The notes under the pieces are model-generated. The model ran no database searches. It saw only the letters and a program-made list of their open reading frames with translations, and was not told where the DNA came from. A DNA stretch of 64,000 nucleotides, taken from contig CP075526.1 of assembly GCA_025808555.1 (NCBI GenBank), positions 1,008,712-1,072,711 of the forward strand, written 5' to 3'. Position numbers and translations under genes: made by a program. Positions 1 through 64,000 of this stretch are shown one piece after another. The stretch is from Anaerolineales bacterium (GTDB lineage Bacteria > Chloroflexota > Anaerolineae > Anaerolineales > UBA11579). Each line of letters starts with the position of its first letter. The stretch's first letter is position 1.

Positions 1-2
1 AC

Positions 3-1394
3 GAGATCGTCTTCGGCCTGGAGAACCTGGGCCAGGACCCCCGAACAATGGAAGCGCGCATCCAGCAAGTGCTCACCGATGTGGGCGTGCTGGCGTTGCG
101 CGACCGCCCCGTCTCGGCCCTCTCCGGGGGCGAAAAGCAGCGCGTGGCCCTGGCCTCGCTGCTGGCGATGCAGCCGGAGATCCTGGTCTTCGACGAGCCC
201 ACCGCCAACCTCGACTCGATGGGCACCCAGCAGGTCTTTGCCCTGCTGGCCGAACTCAAATCACGCAGCAAGCATACGCTGGTGTTGATTGAGCACAAGC
301 TCGATGAGCTGATGCACTTGATTGACCGCGTGGTAGTGCTGAATCCACAAGGCGGCATCCTGGCCGACGGCCCACCGCGCTTGGTCTTTGACGAATACGG
401 CCCGGCTTTGCAGGAAATGGGCGTATGGATGCCGCAAGTGGCCGTGCTGGCGCACGAGCTGCGCCGCCGCGGGCGGGAGCTACCCCTGTTCCCGATCACA
501 CTGGGAGAAGCGGTGCGCGCTTTCCGAGGCTGGGTAGCGGGCTCGGTGGCGGCTGCGCCGCAGCCGGCGCAAAGCCGCAGCCCGGCCGCGCCGGCGCTCG
601 AGGTCAAAAACCTCACCTTTGCCTACGGCCATCTCGAAGCCCTGCATGATGTTTCGGTAAAGGTCAACCAGGGCGATTTTCTGGCCATCGTCGGCGCCAA
701 TGGCGCCGGCAAGACCACCCTGGCCAAGCACCTGATGGGCATCCTGCGCCCGCCGGTGGGCAGCATTGGCCTACACGGCGAAGAATTCACCAGCATTCCC
801 GCCAAGCAGCTTGCCCGGCGGATTGGCTACGTCTTCCAAAACCCTGAGCACCAGTTCGTCACCGAAACCGTCTGGGATGAAGTGGCGTATGGTTTGCGCG
901 TCATGCACGAGCCCGAAGATGTCATCGCCCACAAGACCCAGGAGCTACTCGAGACCTTTGGCTTGTGGCGTTACGCCAAGGCCAATCCCTTCACCCTGAG
1001 CTACGGCGAGAAACGCCGCCTCAGTGTGGCCAGCATGCTGGCCCTGGGGCAGGACGTACTGATCCTGGACGAGCCCACCTTCGGGCAGGATGAACGCAAC
1101 GCTACCGCTCTGCTCAAGATCCTGCGCGGGCTCAACCAGCAGGGCAAGACCGTCATCGTCATCACGCATGATATGCGCCTGGTGCTGGAGAACGCCAACC
1201 GCGTCGTGGCGATGAGCGCCGGCAAAGTACTGTTTGACGGCACCCCGGCTGAGCTGGCCGGCTTGCCGCAGCTGCTCTCTGAAGCGCGCCTGACCCTGCC
1301 GCCGCTGGCGCGGCTTTCCGCCCTGCTGGCCACCGAGCACCCGCACCTGCGCAGCGTGCTCACCATGGCCGACTACATCGCGCTGAGCCAATAG
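3..1394 (+). CDS. ECF transporter ATP-binding protein, two ATPase domains (5' end outside window)
   Basis: Energy-coupling ATPase of an ECF-type vitamin/metal/cofactor importer; it hydrolyses ATP at the inner face of the membrane. The open frame runs in from the left edge (EIVFGLENLG before the first ATG at 48), so this is a partial gene. The first domain shows its signature LSGGEKQR and Walker B ILVFDEPT. The second has Walker A GANGAGKTT (about 693-719), signature LSYGEKRR and Walker B VLILDEPTF. Two ABC domains in one chain is the fused EcfA form. The stop lies one base before ecfT, so the two are co-transcribed. The substrate-binding S component is not visible and may lie upstream. Family certain; substrate unknown. 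Confidence 0.93.
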   Translation, partial: EIVFGLENLGQDPRTMEARIQQVLTDVGVLALRDRPVSALSGGEKQRVALASLLAMQPEILVFDEPTANLDSMGTQQVFALLAELKSRSKHTLVLIEHKLDELMHLIDRVVVLNPQGGILADGPPRLVFDEYGPALQEMGVWMPQVAVLAHELRRRGRELPLFPITLGEAVRAFRGWVAGSVAAAPQPAQSRSPAAPALEVKNLTFAYGHLEALHDVSVKVNQGDFLAIVGANGAGKTTLAKHLMGILRPPVGSIGLHGEEFTSIPAKQLARRIGYVFQNPEHQFVTETVWDEVAYGLRVMHEPEDVIAHKTQELLETFGLWRYAKANPFTLSYGEKRRLSVASMLALGQDVLILDEPTFGQDERNATALLKILRGLNQQGKTVIVITHDMRLVLENANRVVAMSAGKVLFDGTPAELAGLPQLLSEARLTLPPLARLSALLATEHPHLRSVLTMADYIALSQ

Positions 1395-1395
1395 C

Positions 1396-2214
1396 ATGCA
1401 GACCCTATACCAGCCCCATGATTCATTTCTGCACCGGCTCAACCCGCTCAGCAAGCTGCTGGTTGCCATCCCGCAAATGGCGTTGATGCTGCTCGCCAGC
1501 GAGCCATGGACTCCACTGGCCTTCGCCGTTCTGGTGAGCTTGACCCTGCTCACGCTTGGCCGCGTCCCGCTGGGCCGTTTCCTGCGCCTGCTTGGCCCAC
1601 TTATGATGATCGTTTTGCTCTTCACGGCCTTGTACCCATTCCTAGTGCGCCAAAGCCTGGTGGCGGATACACCTCTGCTGTTTGCCCTGGGGCCGATCAA
1701 GCTGTATCAAGGTGGCTTGTACATCGCGCTGGTGACGGGGCTGCGCATCCTGGGCCTGCTCATCAGCTCGCTGCCTTTCTCGCTCACCACCGATTCGGCT
1801 GATTTTGTACGTGCGCTGGTGCAGCAGGCCCGCCTGCCGTACCGGATCGGCTACAGCACTCTGGCCGCTTTCCGCTTCATCCCCATGCTGCAAAGCGAGA
1901 TGTCCGTCGTGCAGGCCGCCCACCGCGTGCGCGGCGTGGACAGCCAGCCCGGCTGGCGCGGCCGACTGGAGCAGCTGCGCCGCTCCGCCGTGCCGCTGCT
2001 CACCACCGCCATCCGCCAAGCCGAGCGCACCGCCCTGGCCATGGATGCGCGCGCCTTCGGCGCCCACAGCCAGCGCACCTTCTTCCGCCGCATGCACTTT
2101 AGCGGCTGGGATTGGATGTACCTGCTGGGATACTGGGGGTTGAGCGCCGTGATCCTGCTCGGTCTGCGCTCGCTTGGCCTGTTGGGGCCGCTGCATGTGC
2201 TGCAGATTCTGTAG
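1396..2214 (+). CDS. ECF transporter transmembrane protein EcfT
   Basis: 272-residue membrane subunit that couples the ATPases to the S component. It has several hydrophobic segments (about residues 20-75, 95-125 and 235-265). The cytoplasmic part has the Ala-Arg coupling motifs typical of the CbiQ/EcfT family (AHRVRGVD near 175 and AMDARAFGAH near 215). It starts with ATG one base after the ATPase stop. A HutX-like gene follows 44 bp downstream, which hints at haem or another porphyrin-related cargo, but that is inference from position only. Confidence 0.92.
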   Translation: MQTLYQPHDSFLHRLNPLSKLLVAIPQMALMLLASEPWTPLAFAVLVSLTLLTLGRVPLGRFLRLLGPLMMIVLLFTALYPFLVRQSLVADTPLLFALGPIKLYQGGLYIALVTGLRILGLLISSLPFSLTTDSADFVRALVQQARLPYRIGYSTLAAFRFIPMLQSEMSVVQAAHRVRGVDSQPGWRGRLEQLRRSAVPLLTTAIRQAERTALAMDARAFGAHSQRTFFRRMHFSGWDWMYLLGYWGLSAVILLGLRSLGLLGPLHVLQIL

Positions 2215-2220
2215 CCCATG

Positions 2221-2237
2221 ATGTAGAATTGCTACAT
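2221..2237. promoter_or_regulatory. Perfect dyad ATGTAG-N5-CTACAT upstream of hutX-like gene
   Basis: Six-base perfect inverted repeat with a 5-base spacer, 22 bp before the HutX-like start. It overlaps a possible -10 hexamer TAGAAT (2224-2229) and precedes the Shine-Dalgarno AAAGGA (2244-2249). A dyad overlapping a -10 is a typical repressor site. The regulator is unknown. It is too short and lacks the T-run needed for a terminator. Confidence 0.4.
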
Positions 2238-2258
2238 TCGCCTAAAGGATATATAGAG

Positions 2259-2804
2259 ATGGTATTGGAAAACAGCCTGCCGAAGTTAGACGGACTTAAC
2301 CAGATTGAACGCGCCGAGGCCATTCGTAAGGCCTACGACAGTGATCGCAAGCAGATGGTGCTGGTGCTGGCCCGCCAGCTCGGCGTTGCCGAGCTGGAAG
2401 TGGTGCGCGCCATGCCCGCCGAGTTGGCGATCGAGCTTGACGCCCAGCAGTGGGAAGCCATCATCCGCTCCTTTGAAGCCTTGGGGGATGTTCATGTGGT
2501 TGTCTCCAATGGCGGAGCCACGCTGGAAGCCGTTGGTAGTTTCGGCAAGTTCAGCAGCGCCCATGGCTTCTTCAACGTGCAGACCCCCTCGCTGGATATG
2601 CATATTCGCATTGCCGGCCTGGCCAGCATTTTCGCCGTCACCAAGCCCAGCCACACCGACGGCAAGGATGCACTGAGCGTTCAGTTCTTTGACCCGCAGG
2701 GCAACGCTGCCTTCAAGGTCTTCCTGACCTTTGGCGGCAAAGACCCTTCGCCTGAGCGCCTGGCTCAGTATGCTGACATCATTCAGCGCTTCAAAGTCGA
2801 ATAA
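2259..2804 (+). CDS. ChuX/HutX-like haem utilisation protein
   Basis: 181-residue cytosolic protein matching the ChuX/HutX family, intracellular haem carriers or degraders. The recognisable stretch is HGFFNVQTPSLDMHIR...IFAVTKP...SVQFFDPQGNAAFKVFLTFG, which parallels the family core (HGFFN...HI-R...FF...G-A-FKVF). The N-terminus contains a small helical region. The ATG at 2259 is chosen because AAAGGA lies 9 nt upstream; the frame is open further up into ecfT but with no better start. It sits directly behind ecfAT on the same strand, perhaps with its own promoter at the dyad 2221-2237. Haem binding is inferred from family only. Confidence 0.82.
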   Translation: MVLENSLPKLDGLNQIERAEAIRKAYDSDRKQMVLVLARQLGVAELEVVRAMPAELAIELDAQQWEAIIRSFEALGDVHVVVSNGGATLEAVGSFGKFSSAHGFFNVQTPSLDMHIRIAGLASIFAVTKPSHTDGKDALSVQFFDPQGNAAFKVFLTFGGKDPSPERLAQYADIIQRFKVE

Positions 2805-2832
2805 TTTTCAGAGATTCGGAAGAAACAAGAAA

Positions 2833-3762
2833 CTAGGCGCCCTTAAAACGGGCGTCTTCTTTTAGGGTTTGTTTCAAACCCTTTTCGAGCGGCATGCGGG
2901 CGGTGAAGCCCAACAGCTTCGAGGCCAGTTGCGTATCCGCGCACATGCGTGAGACGCCGGTGGCATTGTGCGGCGTATACAGGATCTCGCCGTGGCGGCC
3001 GGTGATCTCCAGGATCATCTCGGCCAGGTCACGCATGCGAGTTTCCTGCCCACTGCCCACATTGATCACGCGCTGGTCCACGCCGGGGGCGGTGGCGGCC
3101 GCCACCAGGGCCCGCACCACATCGCTCACATGGATGAAATCGCGCGTTTGGTTGCCGTCGCCATGCACCACTAGCGAGCCGCCGCGCACCGCCTGCCGTA
3201 GCCAGTTGGCCACCACCGGTGGGTGCGAGGGCGGCAGGTGCTGCCCCGGCCCATACGCATTGAAGATGCGCAAGCACACCGTCTCGATGCCCCACAGAGC
3301 GCCGATGGTGCGCACATAGTATTCAGCGGCCAGCTTGGAGACCGCGTACGGCGAATGCGGGAAGGGCGAAGCTTCCTCGCGCAGCGGCTGCTCCTGCTGG
3401 TCGCCGTACACCGCGCCGGAGGAGGCGAACACCACCCGGCGCACGCCCACATCCCGCATGGCTTCCATCAGGCTGACGGTGCCGCCCACATTGGCGTCCG
3501 TGTATTCGCGCGGGTACAGCAGCGATTCGGCCACCAGCACCCGCGCCGCCAGGTGATACACGCAGTCAATATCCTGCAACAGGGTCCACAGCTTGGGGCG
3601 GTCGTTCACATCGCCGCGCGTGAAGTGCACATCATCAAAAAGCACTTGCGGCTCGCCGCTGGAGAGGTTGTCAATACCCCTGACCAGGTGACCCTCACGC
3701 GAGAGTTGGTTCGCGAGGGCCGAGCCCAGGAAACCGGCCGCGCCGGTGATAAGAAAATTCAT
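2833..3762 (-). CDS. NAD-dependent epimerase/dehydratase (extended SDR)
   Basis: 309-residue nucleotide-sugar epimerase or dehydratase of the extended SDR family, UDP-glucose 4-epimerase type. It has the Rossmann motif TGAAGFLGS at residues 7-15 and the active-site YxxxK in SPYAVSKLAAEYY. The C-terminal substrate lobe has the usual GPGQ and FIHVSDVV motifs. The ATG at 3762 lies 8 nt from TATAAT (3771-3776 on the complementary strand), so the mRNA probably has almost no leader. It stands alone and divergent from the lipoprotein gene at 3841. The exact sugar cannot be read from sequence. Confidence 0.88.
   Translation of the reverse strand: MNFLITGAAGFLGSALANQLSREGHLVRGIDNLSSGEPQVLFDDVHFTRGDVNDRPKLWTLLQDIDCVYHLAARVLVAESLLYPREYTDANVGGTVSLMEAMRDVGVRRVVFASSGAVYGDQQEQPLREEASPFPHSPYAVSKLAAEYYVRTIGALWGIETVCLRIFNAYGPGQHLPPSHPPVVANWLRQAVRGGSLVVHGDGNQTRDFIHVSDVVRALVAAATAPGVDQRVINVGSGQETRMRDLAEMILEITGRHGEILYTPHNATGVSRMCADTQLASKLLGFTARMPLEKGLKQTLKEDARFKGA
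2836..2863 (+). terminator. Likely terminator of the ecf-hutX unit
   Basis: Seven-bp stem 2836-2842 with 2850-2856 (one G-U pair), 7-base loop, followed by TTCTTTT on the plus strand. It lies inside the last codons of the convergent epimerase gene. Moderate strength. Confidence 0.45.
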
Positions 3763-3840
3763 GGCTTGGCATTATAGCCAACAACCTTGCGCTAAACCGA
3801 CCCTCATCTGTACCCCTGCAAAGGGCAGTATCATGCCCAA

Positions 3841-5076
3841 ATGCGCCGCATACTGGCATGCCTGCTGCTTCTGGCGGGCTGTTCCACCATTCTCAGCACA
3901 TCCAGCATTGTCCTTTCGGATGAGACCGAGCAGGTGCGTGCCTTCACGCGGGCCGTAGAGTTCGATTATGTCAGCTGGACCCTGGATGCAGCGGTCCTCA
4001 AGCTGCAGCAAGCCGCACTTGGCGCCCACCAATACCTGCCGGAGGATGCGCAAACGCAGCTGGTGCGTGATCTTATGGCTCTGGTGGCGCAGATCCAGAT
4101 CCAGGAAGCCATGCTCAACCAACTGCACGCCGACCCCGGCAATGTGACGGCCCAAATGGAGGAGACGGGCGCGTTCCTGGATACGCTGTACGCCCAGCGC
4201 GCCGAGCAAGCACCGCTGGCCGAGAGCATCCTGCAAGCCCAGCTCACTCAAACGCTGGCCCAGCAAGGCTTCACCACCGGTGGCCAGCCCATTCCGCCGC
4301 TGCTGTACCACAGCACGCCGCTGCCTTGGGCGCTAGTGGTTTCGCGGCGCGACAGCATTGGCCAACAGGCCAACATCTCGCTCGAAACCGAGCTGACCCT
4401 TGAGCAGCACATTGAGATCGAAGACGCGGTTGCCAATGCGCTCGACGTTTCTACCCTGGTGGTGCCGGTGGGCGGCATCGGCACCTATCCCACCATGGTG
4501 GCCCAAACCAGCTCGCTCAACTGGCTCAGCGAGGTCATCGCCCACGAATGGCTGCACAACTATCTGGCCTGGCATCCGCTGGGGCTCAACTACAGCGCCT
4601 CGCAAGACCTGACCACGATGAACGAAACCACCGCCAACCTCTTTGGCAAGGAGATCGGCGCGTCGGTCATCGCCCACTACTATCCGGAGTACGCACCACC
4701 ACCCGGCCCCAGCCGCGTCCCGCCGCGGGCGGACGACCCGCCAGCGTTTGATTTTCGCGAGCAAATGCACATCACTCGCCTGCAAGTGGATGCCTTGCTG
4801 GCCGAAGGCAAGGTTGACGATGCCGAAGCTTACATGGAAGCGCGCCGCCTGGTGTTCTGGGAGAACGGCTTCGCCATCCGCAAGCTCAACCAGGCCTACT
4901 TTGCCTTCTACGGCAGCTATGCCGACACGCCCACCGGCCCGGCCGGCGAAGACCCGGTGGGCGCGGCGGTGCGCGAACTGCGCCGCATCAGCCCCAGCCT
5001 GACCGTATTTGTCCAGCGCATGCAGAGCCTGACCTCATTTGAAGAGCTGCAAGCCCTGCTCGCCAGCCTGCAATAG
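3841..5076 (+). CDS. Putative lipoprotein with HExxH metallopeptidase-like motif
   Basis: 411-residue protein of no family I recognise. The N-terminus is a lipoprotein signal: a short hydrophobic run ending LLLLAGC with the lipid Cys at residue 14. A helical central part follows (residues 50-150). HEWLH at 235-239 lies in a hydrophobic context (SEVIAHEWLHNYLAWH), with NETTAN and Glu262 about 23 residues on, as expected for a gluzincin third ligand. The C-terminal half is charged and helical. The ATG follows TATCAT by 6 nt, so the transcript may be leaderless. It is likely an extracytoplasmic zinc protease; activity is inferred from the motif alone. Confidence 0.8.
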   Translation: MRRILACLLLLAGCSTILSTSSIVLSDETEQVRAFTRAVEFDYVSWTLDAAVLKLQQAALGAHQYLPEDAQTQLVRDLMALVAQIQIQEAMLNQLHADPGNVTAQMEETGAFLDTLYAQRAEQAPLAESILQAQLTQTLAQQGFTTGGQPIPPLLYHSTPLPWALVVSRRDSIGQQANISLETELTLEQHIEIEDAVANALDVSTLVVPVGGIGTYPTMVAQTSSLNWLSEVIAHEWLHNYLAWHPLGLNYSASQDLTTMNETTANLFGKEIGASVIAHYYPEYAPPPGPSRVPPRADDPPAFDFREQMHITRLQVDALLAEGKVDDAEAYMEARRLVFWENGFAIRKLNQAYFAFYGSYADTPTGPAGEDPVGAAVRELRRISPSLTVFVQRMQSLTSFEELQALLASLQ

Positions 5077-5097
5077 CGCCGCTGGTAGAATCCGCCC

Positions 5098-6351
5098 ATG
5101 CGTTCACATCTAATCATCGTCACTGTTGCTTTGGCCCTGCTGCTGGCCGCCTGCGGCGGCGCACCTGCCGCCACGTCCGCCGCGCAGACCACCCAACCGG
5201 CCGCGGCCCAAGCCCCCAGCAGCTACCCGGCCATGCAGTGCACCTCCATCAGCGCCCCGCGGGATGTGACCTACTTCAACCGCATGCCCTTCGCGCCGAT
5301 CAGCGCCAGCGATTGGGCACGCGGCCCGGCTGGCGCCCCCATTACGTTGTTGATCTACAGCGATTTCCAGTGCCCCACCTGCGCGGCATTTGCCGAAACA
5401 CTGACCCGCCTGCAGACCCAATACCCTGAAGACATTCGCCTGGTCTACCGCCACTACCCGCTCATTGGCACGCCACAGCAGCCGCTGAACGACAAAGCCG
5501 CTCAAGCCGTGATCGCCGCCGAGGCGGCCGGGCAGCAAGGCATGTTCTGGGAAATGTATGACCTGCTCTACGGCTGGCAGGCTGACTGGGCAAACCTGGA
5601 TGCAGATGGGTTCAATGACTGGCTGATGGAGCAGGCGACCCTGCTGAGCCTGGATACGGCCACCTTTGCCGATGCCCTCGAGAGCGAAGAGCTGGCCGCC
5701 CTGGCCCAGGCCGCCTGGGATGAGGGCCAGGCCCAGAACCTGGGCACACCGCCCTTCGTCATCACCAATGAAGGCCCGCATGGCGGCCCGATCGACTTTG
5801 ACAGCCTGGACATTATCCTGCGTCTCAAGCTGCTGGCCGAACGCCAGTTCAACCGCTGCCCTGACATGCAGCTGGAGCCCGGGGTCAGCTACACCGCCAC
5901 CATCGCCACGGAACGCGGCAACATCGTGGTCGAACTCTTCCCCGAAGTTGCGCCGTTCGCGGTGAACAGTTTCGTCTTCCTGGCCCAGCAGGGCTGGTTT
6001 GAAGACACCAGCTTCCACCGCGTGCTGCCGGGCTTCGTAGCCCAGGCGGGCGACCCCAGCGGCACTGGCTACGGTGGCCCCGGCTACGCCTTCGCCATCG
6101 AGACCAGTCCTAGCCTGCTATTCGACCGCGCCGGCCTGTTGGCCATGGCCAACGCCGGGCCAACCTCCAACGGCAGCCAGTTCTTCATTACCTACGGCCC
6201 CGCGCAGCACCTGAACGGCGGTTACAGCATCTTCGGCCAGGTAATCCAGGGCCAGAACGTGGTTGAAGCGCTTTCGCCGCGTGACCCCTCGCAGGCTCTC
6301 GGTCTGCCGCCCGGAGACCAGATCCTCAACATCACCATTGAGGAGAATTGA
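5098..6351 (+). CDS. DsbA-like thioredoxin fused to cyclophilin peptidyl-prolyl isomerase, lipoprotein
   Basis: 417-residue two-domain folding factor predicted outside the membrane. The signal MRSHLIIVTVALALLLAAC gives the lipid Cys at residue 19, followed by an Ala/Thr/Pro-rich linker. Residues about 75-255 form a DsbA-like thioredoxin domain with CPTC at 92-95. Residues about 263-415 form a cyclophilin (SFHRVLPGFVAQAGDP, ANAGPTSNGSQFFIT). One chain could therefore shuffle disulfides and isomerise prolines. TAGAAT ends 6 nt before the ATG, so a leaderless start is likely. The PrsW-like gene overlaps its stop, suggesting an envelope protein quality operon. Confidence 0.9.
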   Translation: MRSHLIIVTVALALLLAACGGAPAATSAAQTTQPAAAQAPSSYPAMQCTSISAPRDVTYFNRMPFAPISASDWARGPAGAPITLLIYSDFQCPTCAAFAETLTRLQTQYPEDIRLVYRHYPLIGTPQQPLNDKAAQAVIAAEAAGQQGMFWEMYDLLYGWQADWANLDADGFNDWLMEQATLLSLDTATFADALESEELAALAQAAWDEGQAQNLGTPPFVITNEGPHGGPIDFDSLDIILRLKLLAERQFNRCPDMQLEPGVSYTATIATERGNIVVELFPEVAPFAVNSFVFLAQQGWFEDTSFHRVLPGFVAQAGDPSGTGYGGPGYAFAIETSPSLLFDRAGLLAMANAGPTSNGSQFFITYGPAQHLNGGYSIFGQVIQGQNVVEALSPRDPSQALGLPPGDQILNITIEEN

Positions 6352-7550
6352 GCTCCCGCGTCGCCCGCCCCGCAAAAACTGGATTCAACTGGGTCTCCTG
6401 GCTGCAATTCCTCGGCAGCGGTTTTGGCGCGGCAGGCTTCCTGAGCATTGGCCTGAGCTCACTGGCCTATGTGGCGTTGCAGCCGCTGCTGCAGCCCGCT
6501 GAAGGCCCAGCCTGGGATCTGCTGCTCACCTCGGCTGCCGCGCTGTGGGCGGGTATCCTGCTGCTGCCCTCGGCCGCGCTCAGCCTGGCGCACCTGTTCA
6601 ACAAGCCTGTGCGGCGCTTCAAGCTGGACCCGCGTATGGCTGTCCTCGCGTTCGTCATCCTGCCTCTGGCGATCCTGGCAGGCAGCTGGCTGCTGGAGTC
6701 CGAGCTGCATATTGTGCTGCCGCCCGTGCACATCCTGGCCGCGTCCCTCTCCGTGGGGGCGCTGGTGTGGCTCTCACTGCATCGCCTGCAGCTGGGCGGC
6801 CCGCGCCTCACCTGGGGTGCATTAGCCAGCGGGCTTACCGCCGCACCCTTCATCGCCATCATCCTCGAGTTTCTCGTGGGCTTTGGCCTGCTCATCATCG
6901 GCGCTGTCTATGTACTCAGCACGCCTTCGCTAGCCAGCCAGCTACCTCACATTGAGGCGGCGATGTCAGGCATCCAAAGCGGGGAAGAGCTGCTGGTATT
7001 GCTGCACGACTTTTTCAACGATCCGTTCATCCTGGGCTTGCTGCTACTGGATCTTTCGCTCTTCACTCCTCTGATCGAGGAGCTGTTCAAACCGGTGGCG
7101 CTATGGATCCTGATCTGGCGCCGCCCCATCACCAACGCGCAAGGCTTTGCCATCGGCGTGCTGGGCGGGGCCGGCTTCGCCTTGATGGAGAATCTCTTCG
7201 CCGGCAGCACTCTCGATTGGGCCAGCACCACCACGGTGCGCCTGGGCGCCACGGCCTTTCACATCGCCACAGCCGGGCTGATGGGCTGGGCGATCGCCCG
7301 CGCCAAGAACGAGGCCAAAGTTCTGAATGTCTTCCTGGTCTATGGCTTCAACATCCTGCTGCACGGCCTGTGGAACGGCATCGTAGTGCTACAAAGCTTC
7401 ACGCCTGCGCTGCTCGCAGGGCGCGAAGTGACGGCCTGGCTTATTCTGCTTGGCATCGGTACGCTATGCGTCTATATCCTGATGCTGATGAACTACAAAC
7501 TACGCCCACCCCTCAACCCGCCTCCCAGGCGTTCAGTCAAAGCTGCATAA
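6348..7550 (+). CDS. PrsW family intramembrane metalloprotease-like protein
   Basis: 400-residue membrane protein with about nine hydrophobic segments. It carries the PrsW-family signature: LIEELFK with Glu244-Glu245, GFALMEN around residues 279-285, FHIATAG with His305, and LHGLWN with His339. Members cleave membrane substrates such as anti-sigma factors, or act as CPBP-like proteases. The start is a TTG overlapping the TGA of the preceding gene; an in-frame stop just upstream excludes an earlier start. AGGAG lies only 2 nt before it, so translational coupling is likely. It ends before a strong bidirectional terminator. Its substrate is unknown. Confidence 0.82.
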   Translation: MSSRVARPAKTGFNWVSWLQFLGSGFGAAGFLSIGLSSLAYVALQPLLQPAEGPAWDLLLTSAAALWAGILLLPSAALSLAHLFNKPVRRFKLDPRMAVLAFVILPLAILAGSWLLESELHIVLPPVHILAASLSVGALVWLSLHRLQLGGPRLTWGALASGLTAAPFIAIILEFLVGFGLLIIGAVYVLSTPSLASQLPHIEAAMSGIQSGEELLVLLHDFFNDPFILGLLLLDLSLFTPLIEELFKPVALWILIWRRPITNAQGFAIGVLGGAGFALMENLFAGSTLDWASTTTVRLGATAFHIATAGLMGWAIARAKNEAKVLNVFLVYGFNILLHGLWNGIVVLQSFTPALLAGREVTAWLILLGIGTLCVYILMLMNYKLRPPLNPPPRRSVKAA

Positions 7551-7551
7551 C

Positions 7552-7585
7552 AAAAAAGAGGGCTGCCAATGGCAGCCCTCTTTTT
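7552..7585. terminator. Bidirectional terminator
   Basis: Perfect 10-bp stem GAGGGCTGCC/GGCAGCCCTC with a 3-base loop, flanked by A6 and T5. It lies between convergent genes and can serve both strands. Confidence 0.9.
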
Positions 7586-7598
7586 ATGCACAGTTGCC

Positions 7599-10112
7599 TT
7601 ACGGCTTGAGGATCAGGCGTCCTTCGGCCGCGGCTTCAATGGACTCGCGCTCCCAATGCAGCGGGATGAACTGAATGTCAGCCCACAGCGGCGCCAGGTC
7701 ATTGTAGTGCTCATGATTCACATGGCCTGACTGGCCCAACGAGGTAATCTGCAGCGCATTCTGCCAGTCGCTCAGATCAAAGATCGTGCGCTTGGATGGG
7801 ATGGTGCTGGTGTCATAGTCCGGGCTGCCGCCCCAGCCAGTGGCATTCACGATCGAATTGCCGCCCGAGAGGCGATACGGGCCGGGGTTGAACAGGCGGT
7901 CGATCAGCGGGAAGCTACTCATCACGCCGTGCTCAAAAGTGATCGTATGCAGATCACCCCAGGCCCACTGGCTCTCGTCTTTGCCCAGCTTGTCTTCCAC
8001 CTCGGTTACGCCTGCAGCAAAAGCGCGCTGCAAGATGTCATCGCGGGTCTCGACCATATCGACCGTGGCGCGGTCATCCCACCAGGCGCTGTCAGGCTGC
8101 GCCAGCAGGTTCTCCATCACCACATACCAGCCGCTGCCGCCGCCGGCGTTGGGCCAGGCGATCTCCGGCAGGTCATCATTGAACGTCGTGGCTAGCAAAT
8201 GCTTCCACACCGGGGCAAATAGGGCTGCGCCGGCCGATTCCTTGTCATGGCGGCCATCCCACTGCGTCAGTAGGTCGCGCAGCTCGTTCAGCCGAGCGTC
8301 GCCATAGTCCAGTGCCACCAGGGCGTCCACCACCGGCAAGGCACCGAGGTTCAGGTTGTCACCCAGCATCTGCTGATAGTAGGCGCTGTCGATCAGGCCC
8401 GGCGCATTTTCGATCATGTCCACAATGCTCTGGGCGCGGTATCCGTAATCCCACGTGTCTGCAATGTGATACGGGTACTCGGCATCCACTACCGCGTTGT
8501 TGGCGGTCACAATGTAGCCCGATTCTGGATTGTAAGCATACGGAAGGTGCTCAAACGGAATGTAGCCGATCCAGGCAAACTGGTCGGTCCAACCCGGGGC
8601 CGGGTAACGTCCATCCCCAGCGGCCCGCAAGGGAATGTACCCTGGCATCTGGTAACCGATGTTGCCATCCACATCTGCATACAGCAGGTTCTGCGAGGGC
8701 ACGACAAACTGGCGCGCTGCTTCACGGAACTCCTCAAAGTTCTGGGCGCGGTTCAGATGAAACAGCGACTGAAGGGTAGTGCCAGGCTGCAACGCCGTCC
8801 AGCTCAAGGCCACCGCATAATTCTCCGGCAGGTTCAAGCCAGAGGTTTCGTCAAAATCAGTCAAGTCGCCATACGTGTCAGAGACGATCGGGCCAAACTG
8901 GGTGATACGCACCGGCATCTCGATCGTCTCGCCGCCCGCCACCACGATCTCTTCGATCACGACTTGCATGTCAACCCATTCACCGTTCATTTCATACTGG
9001 TAGGGGTCGTCTGGGTTCACCAGCACGACGTACAAGTCCATCACGTCCGGGCCAACGTTGGTGAAGCCCCAGGCGATGCGGTCATTGTGCCCGAGCACCA
9101 CACCCGGCGCACCCACAAACGAGACGCCCGCCGCATTGAAGTTGCAGTCCGGGCCAACCGGCTCACAGTGCAGGCCCACCTGATACCAGATGGATGGCGC
9201 GCTCTGGCCCAGGTGCGGGTCGTTGGCGAACAGCGGCATGCCGCTGGCGGTCAGGTCACCCGATACCACCCAGCTGTTGGAGCCCAGGTCGGCATTCGGG
9301 TCGCTGTCCAGCAGCGCGTCCAGAGCGGCGATGCGCGTATCCAGGGTTTGCATCAGCGCAGCCACTTCGGCGCCGTGCGGCGCCAGTTGCTGTACGCTGA
9401 TGGATTCTTCGCCAAGTTCAAAATCGGGCACCATCACCGGCTTGTCCTCCGCATAGGCGGGATACAACTCAGCGATCTGCGCCGGCGTGAAGGTCTTCAG
9501 CAGGATGGCGCGCGTGATCTCAGTGTCCATGTTGTCGCGCAGGTCCCAGGCCATCGCTTTGGCCCAGCTTACGGTATCCAGCGGCTCCCAGGGGCGCGGG
9601 GTGTAATTGCTGTTCAGCAGCTTCAGGAACAGGTACTCCAGGCTCAGCTCAGTGCCGTTGCGCTCGGCCATGTAGGCGTTCACGCCGGCCGAGTAGGCCT
9701 CCAACATCATTACGCTCTGGTCGTCCAGCAGCTCCATTTCAGCTCGGGCCACACGCTCCCAGCCCATCGTCCGCAGGAACTGGTCAATATCCACGGTATT
9801 GCTGCCCATCAGTTCAGATAGGCGGCCGCGGCTGGTATGGCGCTGAAAATCCATCTGCCAGAAACGGTCCTGGGCGTGCACATATCCCTGGGCAAAGAAC
9901 AGGTCGTGTTCATTGCTGGCATAGATGTGCGGAATGCCATTCTCATCTCGAATGACCTCAACCTCGCCTTGCAGGCCAGGCACCTGAATTTCACCGTCGA
10001 TCTGTGGATATGAAGCCTTGATCTGGCCGGGCAGCAGAATCGCCACCACCGCAGCCAAAAGCAGGACCAGGCCCAGCAGGCCCAGCCCGATTGCGCGCAG
10101 AATCTTTCCCAT
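7599..10112 (-). CDS. Penicillin acylase family protein (Ntn hydrolase)
   Basis: 837-residue N-terminal-nucleophile amidohydrolase of the penicillin G acylase/acyl-homoserine lactone acylase family. A single N-terminal membrane anchor (residues 4-28) is followed by the small-chain region with GIPHIYASNEHDLFFAQGY. The self-cleavage site is G-SNSWVVSG, making Ser278 the nucleophile of the large chain, with LFANDPHL following. The length fits the family. The ATG at 10112 is preferred because AAGGAG lies 6 nt upstream; a TTG seven codons earlier is possible. The natural amide substrate is unknown. Confidence 0.9.
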   Translation of the reverse strand: MGKILRAIGLGLLGLVLLLAAVVAILLPGQIKASYPQIDGEIQVPGLQGEVEVIRDENGIPHIYASNEHDLFFAQGYVHAQDRFWQMDFQRHTSRGRLSELMGSNTVDIDQFLRTMGWERVARAEMELLDDQSVMMLEAYSAGVNAYMAERNGTELSLEYLFLKLLNSNYTPRPWEPLDTVSWAKAMAWDLRDNMDTEITRAILLKTFTPAQIAELYPAYAEDKPVMVPDFELGEESISVQQLAPHGAEVAALMQTLDTRIAALDALLDSDPNADLGSNSWVVSGDLTASGMPLFANDPHLGQSAPSIWYQVGLHCEPVGPDCNFNAAGVSFVGAPGVVLGHNDRIAWGFTNVGPDVMDLYVVLVNPDDPYQYEMNGEWVDMQVVIEEIVVAGGETIEMPVRITQFGPIVSDTYGDLTDFDETSGLNLPENYAVALSWTALQPGTTLQSLFHLNRAQNFEEFREAARQFVVPSQNLLYADVDGNIGYQMPGYIPLRAAGDGRYPAPGWTDQFAWIGYIPFEHLPYAYNPESGYIVTANNAVVDAEYPYHIADTWDYGYRAQSIVDMIENAPGLIDSAYYQQMLGDNLNLGALPVVDALVALDYGDARLNELRDLLTQWDGRHDKESAGAALFAPVWKHLLATTFNDDLPEIAWPNAGGGSGWYVVMENLLAQPDSAWWDDRATVDMVETRDDILQRAFAAGVTEVEDKLGKDESQWAWGDLHTITFEHGVMSSFPLIDRLFNPGPYRLSGGNSIVNATGWGGSPDYDTSTIPSKRTIFDLSDWQNALQITSLGQSGHVNHEHYNDLAPLWADIQFIPLHWERESIEAAAEGRLILKP

Positions 10113-10172
10113 TGAGGACTCCTTGGCTATCAATCGATGCCAAGCCGAATTATACGCCTGTAGATTTAGGGG

Positions 10173-10535
10173 CTACATGGCCACCACAAAAGCGATCGCA
10201 TGCTCTTGTGTGTGGCTAATGCTCAGTGACCAGCGGGTGATGCCGTGCTTCTCGGCCAACGCCAGGGCCGCCCCGTGCAGTTGCAGCACCGGCTCCTTGC
10301 GCTCGCCGCGCAGGATCTCGACCTCCAGCCAGCTCAGGTCGCCGATGCCGGTGCCCAGCGCCTTGGCCACGGCTTCCTTGGCGGCAAAACGCGCCGCCAG
10401 TGAGGCTAAATTGCCGCTCAGTTGCTCCAATTCACGCGGGGTATAGATGCGCTTGAGGAAGCGGTCGCCGTGGCGCTCGATCGCCTCACGAAGGCGGCGC
10501 ACCTCAACCATGTCCACACCCGTGTGCAGGCTCAT
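10173..10535 (-). CDS. acpS: Holo-[acyl-carrier-protein] synthase
   Basis: 120-residue AcpS that transfers 4'-phosphopantetheine from CoA to acyl carrier protein. It shows the family motifs GVDMVEVRR at residues 6-14 and FAAKEAVAKALGTGIG around residues 54-69, with the Mg-binding Asp8 and Glu58. The length is normal for the bacterial AcpS type. Its start overlaps the upstream M16 gene by 4 nt, so it is the last gene of a three-gene operon with the M16 pair. Confidence 0.93.
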   Translation of the reverse strand: MSLHTGVDMVEVRRLREAIERHGDRFLKRIYTPRELEQLSGNLASLAARFAAKEAVAKALGTGIGDLSWLEVEILRGERKEPVLQLHGAALALAEKHGITRWSLSISHTQEHAIAFVVAM

Positions 10536-11818
10536 GCCGCCTCTGTGCGCGGCGGCCCGGCTACCGCCACCGCCATCTGATCCGGCTTGAGATACTGCGC
10601 CGCCGCTTCCAGCACCTGTTGGCGCGTGACGGCGTTGACCTCGTCGGGGAACTTGCGGTAATAGTCCAACCCAAGCTGAAAGCGCTCCATGCTCATCAAG
10701 GCATCTGCCACGCCGCCATTGCTCTCCAGCGAGAGTGGCATGCTACCAATGTAGTTGGATTTGCTGTCACTCAGTTCTTCTTCGCTCACCAGCTCGGTGG
10801 TGAAGCGATCAATTTCTTTGAAAATTAGTTCGGTGGCCTGCTCTTCATTGGCAGGGTTGACGCCCGCCGCCACGATCCACGGGTCCGGCCCCAGCCCGCC
10901 GCCCAAACTGCTGTAGGCGTAATAGGCCAGGCCGGCCTTCTCGCGCACCGAATCGCCCACGCGGCCCATCAGGCCAAAGCGGCCCAGGATGTTGTTGCCC
11001 AGCGAGGAGGCCATATAGTCAGGGGCCTTGCGCAGCGGGCCGCCGGTGCCCACAATGACATCGCTCTGGCTCTTGCCCGCAATGTCTAGGCGCTGGTAAC
11101 CGCGGGCGGACAACGGCTGCCATTCCGGTAGCTGCACGGGCACCGGCTGCTGTGGGTTCTGCCAGTCTTCGAAGGCAGCGCGGATCTGCTCTACGGCCAC
11201 CGCGGCCGAGATACCGCCCACGACCACCAGCAGCATGCCACGCGGCCCAAAATTGCTCTTGTGAAAGTTGACCAGGTCTTCCCGCGTGATCGCGCTGATC
11301 GTATGCGGGTGGCCCTCATCGGCCCGTGCATACGGATGATCGCGATACACCATCTCGTCGAACAACAGCGAAGCCATGTCGCGTGTATCCTGGGCGCGCA
11401 GCGAGAGCCCGGTCATCAGCTGCGCCCGCACCTTTTCCACATGCTCATCCGGGAAGGTCGGTGTCAGCAGCGCTTCGCGGCCCAGTTGCAGCAGCAGGCC
11501 AAAATCCTCAGCCAGCGAGCGCCCGCCAAAGCCAGTGGTGTGCGTGCCGCTGTTGAAGCCAAAACTGGCGCCGATGGATTCAAGCGAGTCGTAAATACTT
11601 TGGAAGTCACGCGCTGCGCTGCCGCGCATCAACATCGAGGCGGTGAAGTCGGCCAGACCCAGTTTATCGTCAGGGTCCAGCAGACCGCCCGCCAGCAGTG
11701 AGCCGCGCAAGGTTACGGCTTTGGAATTGGGGTTCTCACGCGCCAGCACAACGATGCCGTTGGCCAGCTCCACCCGCGTGATGTCATCCGCCCCTGGAAT
11801 GGCAGAGCGCGGCGTCAT
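10532..11818 (-). CDS. M16 family peptidase homologue, non-catalytic subunit
   Basis: 428-residue pitrilysin-fold protein. The segment corresponding to the zinc motif reads GLADFTASMLMRG and lacks HxxEH, so it is the non-catalytic partner. It keeps the C-terminal arginine/tyrosine-type region (VREKAGLAYYAYSSLGGG) seen in substrate-binding M16 subunits. It overlaps both neighbours by 4 nt, which fits a heterodimer made with the active subunit encoded just upstream. The substrate peptide is not known. Confidence 0.9.
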   Translation of the reverse strand: MTPRSAIPGADDITRVELANGIVVLARENPNSKAVTLRGSLLAGGLLDPDDKLGLADFTASMLMRGSAARDFQSIYDSLESIGASFGFNSGTHTTGFGGRSLAEDFGLLLQLGREALLTPTFPDEHVEKVRAQLMTGLSLRAQDTRDMASLLFDEMVYRDHPYARADEGHPHTISAITREDLVNFHKSNFGPRGMLLVVVGGISAAVAVEQIRAAFEDWQNPQQPVPVQLPEWQPLSARGYQRLDIAGKSQSDVIVGTGGPLRKAPDYMASSLGNNILGRFGLMGRVGDSVREKAGLAYYAYSSLGGGLGPDPWIVAAGVNPANEEQATELIFKEIDRFTTELVSEEELSDSKSNYIGSMPLSLESNGGVADALMSMERFQLGLDYYRKFPDEVNAVTRQQVLEAAAQYLKPDQMAVAVAGPPRTEAA

Positions 11819-13098
11819 TCGGCCTCCGGGCTGCCATCGGGCTGGTACACGCCCAGCACGCGGCGCTCGGGCCGCAGGTACAGCTGGGCGGCGCGCTGCA
11901 CGTCCGCGGGCGTCACCGCCGCCAGGCGTTCAAGATAACTTTCAAACCAGGCATAGCGGTCAAACACTTCGGCAAAGCCCATCCAGAACGCCTGGTTGGT
12001 GATGCTCTCACTGCCATAGGCGAACAGCGCCTTGGCCTGCTTCACCGCCCGCAGCAATTCCTCGATCTTGGGCGGCGTATCCTGTAGTCGCTTGATCTCG
12101 TCATCCAGCGCGGCGACTGCCGCCTCGGCGCTGCTATTGGGGTGCACCGTGATGGTGATGTCGTACAGGTACGGGTCAATGGTGGCCTGCAGGCCGCCGC
12201 TCACACCCACGGCCAGGTCCTTCTCCACCAGGCGGCGGTACAAGCGCGAGGTCTTGTTGGAGATGCCACCGCTAAACAGGTTGAGGTTACTCGGGCCGGC
12301 CAGCAGGCTGTCCGCCACCGTCAGGGCAAAAAAGTCTAGGTCAGTTGCCCGCAGCGAGCGGTAGGCTGCCTTCACAAATACGGTCTCGCCCGGCCCCTGG
12401 GTCACCACGCGGCGCTCTTCCTCCGGCGCGGGCTCATCCTGCGCGATGCGGGTAGGCGCCGGGCCGCTTGGCACGGCTGCATACAGCTCCTCGACGCGGG
12501 CCAGCATCTGTTTCGTGTCAAAGTCGCCGGCGATCGCCAAAACCGCATTGCCCGGCACATAAAAATGTTTGTAATGGTTGAAAAGATCGTCGCGCGTGAT
12601 GGTTTTGAGGTCAGCCATGTAGCCAATGACCTCATGCTTGTACGGGTGCGTGTCGAACGCGGCCTGCTGCACATCCTCATCCAGCAGGAACATGGGGCTG
12701 TTCTCGTTACCCTGGCGCTCCGACATGATCACCGTGCGCTCTGAGTCGACCTCTTTCGGGTCAAACTGGCTGTTGATAAAGCGGTCGGCCTCCAGGCGCA
12801 GCGCCAGATCGATCTTCTCGGAGGGCATGGTTTCGTAGTACGCCGTCCAGTCAATATAGGTCATGGCATTCCAAAACCCGCCATCGCGGGAGATGGTCTT
12901 GTCCAGTTCGCCCGCCGGGAACTGGGGCGTACCCTTGAACTGCATGTGCTCCACCCAGTGCGAGATGCCGCTCAAGCCCGGCCCTTCATCACGCGAGCCG
13001 GCGCGCACCCACAGCCAGTGGCTGATAAGTGGCGCGGTGTGGATCTCCTTAAGCAGAACTTTTAGACCGTTGGGCAGAGTGTATTGGGTAAGTTGCAT
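11815..13098 (-). CDS. M16 family zinc peptidase, catalytic subunit
   Basis: 427-residue zinc peptidase of the pitrilysin/processing peptidase type. The inverted zinc motif HWVEH is at residues 47-51, and the downstream glutamate region VDSERTVIMSERQGNEN supplies the third ligand. It pairs with the next gene, which lacks the motif. The ATG at 13098 was chosen; an in-frame GTG at 13116 would add six residues, and neither has a clear Shine-Dalgarno. It probably degrades peptides in the cytoplasm. Confidence 0.91.
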   Translation of the reverse strand: MQLTQYTLPNGLKVLLKEIHTAPLISHWLWVRAGSRDEGPGLSGISHWVEHMQFKGTPQFPAGELDKTISRDGGFWNAMTYIDWTAYYETMPSEKIDLALRLEADRFINSQFDPKEVDSERTVIMSERQGNENSPMFLLDEDVQQAAFDTHPYKHEVIGYMADLKTITRDDLFNHYKHFYVPGNAVLAIAGDFDTKQMLARVEELYAAVPSGPAPTRIAQDEPAPEEERRVVTQGPGETVFVKAAYRSLRATDLDFFALTVADSLLAGPSNLNLFSGGISNKTSRLYRRLVEKDLAVGVSGGLQATIDPYLYDITITVHPNSSAEAAVAALDDEIKRLQDTPPKIEELLRAVKQAKALFAYGSESITNQAFWMGFAEVFDRYAWFESYLERLAAVTPADVQRAAQLYLRPERRVLGVYQPDGSPEAE

Positions 13099-13232
13099 AG
13101 GCAAATGTGAGGCCACCCGAATTGGGTGGCGCTTACGAATATAGCACAGCAGACTATCTTTTGGACATTTTGCCAGTCAAAACAAGGCTTTTGACACGGC
13201 AACCACGCGCAATCCGCCGTACAATGAAGGCC

Positions 13233-14585
13233 ATGTCTTCGCAACGCACTGTAGCCGTCATCGGCGCCGGCCCAGCCGGTCTGTTTGCCGCCCGCGAGCT
13301 GGCCAACGCCGGCGTCCAGGTGGCCCTGATCAATAGAGACATCAAGGCGGGTGGCCTGGCCGAGTACGGCATTTATCCTAACAAGTACAAAATGAAGGAT
13401 GGTCTGCGCAAGCAGTTCCGTCAGGTGCTCGCGCTGCCTAACGTGAGCTACTTCGGCAATCTCAGCATCCTGCAGGCTGGCCCGCTCAGTCTGGCAGATC
13501 TGCAAGCCATGGGTTTTGACGCCGTGCTGGTGAGCGTGGGCGCCCAGGGCACCAAATGGCTGGGCCTCGAAGGCGAAGACTTGCAGGGCGTTTACCACGC
13601 CAAGGATCTGGTGTATCACTACAACAAGCTGCCGCCATATAGCCAGCAGCAATTTGGCATGGGTCGCCGCATCATCTGCGTCGGCGCCGGCAACGTGATG
13701 CTTGATATTGCCCACTGGGCCGTGCGCGAACTCAAAGTGGACGAGCTGGTGGCCGCCGTCCGCCGCGGGCCGGCGGATGTCAAGTTCACCAAAAAAGAAA
13801 TGGAAACCGTGGCCGCCAATCTGGACTTGGCCGCCCTGGATGCCGAGATCGCCCGCTGCGCGCCCAACATGGCCGCTGTAGGGCAAGACCCGCAAGCCGC
13901 CAAAGATTACATTCTCTCCGCCCTGCCGAGTGCGGAACCCAGGGTCTCCGATACGCGCATGCGCTTCGATTTCCTAGCCTCGCCGCACCGCATCGTGGGC
14001 GATGTGGATGGCCGCGTGCTTGGCCTGGAAGTCGAAGACACCCTGCTGGTTGCGCGTGAGGATGGCAGCGCCACCGCCAAGGGTCAGGGCAGCTACCGCC
14101 TCATCGAAGGCGATACCGTGGTCTTCTGCATCGGCGACCGTATCGACAACCGCTTTGGCCTGCCGCTGGACAAGTGGGGTGACTTTGCCAAGAACCCCGA
14201 ACCTCGCTTCGCCGATGATGGCATCTCGTACGAGGCCTACGACCCCGAGAGCCAGAAAGCTGTAGAAGGTGTGTTCCTGGCCGGCTGGGCACGCGAGGCC
14301 AGCACCGGCCTTGTGGGCGCGGCTCGCAAAGACGGCACGCAGGCGGCGCACGCCGTGCTGGCCTACTTAGCCAGCCGCGCCGGCACCGGCCGCGGCGCCC
14401 TGGCCGCCCTGCAAGCCAAAGTGGCTACGCTAGGCACCCCGGTCGTGACCAATGCCGATCTGGTCAAACTTGAGGAGGCCGAGGCGGCGATGGCCGCCGA
14501 GCGCGGGCTGCCCGAATTCAAGTTCTCCAGCAACGAAGCAATGCTCGGCGTCATCGGGCTCAGCCCGGTGGCAGAAGCCTACTAA
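13233..14585 (+). CDS. FAD-dependent NAD(P)H oxidoreductase, GltD/adrenodoxin-reductase-like
   Basis: About 450-residue flavoprotein with two nucleotide-binding folds: FAD motif VIGAGPAGLFAARE near residue 8 and NAD(P)H motif CVGAGNVMLDIA near residue 150. Lengths and order fit adrenodoxin-type ferredoxin-NADP reductases and glutamate synthase small subunits. It is encoded alone, with no ferredoxin or GltB nearby, so the partner is unknown. The ATG at 13233 lies 7 nt after TACAAT (13220-13225), which fits a leaderless start; an ATG at 13224 is the alternative. It ends in a strong terminator. Confidence 0.85.
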   Translation: MSSQRTVAVIGAGPAGLFAARELANAGVQVALINRDIKAGGLAEYGIYPNKYKMKDGLRKQFRQVLALPNVSYFGNLSILQAGPLSLADLQAMGFDAVLVSVGAQGTKWLGLEGEDLQGVYHAKDLVYHYNKLPPYSQQQFGMGRRIICVGAGNVMLDIAHWAVRELKVDELVAAVRRGPADVKFTKKEMETVAANLDLAALDAEIARCAPNMAAVGQDPQAAKDYILSALPSAEPRVSDTRMRFDFLASPHRIVGDVDGRVLGLEVEDTLLVAREDGSATAKGQGSYRLIEGDTVVFCIGDRIDNRFGLPLDKWGDFAKNPEPRFADDGISYEAYDPESQKAVEGVFLAGWAREASTGLVGAARKDGTQAAHAVLAYLASRAGTGRGALAALQAKVATLGTPVVTNADLVKLEEAEAAMAAERGLPEFKFSSNEAMLGVIGLSPVAEAY

Positions 14586-14590
14586 AAACA

Positions 14591-14616
14591 AAAACGGCGC
14601 TCAGCGCCGTTTTTTG
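14591..14616. terminator. Bidirectional terminator
   Basis: Ten-bp stem AAAACGGCGC/GCGCCGTTTT with loop TCA, between convergent genes. The 3' arm runs into further Ts. Confidence 0.88.
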
Positions 14617-15086
14617 TTGCTCTTGGCCGGCTGTGGCCGCCGCACCCAAAAGGGCGAGAACATGATGAAGCCCACGATCATGATCAGCTGGCCGATCAGC
14701 ACGCCAGCGCCCTGCCAGTAGCCGAAGAACGGGACGGAGGGCAGCGGCCGCGTGCCCAGGCCAAACACATCCGCCAGGCCGGAGGTCAGCGCGATGACAT
14801 AGCCGGTACCCGCCAGTCGGATGCCAATATCGGCGGCAATGTTCTTGGGAGTGTCCCGCCACAGCGCATCCAGGGTGAAGTAGCCGCCCAGCCCGAGCAA
14901 ACCCAGGCCCAGAATGAAGACGGTGATCTGCACAAAGCCCACCACCGGGCTGCGGTCCAGGCCAAACAATTGCGGTGTGGCCCCCAGCAGGAAGATGAGC
15001 ATGCCCACCACGGTGGTGAACATGCCAAGGCGTTTCTTGAGCGTGCGGCTGGGGCCCTTGGGAACCTGAGGGGCGATCTGTGACAT
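14601..15086 (-). CDS. Hypothetical four-helix membrane protein
   Basis: 161-residue protein I do not recognise. After a basic N-terminus (KGPSRTLKKRLG) there are about four hydrophobic segments near residues 22-42, 48-72, 88-105 and 120-145, and a basic C-terminal tail. The ATG at 15086 is selected because TAGAAT lies 7 nt upstream, which would give an essentially leaderless mRNA; an earlier in-frame start at 15212 would run into the next gene. Its stop lies inside the shared terminator hairpin. Confidence 0.75.
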   Translation of the reverse strand: MSQIAPQVPKGPSRTLKKRLGMFTTVVGMLIFLLGATPQLFGLDRSPVVGFVQITVFILGLGLLGLGGYFTLDALWRDTPKNIAADIGIRLAGTGYVIALTSGLADVFGLGTRPLPSVPFFGYWQGAGVLIGQLIMIVGFIMFSPFWVRRPQPAKSNKKRR

Positions 15087-15112
15087 GCGCGCGATTCTAC
15101 CTGATGGCCTGT

Positions 15113-16162
15113 TTACAAAAAGCGGCTCGCCAGGGTCTGCAACAGCCACAGCATCATCGGGATCAGGATGGCCGACAGAAAGTTGCGGAAGGACCCGGTA
15201 GCCCACGGCCATGTTGGCACCGACTTAAGCTGCTCCTGCACGCGATACAAGCTGGAAATGGCGGCATCGGCGCTCTTAATGCGCTCCGCATTGTTCCTGT
15301 CAATTGCTTTGTACAGGCTTTGTTGTGCCTTCTCAATTTGGTGACTGTTCTTGGCCAGCACCTCTGCTTTCGCTTGGACCAACCGCGCGTGGATTCCTAA
15401 CAGCGGCACCAGCACCACAAACAATGAGGCTGGCACCAAACCAGCTGCGATGCTCAGGTTGATCGTATCCTCGGTCAAAGTAGCTTCGTATAGAAGGTTG
15501 CTTACATATGTGACGTAAACCATGGACAAAAACCACAATGCGGTGCGCATGGTCAAACCAGAGAAAGCATACATGGGCTGCTGATGGAAGACATTTACCT
15601 CGTCCACCAGTTCAAAGGCTTTTGTGATCAGATACAGCTGGCGCAGGGCGTGATAAAAGATCACAGGCGCCATACTGTAAGATGGCACGCTAAGAACGAA
15701 ACCGATTACCCATGACAGTGGATGGATTTCCCCAGGCGGGGTCTCGTAGACCACCATGCGCGGGTCTTGAATGGACAGCCAGCCCATGACAAGCAGGGAA
15801 AGTGTATACAGGACAGCAGGCACGCCGGCTGGCATGGTGGTAATGCGATAGCGCAATTCCTGGAATTCGCTAAGCTTGGTGCGCACCAGGGGTTGGAAGC
15901 GGCGCATCGCCTCTTCCGCCAAATTATCAGTGTTGTGAATTATGAAGAAGACCAGCGGAGGCCAAACCCCATTCAGGAATGCGAGCACTGAGGGTTGCCC
16001 CCAGGGAAGCGTAAGGTTCAGCCAACTGGCAAAATGAGTGGCGACGACTGAAAAAAGGTAAACAATTAAGTAAAAAGCCCATGAAGGCATGGGTAGGCGG
16101 TCAATCCAGTCCAGTAGCCGATCAACCCAGCTTGGCGGGTACATCACTTGCATCTTAGCCAT
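15113..16162 (-). CDS. Hypothetical multi-pass membrane protein
   Basis: 349-residue membrane protein of unknown function. Hydrophobic segments occur near residues 25-50, 62-80, 112-130, 148-175, 205-225 and 235-255. They are followed by a helical, charged stretch (about 258-310, likely coiled coil) and a final membrane segment near 328-347. A membrane part with a cytoplasmic coiled coil could be a sensor or scaffold, but no catalytic motif is visible. It stands between two minus-strand genes with a short gap on each side. Confidence 0.75.
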   Translation of the reverse strand: MAKMQVMYPPSWVDRLLDWIDRLPMPSWAFYLIVYLFSVVATHFASWLNLTLPWGQPSVLAFLNGVWPPLVFFIIHNTDNLAEEAMRRFQPLVRTKLSEFQELRYRITTMPAGVPAVLYTLSLLVMGWLSIQDPRMVVYETPPGEIHPLSWVIGFVLSVPSYSMAPVIFYHALRQLYLITKAFELVDEVNVFHQQPMYAFSGLTMRTALWFLSMVYVTYVSNLLYEATLTEDTINLSIAAGLVPASLFVVLVPLLGIHARLVQAKAEVLAKNSHQIEKAQQSLYKAIDRNNAERIKSADAAISSLYRVQEQLKSVPTWPWATGSFRNFLSAILIPMMLWLLQTLASRFL

Positions 16163-16185
16163 AGACGCACCTCTAGAATCGAGCT

Positions 16186-17415
16186 TTACTTTGCAGGAAA
16201 TTCAAACGCTGCCTTGATGATGCCCTCAGACCCCTTTTGGGCCAGATCACCCAGGGCCTTCTTGTAATCAGCGAGCGCATATTTGCGCGTCACCATCCAA
16301 CCCAGATCGACCTTGCCCTTTTCCATCAGATCCAGCGCCAGGTCATAGCTCTTCCAGGTCTTGCCCTTGTACTCGTCGGCATGGCTGTACTCCGTGGCCG
16401 AGAGGATACGCAACTCCTGCGTGAAGATCGCCGACCAGTCGATGCCCTTGGCCTGGCCCGGCAAGCCCACCAGCACCACCGTGCCGCCGCGCTTGGCGAA
16501 ACGGTTGGCATCATCCAGCGAATTGTCGTTGCCGGTGCATTCATACACGCGGTCCACGCCGCCTTCCATCACCAGCTTGCCGATGGTCGGCTTCAGCAGC
16601 GTGGCGCCGGTGCGCTCGGCAACTAGTTTATACAAATCGCCCTTGAGCACTTCGTCGGCGCCCAGCTTGCGGGCTGCCTCGGCCTGGTGCGGGTAGCGGG
16701 CTGAGACCAGGATCTTGGCCTTGCTGCCCAGCCCGCGCAATGCGGCCAGGGTTACCAAGCCCATGGTGCCCGCCCCCAGGATGAGAATGGTCTCATCGTC
16801 CCTGGGCATATCCATCAGCACGCAGTGCAGCGCGCAGGCGAATGGCTCCACCATCAGGGCGTTCTCATCGCTGATGCTGTCCGGCACTGCATACAGCTGA
16901 CTCTGGTGGGCAATAAACGACTCGGACCAGCTACCGCCCGTATCCTTTGAGGAGCCGATGAACATGCCCGGCGCCAGTTTGCCGCCGCTGCGCCGCGCGC
17001 AACGATTGATCTCGCCCTTGGCGCAGTATTCGCACCACTCAGCCTTCTCGTAGCCGCGCGGAGCGCACCACAGGGTCGGCTCCACGATCACCCGCTGGCC
17101 GGGCTTGAAGCCTCTGACCTCGGCGCCCACTTCAGAGATGGTGCCTACATTTTCGTGCCCAAAAGTAAAGGGGAAATCGCTGTACGGCGAGAAATACGGG
17201 CTGGTGTGCAGGTATATGGTGCCCAGATCGGTGCCGCAGATACCACCCAGGCGGGTTTTGATGCGCACCCACTGCTGGGTCGGGAAGCTGGGCTCGGCCA
17301 CGTCCTGCATGCTGGTGCACGTGAGGCCGCTCCACAGCAGCGAGGGGGCCACCTTGGCTACGGCCAGCCCAAGGGCATAGCGGGGGATGGTGAAGTTGAA
17401 TTGGACGGCTTTCAT
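16186..17415 (-). CDS. Zinc-dependent alcohol dehydrogenase (medium-chain family)
   Basis: 409-residue MDR-family dehydrogenase. The catalytic zinc region is GGICGTD, with FGHENVG downstream. A structural-zinc-like cysteine loop is present (CEYCAKGEINRC), and the NAD(P) fold carries LILGAGTMGLVTLAAL. The substrate cannot be told. The ATG at 17415 is chosen over upstream starts because TACACT ends 6 nt before it, implying a leaderless transcript. It is divergent from the diguanylate cyclase gene, with 129 bp between them. Confidence 0.88.
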   Translation of the reverse strand: MKAVQFNFTIPRYALGLAVAKVAPSLLWSGLTCTSMQDVAEPSFPTQQWVRIKTRLGGICGTDLGTIYLHTSPYFSPYSDFPFTFGHENVGTISEVGAEVRGFKPGQRVIVEPTLWCAPRGYEKAEWCEYCAKGEINRCARRSGGKLAPGMFIGSSKDTGGSWSESFIAHQSQLYAVPDSISDENALMVEPFACALHCVLMDMPRDDETILILGAGTMGLVTLAALRGLGSKAKILVSARYPHQAEAARKLGADEVLKGDLYKLVAERTGATLLKPTIGKLVMEGGVDRVYECTGNDNSLDDANRFAKRGGTVVLVGLPGQAKGIDWSAIFTQELRILSATEYSHADEYKGKTWKSYDLALDLMEKGKVDLGWMVTRKYALADYKKALGDLAQKGSEGIIKAAFEFPAK

Positions 17416-17456
17416 GCTGGCAGTGTACCAGTGTCTTGCCCTGCTCCGCAGCACGG

Positions 17457-17477
17457 GGAGTTTGCGAAACAAACTCC
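17457..17477. repeat. Intergenic hairpin GGAGTTTG/CAAACTCC
   Basis: Perfect 8-bp stem with loop CGAAA in the divergent region between the alcohol dehydrogenase and diguanylate cyclase genes. No T-run follows on either side, so it is not a classical terminator. The same stem sequence recurs at 26395-26422. Confidence 0.5.
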
Positions 17478-17544
17478 AAGCGGGTGTCAAGCAAACGGCT
17501 CGGCCGGTTTCTCCCGCCGGCAGGGCATATGCGATAATTTGCCC

Positions 17545-18637
17545 ATGCTGCGTATCCCTGAGATGTTCAAGTTTAAATCCTACGAAAATACAGACCTGGT
17601 CAGACTGACCTACCAGCGGGTGACCCGGTTTGCAGCCATTCTTAGCATTGTGGTGAGCCTGATCCACTCCATATTGCTGGTGTTGCTAGAGAGCCGCTTG
17701 TGGATGGTGACTTTTGCCTATGGCCTGATCTGCACCGGATTGCTTTGGATGCTCAGCCAGAAACGCCGGCTGAGCATTTTTCTTGTAGGCGTGTTCGCTT
17801 TCTGGGCGATCTATTTGGTGGCGTTGAGTGTACTTACCCTCAATCTTGGCCGTGTCGCTGGTTTCCAGGTTCTGCTTTTTCGGTATGTTTCCTATCATGG
17901 TGGTCAGCGCTCGAATCTCGACCGGTGTCAAACTGGTCCTGGTGACCACGTTCGCCCTGTATGCCATCGGGTTGCAGGAGATCGCCGGCACCAGCCAACC
18001 GGCCAATCAAATGGATGCGGCTGCTTTCAGTATTATGCGTGGACTGAACTTCGGTGCGGCGATCTTCGCCATCTCTGGCATCTTGTGGCGCTATTTCCAC
18101 ATTGTGACTGAACAACAGGCAGAGTTGACCCAGCTGGCCACCACGGATCTGCTCACTGGCTTGCATAACCGGCGCATGATGAGCGAGTTAGCTGAGCGCG
18201 AGGTGGCGCGAAGCCTACGCCACGGCCTGCCGCTGGCGATCCTGATGTGCGACCTGGACCACTTCAAAAGCATCAACGATGCGCACGGCCACGCGGCGGG
18301 GGATGCCGCCCTAGCCGGCTTTGCCGAGCTGCTCAAAACCACTGTGCGCGAAAGTGAAGCGATCTGCCGCTGGGGCGGCGAGGAGTTCCTGGTACTGTTA
18401 CCCAACACCGATCTCTCTGGCGCAGCGATCGTGGCTGAGCGCATTCGTGGGGCGGTAGAACGCACCGCCCTGGAAGTGGGTGGCAAGTCCAATTACCTGA
18501 CCATAACAATCGGTGCTGCCAGTCTGCGCCCCAGCGAAGATTTTCAACAATTCCTGAAGCGCGCAGATGATGCGCTGTATGCGGGCAAGCACGCCGGGCG
18601 CAACCAGGTGCGCCTTGAGCAGCCTGCAACAGTGTAG
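17545..18637 (+). CDS. Membrane-bound diguanylate cyclase (GGDEF), frameshifted
   Basis: Makes c-di-GMP from two GTP. The N-terminal part (from ATG 17545) encodes several membrane helices, and the GGDEF domain (about 18130-18620) has DLDHFKSINDAHGHAAGD and the active site GGEEF (18374-18388). The two halves are in different frames. The first stays open past the junction, the second opens after a TGA at 17825-17827, and the join falls in TTTTT at 17876-17880; removing one T gives one continuous protein. This may be a sequencing error, a real mutation or phase variation. The allosteric I-site position reads RESE instead of RxxD, so product inhibition may be absent. GATAAT lies 6 nt before the ATG. 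Confidence 0.82.
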
Positions 18638-18657
18638 CTACCTGTCTTGGCCTACCT

Positions 18658-20457
18658 CTAATCGCCCTTCTCAATATCTGCCTGGGCGCGAGCCAGGAAA
18701 TCGGCCACCGGCAGGGCGCCCAGGTCCTCGCCGGAGCGCAGGCGCACGGCCACGGCGCCGGCCTCCACTTCCTTGTCACCCATCACAAGCATATACGGCA
18801 CCTTTTGTGATTGGGCATAGCGGATCTTGGCGCCCATGCGGTCGCTGCCGGCGTCCACTTCGGCCCGCAGGCCGGCGACTTTCAGCTCGGCGGCGACCTG
18901 GCTGGCAAACTCCACATGGCGGTCGGCGATGGGGATCAGCGTAGCCTGCACCGGCGCCAGCCACACCGGGAACGCGCCGGCGAAGTGCTCGATGATCGTG
19001 GCCATGAAGCGCTCGGTCGTGCCCGTCACGGCGCGGTGCAGCAGCACCGGCGTGTGCTCCTTGTTGTCCTCGCCGATGTATGTGCAGCCCAGGCGGGCCG
19101 GCTGGATGAAGTCAACCTGGATTGTGGAAAGCTGCCACTCACGGCCAAGCACATCCCGGGCAATGAAGTCAGCCTTGGGGCCGTAGAAGGCGGCTTCGCC
19201 TTCTGCTTCCCAGTAGTCCACCTTGTTCTTGTCCAGCGCGGCGCGCAGCGCGGCCTCGGCGCTGCTCCACTTCTCCGGGTCGTCTACATATTTGCCCTCC
19301 TCGCCCTTCAGCGAAAGTCGCACGCTGTAGTCGGAGAAGCGATAGCGATCCAGTACCTCGCGAATGAGATTGAGAGCCAGCGTGAATTCCTGCTCGATCT
19401 GTTCCGGCGTGCAGAACACATGACAATCATCCTGGGTCAGCGAGCGCACGCGGGCCAGACCCGAAAGTTCGCCGGATTTTTCATAGCGGTACAGCGTGGC
19501 GAATTCGCAGAAGCGCATGGGCAGCTCGCGGTAGGAATGCAACCCCATCTCGTTATAGAGCGTCATGTGGCTGGGGCAGTTCATCGGCTTCAGGCGGAAG
19601 GCGACATCCTCGTCCACCATTGGCGGGAACATCACATCGCCATAGTTCTCGTAGTGGCCTGATTTCTTGTACAGGTCTTCCTTGACCACATGCCCGGTCC
19701 ACACGTGCTGGTAGCCGTAGCGCGTCTGCACATCACGCACATAACCTTCCATCAGGTGACGCAACATCTCGCCCTTGGGCGTGAACAGCGGTATACCGGG
19801 GCCGACATCTTCGGAGAAATGGAACAGGCCCAGCTCCTTGCCCAGCTTGCGGTGGTCGCGCTTCTTGGCTTCCTCTTGGCGCCACAAGTAATCGGCTAAC
19901 TGTTCGGCGTTCTCCCAGGCCGTGCCGTACACGCGCTGCAGCTGCCTGTTGGCTTCGTCGCCGCGCCAGTAGGCGCCGGCGATGCTCATCAGCTTGAATG
20001 CATCGGGGGCGATGTCTTGCGTGCTGGTGACATGCGGCCCGCGGCACAAGTCGGTGAAGCTATCGTGCGTATAGAACGAGATCTCAGGCTTTTCCTTCAG
20101 CGGGTTGCCGTTCTCGTCAAAGCCGCCGGCGTCCAATCCCTCGATCAACTCCAGCTTATAGGGCTGGTCTTTGAATTCCTGCCTGGCTTCATCGGCGCTC
20201 ACGACGCGCTTTTGAAACTTAAAGCCGCTGCCAATGATCTCGCGCATGCGCGCTTCGATGGTCGGGAAGTCGTCGGGCGTCAGCGCCCGCGGCAGGTCAA
20301 AGTCATAGTAGAAACCGTCTTCGATCGGGGGGCCAATCGCCACCTTGGCTTCGCCGGGCGCGAACAGCTCGCTGACCGCCTGGGCCATGATGTGCGCCGC
20401 CGAATGACGGATCTTATAAAGATTACTGTCTTCGTACTTCTCTTGTTGCTTTGCCAT
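18658..20457 (-). CDS. thrS: Threonyl-tRNA synthetase
   Basis: 599-residue class II synthetase that charges tRNA-Thr. It begins almost at once with the editing-domain motif HSAAHIMAQAV (from residue 18), so the usual N-terminal TGS domain is missing; common ThrRS is about 640 residues. The catalytic core has the zinc Cys294 in KPMNCPSHM, motif 2 RYEKSGELSGLARVR with DDCHVFC, and the HRAVTGTTERF region with the third zinc ligand. An anticodon-binding domain follows (about 495-595). AAGGAG lies 5 nt upstream of the ATG. Expression is controlled by the T-box leader directly upstream. Confidence 0.96.
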   Translation of the reverse strand: MAKQQEKYEDSNLYKIRHSAAHIMAQAVSELFAPGEAKVAIGPPIEDGFYYDFDLPRALTPDDFPTIEARMREIIGSGFKFQKRVVSADEARQEFKDQPYKLELIEGLDAGGFDENGNPLKEKPEISFYTHDSFTDLCRGPHVTSTQDIAPDAFKLMSIAGAYWRGDEANRQLQRVYGTAWENAEQLADYLWRQEEAKKRDHRKLGKELGLFHFSEDVGPGIPLFTPKGEMLRHLMEGYVRDVQTRYGYQHVWTGHVVKEDLYKKSGHYENYGDVMFPPMVDEDVAFRLKPMNCPSHMTLYNEMGLHSYRELPMRFCEFATLYRYEKSGELSGLARVRSLTQDDCHVFCTPEQIEQEFTLALNLIREVLDRYRFSDYSVRLSLKGEEGKYVDDPEKWSSAEAALRAALDKNKVDYWEAEGEAAFYGPKADFIARDVLGREWQLSTIQVDFIQPARLGCTYIGEDNKEHTPVLLHRAVTGTTERFMATIIEHFAGAFPVWLAPVQATLIPIADRHVEFASQVAAELKVAGLRAEVDAGSDRMGAKIRYAQSQKVPYMLVMGDKEVEAGAVAVRLRSGEDLGALPVADFLARAQADIEKGD

Positions 20458-20769
20458 TCCTGCTCCTTAAACAAAAAGTTCGCCCATGTATAGGGCGAAC
20501 ATACGTCCGCGGTTCCACCTACGTTATGCTCACCTCGGCTTGGAGTCGCGCAGCAACTCCAGACGCCATCGGCGTGCACATCTCGATCGCCCTGTATCGG
20601 GAGCGCCCGTTCGCCTTAGTGGCTACGCCATCTGGCGCAACGTTCCGGCTCTCCGCTCGCGGGGGGTTTTGGCTGAAGGCGGCCCGCCAAGGCTTCCAGT
20701 CGATGGCCTCGGCTTCCTATTGGCAGCGGGTTCAGCTACTCGTCCCGGTCATTACGGTATTTGCAATGT
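20458..20769 (-). promoter_or_regulatory. T-box riboswitch leader of thrS
   Basis: About 310-nt leader of thrS. It contains the conserved T-box AGGTGGAACCGCGG (complement of 20507-20520). It is followed by an intrinsic terminator with stem GTTCGCCC/GGGCGAAC (20493-20500 with 20478-20485), loop of 7 and a T5 tail. Uncharged tRNA-Thr is expected to pair with the T-box bulge and stabilise the antiterminator. I did not resolve the specifier codon. No coding region is supported in this stretch. Confidence 0.9.
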
Positions 20770-20775
20770 GGGCAG

Positions 20776-20804
20776 ATTATACGGCTTGCGCTTACCACAG
20801 GCAA
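20776..20804 (-). promoter_or_regulatory. Sigma70 promoter of the thrS leader
   Basis: -10 TATAAT (complement of 20776-20781) and -35 TTGCCT (complement of 20799-20804), spacer exactly 17. Transcription should start near 20769. It sits back to back with the padR promoter, whose -35 TTGACA is at 20816-20821. Confidence 0.8.
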
Positions 20805-20815
20805 GTTTTTGCCTC

Positions 20816-20876
20816 TTGACAACTATCATCCTGTCAGGCAATATATCGTCATCAAATATATCCATATTGGATATAT
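20816..20876 (+). promoter_or_regulatory. padR promoter with operator-like inverted repeat
   Basis: -35 TTGACA at 20816-20821 and a weak -10 near 20839-20844. A perfect 8-bp inverted repeat ATATATCC-N5-GGATATAT follows at 20856-20876, just upstream of the Shine-Dalgarno AGGAG and the padR ATG. The dyad position fits autorepression by PadR. Confidence 0.65.
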
Positions 20877-20885
20877 AGGAGAGCT

Positions 20886-21242
20886 ATGAGTGCTGCCAAA
20901 ACCCCGCACGACCTGCTGCCGCTGACCCCGGCCGTGTTCCACATCCTGCTGGCGCTGGCCGACCAGGAACGGCACGGCTACGGCATCATGAAAGAAGTCG
21001 AGGCCCAGACCGATGGCGAGATGCTGCTGCGCCCGGGCACGCTGTACCAGGCCATCAAGCGCATGCTGGAGCTCGGCCTCATCGAGGAGAGCGACGAGCG
21101 CCCCGACCCCGCCCTGGACGACCAGCGTCGCCGCTACTACAAGCTCAGCGCCCTTGGCCGCAAAACCGCCGCGGCCGAGGCGGACCGCTTGCAAAAGCTG
21201 GTGCGCCTGGTGGGCCGCAAGAAGCTGACACCGGCCAGCTGA
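20886..21242 (+). CDS. PadR family transcriptional regulator
   Basis: 118-residue winged-helix repressor of the PadR family. It shows the family core VFHILLALADQERHGYGIMKEVE...LRPGTLYQAIKRMLELGLIEES, with DDQRRRYYKLSALGRK in the wing. The short C-terminus makes it a PadR-s2-like form. A perfect dyad lies between its promoter and start, so it probably represses itself and the two membrane-protein genes that follow at short spacing. Confidence 0.93.
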   Translation: MSAAKTPHDLLPLTPAVFHILLALADQERHGYGIMKEVEAQTDGEMLLRPGTLYQAIKRMLELGLIEESDERPDPALDDQRRRYYKLSALGRKTAAAEADRLQKLVRLVGRKKLTPAS

Positions 21243-21247
21243 AAGCT

Positions 21248-21976
21248 ATGAAACAGACTCCGTTAGCCGCTTCACAGCGCTGGTTTGTGCGCCTGTTGCG
21301 CATTTATCCGCACAACTTCCGCCAAACCTTCGGCGCGCAGGTGGCGCAGGTCTTCCACGATAGCAGCCGCGAAGCGCTGGCCACATCCGGCGCCCGCGGC
21401 CTGGCCGGCCTGTGGCTGGCGACCGTGCCAGACCTGTTCAAAACCGCTCTTGAAGAACATCGCAAGGAGATGAACATGAGCAAGATCCTTTTAGACCCAA
21501 GAACCCGGGCGAAGATCGCTTTCGTCCTCTGCCTTCCGCTTGCAGTTATCACCCTGCTGGGTGCGATCGGAGTGGACCCGAGCTCCTTGCCCATTCCCGC
21601 CAGCGCGGGCATCGTGAGCGGGGTTTCGCTTGTGTTGATGCTGTTCGGCTTATGGCTGTATGGAGCTCCCACGGGCTTGTCTGCGCTTATTGGCCTGCTG
21701 GGCACCGTGCCCTTCGTGATCATGGAGCTGGTAAACCGCAGAAGCTACGGGGACAATTTCCCTTTCCCGCTCTTCGGCATCATGTGGCTCATGGCCGCCG
21801 TCACTGCCGCCATCCTATTCCCCATCGCCAAAAACTTGCGCACCAGCAAGAATTCAAAAACGAACTGGGCTTCGCTGCTGGTGCGTGGCGTGATCCTGGT
21901 TGGCGTCGTCATTGGCTGGTTCACGTTGGTGGCTGACCAGATGCCGTGCTTCCTGGGAGTGCCGAACTGCGACTAG
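21248..21976 (+). CDS. Membrane protein with PadR-linked N-terminal module (copy 1)
   Basis: 242 residues. An N-terminal module of about 70 residues (FVRLLRIYPHNFRQTFGAQV, then FHDSSREA and FKTALEEH) closely matches the next protein and resembles the prefix found on some PadR-associated FtsX/MacB-type permeases. The rest is four to five membrane helices (about residues 88-108, 118-140, 146-162, 178-197 and 212-230) without a permease signature. It begins 5 nt after the padR stop. The function is unknown. Confidence 0.78.
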   Translation: MKQTPLAASQRWFVRLLRIYPHNFRQTFGAQVAQVFHDSSREALATSGARGLAGLWLATVPDLFKTALEEHRKEMNMSKILLDPRTRAKIAFVLCLPLAVITLLGAIGVDPSSLPIPASAGIVSGVSLVLMLFGLWLYGAPTGLSALIGLLGTVPFVIMELVNRRSYGDNFPFPLFGIMWLMAAVTAAILFPIAKNLRTSKNSKTNWASLLVRGVILVGVVIGWFTLVADQMPCFLGVPNCD

Positions 21977-21982
21977 GGATGT

Positions 21983-22828
21983 ATGCCAACGCCCATTGCA
22001 CACGCCAAAGCGATACGGTTTTCGCAGCAAGTATTCACACAGCTGCTGAAACTCTACCCGCGCACATACCGGCAGGCGTATGGCGCCCACATGGCCCAGC
22101 TCTTCGCGGACTGCAGCCGCGAGGCCGCCCAGCACAGCAATGCGGCCGCATTGCTTAGGCTGTGGGCCAGCACCCTGCTGGATGTTTGCAAGACCGCGCT
22201 CGAAGAGCGCATAAAGGAGGTTGGGAATATGCACAAAGAACAAACACAACGCCGCGCCAGCTTATTGCTTCTGGCTGGCGCCGCCATCCTGCTGGTCGTG
22301 ATTGCCAGTGGCCGCCTCGAACTGACCTACGACGACCCGCTGGGTGGGCCAGACGGCTGGATCGAATACACGCGGCTGTTCGGCATGCCGCTCAGCTACC
22401 TGTTGCTGGCGGCCGGGGTCTGGCAGCTTGGCAAGACTGATGCCCATGCGAGGACTGTGCTACTCATCAGCACCGTGGGCGCACTCACCGCTGGAGCGGC
22501 TTTCGCCTTACGCAACGCACTACCATGGTGGGTATACCCTGCCGCGTATCTTGTATTCATGACTGGCCTGGGCATCTACGCTCTCGGACTGCGCAAACAG
22601 CGCCCGGCAACCGCCTGGGTCTTAGCCCTGGCAAGTTTCTTGCTGCCCGTGGTCGCAGTCATCACCCTGGGCTTTCAGAGGTACTGGTGGTCACGCGGCG
22701 GCGCCACTAGCGGCTTCGGAATTCAAGCCGGGCTGGATATGATCAATACAAGCCAACTCATCGCTCCCGCCCTGCTGTGCCTTGCCGCCATCCTGCTGCT
22801 TCGCAACCGGTCGGCCGCTCACGGCTAA
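21983..22828 (+). CDS. Membrane protein with PadR-linked N-terminal module (copy 2)
   Basis: 281 residues. The N-terminal module (FTQLLKLYPRTYRQAYGAHM, FADCSREA, CKTALEER) is homologous to that of the preceding protein, but the membrane portion differs and has about six helices between residues 90 and 275. The two genes are 6 nt apart, so they form one operon with padR. A shared prefix on different membrane bodies suggests a common partner, possibly PadR signalling or a shared membrane complex. Function unknown. Confidence 0.78.
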   Translation: MPTPIAHAKAIRFSQQVFTQLLKLYPRTYRQAYGAHMAQLFADCSREAAQHSNAAALLRLWASTLLDVCKTALEERIKEVGNMHKEQTQRRASLLLLAGAAILLVVIASGRLELTYDDPLGGPDGWIEYTRLFGMPLSYLLLAAGVWQLGKTDAHARTVLLISTVGALTAGAAFALRNALPWWVYPAAYLVFMTGLGIYALGLRKQRPATAWVLALASFLLPVVAVITLGFQRYWWSRGGATSGFGIQAGLDMINTSQLIAPALLCLAAILLLRNRSAAHG

Positions 22829-22846
22829 CCGCTGCTCTTCCATATA

Positions 22847-22878
22847 AAAAGCCGCTGGCAAATGCCAGCGGCTTTTTT
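22847..22878. terminator. Terminator of the padR operon
   Basis: Ten-bp stem GCCGCTGGCA/TGCCAGCGGC (22851-22860 with 22863-22872), flanked by A-run and T6. Confidence 0.88.
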
Positions 22879-22899
22879 GTTGTCTAGTACACTCTGCCC

Positions 22900-23280
22900 A
22901 TGCGCAAGTTCGCCGCACTCATGGCGCTGCTCAGCGGGCTCGGCTTCGGGTTGCCGGCGGCCTACGGCACTTGGTATTTCGCCCGCTACGGCTTCGCCTG
23001 GCGCTTCATGAGCTTCCCCACCCACGAGACGGGTCCATTCTTCGAGCAGTTTGGCCTGTTCACCAGCTGGCCGCTGATCGCCGGCTTCGTGCTGGTCTGC
23101 GCGGTGGAGGTTGTCTGCGGGCTGCTGCTGTGGGCTAACAAGCCCGCCGGCCGCTGGCTGGCCTTCGCCCTGATACCCTTCGAATTCGCCTATTGGGCTG
23201 GCTTTGTGCTGCCCTTTGGGCCGCCGGGCGGGCTGCTGCGAACGGTGGCGGTGGTGGCAGATATGCGTAAGCGCAACTGA
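22900..23280 (+). CDS. Hypothetical small membrane protein
   Basis: 126 residues with about four hydrophobic segments (near 5-25, 52-78, 84-102 and 104-118). I recognise no family. TACACT ends 6 nt before the ATG, so a leaderless mRNA is likely; there is no Shine-Dalgarno. It lies alone between the padR terminator and the propeller gene. Confidence 0.72.
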   Translation: MRKFAALMALLSGLGFGLPAAYGTWYFARYGFAWRFMSFPTHETGPFFEQFGLFTSWPLIAGFVLVCAVEVVCGLLLWANKPAGRWLAFALIPFEFAYWAGFVLPFGPPGGLLRTVAVVADMRKRN

Positions 23281-23321
23281 AGTATCTTGTGAACTAAAAT
23301 TGCCTCACACAGGAGACCACC

Positions 23322-24434
23322 ATGCCTAACGTACGCGTCCTCATCGGTACCCACAAAGGCGCCTTCATCGCCACCAGCGATGCCGCCCGCAAGAACTGGC
23401 AGATCAGCGGCCCCTTCTTCGGCGGCCTGCCCATCTATCACCTCAAAGGTTCGCCCATCAACCCTGACCGCATCTGGGCCTCCCAGACCGACGACTGGTT
23501 CGGTCAGGTCGTCCACCGCAGTGATGACGGCGGCAAGACCTGGGCCGCGGTGGGCAACGAGTTCGCCTACGCCAGCAAGCCCGGCACGCACCAGTGGTAC
23601 GACGGCACGCCTCACCCCTGGGATTTCAAACGCGTCTGGCATTTCGAGCCCTCTTACCACGATGTCGATACCCTGTACGCTGGGGTGGAGGATGCCGCCC
23701 TGTTCAAGTCCACAGACGGCGGGGCAACCTGGGCCGAGCTGGCCGGCCTGCGCGACCACCGCACAGGTTCACAATGGATGCCCGGCGCCGGCGGCCTGTG
23801 CCTGCACACCATCATCCTTGATCCCAATGACCCGCAGCGCATCGTCACCGCCATCTCGGCCGCGGGCGCCTTCCGCAGCGACGACGGCGGCGAGTCTTGG
23901 AAGACCATCACCAAAGGCCTCAAATCCAACTTCCTGCCGGATCCAGAATCAGAGGTGGGCCACTGCGTGCACCACATCGCCATGCACCCCAGCCACCCCA
24001 ACGTGCTCTTCATGCAAAAGCACTGGGATGTGATGCGCAGCGATGACTCCGGCGACACTTGGCGCGAGATCAGCGGCAATCTGCCCAGCGATTTCGGCTT
24101 CGTGGTGGATGTGCACGCCCACGACCCGCAGACCATCTATGTTGTCCCCATCAAGAGCGACAGCGAACACTACCCGCCGGATGGCAAGCTGCGCGTCTAT
24201 CGCAGCAAGGGCGGCGACGAATGGGAAGCCCTCACCAACGGCCTGCCCCAGAAGGATTGCTATGTCAACGTGCTGCGTGACGCCATGGCGGTGGACACGC
24301 TCGACGAATGCGGCGTGTACTTCGGCACCACCGGCGGTCAGGTCTACGTCTCGCCGGATGGTGGCGACAATTGGCTCGCCATCGCCGAGAACTTGCCTGC
24401 GGTCAAATCCATCGAAGTGCAAACGCTGAAATAG
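23322..24434 (+). CDS. BNR/sialidase-like beta-propeller protein
   Basis: 370-residue repeat protein built from Asp-box units: [32 protein letters not shown] and SPDGGDNW occur at regular spacing, as in VPS10/sialidase-like propellers. No signal peptide is present, so it is probably cytoplasmic. The catalytic Arg triad of true sialidases is not evident, and hydrolase activity is not supported. AGGAG precedes the ATG. It heads a three-gene unit with a VOC gene and a MoaD-like gene, spaced 2 and 11 nt. Confidence 0.87.
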
Positions 24435-24436
24435 CC

Positions 24437-24795
24437 GTGCCGGCCATCAAGAGCCTCAAATCTTATGTGCCCGCCCGGGATTTTGAGCTCTCCCAGCGCT
24501 TCTATACCGCCCTCGGTTTCAACAAGACTCCCGGCTGGGGCGGCACGGTCGATTTTGAATTGAACGGTTTCGAGTTCCGTCTGCAGGACTACTACGTCAA
24601 GGACTGGGCCGAGACTTCATGCTCCTGATCGAGGTGGATGACGTGCAGCCCTGGCATGAGTTGGCTCAGCAAGTGGCAACGCAGCCCGAGTTCAAGGACA
24701 GCGTTCGCGTCAAGCCGCCCGAGCTGATCGACGGCCGTTTCCATGTCCTGCATGTGATCGACCCCGTCGGCGTTCTGCTGGTCTTCGTGCAGTAA
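24437..24795 (+). pseudogene. VOC (glyoxalase/bleomycin-resistance) family gene, frameshifted
   Basis: A GTG at 24437 begins SLKSYVPARDFELSQRFYTALGF, the start of a VOC-fold protein. That frame stops at 24626-24628 (DWAETSCS). The rest of the family fold continues in another frame (FMLLIEVDDVQPWHELA ... GRFHVLHVIDPVGVLLVFVQ) to the TAA at 24793. The junction is at GAGACTTC (24611-24618); one extra A (GAGAACTTC) would restore E-N-F-M-L-L. This is a sequencing error or a real one-base loss. If intact it would be about 119 residues. It lies between the propeller and the MoaD-like gene. Confidence 0.78.
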
Positions 24796-24806
24796 GCTCT
24801 TTCGCT

Positions 24807-25103
24807 ATGGTCCGCGTCCAGATCCCCTACCACCTGCGCAACCTCGCCAGCGTCGGCGCCGAGGTCGAGCTCGCCGTCGAGGCGCCGGTCACAGTTGAGC
24901 GCACCCTCGATGCGCTCGAGGCCGCCTACCCCATGCTGCGCGGCACCATTCGAGACCATGCCAGCAAGCAACGCCGCGCCTACCTGCGCTACTTCGCCTG
25001 CCAGGAAGACATCTCGTTCGCGCCTACTGACGTGCCGCTGCCGACCGCCATCGTCGAGGGGCGCGAGCCCTTCATCGTCATGGGCGCCATCGCCGGGGGC
25101 TAA
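24807..25103 (+). CDS. MoaD/ThiS-like ubiquitin-fold sulfur-carrier-type protein
   Basis: 98-residue protein with the beta-grasp pattern of MoaD/ThiS and a C-terminus ending exactly in Gly-Gly (VMGAIAGG). In the family this tail is adenylated and thiocarboxylated by an E1-like enzyme. No MoeB/ThiF homologue and no molybdopterin genes are in the window. It shares an operon with the propeller and the VOC gene. Either it is a sulfur carrier for an unassigned pathway or a protein modifier. The fold assignment is from pattern, not alignment. Confidence 0.78.
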   Translation: MVRVQIPYHLRNLASVGAEVELAVEAPVTVERTLDALEAAYPMLRGTIRDHASKQRRAYLRYFACQEDISFAPTDVPLPTAIVEGREPFIVMGAIAGG

Positions 25104-25200
25104 TCAGCCTCGGCGCTCTGTCCAGCCACTTGATTTTTAGACCTAAACAGGCTGTTGTTGCCGTTTCTTTGTTACAAGCATGGCATGTCATCGGACGCCG

Positions 25201-25257
25201 AAAAGTTATTACTTATAAGTTTTAACCCCCTCCCCTTTCGCGCAATAATAACTTTTT
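25201..25257. repeat. Long-loop AT-rich inverted repeat
   Basis: Arms AAAAGTTATTA (25201-25211) and TAATAACTTTT (25246-25256) with a 34-base loop, between the convergent MoaD-like and phenylalanine hydroxylase genes. The T-run at the end of the right arm could make it a terminator for the plus strand. The loop is C-rich. The rest of 25104-25274 holds nothing I can identify. Confidence 0.4.
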
Positions 25258-25274
25258 GTAAGCACAGCCACAGC

Positions 25275-26006
25275 TCAACCCAAAGTGTCAAAATAGTGGG
25301 CCAATTCAGCCTTGAGTGCCTCGACCGAATCGATCACGAACAGCACCTCATTGAACGTATAGATGGCCTTCTCGTAACCGATCACATTCGCGACGGTGAA
25401 CGGCCGCACCGGTGTATTGCCCGCCATCACATGTTGGATCTCACCAAACGAAGAGATCAGACCCGCCCCAAAGATCTTGAGCTCGCCCGCCTCCCGGATC
25501 AGACCGAACTCGGTGCTGAACCACGCCAGGCGCTTGATGGTCTCGCGTTGGGCATCCGTAGCCCGCAGGAACGCCGGCGCAAACAGGTCCTGCAGCGCGG
25601 TGTACTCCGGCAGCACCATGAACGGCAAGTGCCCAAAGATATCGTGGAACATGTCCGGCTCGGGCGTGAAATCCATCTCGTGTCGGCCGCGCATGTAGTC
25701 CGTGATCAGGAATTGGCGTTTGGCAAAGTGGTGATACCACGGCACGGCATCCGAGTAGCGCACCTGCGTGCGCACCGTGCTCCAGCCCGTACGCGGTGTG
25801 ATCACCGCATTCAGATCCTTCAGTTGTGGAATGCGTTCAGCCGGCAAAGCCAGCAATTCGAAGCCGCGCAGATAATCGGCGCAGGCATACTGCTGCACAT
25901 TGGGCAGCTGGCGCACATACAGATCGCGCCATACCGCGTTCTGTTCCTCGCTGAACGCCATTTCGCGCCGGCGCACCGACACAACTTCACTACGTGGCAA
26001 TGCCAT
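25275..26006 (-). CDS. phhA: Phenylalanine 4-monooxygenase (phenylalanine hydroxylase)
   Basis: 243-residue pterin- and iron-dependent hydroxylase that converts phenylalanine to tyrosine. The iron triad is visible: PEPDMFHDIFGH gives His121 and His126, and STEFGL gives Glu166. The size matches bacterial catalytic-core enzymes (no ACT domain). The ATG at 26006 is chosen because GGAGGAAAG directly precedes it. Upstream lie a terminator and a tyrosine-rich leader peptide, indicating attenuation. No pterin-recycling gene is in the window. Confidence 0.95.
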   Translation of the reverse strand: MALPRSEVVSVRRREMAFSEEQNAVWRDLYVRQLPNVQQYACADYLRGFELLALPAERIPQLKDLNAVITPRTGWSTVRTQVRYSDAVPWYHHFAKRQFLITDYMRGRHEMDFTPEPDMFHDIFGHLPFMVLPEYTALQDLFAPAFLRATDAQRETIKRLAWFSTEFGLIREAGELKIFGAGLISSFGEIQHVMAGNTPVRPFTVANVIGYEKAIYTFNEVLFVIDSVEALKAELAHYFDTLG

Positions 26007-26026
26007 CTTTCCTCCAGGCAAACAAA

Positions 26027-26057
26027 AAAGACCACAGGCCGCCAGCCTGTGGTCTTT
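26027..26057 (-). terminator. Attenuator terminator upstream of phhA
   Basis: Thirteen-bp perfect stem (26045-26057 with 26027-26039), loop of 5, followed on the minus strand by a T-run. It lies between the leader peptide stop and the phhA start, so it must be read through or disrupted for phhA to be expressed. Confidence 0.88.
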
Positions 26058-26079
26058 GGGATTACGAGCGTGTTTCGAA

Positions 26080-26166
26080 CTAGTCTTCCAACAGAACGCA
26101 GGGCAAAGCCGCCGGAGTGGTCTCAGCGTAATAATAGGCGTACACGTAAAGCGCGTGCTTAACCAT
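26080..26166 (-). CDS. Tyrosine-rich leader peptide (28 aa)
   Basis: Short frame MVKHALYVYAYYYAETTP... of 28 codons. Five Tyr occur in seven codons (residues 7, 9, 11, 12 and 13), far above chance. It starts about 4 nt after the predicted transcription start and stops 23 nt before the terminator stem. Codons 25-27 (CUGUUGG, complement of 26088-26094) can pair with CCACAG of the terminator's 5' arm (6 bp with one bulge), a candidate antiterminator. Ribosome stalling at Tyr codons when Tyr-tRNA is scarce should favour phhA expression. An ATG four codons upstream (26178) is in frame but overlaps the -10 box. Confidence 0.8.
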   Translation of the reverse strand: MVKHALYVYAYYYAETTPAALPCVLLED

Positions 26167-26176
26167 GCGTGCTGGC

Positions 26177-26205
26177 ATTCTAGCAGAAGGGGATTGGCAG
26201 GTCAA
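26177..26205 (-). promoter_or_regulatory. Sigma70 promoter of the leader-phhA unit
   Basis: -35 TTGACC (complement of 26200-26205), 17-bp spacer, -10 TAGAAT (complement of 26177-26182). Each hexamer matches consensus at five of six positions. Start is expected near 26170. Confidence 0.82.
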
Positions 26206-26299
26206 CCGCGGCCCAGGTTGCTGGCGGAAGCCGTGCTATCTAAGCGGTAAGTCTGGGGAGAAGTTCAGGTTGCGGGGGGGAACAGAAGGATGATGCTGT

Positions 26300-26372
26300 G
26301 GGCGCGATAGGACTCGAACCTACGACCTTTGCGATGTCAACGCAACGCTCTAACCAGCTGAGCTACGCGCCC
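26300..26372 (-). tRNA. tRNA-Val (anticodon GAC)
   Basis: 73-nt cloverleaf on the minus strand: acceptor GGGCGCG/CGCGCCC, D-arm GCTCAGCTGGTTAGAGC, anticodon stem TTGCG/CGCAA with loop TTGACAT, and T-arm with GGTTCGAGTCC. Anticodon GAC reads valine. CCA is not encoded. Confidence 0.95.
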
Positions 26373-26394
26373 ATACGCTGCCTGCGGCAGCTTT

Positions 26395-26422
26395 TGGAGT
26401 TTGGAAACACCACCAAACTCCA
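26395..26422. repeat. Intergenic hairpin TGGAGTTTGG/CCAAACTCCA
   Basis: Ten-bp perfect stem with an 8-base loop between asnB and the tRNA gene. There is no T-run on the minus strand. It shares the stem GGAGTTTG/CAAACTCC with the hairpin at 17457-17477. The remaining bases between 26373 and 26441 include a short GCTGCC/GGCAGC dyad and nothing else I can name. Confidence 0.5.
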
Positions 26423-26441
26423 GATAATTTCAAGGCCATGA

Positions 26442-28340
26442 TTATAGCGCGGTTTCATTTTGCCTTGCCCATAGAGCAAGGCAGGCAAGCGCCCACAGGC
26501 GCTTGCCATGATCCTGCTTGCCAGCCTGGTGCTGGGCGATCAATTGCGCCAACGCATCCCGCTCGAACCAGGCCGCCAGCGGGGCATCCGGCGCCAGCAG
26601 CAGCTGGCGCAGCCAGCCTTCCAGCGGGCCGCGCAGCCAGGCGCCCACCGGGATGCCAAAACCCTGCTTGCCGTGCGCCAGCACATCGGCGGGCAGTTTG
26701 TCAGCAAAGGCCTTGCGCAGCAGATACTTGCCCTGGCGGCCGCGCAGTTTATAGCGCACCGGCAGGCGCGCTGCCCACTCCACCAGCGTGTGGTCGAGGA
26801 ACGGGGAGCGACCTTCGAGTGCGTGCGCCATCGTCATGCGGTCAGCCTTGACCAGCAGCGCGCCGGGCAGGTAAGTTTTCATGTCGGTGTATAGCGTGCG
26901 GTCCAGCCGCGTGCGCGCCGGAGCGGAAGCGTAGATCGCCGCCATATCCTGCTCCGCCTGGCGCAAGTTAAGCCCTGTGGCAATTGCAGGCTTCCACAAC
27001 GCAGCCTTCTGCGCCACGGTGAAATATGAAGACCAGCGCAGCAGGCTGGCGCGCTCATCCACTTCGGTGAGCTGTGGAAGGCGCTTGATGCCGTTGCTCA
27101 GCCCGCGGCCCACCGGCCGGTCGCCTGCATCCGGCAGCGCGCCGGCCAGCGCCGGCACCATACTGCGCGTGACTGCCTTGGGCAGGCGCAGGTAGCGGTC
27201 CGCCAGCGGGTCAAGCCAATAGCGCGGATAGCCGGCGAAGGATTCATCGCCGCCGTCGCCATTCAGCGCCACGGTGACGTGTTGGCGAGTCAGGCGCGAG
27301 AGGTGATACAGCGGCAGCGCCGAAGGGTCAGCGAACGGCTCGCCGAAGTGCTGCAGGAGTGTTTCAAGTGTGGAGGGAATATCACCAAAGGTAAGAGTGA
27401 ATTCGTGATGGTCAGTGCCATAACGTTCCGCCACCTGACGCGCCAAGGGCAGCTCAGAGAAATTGCTCTCCTCAAAACCCACCGAGAAGGTTTTGACCGG
27501 GCCGCTGCTGGCCTCCGCCATCAACGCCACCACAATGCTGGAGTCTATGCCGCCGCTCAAATGGGCACCCAGGGGCACCTCGCTGATGAGGCGCAAACGC
27601 ACCGACTCGGCGGCGATCTCGCGCAGCTCTTCGCTCAATGCGTATTCGCTGGCAGCGTGCTTGGGTTCAAAGTTCGGGTCCCAATAGCGCTCGATGTGCA
27701 GCTGGCCGCGCTCCCAGATGGCGAAGCTGGCGGCAGGCAGCTTGTATATGCCCTCATAGGCGGTATAGGGTTCGGGGATGTATTGCAGGCTCAGGTACTG
27801 GTCGATCGCCGCCAGGTTGAGTTCAGGCTGGCGCGGCAGCACGCTCAAGAGCGGCTTCAGTTCGGCGGCCCAATACAGTTTGCCATCCTGCACCGTGTAG
27901 AAAATGGGCTTCTTGCCCAGCCGATCGCGCGCCAGCAGCAGGCGCTGGCGGTTCTCGTCCCACAAGGCCAGGGCAAACATGCCGCGCAAGTGGCGCAAAC
28001 ATTGCGGCCCTTCTTCTTCATACAAATGCACGATGCACTCGGTATCGCCATTGGTGCGCAACTGGTGGCCGCGCTGCAATAAACCTTCGCGCAGGTGCTG
28101 GTAGCTGTAGATCTCGCCATTGAAAACAATGGCGATGGATTCGTCTTCGTTGAAAATAGGCTGGTCGCTGCCGGCTACATCAATGATGGCCAGACGGCGC
28201 ATGCCAAGACCGATGCCGTTGTGTGCGTAATAGCCTTCACCATCCGGCCCGCGGTGAGCGATAGCGGTATTAAGCCGATGCAAAGCCGCCTTGTCCAGGC
28301 TGCGCCCGTTGCCGTCTGCAATGCCACAAATGCCACACAT
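26442..28340 (-). CDS. asnB: Asparagine synthetase-type amidotransferase (glutamine-hydrolysing)
   Basis: 632-residue AsnB-type enzyme. It begins MCGICGIAD, with Cys2 as the glutaminase nucleophile of the N-terminal Ntn domain. The ATP-pyrophosphatase motif LSGGIDSS is in the C-terminal synthetase domain. It is the last gene of the polysaccharide operon, 3 nt after a glycosyltransferase. AsnB homologues in such clusters often amidate uronic acid sugars, and a nucleotide-sugar dehydrogenase heads this cluster. Free asparagine synthesis remains possible. Confidence 0.92.
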   Translation of the reverse strand: MCGICGIADGNGRSLDKAALHRLNTAIAHRGPDGEGYYAHNGIGLGMRRLAIIDVAGSDQPIFNEDESIAIVFNGEIYSYQHLREGLLQRGHQLRTNGDTECIVHLYEEEGPQCLRHLRGMFALALWDENRQRLLLARDRLGKKPIFYTVQDGKLYWAAELKPLLSVLPRQPELNLAAIDQYLSLQYIPEPYTAYEGIYKLPAASFAIWERGQLHIERYWDPNFEPKHAASEYALSEELREIAAESVRLRLISEVPLGAHLSGGIDSSIVVALMAEASSGPVKTFSVGFEESNFSELPLARQVAERYGTDHHEFTLTFGDIPSTLETLLQHFGEPFADPSALPLYHLSRLTRQHVTVALNGDGGDESFAGYPRYWLDPLADRYLRLPKAVTRSMVPALAGALPDAGDRPVGRGLSNGIKRLPQLTEVDERASLLRWSSYFTVAQKAALWKPAIATGLNLRQAEQDMAAIYASAPARTRLDRTLYTDMKTYLPGALLVKADRMTMAHALEGRSPFLDHTLVEWAARLPVRYKLRGRQGKYLLRKAFADKLPADVLAHGKQGFGIPVGAWLRGPLEGWLRQLLLAPDAPLAAWFERDALAQLIAQHQAGKQDHGKRLWALACLALWARQNETAL

Positions 28341-28343
28341 GGG

Positions 28344-29486
28344 TCAGTCCGCCGTGGCCTGGTCCAGCAGGTTTGCATACTGGCTGGCCACGGTGTGCCA
28401 ACTATATCTTGTCTGCACGCGCTTGCGCGCTGCTGCCCCGAAGCTTTGGCGCAGCGCGACGTCGTCAATAATCTTCGCCAGCGCGGCTCGCAGGGCAGCC
28501 GGGTCCTCGCTGGGCACCAGCAGCCCCGTTTCGCCATCCGCCACCAGTTCCTCATTGCCGGCAATGCGGGTGGCCACGGCTGGCAAGCCACTCGCCATCG
28601 CCTCGAGCAGCGCATTGGGCATACCCTCGTGGCGCGAGGCGTAGGCAAACAAGTTAGCTTCAGAATATGCGGCGGCCAACTCGGCCCCCGTCTTCCACCC
28701 CGAAAACGTGATGCGCTCAGCGATGCCCAGACGCGCGGCTTGTGCCTGCAAATCGCCGCGTCGCGGGCCATCACCCACGATCGTCAGGCTCCATTCGCGT
28801 TCAGTCAGCCCACCCAATGCGTCCAGCAGCACATCCAGCCCCTTTTGATACACCACCCGGCCCACGAACAGCAGGCGGGCCGGCTGCCATTGGCGCTCGC
28901 CGGCCTGGAATTGCTCGAAGTCCACTCCATTAGGGATAACGGCGATCGGCACTTTGGGCTCAAACGCTGCACCGAGGTCGCGCAAGCCCTGGCTATTGGC
29001 CACCACGGCGCGGGCTCTGCGCCAGACCCAACGCAGCAGCGGCGCCAGCAGTCGGTGCTGCCGCGCAAAATCATACGGGCGGAAGCCGGGCACATCACCC
29101 CCGCGCAGGCTGACGATGTAGGGAATGGATGCAAAGAAAGACCAGAACCACACGGCCGCACCGCTCGGCGCGCCGAAGAAAGCGATGACTGCCTGCGGGC
29201 GTAAACGCAGCACCCACGGCAGGCCCAGCAAGGCTGCCGAGAGCAGGAAGGAGATCTGCTCGATTGTGCCGGACCGATCTTGCCTGGAGCGCAAAGCAGG
29301 CAGGCGCACCACGCGCACATCTTCTTGCTGCTCGTCATGAGGCAAGCCAGCAAAGCGTGCCGTCAGCACCGTGACGCGCCGGCCCAGCTGCGCCAGATGG
29401 CGAGCCAGCTGGGCGCTGGCGTTGCCCGCGCCGCCACCAATCGGCGGGTATTCACTATTGACGATCAGGATGTGCTCAGCTGGCAT
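28344..29486 (-). CDS. Glycosyltransferase family 4 protein
   Basis: 380-residue GT-B glycosyltransferase. The N-terminal acceptor domain starts ILIVNSEYPPIGGGAGNAS. The C-terminal donor domain has VIPNGVDFEQF, LLFVGRVVYQKGLDVLLDAL and the E-x7-E region (SRHEGMPNALLEAMASGLP). It transfers a sugar from a nucleotide donor to a lipid-linked glycan at the cytoplasmic face. It abuts the upstream membrane-protein gene with no gap and is followed by asnB after 3 nt. Donor and acceptor are unknown. Confidence 0.9.
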   Translation of the reverse strand: MPAEHILIVNSEYPPIGGGAGNASAQLARHLAQLGRRVTVLTARFAGLPHDEQQEDVRVVRLPALRSRQDRSGTIEQISFLLSAALLGLPWVLRLRPQAVIAFFGAPSGAAVWFWSFFASIPYIVSLRGGDVPGFRPYDFARQHRLLAPLLRWVWRRARAVVANSQGLRDLGAAFEPKVPIAVIPNGVDFEQFQAGERQWQPARLLFVGRVVYQKGLDVLLDALGGLTEREWSLTIVGDGPRRGDLQAQAARLGIAERITFSGWKTGAELAAAYSEANLFAYASRHEGMPNALLEAMASGLPAVATRIAGNEELVADGETGLLVPSEDPAALRAALAKIIDDVALRQSFGAAARKRVQTRYSWHTVASQYANLLDQATAD

Positions 29487-31469
29487 CTACGAATCACATT
29501 TGGGAATACGTGGCTGCAGGATCTCGATGCCAAGCTCCGGATAGAGGCGTAGCGTGTCGTATGCGCAAAGCACCGGCACAGACACATGCTGCACCCAGGC
29601 ATTGTTCTCCGCTGCCAGATCATCCTGACTTTCAGTGTAGATGTAATCGTGCAATGGGTCCGTAATGATCAATGCAAAGCGATGTTCTTCCAGGTTGTCC
29701 CAGAAACGGAGCAGATATGGCTGATTGTCGGAGATCGCCATCTCCATCAAGAAAAGTTTCTCGTACTCGTGCACCAATGGCGCATCCACCATGTGATAGG
29801 TCAGCAAATGTCGCTGAGAGATGAACAGCACTTCCTCACCCCGCGCAGTGTGCTCGGCGACCAATTGCTGAATCTCGGTCAGGGTGGCCTCTGCCACCTC
29901 ATCGCGCGGCAAGTTCAGCGGGCCACCACTGTAGACCGCGAAAAGCACTGGGATACTCACCAGCAAGGCCAGCAGCCAAGTCGGCAGGCGCAGATCGGCA
30001 GGTTTGCCCTTTTGGGGTGCATAGTCGCCAGCCAGCATGTAGGCGGCCAGCACCCACAACAGCACCATGTAGGCATCCATGTTGTGCAAGTTGGTGCCGC
30101 CGCCGATCTTGACGCTCACCACCAGCCCGCCGGCAAACAACACCGCCAGAATGATAAAGATGATCGCGGCGCGCAACGGCCCCAATGCAGTGTGGCTCTG
30201 GCGCAGGCGGATAAGGATCACGAGCACCAGTGGCAATGAAACCAGAAGAATGCCGGGCAAAACGCCAAGCGGAAACTCCTGCATTGGCCACAGCCGCCGC
30301 CAAAGCAAATCAGACGTAAACGCCGAGCCAAACTGGCCGGGGTCGGCGACGCCGGAACTGGCGATATAGATGGCGTACGCCGCGGCAGCCGCGGCCAAGC
30401 CCACAGCGCCCAGCAGCACGGGCTGTCGTAGGTAACGCCAGACCTGTTGTCTGGCGGGCCAGGCAACTTCAAGCAGGTAGAGCAGGGCTGCCAAGGCGCC
30501 GGGCACCGGCAGCCAGTTGATTCGGCTCAAACCCGCCCAAATTGAAGCGGCGACTGTGAAAGCCAGGCTTCGCCCAGGGCGTTTAGCGTCAAAACCCCAT
30601 AGCACTATAAAAATAGCCGGTAGCAAGTGATAAAACACCGCGCCTTGCATCAGATAAAGAAACGAGAATGCAACAAAAGGCCAGCGCCATTTGCCTAGTG
30701 TCAGGCGGCGGGCAAGCAGATAGCTTGTCAGCAGTGGCATGGCTGACCATAAAAGGGCCTGCCACAAGCGGTGCAACCACAGCGGCGACTCGGCCCACAG
30801 GAAGGGCAAGGATTGCAGCAGGTAGCGTGTAGGGTGCGTGATCGGCAAGGGCAACCGAACCCCATACACCTGCTCGCTGAAGTAGAACGAGGCCTGGTAA
30901 AACCGGCTCACCTCGGACCACTCAAGCGAGAAGGGATACGCATTCACCAAATTCAAGAAGGTGGCTGCACAGTACCAGGCAGCCAGGTATACGGCCGCCA
31001 GCGGCAACTGGCGAAGCCAATTGCCGCCGCGCCATACCGCCAGCAAACCGGCGCCAAGCAGCAACAAAATCACAAAACTCAGTAAGCGCGGAAAGAGCTG
31101 GACCAGAAAGTTTCCGTAGAAACCAAACAGCAAAATGGGATAGGTAAGCGCAAAAATCATCAGGGCGCGCGCTGCCAACCAGGGACCAGGCGGGCGCCGC
31201 AACCAGGCTTGCAGGCGGCTAAGCCAACCCAGCAAGCGCGGCGCGCCACCCAACCAGGCATACAGGGCCAGAAAACCGAGTGCGGCTGTAATAGCCTGCA
31301 GCGCGTAGAACGCTCCACGAAAACGGGCTGACGTAAAGATCAGCTCCATTTGCGTGATCTGCAAGCCGAACTGCTGCGTGGTCAACCCAAACAGCAGGCA
31401 CAGCAGAGGCAGGCCTAGTTTTAGAGAATAGGCAACATCAACTGATGAGAACGAGAACCTCAGCTTCAT
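29487..31469 (-). CDS. Large multi-pass membrane protein, GT-C-like
   Basis: 660 residues with a dozen or so membrane helices in the first 500, then a soluble domain of about 140 residues starting near DEVAEATLTEIQQLV. Topology and context suggest a GT-C type glycosyltransferase using polyprenyl-linked sugars, but no sure catalytic motif is visible. It overlaps the neighbouring flippase-like gene by 4 nt. The 684-residue protein at 33398 has a similar layout. Confidence 0.78.
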   Translation of the reverse strand: MKLRFSFSSVDVAYSLKLGLPLLCLLFGLTTQQFGLQITQMELIFTSARFRGAFYALQAITAALGFLALYAWLGGAPRLLGWLSRLQAWLRRPPGPWLAARALMIFALTYPILLFGFYGNFLVQLFPRLLSFVILLLLGAGLLAVWRGGNWLRQLPLAAVYLAAWYCAATFLNLVNAYPFSLEWSEVSRFYQASFYFSEQVYGVRLPLPITHPTRYLLQSLPFLWAESPLWLHRLWQALLWSAMPLLTSYLLARRLTLGKWRWPFVAFSFLYLMQGAVFYHLLPAIFIVLWGFDAKRPGRSLAFTVAASIWAGLSRINWLPVPGALAALLYLLEVAWPARQQVWRYLRQPVLLGAVGLAAAAAAYAIYIASSGVADPGQFGSAFTSDLLWRRLWPMQEFPLGVLPGILLVSLPLVLVILIRLRQSHTALGPLRAAIIFIILAVLFAGGLVVSVKIGGGTNLHNMDAYMVLLWVLAAYMLAGDYAPQKGKPADLRLPTWLLALLVSIPVLFAVYSGGPLNLPRDEVAEATLTEIQQLVAEHTARGEEVLFISQRHLLTYHMVDAPLVHEYEKLFLMEMAISDNQPYLLRFWDNLEEHRFALIITDPLHDYIYTESQDDLAAENNAWVQHVSVPVLCAYDTLRLYPELGIEILQPRIPKCDS

Positions 31470-32413
31470 AAACCAAGCTTCTTAAGCAACGGCTGGGCTT
31501 TGGAGATCCCCGGCAGCACATCCGAAAGGAACAAAGCCCCCGGCAGACTGGCCAGCATAAACATCAAGCGCACCAATACTGCAAACATCAGACTGTGCGG
31601 CTCTGAGACTCCGCCCAGTTGGCTAAAGGCGAAGGTGATGCTGATCTCCTGCAAGCCCAACGCATTGATGGTGAAGGGCACCAGGGTGATGAGGTACACC
31701 AGGCTCCACAAGCCGGCGATCGTCCATAACGGCAAGGGGTCATGCAGGTCTTCCAGCAGGATGTACATGGCTGCAAAGATGCATGCCATATGGACCAATG
31801 TGAAAAACAGTGAACTCAACAGCGCCCTGGGATGCGAGAGCCACAAACGGACAGCTTTCATTACCCGCGAAACGATCGAGCGCACCCAAACCAGCAGCTT
31901 GCCCAGCAGGCCGCCTGCGGCGAAGCTTCTGGCCACATTCACGCTGGAGGCATGCAAGAGCCCGCTGGCGAGCAACTTCTGTACGCCCACCGGTACCGCC
32001 AATGCCATGCCAACCAGCCCCACCAGGCGGTCCACCAGCAAGGACGCGGCAGACACCGCCGAGTCGTAGCCTTGCTGCAGCGCGCCCGCCAGGCGGGCTA
32101 CATCGCCGCCCACCGTGCTGGGCAAAAAGTTGCCCGCAAACAAGCCAGCCAGAGTGATGCGGATGCTTTGTTGCCAAGGGATCGGGATGCCTGCGGCGCG
32201 CAGTAAGACATGCCAGCGCCCGGACACTGCCAGGCGCGAGATCAGCATGAAGCCCATGGCCAGCGCAAAGCGGCCAGGTTCAATGCGCGTGATCGCTTCG
32301 GTGATCTCAGCCCAGTGTTGGCGCAGCAGATACACCATCAAAGCCAGCGCGGCCAGGGTGGAGAGAACACGTAGCCAGTTGGCGCGTGGCGTGGCGCTAC
32401 CGCTTTGGCTCAT
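31466..32413 (-). CDS. Lysylphosphatidylglycerol synthase TM-region/YbhN-like membrane protein
   Basis: 315 residues with about eight hydrophobic segments. It matches the UPF0104/AglD-like family (PF03706-type), e.g. RLAVSGRWHVLLRAAGIP, LAGLFAGNFLPSTVGGDVARL, LVDRLVGLVGM and INALGLQEISITFAFSQLGG. Members are proposed lipid or polyprenyl-phosphate translocases or accessory proteins of glycosylation. It overlaps both neighbours (17 nt with the GT2 gene, 4 nt with the next gene), consistent with a single operon. Confidence 0.85.
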   Translation of the reverse strand: MSQSGSATPRANWLRVLSTLAALALMVYLLRQHWAEITEAITRIEPGRFALAMGFMLISRLAVSGRWHVLLRAAGIPIPWQQSIRITLAGLFAGNFLPSTVGGDVARLAGALQQGYDSAVSAASLLVDRLVGLVGMALAVPVGVQKLLASGLLHASSVNVARSFAAGGLLGKLLVWVRSIVSRVMKAVRLWLSHPRALLSSLFFTLVHMACIFAAMYILLEDLHDPLPLWTIAGLWSLVYLITLVPFTINALGLQEISITFAFSQLGGVSEPHSLMFAVLVRLMFMLASLPGALFLSDVLPGISKAQPLLKKLGL

Positions 32414-33398
32414 TGATTATGTAGCGAACCCGGTAAATGGGTTTGGATTGTGACTCGTGATAGGTGCGCACCATCATCTCTGCGATCAACCCGAGCAGGA
32501 TGGACTGTACGCCGATCGCAAACAGCAGCGCGCTCAGAATGAACACTGGAGAATCCACCACCCCAGAACCGATCAGGAATTTGCGTACGAAGAGAAAGAG
32601 CAGGCCCAGTAAACCGATACCGCTGAAGCCAATCCCCACACCGCCAAATAGATAAATGGGCTTGTTCGCAAACCCGCTCAAGAACTTGACCGTGAATAGG
32701 TCGAGAATCACCTTGATGGTGCGTTCCAGGCCATACTTGCTGCGGCCAAACTTGCGCGGGTGATGCTGCACGGGCACTTCGGTGATCGTGGCGCCCACAT
32801 ACCCGGCATAAGCCGGAATGAAGCGGTGCATTTCGCCATATAGCCTGAAGCCAGTCAACACTTCCCGTCGATAGGCCTTTAGCGTGCAGCCGTAGTCATG
32901 CAAGACCACGCCTGTCACGCGCGAGATGAGCGCATTGGCGATCATGGATGGCAGCGTGCGCGTAATGAAGTTATCTTTGCGGAACTTGCGCCAGCCGCTA
33001 ACCACATCAAAGCCCTTCTCGATCTCAGCTAGCAACTTGGGTATGTCGGCCGGGTCATTTTGCAGGTCGCCATCCATCAGCACAATGATCTCCCCGGTGG
33101 AATAGTCAATACCGGCAGAGATCGCCGCAGTTTGCCCAAAATTGCGGCGCAAGGCAACCACGCGAGTGTGTTTGGGATCGCGCGCCGCCAGCACTTCCAT
33201 CGCCTGCAAGCTGCCATCGCTGCTGCCGTCATCCACCAGCACCAGTTCCCAGGCGTACCTGGCATTGCGAAATGCCGCGGTGATCTGCTGATGCAGCAGG
33301 GGCACGTTCTTTACCTCGTTGTACACAGGCACAACTACAGACACCCACATTGGGGCGGTCTTGCGAGAAGCCGGGCGTTGTTTCTTTACAGTTGGCAT
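32397..33398 (-). CDS. Family 2 glycosyltransferase with C-terminal membrane segments (DPM1/GtrB-like)
   Basis: 333 residues. The GT-A domain begins VSVVVPVYNEVKNVPLL, carries VLVDDGSSDGSL and the metal-binding LMDGDLQNDP (DxD), and includes the usual GVVLHDYGCTLKAYRREV. Two C-terminal membrane helices (about 240-270 and 280-305) anchor it. It probably loads a sugar onto polyprenyl phosphate for the GT-C-like proteins encoded on either side. It shares one base with the upstream gene. Confidence 0.92.
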   Translation of the reverse strand: MPTVKKQRPASRKTAPMWVSVVVPVYNEVKNVPLLHQQITAAFRNARYAWELVLVDDGSSDGSLQAMEVLAARDPKHTRVVALRRNFGQTAAISAGIDYSTGEIIVLMDGDLQNDPADIPKLLAEIEKGFDVVSGWRKFRKDNFITRTLPSMIANALISRVTGVVLHDYGCTLKAYRREVLTGFRLYGEMHRFIPAYAGYVGATITEVPVQHHPRKFGRSKYGLERTIKVILDLFTVKFLSGFANKPIYLFGGVGIGFSGIGLLGLLFLFVRKFLIGSGVVDSPVFILSALLFAIGVQSILLGLIAEMMVRTYHESQSKPIYRVRYIINEPKR

Positions 33399-35452
33399 TA
33401 GTTACATTTACTCAGATCCAACAGGCGGCGGTAATTAACCCGTGCATTATCCCAAACTTCAGCCCGGGTCTCAATGCATTCGGCATCCAGATCGGAACTT
33501 GCGCGTATCTCAGCTGGCAAGCTGTTCCACCATCGGCTGTCTATATATATGTGGTCAAAACTATGCAGACGAAGCATCTCCAGCGTGGGTCGGGTCTCTA
33601 GAATATCCCAGGTTGAACCTTCCGGTGCCTGGTCGAGCAGCTGCCCGGCCAGACGGCCTGACAGGATCGTGGTGGAACCGAGGGGGCCGAACAGGCGCGC
33701 ATACGTAGGCAACGTGCCCCACACTTGGGCAGAGAGATCGGCATCCAGTTTATCGAATCCGTCGCCTAATTGCGTGCTGGAGGCTGCCGTCATCTGAATG
33801 CCAGCCACGAACAAGCCTCCTAGGCAAGCCAGGACCAACGCAGCCATGCCAGCAATGCGCAATTGCGGGCGCCAGCGAACTGCCTGGTCCGCAACGGCAA
33901 AGACCAGCATCAGCCCCCAGATCAGCAAAGCCTGGCTGGTGAGGCGGGAGATATCACGATCAGACTCATAGGCAAACACGATCGGCATAAGCAGCCCGAC
34001 CCAGGCCGCAATCGTGAGCGCACCCAGTTCCCATTGCCCTGCTTTGGCGCGCCGCCAGGCCCAAGCGGTGAGCAACGGCGCAAACAGCATGATCGGGCCA
34101 AGCTCAAACAAGGCCACCAGCAACTCGACGGGCGAGAATAAGCGTAGCGGCCCCAGATGCGAAGATACGATGGCCGGGGGCCAACGTAACGAGAAGCCCA
34201 GAATATCCGCCGCCTCTGTGGGCAGCGCTGCGGTGTGCGGCAACAGCATTGCCAGCAGACCACTGGCAGTCTGCATGCTGCCAGTCACCGAACTCAACAT
34301 GGCGCGCGCCATCTCGGTGAAGGTGCCACCTTGCAGCAGCACCATCGGGGCCGAAAGCACCAGCGCGGCCAGGGCCGCGGGTAAATAGGGCAGCGCTAGC
34401 GAACGTGTGCGCATGTAATACACAACCGCGAAGCCAATCAAGCCCAGTGCGAACAAGGCATAGCTGCTCTCCCATACCAGGGCCCACATGGCAAACACAG
34501 GCGCCAGGACCAAAACGGAGCCGCGGCCGTTGACACGCGGCAACAACAGCCACAACAAGATAAAGACAAGTACCGAAAACGTCGTTGGCCCCTGATGCGC
34601 CATCACATACGGTTGCAGGATGCCATTCAAGAATGCAAACGGATACGGCATTGACGGGCCGCCATCCACCAGCCAGCCGGCCAGTAAGGCTTGCGAAAAG
34701 GGCTGGCCGATCAACGCGCTGGTGCCTTGCAGTTGGATCAACCCATCGGCGCGCAGCAGTATGCCGGGCGGCAGCATCAATAGCAGGTAGCGCGTTCCGC
34801 TGGCCAGCGCCAGGACCGCGGCGGTGGCCCAGCCGCCCAAGGCGCTGCCGGTCATGCGGCGGCCAAGCACGGCCGCCAGCAAGAGGCTGATGCCCCAAGC
34901 CAGCGACTTGGCGGTATCGAATGCGCTCCACGGCAGCATCTTGCCGAGCTGCATCAGGCTGCCAGCGAATAGGTGGAAACCGTAGTGATACGCCAGATAA
35001 AAGTTCGGTTCTTGATACAAGGGCGGGATCTGGCCGTTGCCGATCACCGAAATGAGCGAGAGGTTCTTGTGTTCGTCAAAGAGCGCCAGCCCCTTGCTCC
35101 ACAACAGAAACAGCCATACAAACCCAAGCCCGGCAACTAGCCAGGGCCAGATCTGCAGATCTTTGCGCTCTAAAATCGGTCTCTGTGGGCTTCGCCAGGC
35201 GGCTAAAGCGCCGAACAGTAGAAGCAAAGCTGGCGCCACCCAAAACGTGAGATGGGCTGGCAACCAACGGCCGACCAGATTCGCCAGCCAGGCACTCAGT
35301 ACTACACCGAGGCCCAGGCCGGCGATCAAACGCTCTTGCTTGCTGAGCTTGAATGCGTGCGAAGCCAGCAACCAGCCACCCAGCCAGGCAAGCAAAAAAG
35401 CCAGCAGCCAGGGCAAAAGATCCAAGCTGCTGCCGTTACGAAACCAGTACAT
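33398..35452 (-). CDS. Large multi-pass membrane protein of the glycan cluster
   Basis: 684 residues with about 13-15 membrane helices and a soluble C-terminal part of about 120 residues (from roughly residue 560, with LDADLSAQVWGTLPTYARLFG). No family is certain; the shape and place suggest a GT-C glycosyltransferase or ligase. CAGGAG precedes the ATG at 35452. It is the first of six tightly packed genes ending with asnB. Confidence 0.78.
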   Translation of the reverse strand: MYWFRNGSSLDLLPWLLAFLLAWLGGWLLASHAFKLSKQERLIAGLGLGVVLSAWLANLVGRWLPAHLTFWVAPALLLLFGALAAWRSPQRPILERKDLQIWPWLVAGLGFVWLFLLWSKGLALFDEHKNLSLISVIGNGQIPPLYQEPNFYLAYHYGFHLFAGSLMQLGKMLPWSAFDTAKSLAWGISLLLAAVLGRRMTGSALGGWATAAVLALASGTRYLLLMLPPGILLRADGLIQLQGTSALIGQPFSQALLAGWLVDGGPSMPYPFAFLNGILQPYVMAHQGPTTFSVLVFILLWLLLPRVNGRGSVLVLAPVFAMWALVWESSYALFALGLIGFAVVYYMRTRSLALPYLPAALAALVLSAPMVLLQGGTFTEMARAMLSSVTGSMQTASGLLAMLLPHTAALPTEAADILGFSLRWPPAIVSSHLGPLRLFSPVELLVALFELGPIMLFAPLLTAWAWRRAKAGQWELGALTIAAWVGLLMPIVFAYESDRDISRLTSQALLIWGLMLVFAVADQAVRWRPQLRIAGMAALVLACLGGLFVAGIQMTAASSTQLGDGFDKLDADLSAQVWGTLPTYARLFGPLGSTTILSGRLAGQLLDQAPEGSTWDILETRPTLEMLRLHSFDHIYIDSRWWNSLPAEIRASSDLDAECIETRAEVWDNARVNYRRLLDLSKCN

Positions 35453-35523
35453 TCGCTCCTGCTGAGGACATCATTTGATTTTATCGCCGGCAAGGTTCCG
35501 TAACCTGCGGTGCGCTACACCGA

Positions 35524-36519
<996 letters not shown>

Positions 36520-36525
36520 CTAATT

Positions 36526-37647
36526 CTAACGTAGGCCAGCCAGCAAACGAGCGGCGCGCTGCTGCCAGGTATTTTGCTCCGCCACGCGCCGGGCGGCGGC
36601 GGCCAGGGCTGCCCGGCGGGCAGGCTCGGCCGCCAACTGGCGCAGCGCCTGCGCCCAGGCAGCCACATCCTGGCTGGGCAGGATAACGGCATTGTCCTCG
36701 CTCAGAATTTCGCGCAGTATCGGCAAGTCGCTCGTCACGATAGGACGGGCGCACGCCAAATATTCGAACATTTTCATCGGGTTGAGGTAGGGTGCAATGT
36801 CGCCGCCAGAGGACCCGGATACCTGTTGGCTGTACGGCATGATCAGCACATCGGCGGCGGCTTGGTAGCGCGGCAGCTCCGCATTGGCTACAAAGCCAGT
36901 CAGCGTGATGTTTGGCAGGCTGGCCGCCCGTTGGCGGGCTAGCTCTACATCCGCCGGCTTTCCGCCCACCAGCAAGAAGCGCATCTCCGGCAGTGTCGTC
37001 GCCAACTCCAACATCATGTCCAGCCCGCGCCCCGGGTACAGATGGCCGGTATAGCCCACCGTGAAACCTTCGGGCAGGCCAAGCTGCTTGCGGGCCTCTG
37101 CAGGCTGCGGCAAATCAGCATAGCGCTCCAGATCCACGCCGTTGGGCGCCATCAGCAGAAATCCCTGACGCTCTGGCAGGTCATAGTCAGCCGCGATCGT
37201 GTCTGCCAGAAATTGCGTGTTCGCCACCAGGCGGCGGGCGGCCGGCGCCGCCAAAAAGCGGCGCAGCAACCACGGACCCATGAAGCCCATGGGCACATCA
37301 TGCAATTCAAAGATGCTGGGCAGCCCGCGCAGCGCCGCCCAGGTGGCGGCCTGCGGCGAGCGCGAATACAGCACATCCGCCCCCCAGGCCCGTGCCCGGC
37401 GCACTACATTGATGGCAAAGTCATACCGCCGCAGGGTGGGCAGGTTCGGCACCCACTCCAATTCAAAGGCATGCTGCAATCCATAATGCTGGGCAAATGC
37501 ATCCCAACTCATATCCGGATCGCGCCCAGGCGCAAACACGCGCACAGTGTTACCTGTGGCTGCCAGGGCCTGGGCCATCTTCATGCGTTGGATGCTGTTG
37601 GCGGTTTGGGCCGGCAGCTGACCCGGCTCAATCAGGGCAACCCGCAT
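36526..37647 (-). CDS. Glycosyltransferase family 4 protein
   Basis: 373-residue GT-B enzyme. It has an N-terminal RVALIEPGQLPAQTANSIQ, and the donor domain shows MAPNGVDLERY, VGYTGHLYPGRGLDMML and the late motif NPMKMFEYLACARPIV. The ATG at 37647 follows the flippase stop by one base, so the longer frame upstream is not needed. It probably adds a sugar to the lipid-linked repeat unit. Confidence 0.9.
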   Translation of the reverse strand: MRVALIEPGQLPAQTANSIQRMKMAQALAATGNTVRVFAPGRDPDMSWDAFAQHYGLQHAFELEWVPNLPTLRRYDFAINVVRRARAWGADVLYSRSPQAATWAALRGLPSIFELHDVPMGFMGPWLLRRFLAAPAARRLVANTQFLADTIAADYDLPERQGFLLMAPNGVDLERYADLPQPAEARKQLGLPEGFTVGYTGHLYPGRGLDMMLELATTLPEMRFLLVGGKPADVELARQRAASLPNITLTGFVANAELPRYQAAADVLIMPYSQQVSGSSGGDIAPYLNPMKMFEYLACARPIVTSDLPILREILSEDNAVILPSQDVAAWAQALRQLAAEPARRAALAAAARRVAEQNTWQQRAARLLAGLR

Positions 37648-37648
37648 C

Positions 37649-39007
37649 TCAGGCCGCCGCAGGCGCCAGATGGTGGCGCAGGTCTTGATTGATGCGCAGC
37701 ACTGAGAGGCCAACCGTGAATATGTAATAGCCAGAGAGCAATGCAGCAAAGCCGACTGCGCCATACGGCGCAACCAGGAAGACGCCCGCCACTTTGAGCA
37801 CCATGCCGGCCAGATTTACCAAGGTGGGATACACCGGCCGGTTAAAGGCTAACAACGCGGCGCGGCTCCAGTAGAAAAGATTGACAACGGTATAGCCAAT
37901 GGCCAGGATGACCAGGGGCGCGTACGCCGGCAAGAAGTCCGGGCCTTGCATGAGCCCAATGATATTTCGGCCAAAGAAAACCAGAACAACCGCCACGGGC
38001 AGGGAATACAAAGCCGCCAGGAACGAACCACGGCGCAACACGCCACGCACCGCCTTCCAATTGTCCTGCGCTACCGCACGCGAAAGCTCCGGGTAGGTTG
38101 TGGAGGGCAATGGACTGATTGGAATTTGCAACAAGCCGATCAGGCTGCGAGCAACCGAATAGATGCCGCCGCTGGCATTGCCCAGGAACGCGTTCACCCA
38201 CAGGTCTTCGCTGTCTTTGGCCACGAGGCTCACGGTGGCGCTCAGGTTGGTGCTGAAGGCAAAGGTCAGCAGGCTGCGGCGGTCGCTCTGCAGCACGCTG
38301 ATCGGCGTGCGCCACCAGCCCGCGCCCCACTCGCGCTGGGCGGTGTGCAGGGCCAGCGCCGTCACCGCCAGCGAGCGCAGCAAACGGCCAGCCAGCTCGG
38401 CCAGGATCATTTGCATAAGGCCACCGCCTGCGAAAAACACACCCACGGTAAGCCCCAGACGCAACAGGCTCTGGCACACATCAATGACAGACTTGGCATC
38501 AAAGCGATTGAACACCTGCAAAATGCCATCAGAGCTGTCATACGCCAGGTTGATAAGCACCAGGCTGCCGTACAACACAAACAGAGTCTCTACGCCGCTC
38601 TGGTCCGAAAAAAGCTCGACGCCCATCGGAGCAAGGATGCAGATCAAAGCAAAGGCTACCAACGCACCGCCGCTCTCCAGCATCGCCGCTAGTTTGTACA
38701 CCGCGGCAGCCTTCTGCGGCTCGTTGCGCTCCACATATAAGCGCACATACTTGACCACCAGCTCGTCGATACGAAAGGCGGTGAAGCGGTTGATCACATT
38801 GGTGAAGGCCGCCATGGCCGCCAGCAGACCCACACCGGAGGCCAGCAGCACGCGTGCCTGGAATATGTTCTGCACAAAGCCAATACCGGCCGTGACCACG
38901 GTGGCGCTGACCAAATAGCTGGAGTTGCGCAAAATACGGCGCATGAACTCCGAATCAAAGACACGCAGATAGAGCTTATTGAGTTTATCGAAGGGACTGC
39001 GCTGCAT
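37649..39007 (-). CDS. Wzx-type polysaccharide flippase (oligosaccharide exporter)
   Basis: 452-residue MATE/MOP-superfamily membrane protein with about 12-14 helices, e.g. LVSATVVTAGIGFVQNIFQARVL near residue 30. It includes the typical FSTNLSATVSLVAKDSEDLWVNAFLG region and a conserved SPLPSTTYPELSRA loop. It would flip lipid-linked oligosaccharide across the membrane. The ATG at 39007 is just behind the epimerase stop; a longer start would overlap that gene deeply. It is the only obvious export component of the cluster. Confidence 0.88.
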   Translation of the reverse strand: MQRSPFDKLNKLYLRVFDSEFMRRILRNSSYLVSATVVTAGIGFVQNIFQARVLLASGVGLLAAMAAFTNVINRFTAFRIDELVVKYVRLYVERNEPQKAAAVYKLAAMLESGGALVAFALICILAPMGVELFSDQSGVETLFVLYGSLVLINLAYDSSDGILQVFNRFDAKSVIDVCQSLLRLGLTVGVFFAGGGLMQMILAELAGRLLRSLAVTALALHTAQREWGAGWWRTPISVLQSDRRSLLTFAFSTNLSATVSLVAKDSEDLWVNAFLGNASGGIYSVARSLIGLLQIPISPLPSTTYPELSRAVAQDNWKAVRGVLRRGSFLAALYSLPVAVVLVFFGRNIIGLMQGPDFLPAYAPLVILAIGYTVVNLFYWSRAALLAFNRPVYPTLVNLAGMVLKVAGVFLVAPYGAVGFAALLSGYYIFTVGLSVLRINQDLRHHLAPAAA

Positions 39008-39008
39008 A

Positions 39009-39977
39009 CTAATCCGTGTTGATCTGGCTGGCCCAGCTGTGCTCCTGCCGGTACCAAGCCACCATGCGACCAATGCCTTCCTGCAGGCCCACCGCCGGCT
39101 CCCAGCCCAGCAGCTGCCCAGCCTTGCTGACATCGGCCCAATTGGCCATCATGTCAGCCTTGTCAAAGGGGCCGTGCTCAATGGTGGCCTTCTTGCCCAC
39201 CGCCTCTTCCATCATAGTGATGAGCTGGTTGATGGAAATGGTCTCGTGGCCGCCCAGATTGATGATCTCGTAACCCAACGGCTTGAGCGCCAGAATGGTG
39301 CCACGCGCAATATCATCCAGATACGTAAAACCGCGCTTCTGCTCGCCGTCGCCATTCACCAGCACCGGGCGGCCTTCACTGATCCATTGCATGAAACGGA
39401 ACATGGACATGTTCGGGCGGCCCGCCGGGCCATACACAGTGAAGTAGCGCACTACGGAGACATCAATGCCATGCAAGTAATGATAGGCATGGCACATCGC
39501 CTCGGCGCCCTTTTTGCTGGCCGCATACGGCTGCAGCGGGTGGCTGCTGTCCGCCGTCTCCGGCGTGGGCAGCGGCGCATCGTTGCCATAGATACTGGAT
39601 GTGGACGCCAGAATGAACTTGGGAACCGCGTGCGTTTTGCACAACTCCAGCAGATTGGTGGTGCCCACCATGTTGGCAGCGATATAAACCCACGGGTCGC
39701 GCACACTGTCGCGCACGCCGGCGCGCGCCGCCAGATTGATGACCGCGTCATACGGCCGCCCTAGGGCGGCCACTTTATCGCGGTCGGCGATATCCATATG
39801 GTGGAACTCGAAGTTGTCGTGCGTCTGCAGCGCCTGCAAGCGATGCTGCTTCATGCGCACGTCGTAAGAATCGTTGAGATCATCCACGCCCACAACGCTG
39901 TGGCCGTCTTGCAAAAACAGCTCCGCTACGCGGGCGGCAATGAAGCCCGCTGCCCCGGTGAGCAAATAGGTAGCCAC
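39009..39977 (-). CDS. Nucleotide-sugar epimerase (UDP-glucuronate 4-epimerase-like SDR)
   Basis: 322 residues with TGAAGFIAARVAELF at the N-terminus, STSSIYG and YAASKKGAEAMCHAYHYLHG (YxxxK), and RFFTVYGP-like RYFTVYGPAGRPNMSMFRF. The last is typical of CapI/GAE-type uronate epimerases. It overlaps the dehydrogenase gene upstream by one base, so the product of that enzyme, a UDP-uronate, is the likely substrate. Confidence 0.9.
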   Translation of the reverse strand: MATYLLTGAAGFIAARVAELFLQDGHSVVGVDDLNDSYDVRMKQHRLQALQTHDNFEFHHMDIADRDKVAALGRPYDAVINLAARAGVRDSVRDPWVYIAANMVGTTNLLELCKTHAVPKFILASTSSIYGNDAPLPTPETADSSHPLQPYAASKKGAEAMCHAYHYLHGIDVSVVRYFTVYGPAGRPNMSMFRFMQWISEGRPVLVNGDGEQKRGFTYLDDIARGTILALKPLGYEIINLGGHETISINQLITMMEEAVGKKATIEHGPFDKADMMANWADVSKAGQLLGWEPAVGLQEGIGRMVAWYRQEHSWASQINTD

Positions 39978-41296
39978 TAGAGCTTGATCACCTTGGGGTC
40001 GTTTTTGGCTAACGTACCAAAGGCGTTGCGCGTGTCTACGATCAGCTTGGCATTCTTTAGCAGCGCAGGGTAGTCATAATCCCTGTGGTTGGTCACCAGC
40101 ACCACAGCATCAGCGTCGGCAGTGGCCTTCAGCACGTCGGGCACACTGTCCATTGACCAACCATCATGCTCCACATGCGGAATGTAGGGGTCGTGATAGG
40201 TGACGCTGGCCTTCTTTTCTTTTAGCAAGCCGATCACGTCCAGAGCCGGCGATTCGCGCAGGTCGTCAATGTCCGGTTTGTACGCCGCGCCGATGATCAG
40301 CACTTTGCTGCCATTCAGCGCCTTGCCATGCTCGTTCAGCGCTTCCTGCACGCGGCTCACCACGTGGCGCGGCATGTTGGTATTGATCTCAGACGCCAGC
40401 TCAATGAAGCGCGCCGTGTAATTTAGGGATTTCAGCTTCCACGAAAGATACAGCGGGTCGATGGGGATGCAATGGCCGCCCAGACCCGGCCCCGGCGTAA
40501 ACTTCATGAAGCCGAACGGCTTGGTGGCCGCCGCGTCGATTACCTCCCAGACGTCCACGCCCAGGCGCTGGCACATGATCGCCATCTCGTTGACCAGGCC
40601 AATGTTCACCATGCGGAAGGTGTTCTCCAGCAGCTTGGCCATCTCAGCCACTTCAGCCGAGCTGACCGGGATGACCGTCTTGAGCGCCTGCCCGTACCAC
40701 AGCGCGGCCACTTCGCCGCAGGCGGCGGTGATACCGCCGATGACCTTGGGCATATTGACCGTGGTCCAGTCCTCGCGGCCCGGGTCCACCCGTTCAGGAG
40801 AAAAAGCAAGGAAGAAATCCTGACCCGCCTTCAAACCGCTGATGCTCTCCAGCTTCTCCAGCACCAGCTCACGCGTGGTGCCGGGGTAGGTGGTGGACTC
40901 GAGCACGATCACCATGCCCGAGTGTAGATGCTTCGCCAACTGCTCGGTGGCCGAAAGAATGTAGGAAAGATCCGGGTCACCCGTCTTGCGCAGCGGGGTG
41001 GGCACACAGATGCTCACCAAGTCCATCTCGGCCAGCGGTTCAAAGGTGGCGCTTGCGTGCAGCTTGCCAGCCTTCACCAGCGCGGCCACCTGGCTACTGG
41101 GGATGTCGCCGATATAGGATTCCCCTTTTTGCAGCGCCTCGATCTTGCGCGGGTCAGGGTCAATGCCCGTGACGTCAAAACCGGCTTCGGCAAAAACGGT
41201 TGCCAGCGGCAAGCCCACGTAGCCCATGCCCAATACCGCCATGCGGGCGCGGCGCTCGGTCAACTTGGCCTCAAGTTCAGTGCGGATCGTAGTCAT
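39977..41296 (-). CDS. Nucleotide-sugar 6-dehydrogenase (UDP-GlcNAc/ManNAc dehydrogenase-like)
   Basis: 439 residues. It has the NAD fold AVLGMGYVGLPLATVFAEAG, a central helix domain, and the active site GPGLGGHCIPIDP with the catalytic Cys. The sequence resembles WbpA/WecC-type enzymes that oxidise UDP-HexNAc to uronates. GAGGTTGA precedes the ATG at 41296. It is the first gene of the cluster running to 26442. The resulting uronate fits with the downstream epimerase and the AsnB-type amidotransferase. Confidence 0.92.
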   Translation of the reverse strand: MTTIRTELEAKLTERRARMAVLGMGYVGLPLATVFAEAGFDVTGIDPDPRKIEALQKGESYIGDIPSSQVAALVKAGKLHASATFEPLAEMDLVSICVPTPLRKTGDPDLSYILSATEQLAKHLHSGMVIVLESTTYPGTTRELVLEKLESISGLKAGQDFFLAFSPERVDPGREDWTTVNMPKVIGGITAACGEVAALWYGQALKTVIPVSSAEVAEMAKLLENTFRMVNIGLVNEMAIMCQRLGVDVWEVIDAAATKPFGFMKFTPGPGLGGHCIPIDPLYLSWKLKSLNYTARFIELASEINTNMPRHVVSRVQEALNEHGKALNGSKVLIIGAAYKPDIDDLRESPALDVIGLLKEKKASVTYHDPYIPHVEHDGWSMDSVPDVLKATADADAVVLVTNHRDYDYPALLKNAKLIVDTRNAFGTLAKNDPKVIKL

Positions 41297-41364
41297 TCAA
41301 CCTCTATTGATTGTCTCTAAAAAATGCGGGCTTAATAGTACCCGTCTTAATGTAAGACTCGCCC

Positions 41365-41874
41365 TCAAAAATCAAGTGGGGTTTGGCTGGTTTGATGGGT
41401 TGCATACGCCTTCAGGCTGGGCAAGTGCAGCAGCAAGGCATCCTCGTGGTTATCCTGATAATAGCCTTTGCGCACTGCCACCACTTCAAAGCCAAACTCT
41501 GTATACAGTTGCTGAGCGGCCAGGTTGCTGGCCCGCACCTCCAGCGCGGCACTCTGGGCGCCAAGTTCGGCGCCAGCTGCCAAAACATGCGCCAGCAGCC
41601 CCCTGCCCAACCCCTGGCGCCGAAAACCAGGCGCCACAGCAATGTTGGCGATGTGCAGCTCATCGCCGCCCAGCAACCAACACACGATGTAGGCAGCTAT
41701 CTGGCCGCCGGGCTGGCTTTCCACCACCCACTGGTGTGAGGCGCTGTTTTGCTCAATTTCAAATACATAGCTGTTGCGTGACCACGGGGTAGGGAAGATG
41801 GCCATCTCCAGCGCATGCACCTGGTCTATATCCTCCAGCCGCATCGGGCGGATGTTGAGATCAGCCTGGCTCAC
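41365..41874 (-). CDS. rimI: Ribosomal protein alanine N-acetyltransferase RimI
   Basis: 169-residue GNAT enzyme that acetylates the N-terminal alanine of ribosomal protein S18 or other proteins. The acetyl-CoA site is VAPGFRRQGLGRGLLAHVL, with the family end ALEVRASNLAAQQLYTEFGF. It starts at GTG 41874, sharing one G with the tsaB stop (TAGTG), so it is translationally coupled. The gene trio tsaE-tsaB-rimI is a classic arrangement. Confidence 0.93.
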   Translation of the reverse strand: MSQADLNIRPMRLEDIDQVHALEMAIFPTPWSRNSYVFEIEQNSASHQWVVESQPGGQIAAYIVCWLLGGDELHIANIAVAPGFRRQGLGRGLLAHVLAAGAELGAQSAALEVRASNLAAQQLYTEFGFEVVAVRKGYYQDNHEDALLLHLPSLKAYATHQTSQTPLDF

Positions 41875-42542
41875 TACGGCACCGCAGTGCTGGCTTGCAG
41901 ATACTCGGGGCTTAGGCCCGCCGGGTCAGTCAGCTCTCCAGCCTGCCAGCGCTGCCAGCCCATCTCGGCCAGGATGGCGGGGCGGCGCAAGCACAAGGCC
42001 GGGCTGGCCAGCACCGCGTTCTTGTACTTGCGTCCGACGGTGGCGCGGTCTGACTCGCTCAGCTCACCGCAAATATATGTGGGCCGCTGAATACGCTCGG
42101 CCAACTCGGCCGCGGTGAGCAGTTCGGGCGGGGTGGAGGCCTGCCACACACCGCCGTCCGCGTGATACCAGCCCACGCCCAGGCGGCCGCGCCCCGCCTG
42201 CAGCACCGCCGCCATCGGCAGGTCCTGCACGGGCTGGCCATGTGCCAGCACATCCAGCGTGGGCACCGAGACCAGCGCCAGGTTGCGAGCGAACACCAGC
42301 CCTTTAGCCAACGCCAATCCGATCCGCAGACCGGTATACGAACCCGGGCCGATGGCGACCGCCAACGCCCTCAAACCCTTGGCGCCGACGCCGGCGCGCT
42401 GCAGGCCCAGCTCAACCGCTGGGGCCAGCTCCACGCTGTGGAACTGCTCGCTGTGCCAGCTGCACTCATACAACACCTGCACGCCGTCATAGACGGCGAT
42501 GCCGGTGTTGCGGGTGGAAGCGTCAATGGCTAGCAGGGTCAT
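41874..42542 (-). CDS. tsaB: tRNA threonylcarbamoyladenosine biosynthesis protein TsaB
   Basis: 222-residue ASKHA-fold partner of TsaD in t6A37 formation on ANN-decoding tRNAs. It begins LLAIDASTRNTGIAVYDG, with AVAIGPGSYTGLRIGLALAKGLVFA in the middle. It starts 2 nt after tsaE. TsaD and TsaC are not in this window. Confidence 0.93.
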   Translation of the reverse strand: MTLLAIDASTRNTGIAVYDGVQVLYECSWHSEQFHSVELAPAVELGLQRAGVGAKGLRALAVAIGPGSYTGLRIGLALAKGLVFARNLALVSVPTLDVLAHGQPVQDLPMAAVLQAGRGRLGVGWYHADGGVWQASTPPELLTAAELAERIQRPTYICGELSESDRATVGRKYKNAVLASPALCLRRPAILAEMGWQRWQAGELTDPAGLSPEYLQASTAVP

Positions 42543-42544
42543 GC

Positions 42545-43039
42545 TTAGTTACCGTACACAGCATCTTTGAAGGCACGCGCCATATTCTGATAACGCTCGC
42601 CTGTTGGCTCAATAAGAATGTGCCGACGGGTCTCATCCACCGTTTCCAGCTGCAGGCGCAGCCGCTCCGCCGGCAGCGCCGCGGCAATCCGCGGCGCCCA
42701 CTCCACTACCAGCGGCCCCTGGTCCATCAATGCATCAAGGTCCAGCTGTTCTGCGTCTTCGGCGCTCTCTAAACGATAAGCATCCATATGCGCCAGCTGC
42801 TGGCGATTGGGGCGGCGATACACATTGACCAGCACAAAGGTTGGGCTGGTGACCGCGTCCACAGAACCCCAGCCGGCGGCCACGCCCTGCACCAGGGTGG
42901 TTTTGCCGCTGCCCAGGTCGCCCTCAAGCCAGATCACGTCGCCGGGCGCCAACAGCTCGCCCAGTTGCATCCCCAGGCGGCGGGTCTGCTCTGGGCTGTT
43001 GCTAAACACTTCCAGGGCGCCATCCGTAAGTATCGGCAC
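42545..43039 (-). CDS. tsaE: tRNA threonylcarbamoyladenosine biosynthesis ATPase TsaE
   Basis: 164-residue P-loop ATPase that cycles the TsaBD complex. Walker A is LEGDLGSGKTTLVQG, and SPTFVLVNVY and LAHMDAYRLE follow as in the family. The GTG at 43039 is chosen because TATAAT (complement of 43046-43051) ends exactly 6 nt before it, so transcription should begin at the start codon; a longer frame would overlap the upstream SDR gene. It heads the tsaE-tsaB-rimI operon. Confidence 0.92.
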   Translation of the reverse strand: MPILTDGALEVFSNSPEQTRRLGMQLGELLAPGDVIWLEGDLGSGKTTLVQGVAAGWGSVDAVTSPTFVLVNVYRRPNRQQLAHMDAYRLESAEDAEQLDLDALMDQGPLVVEWAPRIAAALPAERLRLQLETVDETRRHILIEPTGERYQNMARAFKDAVYGN

Positions 43040-43073
43040 GCTTACATTATACGTAGCGGCCCTCTGCGCCGCC

Positions 43074-43919
43074 TCAGTAGCTGCGCCGCAGCAGCCGGTC
43101 CATCCAACGGTCAGGCAGCAGCCGCGCCAGGGTGGCCGCCAGCCAAGTGCCCCTGCCAATGATGTAGCGCGTGCGCGGATTCGGGGTCAGCACAATGTGC
43201 TCAAGCAAACGGGCGAACTCCTCAACAGGCAGACCGCGCCCCGCCGAATTTTCGGCCCGGCGATAGCCGCGTTGCATCATCGGCCCATACAGGCTCTCCG
43301 CCCGGCGCGGCAGATCGCCGCGCATGCGGCTGGCAGTACCCACCGTCTTCTCCCAAATTGGCGTCGCTATGCTGCCTGCCACGATCGAGACCACCGGTAA
43401 TCCCCACGGATGCAGTTCGCGCCGCAAGCCATCCGTAAACGCCTCCAAGGCGAACTTTGACGCCGAATACGGCAGCAGCAGGGGCGGAACCACTTTGCCG
43501 CTGATGGAGCTGACATTGATCACCCGCCCGCGCCCGGCCCGCAGCAGCGGCAGACAGGCCTGGGTCAGCGCCACCTGGCCAATGAAATTGACCTCCATCT
43601 GGTAGCGCAATTCTTCGATTGGCAGAAACTCCAGCGGGCCAGCTACGGCGATCCCGGCGTTGTTCACCAGCGCCTGCAGGCCGCTGCTGCCCAGACTCTT
43701 TTGAATTGTCTGCACGGCGCGGGTAATGTGTGCCGATTTGGTCACGTCTAGGATCACAGGCGTAATGTTCTTGGCCGCTGCGGCCAGGCTGCGGCCATCC
43801 GGCATGCGGCGCACACCGGCAAACACGCGCCAGCCGCGCTGCGCCAGGTGCAGCGCACACGCTTTGCCAATGCCAGTGGAGGCGCCGGTGATCAGGATCG
43901 CGGGCAGATTGTCTTTCAT
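43074..43919 (-). CDS. Short-chain dehydrogenase/reductase
   Basis: 281-residue classical SDR with TGASTGIGKACA (residues 13-24), NNAGIAVAG, the catalytic Ser region VSSISGKVVPP and YSASKFALEAF (YxxxK). The substrate is unknown; similar proteins act on retinol-, steroid- or fatty-type alcohols. It lies 35 nt upstream of tsaE, which has its own promoter. The promoter region is shared with the divergent antiporter gene. Confidence 0.9.
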   Translation of the reverse strand: MKDNLPAILITGASTGIGKACALHLAQRGWRVFAGVRRMPDGRSLAAAAKNITPVILDVTKSAHITRAVQTIQKSLGSSGLQALVNNAGIAVAGPLEFLPIEELRYQMEVNFIGQVALTQACLPLLRAGRGRVINVSSISGKVVPPLLLPYSASKFALEAFTDGLRRELHPWGLPVVSIVAGSIATPIWEKTVGTASRMRGDLPRRAESLYGPMMQRGYRRAENSAGRGLPVEEFARLLEHIVLTPNPRTRYIIGRGTWLAATLARLLPDRWMDRLLRRSY

Positions 43920-43954
43920 GCGCTGAATTAGACTACGTTTCCGCTGTCTCTCTG

Positions 43955-43984
43955 TTACATTTAAATAGAACTAAGACAATGTAA
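43955..43984. promoter_or_regulatory. AT-rich inverted repeat TTACATT-N16-AATGTAA in divergent promoter region
   Basis: Seven-bp arms at 43955-43961 and 43978-43984 between the divergent SDR and antiporter genes. It could be a regulator site. No other structure is seen in this 120-bp gap. Confidence 0.35.
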
Positions 43985-44039
43985 ACAACCAAACAGCCGC
44001 GTATCGCATTGCGATACTCCGGTGCAAACAGGAATAGCG

Positions 44040-46040
44040 ATGCACCATTTGCCATTGCTCATCAACATCTCGATCGCGCTGGCCGCCGCTTTCATCGGCG
44101 GCCTTCTTGCCCGCCGTGTCAAATTGCCCGCCATTGTGGGCTATTTACTGGCGGGCATTGCTATCGGGCCTTTTACCCCCGGCTTCGTCGGCGACACGGA
44201 TACCATCAGCCAGCTGGCCGAACTGGGCGTCATCTTCCTTATGTTCGGCGTGGGTCTGCATTTTTCCTTCACGGATTTGTGGAAGGTACGCAGTATTGCT
44301 GTGCCCGGCGCGATATTCCAAATGGCCCTGGGCACCCTGGCGGGTTACGCGCTCAGCCAGGTATGGGGTTGGCCGCCCGCCGCCGGCATCACCATGGGTC
44401 TGGGTATCTCCATCGCCAGCACGGTCGTGTTGCTGCGCGGGCTGATGGATAACAATCTGCTCAATACGCCGCACGGCCGCGTGGCCGTGGGCTGGCTGGT
44501 GCTTGAAGATCTGGCAACTGTGCTCATCCTGATCCTCATGCCGGCCCTGGCGCCGCGCGGCGGGGGTTTTGCACTCAGCACCCTGGGCCTTACGCTGCTC
44601 AAGGCCGGCGCCTTTGTGGTCATTATGTTCCTGGTCGGCAAGCGCTTTATCCCCTGGCTGCTCGACCGCATTGCGCATACCCGCTCGCGCGAGCTATTCA
44701 TCCTCGCCATCCTTGTCATCACGCTGGCCACTGCCCTCGGTGCCTCCGAGATCTTCTCGGTTTCCCTGGCGCTGGGCGCCTTCGTCGCCGGCGCCATCGT
44801 CAGCGAGTCGCCGCTCAGTCACCAGGTGGGCGCAGACGTGCTGCCTTTCCGTGAAGCCTTTGCGGTGCTGTTCTTTGTTTCCGTGGGCATGCTGGTTAAC
44901 CCCATCTTCCTGGTGCAGCATCTGGGGCAGGTGCTCGTCCTGACCCTTGTGGTGGTACTGGGCAAAGTCTTTATCAATCTATTGATCGGCTTCCTCATCC
45001 CCGGCCAGGCCAGAACCTTTATGGTGGTGGCCGCCGGTCTCAGCCAGATCGGCGAATTCACTTTCATCGTGGGTCAGGCCGGCCTGATGCTTGGTCTGCT
45101 GGACCGCAACCAGTACTCGCTCATCCTCGCCGCGGCCTTGCTCTCGATTACCGTCAATCCATGGATGTTCCGCCTGATCCCGAAAGCCGAGCAACTCCTC
45201 AAAGGCGTTCCATGGCTCTGGAAACGGCTCGACCGTCACACCGCGCCGCCCATCACGGACGAGAAGGCGGGCGAGCAGCCTGTGGTGCTGGTGGGCTACG
45301 GCCGGGTGGGCGGCCATCTACTGTCGGTCCTGCGTTCGATGGACATTCCGGTCAAGGTCGTTGAAGCCGACGTGGAACGGGTGGAGATGCTAAACCGAGA
45401 GAATGTGCCTGTACTCTACGGTGACGCCGCCAATTCGGAAGTGCTGACCCACGCTCATCTGCAGCATGCCAAGGCGTTGGTGGTCTCGGTTCCGGAAGAA
45501 GCCGCCGCCGAGATGATCGTAAGCAGCGCCCACGACATCAACCCCAAGCTGCCCATCATCGCCCGCGCCGCCACAGAAGAGGGCATTCAGCGCCTCACTG
45601 AGCTGGGCGCCAGCTTCGTCGTGCACCCCGAACTGGAAGGCGGTCTGGAGATGGTACGCCACACTCTGCTGGAGCTAGGCCTGCCGCGCCGCGAGGTGGA
45701 CGAATACGCCGAGCAAGTGCGCATCAAGCGGTACGAAGCCATGAACGAGTACAGCGCCGCCCAGCCGCTGGTGCGCAATATCCTGCGCGCCATTGGCGAG
45801 ATCGAGATCACCTGGATCGAAGTGCCGCAGGATTCGCCGCTGGTCGGCCAGACCTTGGCCCAATCAGACCTGCGCGGCAAAACCGGCGCGTCCGTGGTCG
45901 CTCTCGTGCGCGAGCAGAAGCTCAACGCCAATCCCAAGTCCTCCACCAAGTTCCAGGCGGGTGACCGCATTGGCATCATTGGCGATTCCACGCAGATCTT
46001 TGCGGTTGAAACCTATCTGCGCGGCGGCGATACCGCTTAA
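44040..46040 (+). CDS. KefB/CPA2-type monovalent cation:proton antiporter with TrkA domains
   Basis: 666 residues. About 12 membrane helices span residues 1-385, with the CPA2 core (YLLAGIAIGPFTPG, LFMFGVGLHFSFTDLW, SVGMLVNPIFLVQHLG). A TrkA-N (RCK) domain follows with VVLVGYGRVGGHLLSVL (about residue 420), then TrkA-C near 585-660 (WIEVPQDSPLVGQTLAQSDL). It exchanges K+ or Na+ for protons under nucleotide control. The ATG at 44040 has AGGA upstream; a GTG at 44022 is possible. Confidence 0.93.
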   Translation: MHHLPLLINISIALAAAFIGGLLARRVKLPAIVGYLLAGIAIGPFTPGFVGDTDTISQLAELGVIFLMFGVGLHFSFTDLWKVRSIAVPGAIFQMALGTLAGYALSQVWGWPPAAGITMGLGISIASTVVLLRGLMDNNLLNTPHGRVAVGWLVLEDLATVLILILMPALAPRGGGFALSTLGLTLLKAGAFVVIMFLVGKRFIPWLLDRIAHTRSRELFILAILVITLATALGASEIFSVSLALGAFVAGAIVSESPLSHQVGADVLPFREAFAVLFFVSVGMLVNPIFLVQHLGQVLVLTLVVVLGKVFINLLIGFLIPGQARTFMVVAAGLSQIGEFTFIVGQAGLMLGLLDRNQYSLILAAALLSITVNPWMFRLIPKAEQLLKGVPWLWKRLDRHTAPPITDEKAGEQPVVLVGYGRVGGHLLSVLRSMDIPVKVVEADVERVEMLNRENVPVLYGDAANSEVLTHAHLQHAKALVVSVPEEAAAEMIVSSAHDINPKLPIIARAATEEGIQRLTELGASFVVHPELEGGLEMVRHTLLELGLPRREVDEYAEQVRIKRYEAMNEYSAAQPLVRNILRAIGEIEITWIEVPQDSPLVGQTLAQSDLRGKTGASVVALVREQKLNANPKSSTKFQAGDRIGIIGDSTQIFAVETYLRGGDTA

Positions 46041-46993
46041 GAATTCAATTCGGCCTTGACGGCCTGATAGAGATTTTCGGCGCGTAGTTCGCTCAAGGTA
46101 TAGCAGGGCGCCTTCAGGTGCTCGGCCAGTGCATCCGCCAGGCCTTGGTCAAAGGCGGTGTGTTCCATATTCACCACAACGCTGCGAATGTCATCTTCGG
46201 CGATCTGATCTGCCAGTCGGTGTGCTTCTGGCTGCGGCGCGCCGTCGCCAAGGGCCACGTTGCCGGCTCCATCTGTCAGCAGGATCATCAGCGGCAGCAC
46301 ATCCGGGTGCAGGCGCTTCTCGCGGGTGATCACGTCGTGCGCCATGAACAAACCCGCGGAGAGCGGCGTCTTGCCGCCTACGGGAATATCCGCCAGGGCG
46401 CGCTGAGCGAGTTGCACGGAATTGGTGGGAGGCAGCACCAGGTTGGCGCGGTCCTTCTGAAAGACCACCAGACCCACCCGGTCGCGGCGCTGGTATGCAT
46501 CCGTCAGCAACGAGAGGATGGCACCCTTGGTGGCCGCCATGCGTTCGGCCACCGCCATCGACCATGACGCATCCACGACGAACAGCACCAGGTTGGCCGT
46601 GCGCTTGACGCGCACTTTACGCTGCAGGTCCTGGCGCTGGATGGCGAACGCCATGTGCTTGCGCTGCTCGGTGCGGGTTTTCTGGTGGGGCGCCGCGGCG
46701 CGGATCGTGGCGTCAAAGGCAATATCGCTCAAGTCATCGCCGGCCGGGCGTGCCTGGATGTAACGGCCGCGTTTGCGCTCCGTGCGCGTGCGAGAGCGGC
46801 GTCCGCTGCGGCGCCGCGTAATCTTGTCTAGGGGATTGGCCAGCTTCTGCGGCGCAAAGGTTTCCTGGGTCGGGTTCACTTTCTGGCCCCCGTCCCACCA
46901 GCGCGCATCACCGGCGTTGAAGATATCCTGCGGGCCGGGCTCTGCGGTCTGGTTCTGCGGCTCGGCCTGGCTGATCTCGGTGTTATCTAGATC
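46037..46993 (-). CDS. Chelatase D-type VWA module, probably read by -1 frameshift from the chelatase ATPase gene
   Basis: C-terminal half of a magnesium/cobalt chelatase D subunit. It has an acidic/Gln-rich linker, the QDIFNAGDARWWDGG stretch, basic SGRRSRTRTERKRGR, and a VWA domain with MIDAS motif DASWSM and LLTDGAGNVAL. The conserved part begins well upstream of the first in-frame start-like codon (GTG at 46879, no Shine-Dalgarno), and the frame is open back through the A9 run where the ATPase gene ends. Entry is best explained by -1 slippage at 46993-46999, giving an I-D fusion of about 690 residues. Separate initiation at 46879 would lose the conserved segment. The large CobN/BchH subunit is not in the window. 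Confidence 0.8.
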   Translation of the reverse strand, partial: DLDNTEISQAEPQNQTAEPGPQDIFNAGDARWWDGGQKVNPTQETFAPQKLANPLDKITRRRSGRRSRTRTERKRGRYIQARPAGDDLSDIAFDATIRAAAPHQKTRTEQRKHMAFAIQRQDLQRKVRVKRTANLVLFVVDASWSMAVAERMAATKGAILSLLTDAYQRRDRVGLVVFQKDRANLVLPPTNSVQLAQRALADIPVGGKTPLSAGLFMAHDVITREKRLHPDVLPLMILLTDGAGNVALGDGAPQPEAHRLADQIAEDDIRSVVVNMEHTAFDQGLADALAEHLKAPCYTLSELRAENLYQAVKAELNS

Positions 46994-48102
46994 TTTTTTT
47001 TTACGGGGTCTTTGTGATTGCTGTCGTCCTGGCTCTCTTCAGTAGCATCCGCGTCCCCGTCAGCCTCGCCAGACTGTTTCATTTCGTTGATCTTCTCTTG
47101 CAGCTCGGTGACGGTTATCTCCGATTGGTGGAAGGGTCCGTGCTTGATGCGGTGCGGCAGCGCCAGTTCGGCGGCGATCGCAATGTCCAGATCGCTCACC
47201 GCCTTGCGCGCATCGAACGCCGCCTGGGCACGCGCTGCCTTCAGGATCACCAGGTCGGCGCGGTGGCCGTCCACCTGCAGCGAGGCCGTCAGCGATGCGA
47301 TGGACACCAGGTCACGCGAGGTGTACGCCACCGAGTCGACCAGCTTGCGCGCCGCCAGGATCTGCTCGGCCAGCTCCTGCTCCTTGGGCGCCCACTCCTT
47401 ATAGAAAGCTTCGGAGTCCAGTTCAAACTTGAGGTTGCGCTCCATGATCTGCACACGCTGGCGCGGGTCACGGATGCTGCCAATATCCACCGAGAAGGCA
47501 AAGCGGTCCAGCAGTTGTGGGCGCAGGTCGCCTTCCTCCGGGTTCATGGTGCCGATAAGGATGAAACGGGCGGGGTGCGAGAAGGATATGCCCTCACGTT
47601 CCACAATGTTGACGCCCATCGCAGCCGAGTCGAGCAGCAGATCCACCACGTGGTCATCCAGCAGATTGACTTCGTCAATGTACAGCAGGCCGCGGTTGGC
47701 AGCCGCCAGCACGCCTGGCTCAAAGTGGCGCTCGCCTTTCTGGATCGCCTTTTCAATGTCCAGGGTGCCCACCACACGGTCCTCGGTGGCGCTCACCGGC
47801 AGGTCCACAAAACCTACCTTGCGCTTGGCCACCGTCAGTGGCTGCCCGGCCTCTTTGCGCTCGCGCGCCCAGTCTGACCAGGTTTCCGGCGCATTGGGGT
47901 CGTCGTTGAACGGCGATTCGGAAAAAACGTCAATTTCCGGCAGCAGCGCAGCCATGGCGCGGGAGGCGGTGGATTTGGCCGTACCGCGCTCCCCGCGGAT
48001 AAGCACACCGCCGATGCGCTGGTCAACGGCGTTCAAAATAAGGGCGCGCTTCATGCGCTCCTGGCCAACAATGGCTGTGAAGGGGAATGCTGCTCGGGGC
48101 AT
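46987..48102 (-). CDS. Magnesium/cobalt chelatase ATPase subunit (ChlI/BchI-like)
   Basis: 371-residue AAA+ ATPase of the metal chelatase motor. Walker A is GERGTAKST, Walker B LLYIDEVNLLDD, with the family GTMNPEEGDLRPQLLDRF. The tail is acidic (GEADGDADATEESQDDS) and ends DPVKKKI* directly at the slippery A-run, with TAG the second codon after AAG. The ATG at 48102 is taken; a TTG two codons earlier is possible. The zero-frame product is the small (I) subunit; shifted reading gives the D subunit. Confidence 0.9.
   Translation of the reverse strand: MPRAAFPFTAIVGQERMKRALILNAVDQRIGGVLIRGERGTAKSTASRAMAALLPEIDVFSESPFNDDPNAPETWSDWARERKEAGQPLTVAKRKVGFVDLPVSATEDRVVGTLDIEKAIQKGERHFEPGVLAAANRGLLYIDEVNLLDDHVVDLLLDSAAMGVNIVEREGISFSHPARFILIGTMNPEEGDLRPQLLDRFAFSVDIGSIRDPRQRVQIMERNLKFELDSEAFYKEWAPKEQELAEQILAARKLVDSVAYTSRDLVSIASLTASLQVDGHRADLVILKAARAQAAFDARKAVSDLDIAIAAELALPHRIKHGPFHQSEITVTELQEKINEMKQSGEADGDADATEESQDDSNHKDPVKKKI
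46993..46999 (-). other. Slippery heptamer A AAA AAG (candidate -1 ribosomal frameshift site)
   Basis: Within an A9 run followed by G, phased in the chelatase ATPase frame as A AAA AAG, then ATC TAG. This is the same heptamer as in E. coli dnaX. A -1 shift continues GAT CTA GAT AAC into the VWA module. A weak GGCCG/CGGCC hairpin is possible about 30 nt downstream; no clear internal Shine-Dalgarno at 10 nt upstream. Confidence 0.7.
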
Positions 48103-48204
48103 GGTCAATTATGGTCCTTCTGCTGTATTGGGCGCATAGTCTATCACAGCGGTAAGGTGGCCCGTATCCGCCCAGCACTAATGAAAGCTGCCGATATTTG
48201 GCGT

Positions 48205-48210
48205 TATAAT
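48205..48210 (+). promoter_or_regulatory. -10 box TATAAT of rpsA
   Basis: Perfect -10, with ATGAAA-like -35 at 48181-48186 (18-bp spacer). The leader runs to the ATG at 48245 and holds a GGAG Shine-Dalgarno. Confidence 0.6.
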
Positions 48211-48244
48211 CTGGGCAACTTAATTTCTGGAGTAACCACACCAT

Positions 48245-49453
<1,209 letters not shown>

Positions 49454-49473
49454 GTCAATCAGTTGAGACTAGA

Positions 49474-49506
49474 AAAAAGAGCGTGTGCTTTGCACACGCT
49501 CTTTTT
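49474..49506. terminator. Terminator after rpsA
   Basis: Fifteen-bp stem (49474-49488 with 49492-49506) around GAGCGTGTGC/GCACACGCTC, loop TTT, ending in T5. Confidence 0.92.
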
Positions 49507-49621
49507 AGTACCGTATTAACACAGTATCAACATTAATCTCGCCTGCGCACTTTACAAAATTGAATTTGGTAGAATCCCCAAAGTTGCTGTTTTTTCGCCG
49601 CAATCAAAAGGAAGAACGACC

Positions 49622-52159
49622 GTGGCTGGAATGGAACGCCTTACCCAACGTGCACGCCGCGTGCTGAGCCTCGCTCATCAGGAGGCCGAGCGCATGCGCC
49701 ACAACTACATCGGCACAGAGCACCTGCTTCTCGGCCTCATTCGTGAAGAGGGTGGTGTCGCCGCCCGTGTCCTGCGTGACCTCGGGCTCGAAGCCCCGCG
49801 CGTGCAGGAGATCGTCGAGCGCATGACCGGCGCCGGCCAGCACGAGGGCGAAAAGATCGACCTGTCCCCCGGCACCCAACAAGTGCTGGAATTTGCCTTT
49901 GAAGAAGCCCGCCGCCTGGGCAACCACTACGTCAGCACCGAGCACCTGCTGCTCGGCCTGGTGCGCTACGGCGAGGGTATCGCCCTCAACGTCCTGCGCA
50001 AGCTCGGCGTCACGCCGGAGCAGATCCGCCGCCAGACCCGCCGCGTCCTGCAGGAGAGCAGCGCTCCGCGCCGCCCGGCCAGCAGCACGCAGTCCGGCGA
50101 ACGCCGCCCGCGCCGCGAGCAGCGCAGCGCCAAAACCCCCATGATCGACCAGTTGGCCGTGGACCTTACCACCCAGGCCGAAGAAGAAAAGCTTGACCCC
50201 GTTATCGGGCGTGAACAAGAGATCGAGCGCGTCATCCAGATCCTGGCACGCCGCAACAAGAACAACCCCGCCCTCATCGGCGAGCCCGGCGTCGGCAAGA
50301 CCGCCATCGTCGAGGGCCTGGCCCAGCGCATCATTGATGGCGATGTGCCCGCCCCTCTGCTCGGCAAGCGCGTCCTGCAGCTCGATGTCGGCTCGCTCGT
50401 GGCTGGCACCATGTACCGTGGCCAGTTCGAGGAGCGGCTCAAGAAAGTGATCGATGAGCTCAAGGCCAGCGAGGCCATTCTGTTCATCGACGAAGCTCAC
50501 ATGCTCGTCGGCGCCGGCGCGGCAGGCTCCTCGGTGGACGCTGCCAACATCCTCAAGCCCGCCCTCTCGCGTGGCGAGCTGCAGGTCATTGGCGCCACCA
50601 CACTGGAAGAGTACCGCAAGCACATCGAGAGCGACTCGGCCCTCGAGCGTCGTTTCCAGCCCGTCATCGTAGACGAGCCTTCCGTCGAAGAGACCATCGA
50701 TATCCTGCGCGGCGTTCGCCCCGCCTATGAGGAGCATCACCGCCTGCGCATCTCAGACGAAGCCCTCGACGCCGCCGCACGCCTCTCGGCCCGCTACGTC
50801 ACCGAGCGTTTCCTGCCCGACAAGGCCATCGACTTGATCGATGAGTCCGCCTCGCGCGTGCGCATGTACAAGAGCCCGGCCGCCAAGGAAGCCAAAGCGG
50901 TCACCGAAGAGCTCAAGGGCCTGCGCCGCCAGCGCATGGAAGCTGAAGAAGAAGGCCGCCAGGAAGAAGGCGAGACCCTGCAACAGCGCGAGACCGAACT
51001 GGAAGCCAAGCTTGAAACCTTCCGCACCGCCTGGGATCGTGACACCAGCCCCATCGTCTCGGTCGATGACATCGCCGAGCTGATCGCCATGTGGACCGGC
51101 ATTCCGGTCATGCAGATCGCCGAGGAAGAATCCGAGCGCCTGCTGCACATGGAAGAAGACCTGCACAAAGCCATTGTCGGCCAGGAGGAGGCTATTGACG
51201 CCATCTCCAAGGCCGTGCGTCGTGCCCGTGCCGGCCTAAAAGATCCTGACCGCCCCATCGGTTCGTTCATCTTCCTCGGCCCCACCGGCGTGGGGAAGAC
51301 CGAGCTCACCAAGGCCCTCGCCAAGCTGCTCTTCGGCAGTGAGGAAGCCCTCATCCAGCTCGATATGTCCGAGTTCATGGAGCGCCACTCCGTCAGCCGC
51401 CTCGTCGGCGCGCCTCCAGGCTATGTCGGCTACGAAGATGCCGGCCAGCTCACCGAGGCCATCCGCCGCCGTCCCTACTCGATCGTTGTCTTCGACGAGA
51501 TCGAAAAGGCCCATCCCGAGGCGCACAACATGCTGCTCCAGATCATGGAAGAGGGCCATCTCTCTGATGCCCGCGGCCACCAGGTGGATTTCCGCAATGC
51601 GTTGATCGTCATGACCTCTAACGTGGGCGCAGACATGATCATGCGCAAGGGTGAGATCGGCTTCAACCTCAAGACCAACGACGAGGTTGAAGAGAAGATC
51701 GCCTACAAGGACATGCGCAAGAAGCTCACCGATGCGCTCAAGCGCGTCTTCCGCCCCGAGTTTATCAACCGGGTCGATTCGGTGATCATCTTCCGCGCCC
51801 TCAATAAAGAGAACCTGCGCGCCATCGTCAATCTCGAGATCGAGAAGGTGGGCGCCCGTCTGAAAGAGAACGAGCTGGCGCTGCAACCCACCGAAGCCGC
51901 CCTGGACCTGTTCGCCGAGCTGGGCTACGACCGTGAATACGGCGCTCGCCCGCTCAAGCGCGTCCTGCAGAGCAAGATCGAAGACCCGCTCTCGGATGCG
52001 CTGCTGGCTGGCGAGTTCAAGGAAGGCGACACCATCGTCATTGATGTGGAAGTGGGCGATGAGCAGCCGGAGATCGTGCTCACCAAAGCCAAGCCCAAGG
52101 GCCGCAAGAAGAAGACCATCCCGCCTGCGCCGCCTGCGGAAGCCCTGGCCGCCAATTAG
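49622..52159 (+). CDS. clpC: ATP-dependent Clp protease ATP-binding subunit ClpC
   Basis: 845-residue Hsp100 unfoldase. It has two Clp-N repeats (residues 5-75 and 80-145), a first AAA+ domain with GEPGVGKT, a middle coiled-coil domain (about 415-470), and a second AAA+ domain with [14 protein letters not shown] and the ClpP-docking region. It feeds unfolded or adaptor-bound proteins to ClpP. It starts with GTG at 49622 behind AAAGGAAG. TAGAAT near 49572 may be its -10. No CtsR box or mcsAB gene is visible here. Confidence 0.95.
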
Positions 52160-52181
52160 CCAGTAAACTTAACTATCAACA

Positions 52182-52213
52182 AAAACAAGAGATACTGACA
52201 TATCTCTTGTTTT
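52182..52213. terminator. Terminator after clpC
   Basis: Thirteen-bp stem AAAACAAGAGATA/TATCTCTTGTTTT (52182-52194 with 52201-52213), loop of 6, T-rich end. Confidence 0.85.
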
Positions 52214-52227
52214 GTTTAACGCTAAAA

Positions 52228-53571
52228 ATGGTCGCTCACACCCCAACCATCACCATCATTGGCGGCGGCGCCAGCGGCACGCTGCTGGCCGTCCAACTCG
52301 CCCGCCAGGCCAGCGCGCCGCTCAAGATCCATCTCATAGAGCAACACGGCCCTGCCGGACGCGGCGTGGCCTATGACACCACCACGCCCGCCCATCGCCT
52401 CAACGTGCCCGCCAACAAAATGGGCGCCTATCCTGACCATCCGGGCCATTTCCACGAATGGCTCGTACAAAATGGCCACGACTTCGCAACGGATGCGTTT
52501 GTGCCGCGCCAACTCTATAGCCAATACCTGCAAGACCAGTTGCAAGCCGCCCAGGAAACGCCTGGCGTGCAAATTGTGCTCATTCACGATGAGGCGCTGG
52601 AAATCGAGGTCCAGCCTGGCCGCGCCGAAGTAGCCTTGGCCTCCGGCCGCGTCCTCACCAGCGATGCCGTTGTGCTGGCTTTCGGCAACTTCCTGCCGCC
52701 GCAGCCCGGCTTCCTCAGCCCGCAAGCGGCTGCCGCGCCCAAGTATTTCGCCAACCCCTGGCAGCCAGACCTTGCGGCCAGCCTGGCTGCCGACGACCGC
52801 GTCCTTGTCATCGGCATGGGCCTCACCGCCGTGGATACCCTGCTGAGCCTGCAGGGTCAGCAACACCGCGGCCCTCTATATGCCATCTCCACCCACGGCT
52901 GGTGGCCCGCCGTGCACCAACTCGGGCACATCTATCCTGACTTCGCTGCCGAGCTGGCAGGCTTAAACTCCCTGCCCACCATGCTGCGCGTGCTGCGCCG
53001 CCACCTCAATGCGGCCGCTACCCAGGGCAGCAACTGGCGCGCCGTCATTGATGCGCTCCGCCCCAACACCCAGGCGCTATGGCATCAACTCCCGCCCGCC
53101 GAAAAACGGCGCTTCATGCGCCACCTACGCCGTTTGTGGGATGTGTCGCGTCACCGCATGCCGCAGGAATGCGCCGCCGCGCTGGACACCATGCATGCCA
53201 GCCGCCAGTTGCACAGCCTGCGGGGCCGCATCACCGCCGTGGAATTTAATGGGGAAGAGTTCAGCGTTACGTTTCGCAGCCCCCACGGTGAACAGGCACT
53301 GCAAGTGGACGCCATCGTCAACTGCATGGGTTCCGAAAGCAACTACGCCCGTCTACCCAGCCGCCTGGTGCAGAATTTGCTGGCCCGCCAGCTCATCAAG
53401 CCCGATGCGCTCTCGCAGGGTCTGGAGGCCGGCCCAGACGGCCTACTAGGCCCGCGCCTGTACACGCTGGGCACCGCCCTCAAAGGTATGCTGTGGGAGA
53501 GCACCGCCATGCCCGAGATCCGCGCTCAGGCCCAGCAACTGGCGGCTCAACTGTTGGATAGCCTGCCCTGA
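52228..53571 (+). CDS. FAD/NAD(P)-binding protein (NAD_binding_9-like)
   Basis: 447-residue flavoprotein with TITIIGGGASGTLLAVQLAR at the N-terminus, the GRGVAYDTTTPAHRLNVPANKMGAYP stretch typical of the FAD-NAD(P)-binding family PF13454, and a second fold VLVIGMGLTAVDTLLSL near residue 195. The catalysed reaction is unknown. The ATG at 52228 is chosen because the longer frame begins inside the clpC terminator. It stands alone between two terminators. Confidence 0.87.
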   Translation: MVAHTPTITIIGGGASGTLLAVQLARQASAPLKIHLIEQHGPAGRGVAYDTTTPAHRLNVPANKMGAYPDHPGHFHEWLVQNGHDFATDAFVPRQLYSQYLQDQLQAAQETPGVQIVLIHDEALEIEVQPGRAEVALASGRVLTSDAVVLAFGNFLPPQPGFLSPQAAAAPKYFANPWQPDLAASLAADDRVLVIGMGLTAVDTLLSLQGQQHRGPLYAISTHGWWPAVHQLGHIYPDFAAELAGLNSLPTMLRVLRRHLNAAATQGSNWRAVIDALRPNTQALWHQLPPAEKRRFMRHLRRLWDVSRHRMPQECAAALDTMHASRQLHSLRGRITAVEFNGEEFSVTFRSPHGEQALQVDAIVNCMGSESNYARLPSRLVQNLLARQLIKPDALSQGLEAGPDGLLGPRLYTLGTALKGMLWESTAMPEIRAQAQQLAAQLLDSLP

Positions 53572-53572
53572 T

Positions 53573-53607
53573 AACAAAGAGAGCGCCTAAAAGGCGCTCT
53601 CTTTGTT
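53573..53607. terminator. Bidirectional terminator
   Basis: Fifteen-bp perfect stem (53573-53587 with 53593-53607), core GAGAGCGCC/GGCGCTCTC, loop TAAAA, between convergent genes. Confidence 0.9.
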
Positions 53608-53615
53608 CGTGGAGA

Positions 53616-54107
53616 CTAGGCCGCGGTTTTCTGCGCCAGGAACTCATCGAGCTTGTCGTAGTTCTCATTAGCGCCTTCCTCCATGCCCTCGAACTCTTCC
53701 CGGGTCGTGAAGGAGTGGACGCGAAGCAGGGTGCGATCATTGCCTAAGTCAATGAAGCTGTAGGTTTCTTCGCCGGGTTCACCGGGCATTGCAATGCCAA
53801 GGGCAGCGGGTGCCTCAAACCCGAAGGTCCTGATGAACCGCTCTGGCGGAGTAATTTCGCGATACTCGCCGAAGAAGACGAACTCCTGCTCGTCCTTGGT
53901 GCGCGTGATAAAGCGCCACTTGCCGCCCGCACGCACATCCATTTCCACTACTTCGGTGCTGTCCCCGCGCCCGCCCCACCACTGTGGAATGGCCTCAGGG
54001 TTCAGATGGGCGTCGAAAACCAGCTCGCGCGGAGCATCGAACTCGCGCTCCATCACCATCTCAGTGTCCGAGGGAAAGCTGATTTTAAACTTTCGTTCTG
54101 TGCTCAT
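53616..54107 (-). CDS. SRPBCC/AHSA1-family protein (copy 1)
   Basis: 163 residues of the START-like SRPBCC fold: VMEREFDAPRELVFDAHLNPEAIPQWWGGRG, GGKWRFITR, and the C-terminal helix EGMEEGANENYDKLDEFLA. Members bind hydrophobic ligands; the activity here is unknown. It is closely similar to the next upstream gene and 3 nt away, so a tandem duplication. Third gene of an ArsR-led operon. Confidence 0.9.
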   Translation of the reverse strand: MSTERKFKISFPSDTEMVMEREFDAPRELVFDAHLNPEAIPQWWGGRGDSTEVVEMDVRAGGKWRFITRTKDEQEFVFFGEYREITPPERFIRTFGFEAPAALGIAMPGEPGEETYSFIDLGNDRTLLRVHSFTTREEFEGMEEGANENYDKLDEFLAQKTAA

Positions 54108-54110
54108 TTT

Positions 54111-54605
54111 TTAGGCCTTATTTTCCCGCGCGTCAGCCAGGTACTCATCCAGCCGGTCGTAGGTCTCGTTGGCGCCAACTTCCATGCCGGTCTCCAGCAC
54201 ACCCTGCAGTTCTTCCTTCGTCTTGAACTTAGAATAGGTGCGCAGTAACGTCCGGCCATTGCCCAAGTCAATGAAGTTGTATTCCTCCTCACCCGGCTCA
54301 CCCTGCATTCCATCGAACCCGAAGGTATTCACAAACTTATCGTGGGGCGAGATCAGGCGGTACTCACCAAAGAACGTAATGTCCTGGCCCCCCGTGGTGC
54401 GCTGTACAAAGCGCCACTTTCCGCCAGGGCGCGCGTCCAGTTCCAATACTTCCGTGGTGTAACCGCGCGGCCCCCACCACAGCGGGATCGCCTTCGCATC
54501 CAAATGCGCGTTGAACACTTGCTCGCGCGGCGCGTCAAATTCACGCTCCATCACCAGCTCCGTATCGGAAGGCATGCTGACTACAAACTTTCGTTGGTTA
54601 CTCAT
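54111..54605 (-). CDS. SRPBCC/AHSA1-family protein (copy 2)
   Basis: 164 residues, same fold and same order of motifs as copy 1 (VMEREFDAPREQVFNAHLDAKAIPLWWGPRG, GGKWRFVQR, GMEVGANETYDRLDEYLA). The two copies are recognisably paralogous along the whole length. Its start overlaps the end of the arsR-type gene by 8 nt. Such ArsR plus SRPBCC operons are common; ligand unknown. Confidence 0.9.
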   Translation of the reverse strand: MSNQRKFVVSMPSDTELVMEREFDAPREQVFNAHLDAKAIPLWWGPRGYTTEVLELDARPGGKWRFVQRTTGGQDITFFGEYRLISPHDKFVNTFGFDGMQGEPGEEEYNFIDLGNGRTLLRTYSKFKTKEELQGVLETGMEVGANETYDRLDEYLADARENKA

Positions 54606-54948
54606 CTTTCTCCTTGTTTTCCTTTTGTTTTTTCTGCACTTCGCTCAAATACTCGTCCAACCGTTCGTAACTCTCTTCCCAGTTGCGGCGGTAACGTTCC
54701 AGCCAGACGGAGACATCCTTCAAGGGCTCAGCCTGCAGCGTGGCGGGGCGCCACTGCGCGTCACGGCCTCTGGCGATCAGCCCAGCCCGCTCGAGCACTT
54801 TGAGGTGGCGTGAGACCGCTGGCAGGCTGATTTTGAACGGCGCAGCCAGCTCAGACACGCTTGCCCGCCCTTCAGACAGCCGGTCAAGGATCGCCCGGCG
54901 GGTGGGGTCTGCCAACGCAGAGAACGTAAGGGTTAGTGCATCAGCCAT
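54598..54948 (-). CDS. ArsR-family transcriptional regulator
   Basis: 116-residue winged-helix regulator: ALADPTRRAILDRLSEGRASVSELAAPFKISLPAVSRHLKVLERAGLI. There is no metal-binding ELCVCDL motif, so it is of the SRPBCC-linked ArsR subgroup rather than a metal sensor. The ATG at 54948 is taken; GTG at 54957 is in frame. Two overlapping palindromes cover its promoter (54948-54982). It probably represses its own operon. Confidence 0.92.
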   Translation of the reverse strand: MADALTLTFSALADPTRRAILDRLSEGRASVSELAAPFKISLPAVSRHLKVLERAGLIARGRDAQWRPATLQAEPLKDVSVWLERYRRNWEESYERLDEYLSEVQKKQKENKEKDE

Positions 54949-54982
54949 AATTAACACCTAAGTTAATTAACATATATGTTAA
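54948..54982. promoter_or_regulatory. Two overlapping palindromic operators upstream of arsR-type gene
   Basis: TAATTAAC-N6-GTTAATTA (54948-54969) and TTAACATATATGTTAA (54967-54982), both perfect. They abut the start codon and overlap by three bases, a fitting pair of sites for an ArsR dimer. Confidence 0.7.
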
Positions 54983-55055
54983 ATACACGAGTTGAACGGC
55001 TTTGTCAAGTCCCAGTTATTAGTGCATATGTTCTAAATATAGTAGACTTGGCGTT

Positions 55056-55115
55056 ATGAGCATTTTTGAACGTCTGCTGGGACACATGAGCTGGGAGATG
55101 CTTACGCATGGCTAA
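55056..55115 (+). CDS. Possible 19-aa upstream reading frame overlapping radA
   Basis: ATG at 55056 encodes MSIFERLLGHMSWEMLTHG and stops with TAA at 55113-55115, eight bases into radA. TATAGT (55038-55043) lies 12 nt before its ATG. Stop-start overlap suggests translational coupling. It is short and has no known homologue, so it may be chance. Confidence 0.35.
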   Translation: MSIFERLLGHMSWEMLTHG

Positions 55116-56511
55116 AGTCCACACCCGCTTCGTCTGCCAGAGCTGTGGCCGCGCCGCCGCCAAGGCGCTCGGCCGCTGCCCGCAGTGCGGCGAATGGAAC
55201 ACGTACATTGAAGAACTCGTCGCCGATGAGCCGGCCCGCCGCGCCGCCGGCAGTAACGGCGCCAACGCTGCCGCTCCCAAACCTCTGACCCAGATCCCCG
55301 GTGGCGCCGAAAGCGAGCGTATGCCGCTCTCCATCGGCGAATTTGCCCGCGTGCTCGGCGGCGGCATCGTGCCCGGCTCACTGGTCCTCATCGGCGGCGA
55401 CCCGGGCATCGGCAAGAGTACGCTGCTCTTGCAAACCGCCATGGAAATGGCCGCCAACGACCGCGTACTCTACGTCTCAGGCGAAGAATCCCCCTCGCAG
55501 ATCAAGATGCGTGCGGAGCGCCTGCGGCCCACTCCCGCGACCGATTCACAAAACCCGCTACCCGATTCCTTGTTGCTGGTCACCGAAACCAACCTGGATG
55601 CCATCCTGCATCACGTTGAGCAGATCAAGCCGCGCCTGCTCATCATCGATTCGATCCAAACCGTCTACGACCCCCAGATCGATTCGTCCGCTGGCTCGGT
55701 CACTCAGCTGCGCGAATGCAGCGACCGTTTTCGCCAGCTTGCCAAATCCAGCGGCCTGGCCGTCTTCCTCATCGGCCACGTCACCAAAGAGGGTGTCATC
55801 GCCGGCCCACGCCTGCTTGAGCACATGGTCGATACCGTCCTCTACCTTGAAGGCGATCGCTTCCAGTCCTTCCGCTTGCTGCGCGCCGTCAAGAACCGCT
55901 TCGGTGCCACCGCTGAGGTTGGCGTCTTCGAAATGGTCGGCACCGGCATGCAGGAGGTACCCAATCCCTCCGAAGCCTTCCTGGCCGAGCGCGTCGTCAA
56001 CGCCGCTGGATCCGCCATCGCCGTCACCATGGAGGGCACCCGCCCGCTCCTCGTCGAAGTCCAGGGGCTCACCAGCCCCAGCGCCTTCGGCAACCCGCGC
56101 CGCTCCGGCAACGGGGTCGATAACAACCGCTTGCTGCTCATCACCGCCGTGCTCACCCGCCGCCTCGGCCTGCCGCTGGCCGAGCAGGACGTCTTCGTCA
56201 ATGTGGTCGGCGGCCTGCGCATCGGCGAGCCCGCCGCTGACCTGGCGCTGGCTGCCGCCATCGCCAGCTCCGCCTGGGATAAGCCCCTGCGCGCCGATGC
56301 CGTCCTCATCGGCGAGGTTGGCCTCAGCGGCGAGCTGCGCACTGTGCCGCACACGCCCTCCCGCCTCAAAGAGGCGGCAGCGCTGGGTTTCAAATCCGCC
56401 GTGATGCCGCGCCGCCTGCGCAAAAACGAAGAGCTCGCCGCCGGCATCGAGGTGCGCGAAGCCCGCACCCTGCGCGAGGCGCTCGACCTCGCTCTGCTCA
56501 AAAAGGATTAA
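55108..56511 (+). CDS. radA: DNA repair protein RadA
   Basis: 467-residue RecA-like ATPase and branch-migration helicase. It has the N-terminal C4 zinc finger CQSCGRAAAKALGRCPQCGEW, Walker A GGDPGIGKSTLLLQ, the RadA-specific KNRFG motif, and a C-terminal Lon-like domain (about 290-460). Length is normal. Shine-Dalgarno-like GGGAG lies 11 nt upstream of the ATG. Confidence 0.96.
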   Translation: MAKVHTRFVCQSCGRAAAKALGRCPQCGEWNTYIEELVADEPARRAAGSNGANAAAPKPLTQIPGGAESERMPLSIGEFARVLGGGIVPGSLVLIGGDPGIGKSTLLLQTAMEMAANDRVLYVSGEESPSQIKMRAERLRPTPATDSQNPLPDSLLLVTETNLDAILHHVEQIKPRLLIIDSIQTVYDPQIDSSAGSVTQLRECSDRFRQLAKSSGLAVFLIGHVTKEGVIAGPRLLEHMVDTVLYLEGDRFQSFRLLRAVKNRFGATAEVGVFEMVGTGMQEVPNPSEAFLAERVVNAAGSAIAVTMEGTRPLLVEVQGLTSPSAFGNPRRSGNGVDNNRLLLITAVLTRRLGLPLAEQDVFVNVVGGLRIGEPAADLALAAAIASSAWDKPLRADAVLIGEVGLSGELRTVPHTPSRLKEAAALGFKSAVMPRRLRKNEELAAGIEVREARTLREALDLALLKKD

Positions 56512-56539
56512 AAAAGGCCGCCCACGGTTGTGGGCGGCC
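56511..56539 (-). terminator. Terminator of the small minus-strand gene
   Basis: Ten-bp stem GGCCGCCCAC/GTGGGCGGCC (56516-56525 with 56530-56539), loop of 4. The T-run is on the minus strand only, so it serves the 49-residue gene rather than radA. Confidence 0.75.
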
Positions 56540-56558
56540 GGAGAGAGGAGTGGACGCC

Positions 56559-56708
56559 TTAGCGTCCCAGCACGATCAGGATGCCTGACACCAGGGCCAG
56601 AATGTTGGTGAGGGCCCCGATGTTGCCTAGGCTGACGAATTGGCTCAGGCCGATCAAGATCAGCCAGATACCCAAAAGCAAAAATCCAAGATTGCTAGTA
56701 ACACGCAT
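56559..56708 (-). CDS. Small hydrophobic membrane protein (49 aa)
   Basis: Short gene starting at ATG 56708 behind a strong Shine-Dalgarno (AGGAGG, 5 nt spacing) and followed by its own terminator. The product has two predicted helices: LGFLLLGIWLILIGLSQF (residues 7-24) and IGALTNILALVSGILIVLG (30-48). I recognise no family; similar two-helix miniproteins are common near stress genes. Strong translation and termination signals support it as real. Confidence 0.75.
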   Translation of the reverse strand: MRVTSNLGFLLLGIWLILIGLSQFVSLGNIGALTNILALVSGILIVLGR

Positions 56709-56800
56709 TGTTCCTCCTGATGAGTTTAGGCACTGTTTGCCTGTGTAAAAGAAGTAACGAGTGTTGATGGCATTTGTCGCGCCGGCATTACAATTAATAC

Positions 56801-57136
56801 ATGGACTGGCTTAGATTTCTCGTAGCCCCCTTCATCGCCCTCTACGGCTTGCTGGCCCTGCTGGCCGGCCCGCAGCAGTGGCGTAGCGGCAGCATCTCTA
56901 CCATGGCCGCCAACTCCATGATGGTCGTAGGCGGTCTGCTGCTGGTGGCCGGCTACATGGTCTGGGCGCAGTCGCCATGGGCGCTGTGGGCTCTAGGCGC
57001 CGGCCTGCTGGCCATGCACATTCTGGCTGCGGTCAACAGCGCCCACGCCAGCGGCACACCTGCCTGGGGCAAGCAAACCGGCCGCCTGATCATCTCAGCC
57101 GTGTTATTTGGGCTTGGCTACCTCTCCACGCAATAA
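56801..57136 (+). CDS. Hypothetical small membrane protein
   Basis: 111 residues with about four hydrophobic segments (near 6-22, 36-54, 56-75 and 93-108). No family recognised. TACAAT ends 6 nt before the ATG, with no Shine-Dalgarno, so the transcript is probably leaderless. The next gene starts one base after its stop. Confidence 0.72.
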   Translation: MDWLRFLVAPFIALYGLLALLAGPQQWRSGSISTMAANSMMVVGGLLLVAGYMVWAQSPWALWALGAGLLAMHILAAVNSAHASGTPAWGKQTGRLIISAVLFGLGYLSTQ

Positions 57137-57137
57137 C

Positions 57138-57518
57138 ATGCGCGTCATTCTGTCTCGCCTGCCTTCTTTCTTGTTCACCTTCGCCGCCGCGTCCGGCTTG
57201 CTGGCCAGCGTGCTGGTCCTGCTCACCAGTGGCGGCACGCAAGTTTCCGTTACCAACGGTGTACAGACCACTCAAAACCTGAGTTGGTTCCAATCTCAGG
57301 GCTGGTGGGGCATCGTCATCCTGATGATCTTCAGCGCCGCTTACATTGGCCCGTGGTATTTCCACCGCCGCGGCCAACGCGGCCTCGCCGCGCTTTTTAT
57401 CGCCGCCGCCATTGTGCTCACCGTGTTGGCCAGCTTCTCCATCGGCATGTTCTACTGGCTGGCGGCGCTTGCCGCGCTGTTGGGCGGGGCCATAATGCTG
57501 CTTCAACCTGGTTCATAA
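57138..57518 (+). CDS. Hypothetical membrane protein
   Basis: 126 residues with hydrophobic segments near 10-30, 55-72, 82-98 and 102-122, and a Thr/Ser/Gln-rich loop between the first two that is probably outside. The ATG at 57138 is directly behind the preceding stop, so the pair is co-translated. Function unknown. Confidence 0.7.
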   Translation: MRVILSRLPSFLFTFAAASGLLASVLVLLTSGGTQVSVTNGVQTTQNLSWFQSQGWWGIVILMIFSAAYIGPWYFHRRGQRGLAALFIAAAIVLTVLASFSIGMFYWLAALAALLGGAIMLLQPGS

Positions 57519-57594
57519 CAAAGTTATGCCAGTGGCTAGCCTCATCAGCGCTATGCCACTACAATGTACCCACCCCTCTTACAGGAGCACCTGC

Positions 57595-58626
57595 ATGGAA
57601 ACCACCAAAGCCAAGACCAAGCCGGCCTGGGTAGACGCGATCAAGCCCTATCAAGTGCCCGACCACCGCAAGAGTGCCTGGCAGCTTATCAACAGCCTGG
57701 TCCCATATCTGCTGATATGGGTGCTGATGTATTACAGCCTGCGCGTCAACTATCTCATCACCCTGGCCCTGGCCTTTATGAACGCGCTGTTCATGATGCG
57801 TCTGTTCATCATCCAGCATGATTGTGGCCATAACTCGTTCTTCAAATCCACCAAGCTCAACGATTTCGTGGGCGGCATCCTGGGCATCGTGTCCATGACG
57901 CCCTACCATCACTGGCGCCGCACGCATGCCAAGCACCACGCCACCGCCGGCGATCTTGACTTTCGAGGCATTGGCGACATTTACACCATGACGGTGGACG
58001 AATACGCCGCGCTGCCCTGGCACCGCAAGGTGACCTACCGCATTTACCGTAACCCGCTGGTCAAGTTCGTGATCGGCCCCAGCTTGTTGTTCATCGTGCT
58101 GCACCGCTTCATGCTCAGCAAAGATGTCGACAAGCGCGAGCGTCGCAGTGTGCTCTATACCAACGTGGCCCTCGCCGCCATCTTCGCCGCCCTCAGCGCC
58201 TGGATCGGCTGGCGCGAGACGCTGCTGATCTGGCTGCCCATCATGGTCTTCGGCTCGTCCATCGGCGTGTTCCTCTTTTATGTTCAGCACCAGTTCGAGG
58301 ACACTTACTGGCGCTGGCATGAGGAGTGGGATTACACCGAGGCGGCCCTGCGCGGCGCATCTTTCTTCAAGATGAACAAAGTGGCGCAGTGGTTCAGCGG
58401 GAACATTGGCTTCCATCATGTCCATCACCTTTCCCCCAAGATCCCCAACTACAACCTGGAACGCGCTCATTACGAGAACGAGATCTTTCACCAGGTGGCA
58501 ACGATCACCTTCTGGACCAGCTTCAAAACCATCTTCCTGCATCTGTGGGATGAGCAAACCCATAAGCTCATCAGTTGGACGGAGTATCACCGCCAGAAAA
58601 AACACAGCGTCGCCAGTGGCGCCTAA
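57595..58626 (+). CDS. Fatty acid desaturase
   Basis: 343-residue membrane di-iron desaturase with the three histidine boxes HDCGH, HWRRTHAKHH and HHVHH in order, spaced by membrane helices. It introduces double bonds into acyl chains at the membrane, probably using ferredoxin. AGGAG precedes the ATG at 57595 by 8 nt. Regiospecificity cannot be told. Confidence 0.92.
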   Translation: METTKAKTKPAWVDAIKPYQVPDHRKSAWQLINSLVPYLLIWVLMYYSLRVNYLITLALAFMNALFMMRLFIIQHDCGHNSFFKSTKLNDFVGGILGIVSMTPYHHWRRTHAKHHATAGDLDFRGIGDIYTMTVDEYAALPWHRKVTYRIYRNPLVKFVIGPSLLFIVLHRFMLSKDVDKRERRSVLYTNVALAAIFAALSAWIGWRETLLIWLPIMVFGSSIGVFLFYVQHQFEDTYWRWHEEWDYTEAALRGASFFKMNKVAQWFSGNIGFHHVHHLSPKIPNYNLERAHYENEIFHQVATITFWTSFKTIFLHLWDEQTHKLISWTEYHRQKKHSVASGA

Positions 58627-58632
58627 ACCAAC

Positions 58633-58667
58633 AAAAAAACGCCCAGCATGGCTGGGGCGTTTTTATT
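58633..58667. terminator. Terminator between desaturase and bioY
   Basis: Imperfect stem AACGCCCAGC/GCTGGGGCGTT with a short loop, flanked by A7 and T5. One bulged G in the right arm. Confidence 0.8.
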
Positions 58668-58674
58668 CTCGAAT

Positions 58675-59256
58675 TTACTTGGGCTGCTCGTTCAGCATCA
58701 TCCAGGCGGCTGGCAGCAGCAGGGCAGCTGCCAGGGCCTTGAGCGCATCGCCCAACAGGAACGGGTACAAGCCCAGGGCCAGTGACCCGCTGGGGCCGCT
58801 GAAGCCGCCCACGATCGTGGCCAGCCAGCTAATGCCAAAAAGGTAGATCACGGCATTGCCGATCACCATGGCAATCAGGGTCTTGCCCAGCGTGCGGTCC
58901 CACCCGCGCTCGGCCAGCCAGCCGACCACATAAGCCGCGGCCACAAAGCCCACCAGGTAACCACCTGTGGCGCCGGCCATGTAAGCCAGGCCGCTCTGGC
59001 CGCCAGTGAAGAACGGCAAGCCGGCCGCCGCCATGCCCAAATAGGCCAGTACGGCCAACGGGCCGCGGCGCGAGCCGAGCGCCATGCCCACCAGCAGCAC
59101 CGCCAAGGTCTGCCCGGTGATAGGCACGGGTTGCAGCGGGATGCGCACTTGGGCCAGTGCAGCAATGAACAGCGCTCCGAAAACGATCAGCGTAGCCTCC
59201 GCCAGCCAGGTGCTGCGGCTGCGCGGCAGTATGCGTTCAGACAAGACTTGTTGCAT
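58675..59256 (-). CDS. bioY: Biotin transporter substrate-binding subunit BioY
   Basis: 193-residue six-helix S component of an ECF importer for biotin. Typical motifs are RIPLQPVPITGQTLAVLLVG, GSRRGPLAVLAYLGMAAAGLPFF and GATGGYLVGFVAAAYVVGWLAERG. GAGGTGA precedes the ATG. No ATPase or T subunit is adjacent, so it must share modules such as the ecf genes at the start of the window, or others. Confidence 0.94.
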   Translation of the reverse strand: MQQVLSERILPRSRSTWLAEATLIVFGALFIAALAQVRIPLQPVPITGQTLAVLLVGMALGSRRGPLAVLAYLGMAAAGLPFFTGGQSGLAYMAGATGGYLVGFVAAAYVVGWLAERGWDRTLGKTLIAMVIGNAVIYLFGISWLATIVGGFSGPSGSLALGLYPFLLGDALKALAAALLLPAAWMMLNEQPK

Positions 59257-59322
59257 GGGCGTTCACCTCGAACCAAATGATAGCAGAGGCCGCCACCGCG
59301 GGCAGCTTCTGCTTCACTATGT

Positions 59323-59964
59323 TTAACCCTTCAAAAAGGTTATGGTGCGCTGCCAGGCCAGGTCAGCCGCCTCGGCATTGTAGGCATCCGCCCGGTTGTG
59401 CTCATAGAACCAGTGCCCGGTATTGGGGTAAATGTGGCGTTCCAGGTTGGCCGCATTCATGCAGCGCGCCGCTTCGGTGTCCTCAAACGGGTCGTTCTCA
59501 GCAAAGTGGGCCAGGTATTTGGCCTGGCTCTTGCTGACATCCGCCCCGGCCATGCCGTAGAACAGCACCACCTTGCCGAACACGTCCGGCAAGGCTTCAT
59601 CAAGCACCAGCGCATACGCCGCCCCGAAGGAGAAGCCCACCGCGGTCAATTTGTCGCTGGTGACGGCGGGGTGGTTCTGCAGGAATCTGGCCGCAGCTTC
59701 CGCGGCGGCCTTAACCGCCGGAAAGTCGGCCGAGGCGGCTTGCACAAGCTTCTCCGCCTCGGCTGGCTCACTGGCCTGGGCGCCATCAAACAGGTCAGGC
59801 GCAAAGACCACATAGCCTTCAGCCGCATACTTATCCGCCTGATCCTTAAACAGGTCGGTCAGGCCCCACCATGCGTGCAATAGCAGCAAGCCAGGGCCTT
59901 CGCCGCCGGACGGCAAAGCGAGATACCCCTTGTGCTGCTTTCCGTTTGCTTCAAAAGTCTCCAT
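59323..59964 (-). CDS. Dienelactone hydrolase family protein
   Basis: 213-residue alpha/beta hydrolase. LLLLHAWWGLTDLF lies near the oxyanion site. The nucleophile elbow GFSFGAA has Ser where classical dienelactone hydrolase has Cys, and Asp in ENDPF and His in NTGHWFYE complete the triad. It may thus be an esterase rather than a true dienelactone hydrolase. GGAGG precedes the ATG by 5 nt. A 7-bp GCGCCGC/GCGGCGC hairpin lies in its upstream region (60008-60025). Confidence 0.87.
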   Translation of the reverse strand: METFEANGKQHKGYLALPSGGEGPGLLLLHAWWGLTDLFKDQADKYAAEGYVVFAPDLFDGAQASEPAEAEKLVQAASADFPAVKAAAEAAARFLQNHPAVTSDKLTAVGFSFGAAYALVLDEALPDVFGKVVLFYGMAGADVSKSQAKYLAHFAENDPFEDTEAARCMNAANLERHIYPNTGHWFYEHNRADAYNAEAADLAWQRTITFLKG

Positions 59965-60130
59965 CGCAACCTCCAGAAAATGTTGTTCGTTTTGTGCGTG
60001 GGTGCTGCGCCGCTAACGCGGCGCGGGCCTTTGGTTACGCAAACGCCACTAACAGCCCTCAACTTAACTATCATACAAGACCCGCTTCCAGAGCCAGGCT
60101 TTTCTAAGGTTATGTCAAGGTGTTCCTAAT

Positions 60131-60159
60131 AAAAAGCCCGCACGTTCTGTGCGGGCTTT
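60131..60159 (-). terminator. Terminator of the M29 aminopeptidase gene
   Basis: Eleven-bp stem AAAGCCCGCAC/GTGCGGGCTTT (60133-60143 with 60149-60159), loop of 5, T5 on the minus strand. Confidence 0.85.
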
Positions 60160-60178
60160 AATATTGTGTTGTATTGGG

Positions 60179-61441
60179 TCAGGCTTTGTAAGCCCACTCG
60201 CCCTTGCGCATCAGCGGCTCTTTGGTGCCGTCCTTCGTGATGCCGTCAATGTCCATCTCGCCCGAGCCGATCATGAAATCGACGTGCACCAGGCTGTTAT
60301 TCCCGCCGGCCGCCTCGAACTCCTCAGCGCTCATGTTCTCGCCGCCCTTCAGCGTGAAGCGATAGGCACGGCCCACGGCAATATGGCTGGCGGCATTTTC
60401 GTCGTACAAGGTGTTGTAAAACAGCCGCCCAGACTGTGCGATGGGCGAGCTGTGCGGAACCAGGGCGATCTCGCCGACGCGTCCAGCGCCATCGTCGACA
60501 TCCAGCAGGTCTTTGAGCGCCTGCTCGTTCTTGCCAGCCTTGACCTCGACGACGCGGCCGTCTTTGAACACCATACTGAAGTCTTCGATCAGCCGCCCGC
60601 CATAGCTCAACGGCATGGACGCCTTGAGCGTGCCCTCGGCGCGGTTCTTGTCGCCCAGGGTAAAGATCTCCTCAGTCGGCAGGTTGGGCGTGAAGGTAAT
60701 GCCACCTTGCGTGTCTGACTGGGCGCTGTTCCAAAGATGCCCGGCCGGCAGCCCCACAGTGAAGTCGGTGCCCGGCGCGCGGTAGTGCAGACCGTCGTAT
60801 TGCTTCTCGTTCAGATACTTGGCCGCCTCGTTTAGCTGGGCAATGTGCTCTTTCCATGCCGCCACCGGGTCATCCCGGTCAATGCGGCACAACTTGAAGA
60901 TATGCTCCCACATTGCGTCCATCTGCTGCTCAGCCGGCAGGTCTGGGAACACCTTGGCAGCCCAATTGGGATGCGGCACGCTGACCAGCAGCCAGTTGTA
61001 GGCGTTCTTCATCAGCAGCTCCATCTGGGGCTGCATGTGCTTCTCCATCGTGCGCTGCGCCTGGGTCACCAGCGCTGCGTCCTGACCGTTGAACAGGTCA
61101 GGGTCCTCGCCATAGATGGAGACGATCGCATCGCCGTTGGCGGCATATTCATGCAGCGCACGCGTGCGCCAGGTGGGAAACTCCTCGAAGCTGTCACGCG
61201 GCGCGTGGGTAAAACGCACCAGCTGGCTCTGGTCATCATCCCAGAACACGTCCACAAAGCGCGCCCCAGCCTTGTAAGCGCTCTCCACGATCTTGCGCAC
61301 CAACGGGGCGCTGTGCAGCGGCGCTCCGCGAAATAGGTTCTTGCCACTCACCACAACTTTCTGACCCGGTCGCACGTTCAAGCCAATGTGCACGATCAGG
61401 TCAGCGTATCCAGACAGTTTTTGGTCAAAGCTCTTGGTCAT
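60179..61441 (-). CDS. M29 family aminopeptidase
   Basis: 420-residue metallo-aminopeptidase (AmpS/PepS type). Metal-ligand regions are visible: GRVGEIALVP (Glu), LFYNTLYDENAASHIAVG (His) and LVHVDFMIGSGEMD (His, Asp). The N-terminal domain has the usual LNVRPGQKVVVSG. It removes N-terminal residues from peptides in the cytoplasm. It stands alone with its own terminator. Confidence 0.94.
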   Translation of the reverse strand: MTKSFDQKLSGYADLIVHIGLNVRPGQKVVVSGKNLFRGAPLHSAPLVRKIVESAYKAGARFVDVFWDDDQSQLVRFTHAPRDSFEEFPTWRTRALHEYAANGDAIVSIYGEDPDLFNGQDAALVTQAQRTMEKHMQPQMELLMKNAYNWLLVSVPHPNWAAKVFPDLPAEQQMDAMWEHIFKLCRIDRDDPVAAWKEHIAQLNEAAKYLNEKQYDGLHYRAPGTDFTVGLPAGHLWNSAQSDTQGGITFTPNLPTEEIFTLGDKNRAEGTLKASMPLSYGGRLIEDFSMVFKDGRVVEVKAGKNEQALKDLLDVDDGAGRVGEIALVPHSSPIAQSGRLFYNTLYDENAASHIAVGRAYRFTLKGGENMSAEEFEAAGGNNSLVHVDFMIGSGEMDIDGITKDGTKEPLMRKGEWAYKA

Positions 61442-61490
61442 TATAGGAGTCCTTTACGCCGAAAGTATAAGCGAATAGAAAAAAAGTCCT

Positions 61491-61539
61491 CAGATGAACA
61501 TAGATAAACGCAGATTTTGACTTTATCTGTGTTCATCTG
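61491..61539. repeat. Imperfect palindrome of the CAGATGAACA-AGATAAA type
   Basis: Arms 61491-61508 and 61522-61539 pair over 18 bp with one mismatch; CTGCG and TTTATC motifs are repeated up to 61551. No T-run. It looks like a dispersed REP-like repeat rather than a terminator. Confidence 0.65.
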
Positions 61540-61595
61540 CGTTTATCTGCGGCTAAAATTTCCTTACATCGGCAACTGTACGCTAGAATAGCCGC

Positions 61596-62567
<972 letters not shown>

Positions 62568-62583
62568 CTCAAAGAGGAGAATT

Positions 62584-62937
62584 ATGGACGTTCGCAATCT
62601 ATTCATTCGCTTGGGAAAAACTGTTTTCTTCTGGGGCTTCCTGCAGATCGCCCTCATTGGCGCAGCTTACTTCGGCGCCGCTCCCAGCAGCTGGCACGCC
62701 TGGAGCGGCATGCTGATGCTGCTCATGCTGGTGGTCATGCTGATCCTGGCCCTGGTTGGCAAGTTGGGCGGGCGCATCATTGGCCTAACGCTGCTGGCGC
62801 TGGTCATGCTTGGCATGCAAGGCTACATCCGCGCCGACTCCATTCCAGCGATTGCCAAGGCTTTGCATCCTATCTTCGGCATTGGTGTCATGTTCCTCGG
62901 CCAGTCGCTGGCGAAACGCGCCGCGGCTGCCAGCTAG
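62584..62937 (+). CDS. Hypothetical four-helix membrane protein
   Basis: 117 residues with hydrophobic segments near 15-32, 42-60, 64-80 and 92-108. No family recognised. AGAGGAGA precedes the ATG by a few bases, and it follows dus by 16 nt, so they are co-transcribed. Ends in a strong terminator. Confidence 0.75.
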   Translation: MDVRNLFIRLGKTVFFWGFLQIALIGAAYFGAAPSSWHAWSGMLMLLMLVVMLILALVGKLGGRIIGLTLLALVMLGMQGYIRADSIPAIAKALHPIFGIGVMFLGQSLAKRAAAAS

Positions 62938-62952
62938 CTCTCAAACACAACA

Positions 62953-62982
62953 AAAAAAGCCCGCCAAATGGCGGGCTTTTTT
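62953..62982. terminator. Bidirectional terminator
   Basis: Stem GCCCGCC/GGCGGGC (62959-62965 with 62970-62976), loop AAAT, with flanking A6 and T6. Confidence 0.9.
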
Positions 62983-63003
62983 ATATTTACAGGCATTCAG
63001 TCT

Positions 63004-63025
63004 AATACTCTATTACTAGAGTATT
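63004..63025. repeat. Inverted repeat AATACTCTA/TAGAGTATT
   Basis: Perfect 9-bp arms with loop TTAC just beyond the P-type ATPase stop. No T-run, so its role is unclear. Confidence 0.45.
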
Positions 63026-63028
63026 TGA

Positions 63029-64000
63029 CTATGCAGCCGCAGCAGCCGCTTTGCGCTCCAACCCACGGCGGATGAACCACTTGGTGATCTCAGCTGCGAT
63101 CGCAGGCAGCACGGCCAGCGGCAGCACGATCTCCCATTGCAGCCAGGTCAGCGAAGTGGTGTCGAACACTCCCTGGAAGGGCGGAAAGAACACCACCACC
63201 AGCAGCAGCACAGTCGAGATCATTACGGCCACATTCATGTTCTTGTTGGAGAACAGGCCACCATGGAACATGGAGAAGTGCTCCGAGCGGGCGGTATAAG
63301 CCCGCACCAGCTCAGACAGGCCCAACGTCATAAACGCCATTGTAGATGCGGTCAGGTTCTCAACCCCGCTGGACGGGAACATTTGCAGCCCCAGGATGTA
63401 GGCCGCCAGCGTGGCCGCGGTCTTCACCACGGTTTGAATGGCAATGCCGATGCGCATCTCGCCGTCAATGATCGGCTCATCCTTACGGCGCGGCGGCAGC
63501 TTCATGATGTCCGGGTCGCCCTTCTCGGTGCCCAGGGCCAGCGCCGGGGCGCCGTCCGTCAGCAGATTGAGCCACAGCAGCTGGATCGGCGCCAGCGGCG
63601 AGGGCAGTCCCATCATGATCGCCGTGAAGATGATCATAATCTCGGCGGTGTTGCACGACAGCAGGAAGAACACAAACTTACGGATATTGCTATAGATGAC
63701 GCGGCCCTGCTCCACTGCCGAGACAATGCTGGAGTAGTTGTCATCCGTCAGCACCATGTCAGCCGTTTCCTTGGCCACATCCGTGCCGGTGATGCCCATC
63801 GCCACACCAATGTCAGCCTGCTTGAGCGCCGGCGCGTCGTTCACCCCGTCGCCGGTCATTGCCACGATGTTGCCGTTGGCGCGCAGTGCCTTGACGATGC
63901 GCACTTTGTGCTCCGGAGACACGCGGGCGAACACGCTGGTGTGCTTGATCTCTTCCTGCAGTTGCTCGTCGCTCATGTCGTTCAGTTCGGCGCCTGGGAT
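63029..64000 (-). CDS. P-type cation-transporting ATPase, C-terminal part (5' end outside window)
   Basis: The frame is open to the right edge (PGAELND before the first internal ATG), so only the last 323 codons are seen. The hinge motif TGDGVNDAPALKQADIGVAMG identifies a P-type ATPase, and EIMIIFTAIMMGLPSPLAPIQLLWLNLLTDGAPALALGTE with the C-terminal helices is typical of type II (Ca2+/SERCA-like) pumps. The phosphorylated DKTGT lies outside. The ion is probably Ca2+; Mn2+ or others are possible. Confidence 0.92.
   Translation of the reverse strand: MPGAELNDMSDEQLQEEIKHTSVFARVSPEHKVRIVKALRANGNIVAMTGDGVNDAPALKQADIGVAMGITGTDVAKETADMVLTDDNYSSIVSAVEQGRVIYSNIRKFVFFLLSCNTAEIMIIFTAIMMGLPSPLAPIQLLWLNLLTDGAPALALGTEKGDPDIMKLPPRRKDEPIIDGEMRIGIAIQTVVKTAATLAAYILGLQMFPSSGVENLTASTMAFMTLGLSELVRAYTARSEHFSMFHGGLFSNKNMNVAVMISTVLLLVVVFFPPFQGVFDTTSLTWLQWEIVLPLAVLPAIAAEITKWFIRRGLERKAAAAAA

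Follow-up and report, generated by a model that had tools for sequence, protein, structure and literature searches.

In the window analysed here, a stretch of 64,000 nt from the genome of an Anaerolineales bacterium (Chloroflexota), the phenylalanine hydroxylase gene phhA is in all likelihood controlled by a ribosome-stalling transcription attenuator that senses charged Tyr-tRNA, judging from sequence and predicted RNA folds. Attenuators in which a ribosome stalls on a run of Trp, His, Phe, Thr, Leu or other codons are well established, and the features that characterize them can be recognized at this locus, namely a run of codons for the regulated amino acid, an intrinsic terminator, an alternative antiterminator and a downstream gene related to tyrosine.

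The unit is located on the minus strand downstream of a tRNA-Val gene (Table 1). The sigma70 promoter (TTGACC-17-TAGAAT) proposed in the initial annotation is present and matches the consensus at 10 of 12 positions. It is followed by the 28-codon ORF described there, which encodes MVKHALYVYAYYYAETTPAALPCVLLED with Tyr at positions 7, 9, 11, 12 and 13, and the ATG of which is placed 10 nt past the -10 element, leaving no space for a Shine-Dalgarno sequence. Among the 599 short ATG ORFs in the window, MVKHALYVYAYYYAETTPAALPCVLLED is the only one with five Tyr in seven codons, and even three Tyr in seven codons are found in just one single other, unrelated ORF; because this Tyr density is unique, the run is not attributable to chance. 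Beyond the leader is the predicted intrinsic terminator, the palindrome of which has one copy genome-wide; the hairpin and its T-run were correctly recognized in the initial annotation, whereas the stem comprises 14 pairs by scan and not the 13 given. The leader stop codon is separated by ∼65 nt from the Shine-Dalgarno sequence (GGAGG) of phhA, and the identity of that gene is likewise borne out: its product matches Pfam PF00351 (Biopterin_H; E 8e-41), and the best NCBIfam models are those of phenylalanine 4-monooxygenase, with scores under the strict cut-offs (217 of 247 bits).

Table 1. Features of the phhA leader region and its surroundings (positions within the window).
Feature	Position	Strand	Basis or remark
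tRNA-Val gene	26298..26372	-	upstream of phhA unit, same strand
sigma70-type promoter, TG before -10	26177..26205	-	sequence scan; kept in relatives
Segment 1, start-codon region, predicted partner of segment 2 if ribosome-free	26151..26170	-	folds, inference
Tyr leader peptide ORF	26080..26166	-	ATG at 26166, TAG at 26082-26080
Tyr control codons 7 to 13	26128..26148	-	run kept in relatives
Segment 2, antiterminator strand GGCGGCTTTGCCCTG, codons 18-23	26099..26113	-	stalled-ribosome folds: pairs with terminator apex
Intrinsic terminator hairpin, GGC loop, then TTTGTTT	26027..26057	-	scan
Antiterminator partner within terminator	26049-26037	-	folds
phhA Shine-Dalgarno sequence	26011..26015	-	
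phhA, phenylalanine 4-monooxygenase, 243 aa, start 26006	25275..26006	-	profile matches; single copy in genome
A+T-rich palindrome GTTATTACTTATAAG/CTTATAAGTTTTAAC	25205..25226		just 3′ of phhA

The arrangement of promoter, near-leaderless Tyr-run ORF, terminator and phhA is found in the same order in ten genomes from three genera, comprising that of the window, seven more species of its genus and one species from each of two other genera in the same family. The leaders of these relatives include MAKPVTSAYTYLYYAE..., MNKHAGYVYVYYYAE..., MAFQNGSRDYAYYYAE..., MSNVNVSYTYSYYYAN... and MAKRNPRNLYRPYYYAV...; flanking residues vary across the ten leaders while the Tyr run stays, with its Tyr codons swapped synonymously, and the T-run after the hairpin is also conserved. 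The reading of the locus as a Tyr attenuator, first put forward in the initial annotation, is thus upheld by the alignment of upstream regions that had been suggested there, in that both the Tyr codons and the hairpin are retained in all ten leaders. The near-leaderless character of the mRNA, noted at the same time as unusual, is conserved as well. The spacing from the -10 element to the ATG is 8–10 nt throughout the ten, which implies that very few nucleotides, if any, precede the ATG in the leader mRNA, the start site being deduced from the predicted promoter.

The tRNA-Val gene upstream on the same strand raises the question of whether the hairpin is a mere terminator of the tRNA-Val unit and the Tyr ORF coincidental. 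This is scarcely credible given that the sequence upstream of the promoter diverges between relatives, whereas promoter, ORF and hairpin persist as a set, that the Tyr density is unique among the short ORFs of the window, and that an identical layout is found on tyrS (see below).

No Tyr-run leader was found upstream of the remoter aromatic hydroxylases in the class (∼50% identity or less), and searches of the genus for other Tyr-run leaders yielded none that was valid, the FYYYA matches lying on the strand opposite a YifB/ComM-like gene and those to YEYYY sitting within long repetitive ORFs. As a separate observation, a 16-codon ORF encoding MHKPAAQSKYSYYYYC is positioned directly 5′ of phhA in Archaeon GW2011_AR15 (L025:2873-2923), with its ATG about at the expected transcription start; the archaeal phhA is ∼61% identical to that of the window, a search for TyrA in this genome gave no match over the cut-off, and an ORF like MHKPAAQSKYSYYYYC was seen in no other archaeal relative examined.

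To examine the antiterminator, each leader was folded with its last Tyr codon under a ribosome footprint and with the transcript ending 6 nt early, such that the 3′ arm of the terminator is incomplete. Comparison of folds with and without a ribosome, as the initial annotation had advised, favours its scheme, since the pre-terminator transcripts of the ten leaders are predicted to adopt the antiterminator when the footprint of a stalled ribosome is in place. Its core is formed by leader 5′-GGCNGNN...CCUG-3′ and terminator 5′-CAGG..NNCNGCC-3′, the terminator side running from the apical half of the 5′ arm through the loop into the beginning of the 3′ arm, and the antiterminator and terminator folds are mutually exclusive. 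The leader side (segment 2) corresponds to codons 18-23 and not, as first supposed, to the vicinity of codons 25-27; at the latter position a match between CTGTTGG and CCACAG exists in L001, whereas L003 reads CAACTGG and has lost it, and this candidate was therefore rejected as not conserved. Segment 2 starts 5 nt beyond the footprint edge in nine of the ten leaders and 10 nt beyond it in the tenth.

Comparative evidence for this pairing comes from bases in the loop, which lie outside the terminator's own pairing constraint and covary with the leader (AGC with GCU in L003, AAC with GUU in L007, ACC with GGU in L009). In the alignment, 95.5% of the antiterminator cells are paired, compared with 27–57% when the partner is slid by 1–3 columns. 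Covariation is moderate against column shuffles, being nearly two SD above the mean with the score reached by 19 of 500 shuffles. Duplex energies tested against dinucleotide shuffles gave p values of 0.028 (L003), 0.025 (L007), 0.009 (L008), 0.010 (L009) and 0.001 (L010). The window's own leader has the weakest antiterminator of all, with one G.G mismatch and a duplex p of 0.27.

On this evidence, attenuation would proceed as follows. When Tyr-tRNA is ample, the leading ribosome would reach the leader stop codon, segment 2 would be masked or paired upstream and the terminator would form. When Tyr-tRNA is short, the ribosome would stall on codons 11–13 with its front edge 5 nt before segment 2, and segment 2, once freed, could pair with CAGG in the terminator 5′ arm, and onward through the loop into the start of the 3′ arm, before the terminator is completed. 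RNA polymerase would then read through into phhA, the product of which would convert phenylalanine to tyrosine. If the pre-terminator transcript is folded ribosome-free, or with its stop codon occupied by a ribosome, the antiterminator probability is ∼0 in nine of the ten leaders, whereas a Tyr-stalled ribosome together with a second at the AUG gives 0.62–0.99 in nine of the ten. With a single stalled ribosome, segment 2 in most leaders remains paired to the free 5′ end, and its release consequently needs either another ribosome at the AUG or steric exclusion of that pairing. Since the antiterminator strand is sequestered in this way by the 5′ start-codon region, the device might be a two-ribosome attenuator, in which readthrough would require a stall on the Tyr codons by the first ribosome and occupation of the leaderless AUG by the next, so that charging and initiation are read jointly; this elaboration is offered as a rather unlikely one. 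The AUG and the stalled P site are 33 nt apart, a distance into which two ribosomes would just fit.

At equilibrium, the complete terminator is the more stable fold in most species, and switching must therefore be kinetic. That energies favour the completed hairpin after full transcription would also suit a mainly translational or coupling control, in which a stalled ribosome or re-initiation aids phhA and the hairpin is a processing or stability element, as would phhA having its own Shine-Dalgarno sequence at the distance from the leader stop given above. The hairpin nevertheless bears the hallmarks of an intrinsic terminator, including a conserved T-run, and is clear of the phhA Shine-Dalgarno sequence, which leaves translational control very improbable beside transcription attenuation.

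Independent support for the sensing of tyrosine by such leaders is provided by tyrS. A covariance model built from the ten phhA leaders was run on 396 genomes of the class, and its best match outside the window was a leader, MLGLENVTRSAYVYYYAAPQSGERPLCAARDAM, with a terminator, in another family; the gene behind it is tyrS (TIGR00234, 382 bits), and its antiterminator segment, GGCCGCUUUGCGCUGCG, is similar to that of phhA. Both downstream genes fit a response to tyrosine, since PhhA makes Tyr and TyrS charges tRNA with it. Under an automatic rule, a Tyr-run ORF with a terminator was detected in 20 of 50 tyrS upstream regions compared with none of the 50 reverse complements, and when the loci used were scanned in 1986 windows of 450 bases, just 24 passed the same rule, the true ones included. 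A relaxed scan with 20 further regions added L135 and L150, bringing the count to 22 of 70 tyrS regions, nearly all with a terminator. These loci (L099, L100, L104, L110, L111, L114, L118-L124, L127, L130-L132, L135, L139, L143, L145, and L150) span many genera of the class, and a Tyr-run leader was found in none of the regions from the divergent TyrS group (∼50% identity or less). In many of the tyrS leaders, inspection by eye reveals GCCGC just past the Tyr run, complementary to GCGGC in the terminator 5′ arm; duplex tests are individually mixed and give a combined p of ∼1e-4 if relatedness is ignored. In the genome from which the window derives, the covariance model detected no attenuator besides that of phhA, and its matches L081-L085 have no Tyr-run leader, several of them being terminator-like hairpins. 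The tyrS Tyr-run leaders merit annotation as a regulatory family.

The tyrS leaders also bear on what the ribosome would respond to. Arrest by the nascent peptide, in the manner of TnaC and with free Tyr or Phe rather than uncharged Tyr-tRNA as the signal, could account for the good conservation, in most of the genus, of the tail that follows the Tyr run (AETTPAALPCVLLED). However, the codons of this tail coincide with the RNA pairing segment, the tail, unlike the Tyr run, is not shared across genera (NGKKKRLVLICVEIED, VTHTAGFGLPDEGNTP), and it is the Tyr run, not the tail, that the tyrS leaders have in common, so that peptide arrest is accorded little probability. Direct recognition of tRNA by a T-box was also considered: an Rfam scan at a permissive threshold detected no T-box or other Rfam element in the phhA region, nor did one at the gathering threshold at the tyrS loci.

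A Tyr-responsive phhA would make more metabolic sense than could be appreciated in the initial annotation, because prephenate dehydrogenase (TyrA, PF02153) and prephenate dehydratase (PDT, PF00800) were both absent from all ten Tyr-leader genomes in profile searches. Both profiles were matched in 14 of 14 control genomes, and since the ten genomes are 89–96% complete, this common absence is unlikely to be an assembly gap. With TyrA and PDT missing, phhA is probably the only internal source of tyrosine in this lineage, from imported phenylalanine. Conversely, two family members that have TyrA and PDT, G011 and G015, carry phhA without a Tyr leader. The region upstream of G015 phhA (L011) contains an ORF, MISNFIFPCTPVPVLNHRFS, that has no Tyr codon, together with a terminator-like hairpin, and is possibly a Phe-rich leader or a chance occurrence. 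These patterns suggest that phenylalanine hydroxylase persists in bacteria without the Phe/Tyr branch of the shikimate pathway because it supplies them with tyrosine, under a starvation switch of its own, a use of the enzyme that resembles the situation in animals.

Leader-peptide attenuators have been described for trp, his, pheA, and pheST (PMC1262725; PMC9413887), and these share with the leaders described here an ORF containing the regulated codons, alternative antiterminator and terminator structures, and a downstream amino-acid or synthetase gene. The present systems differ from them in their Tyr codons, their phhA and tyrS targets, their near-leaderless start and their occurrence in a Chloroflexota lineage. 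Leaderless ORFs are known from mycobacteria, where polycysteine attenuator ORFs have been reported (Canestrari et al., 2020, cited in PMC9031893); as far as that citing account describes them, they are similarly short, leaderless ORFs with a run of one codon that attenuate a downstream operon, although they involve cysteine, Actinobacteria and other targets, a comparison made at the level of description. In the open-access literature searched, no report was found of a Tyr leader, whether on phhA, on tyrS or elsewhere, and none of attenuators of this type from Chloroflexota. RNA-level control of tyrosine genes has been ascribed to T-boxes, with no attenuator reported (PMC1262725). The tyrS T-box of Firmicutes likewise acts on a tyrosine gene through transcription antitermination with Tyr-tRNA charging as the signal, but it senses the tRNA by direct binding, without a leader ORF. 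With the leaders described here, tyrosine, previously T-box territory according to the same source, would gain a leader-peptide attenuator, and the device would be extended to a poorly studied phylum as one regulatory family across synthetase and hydroxylase genes.
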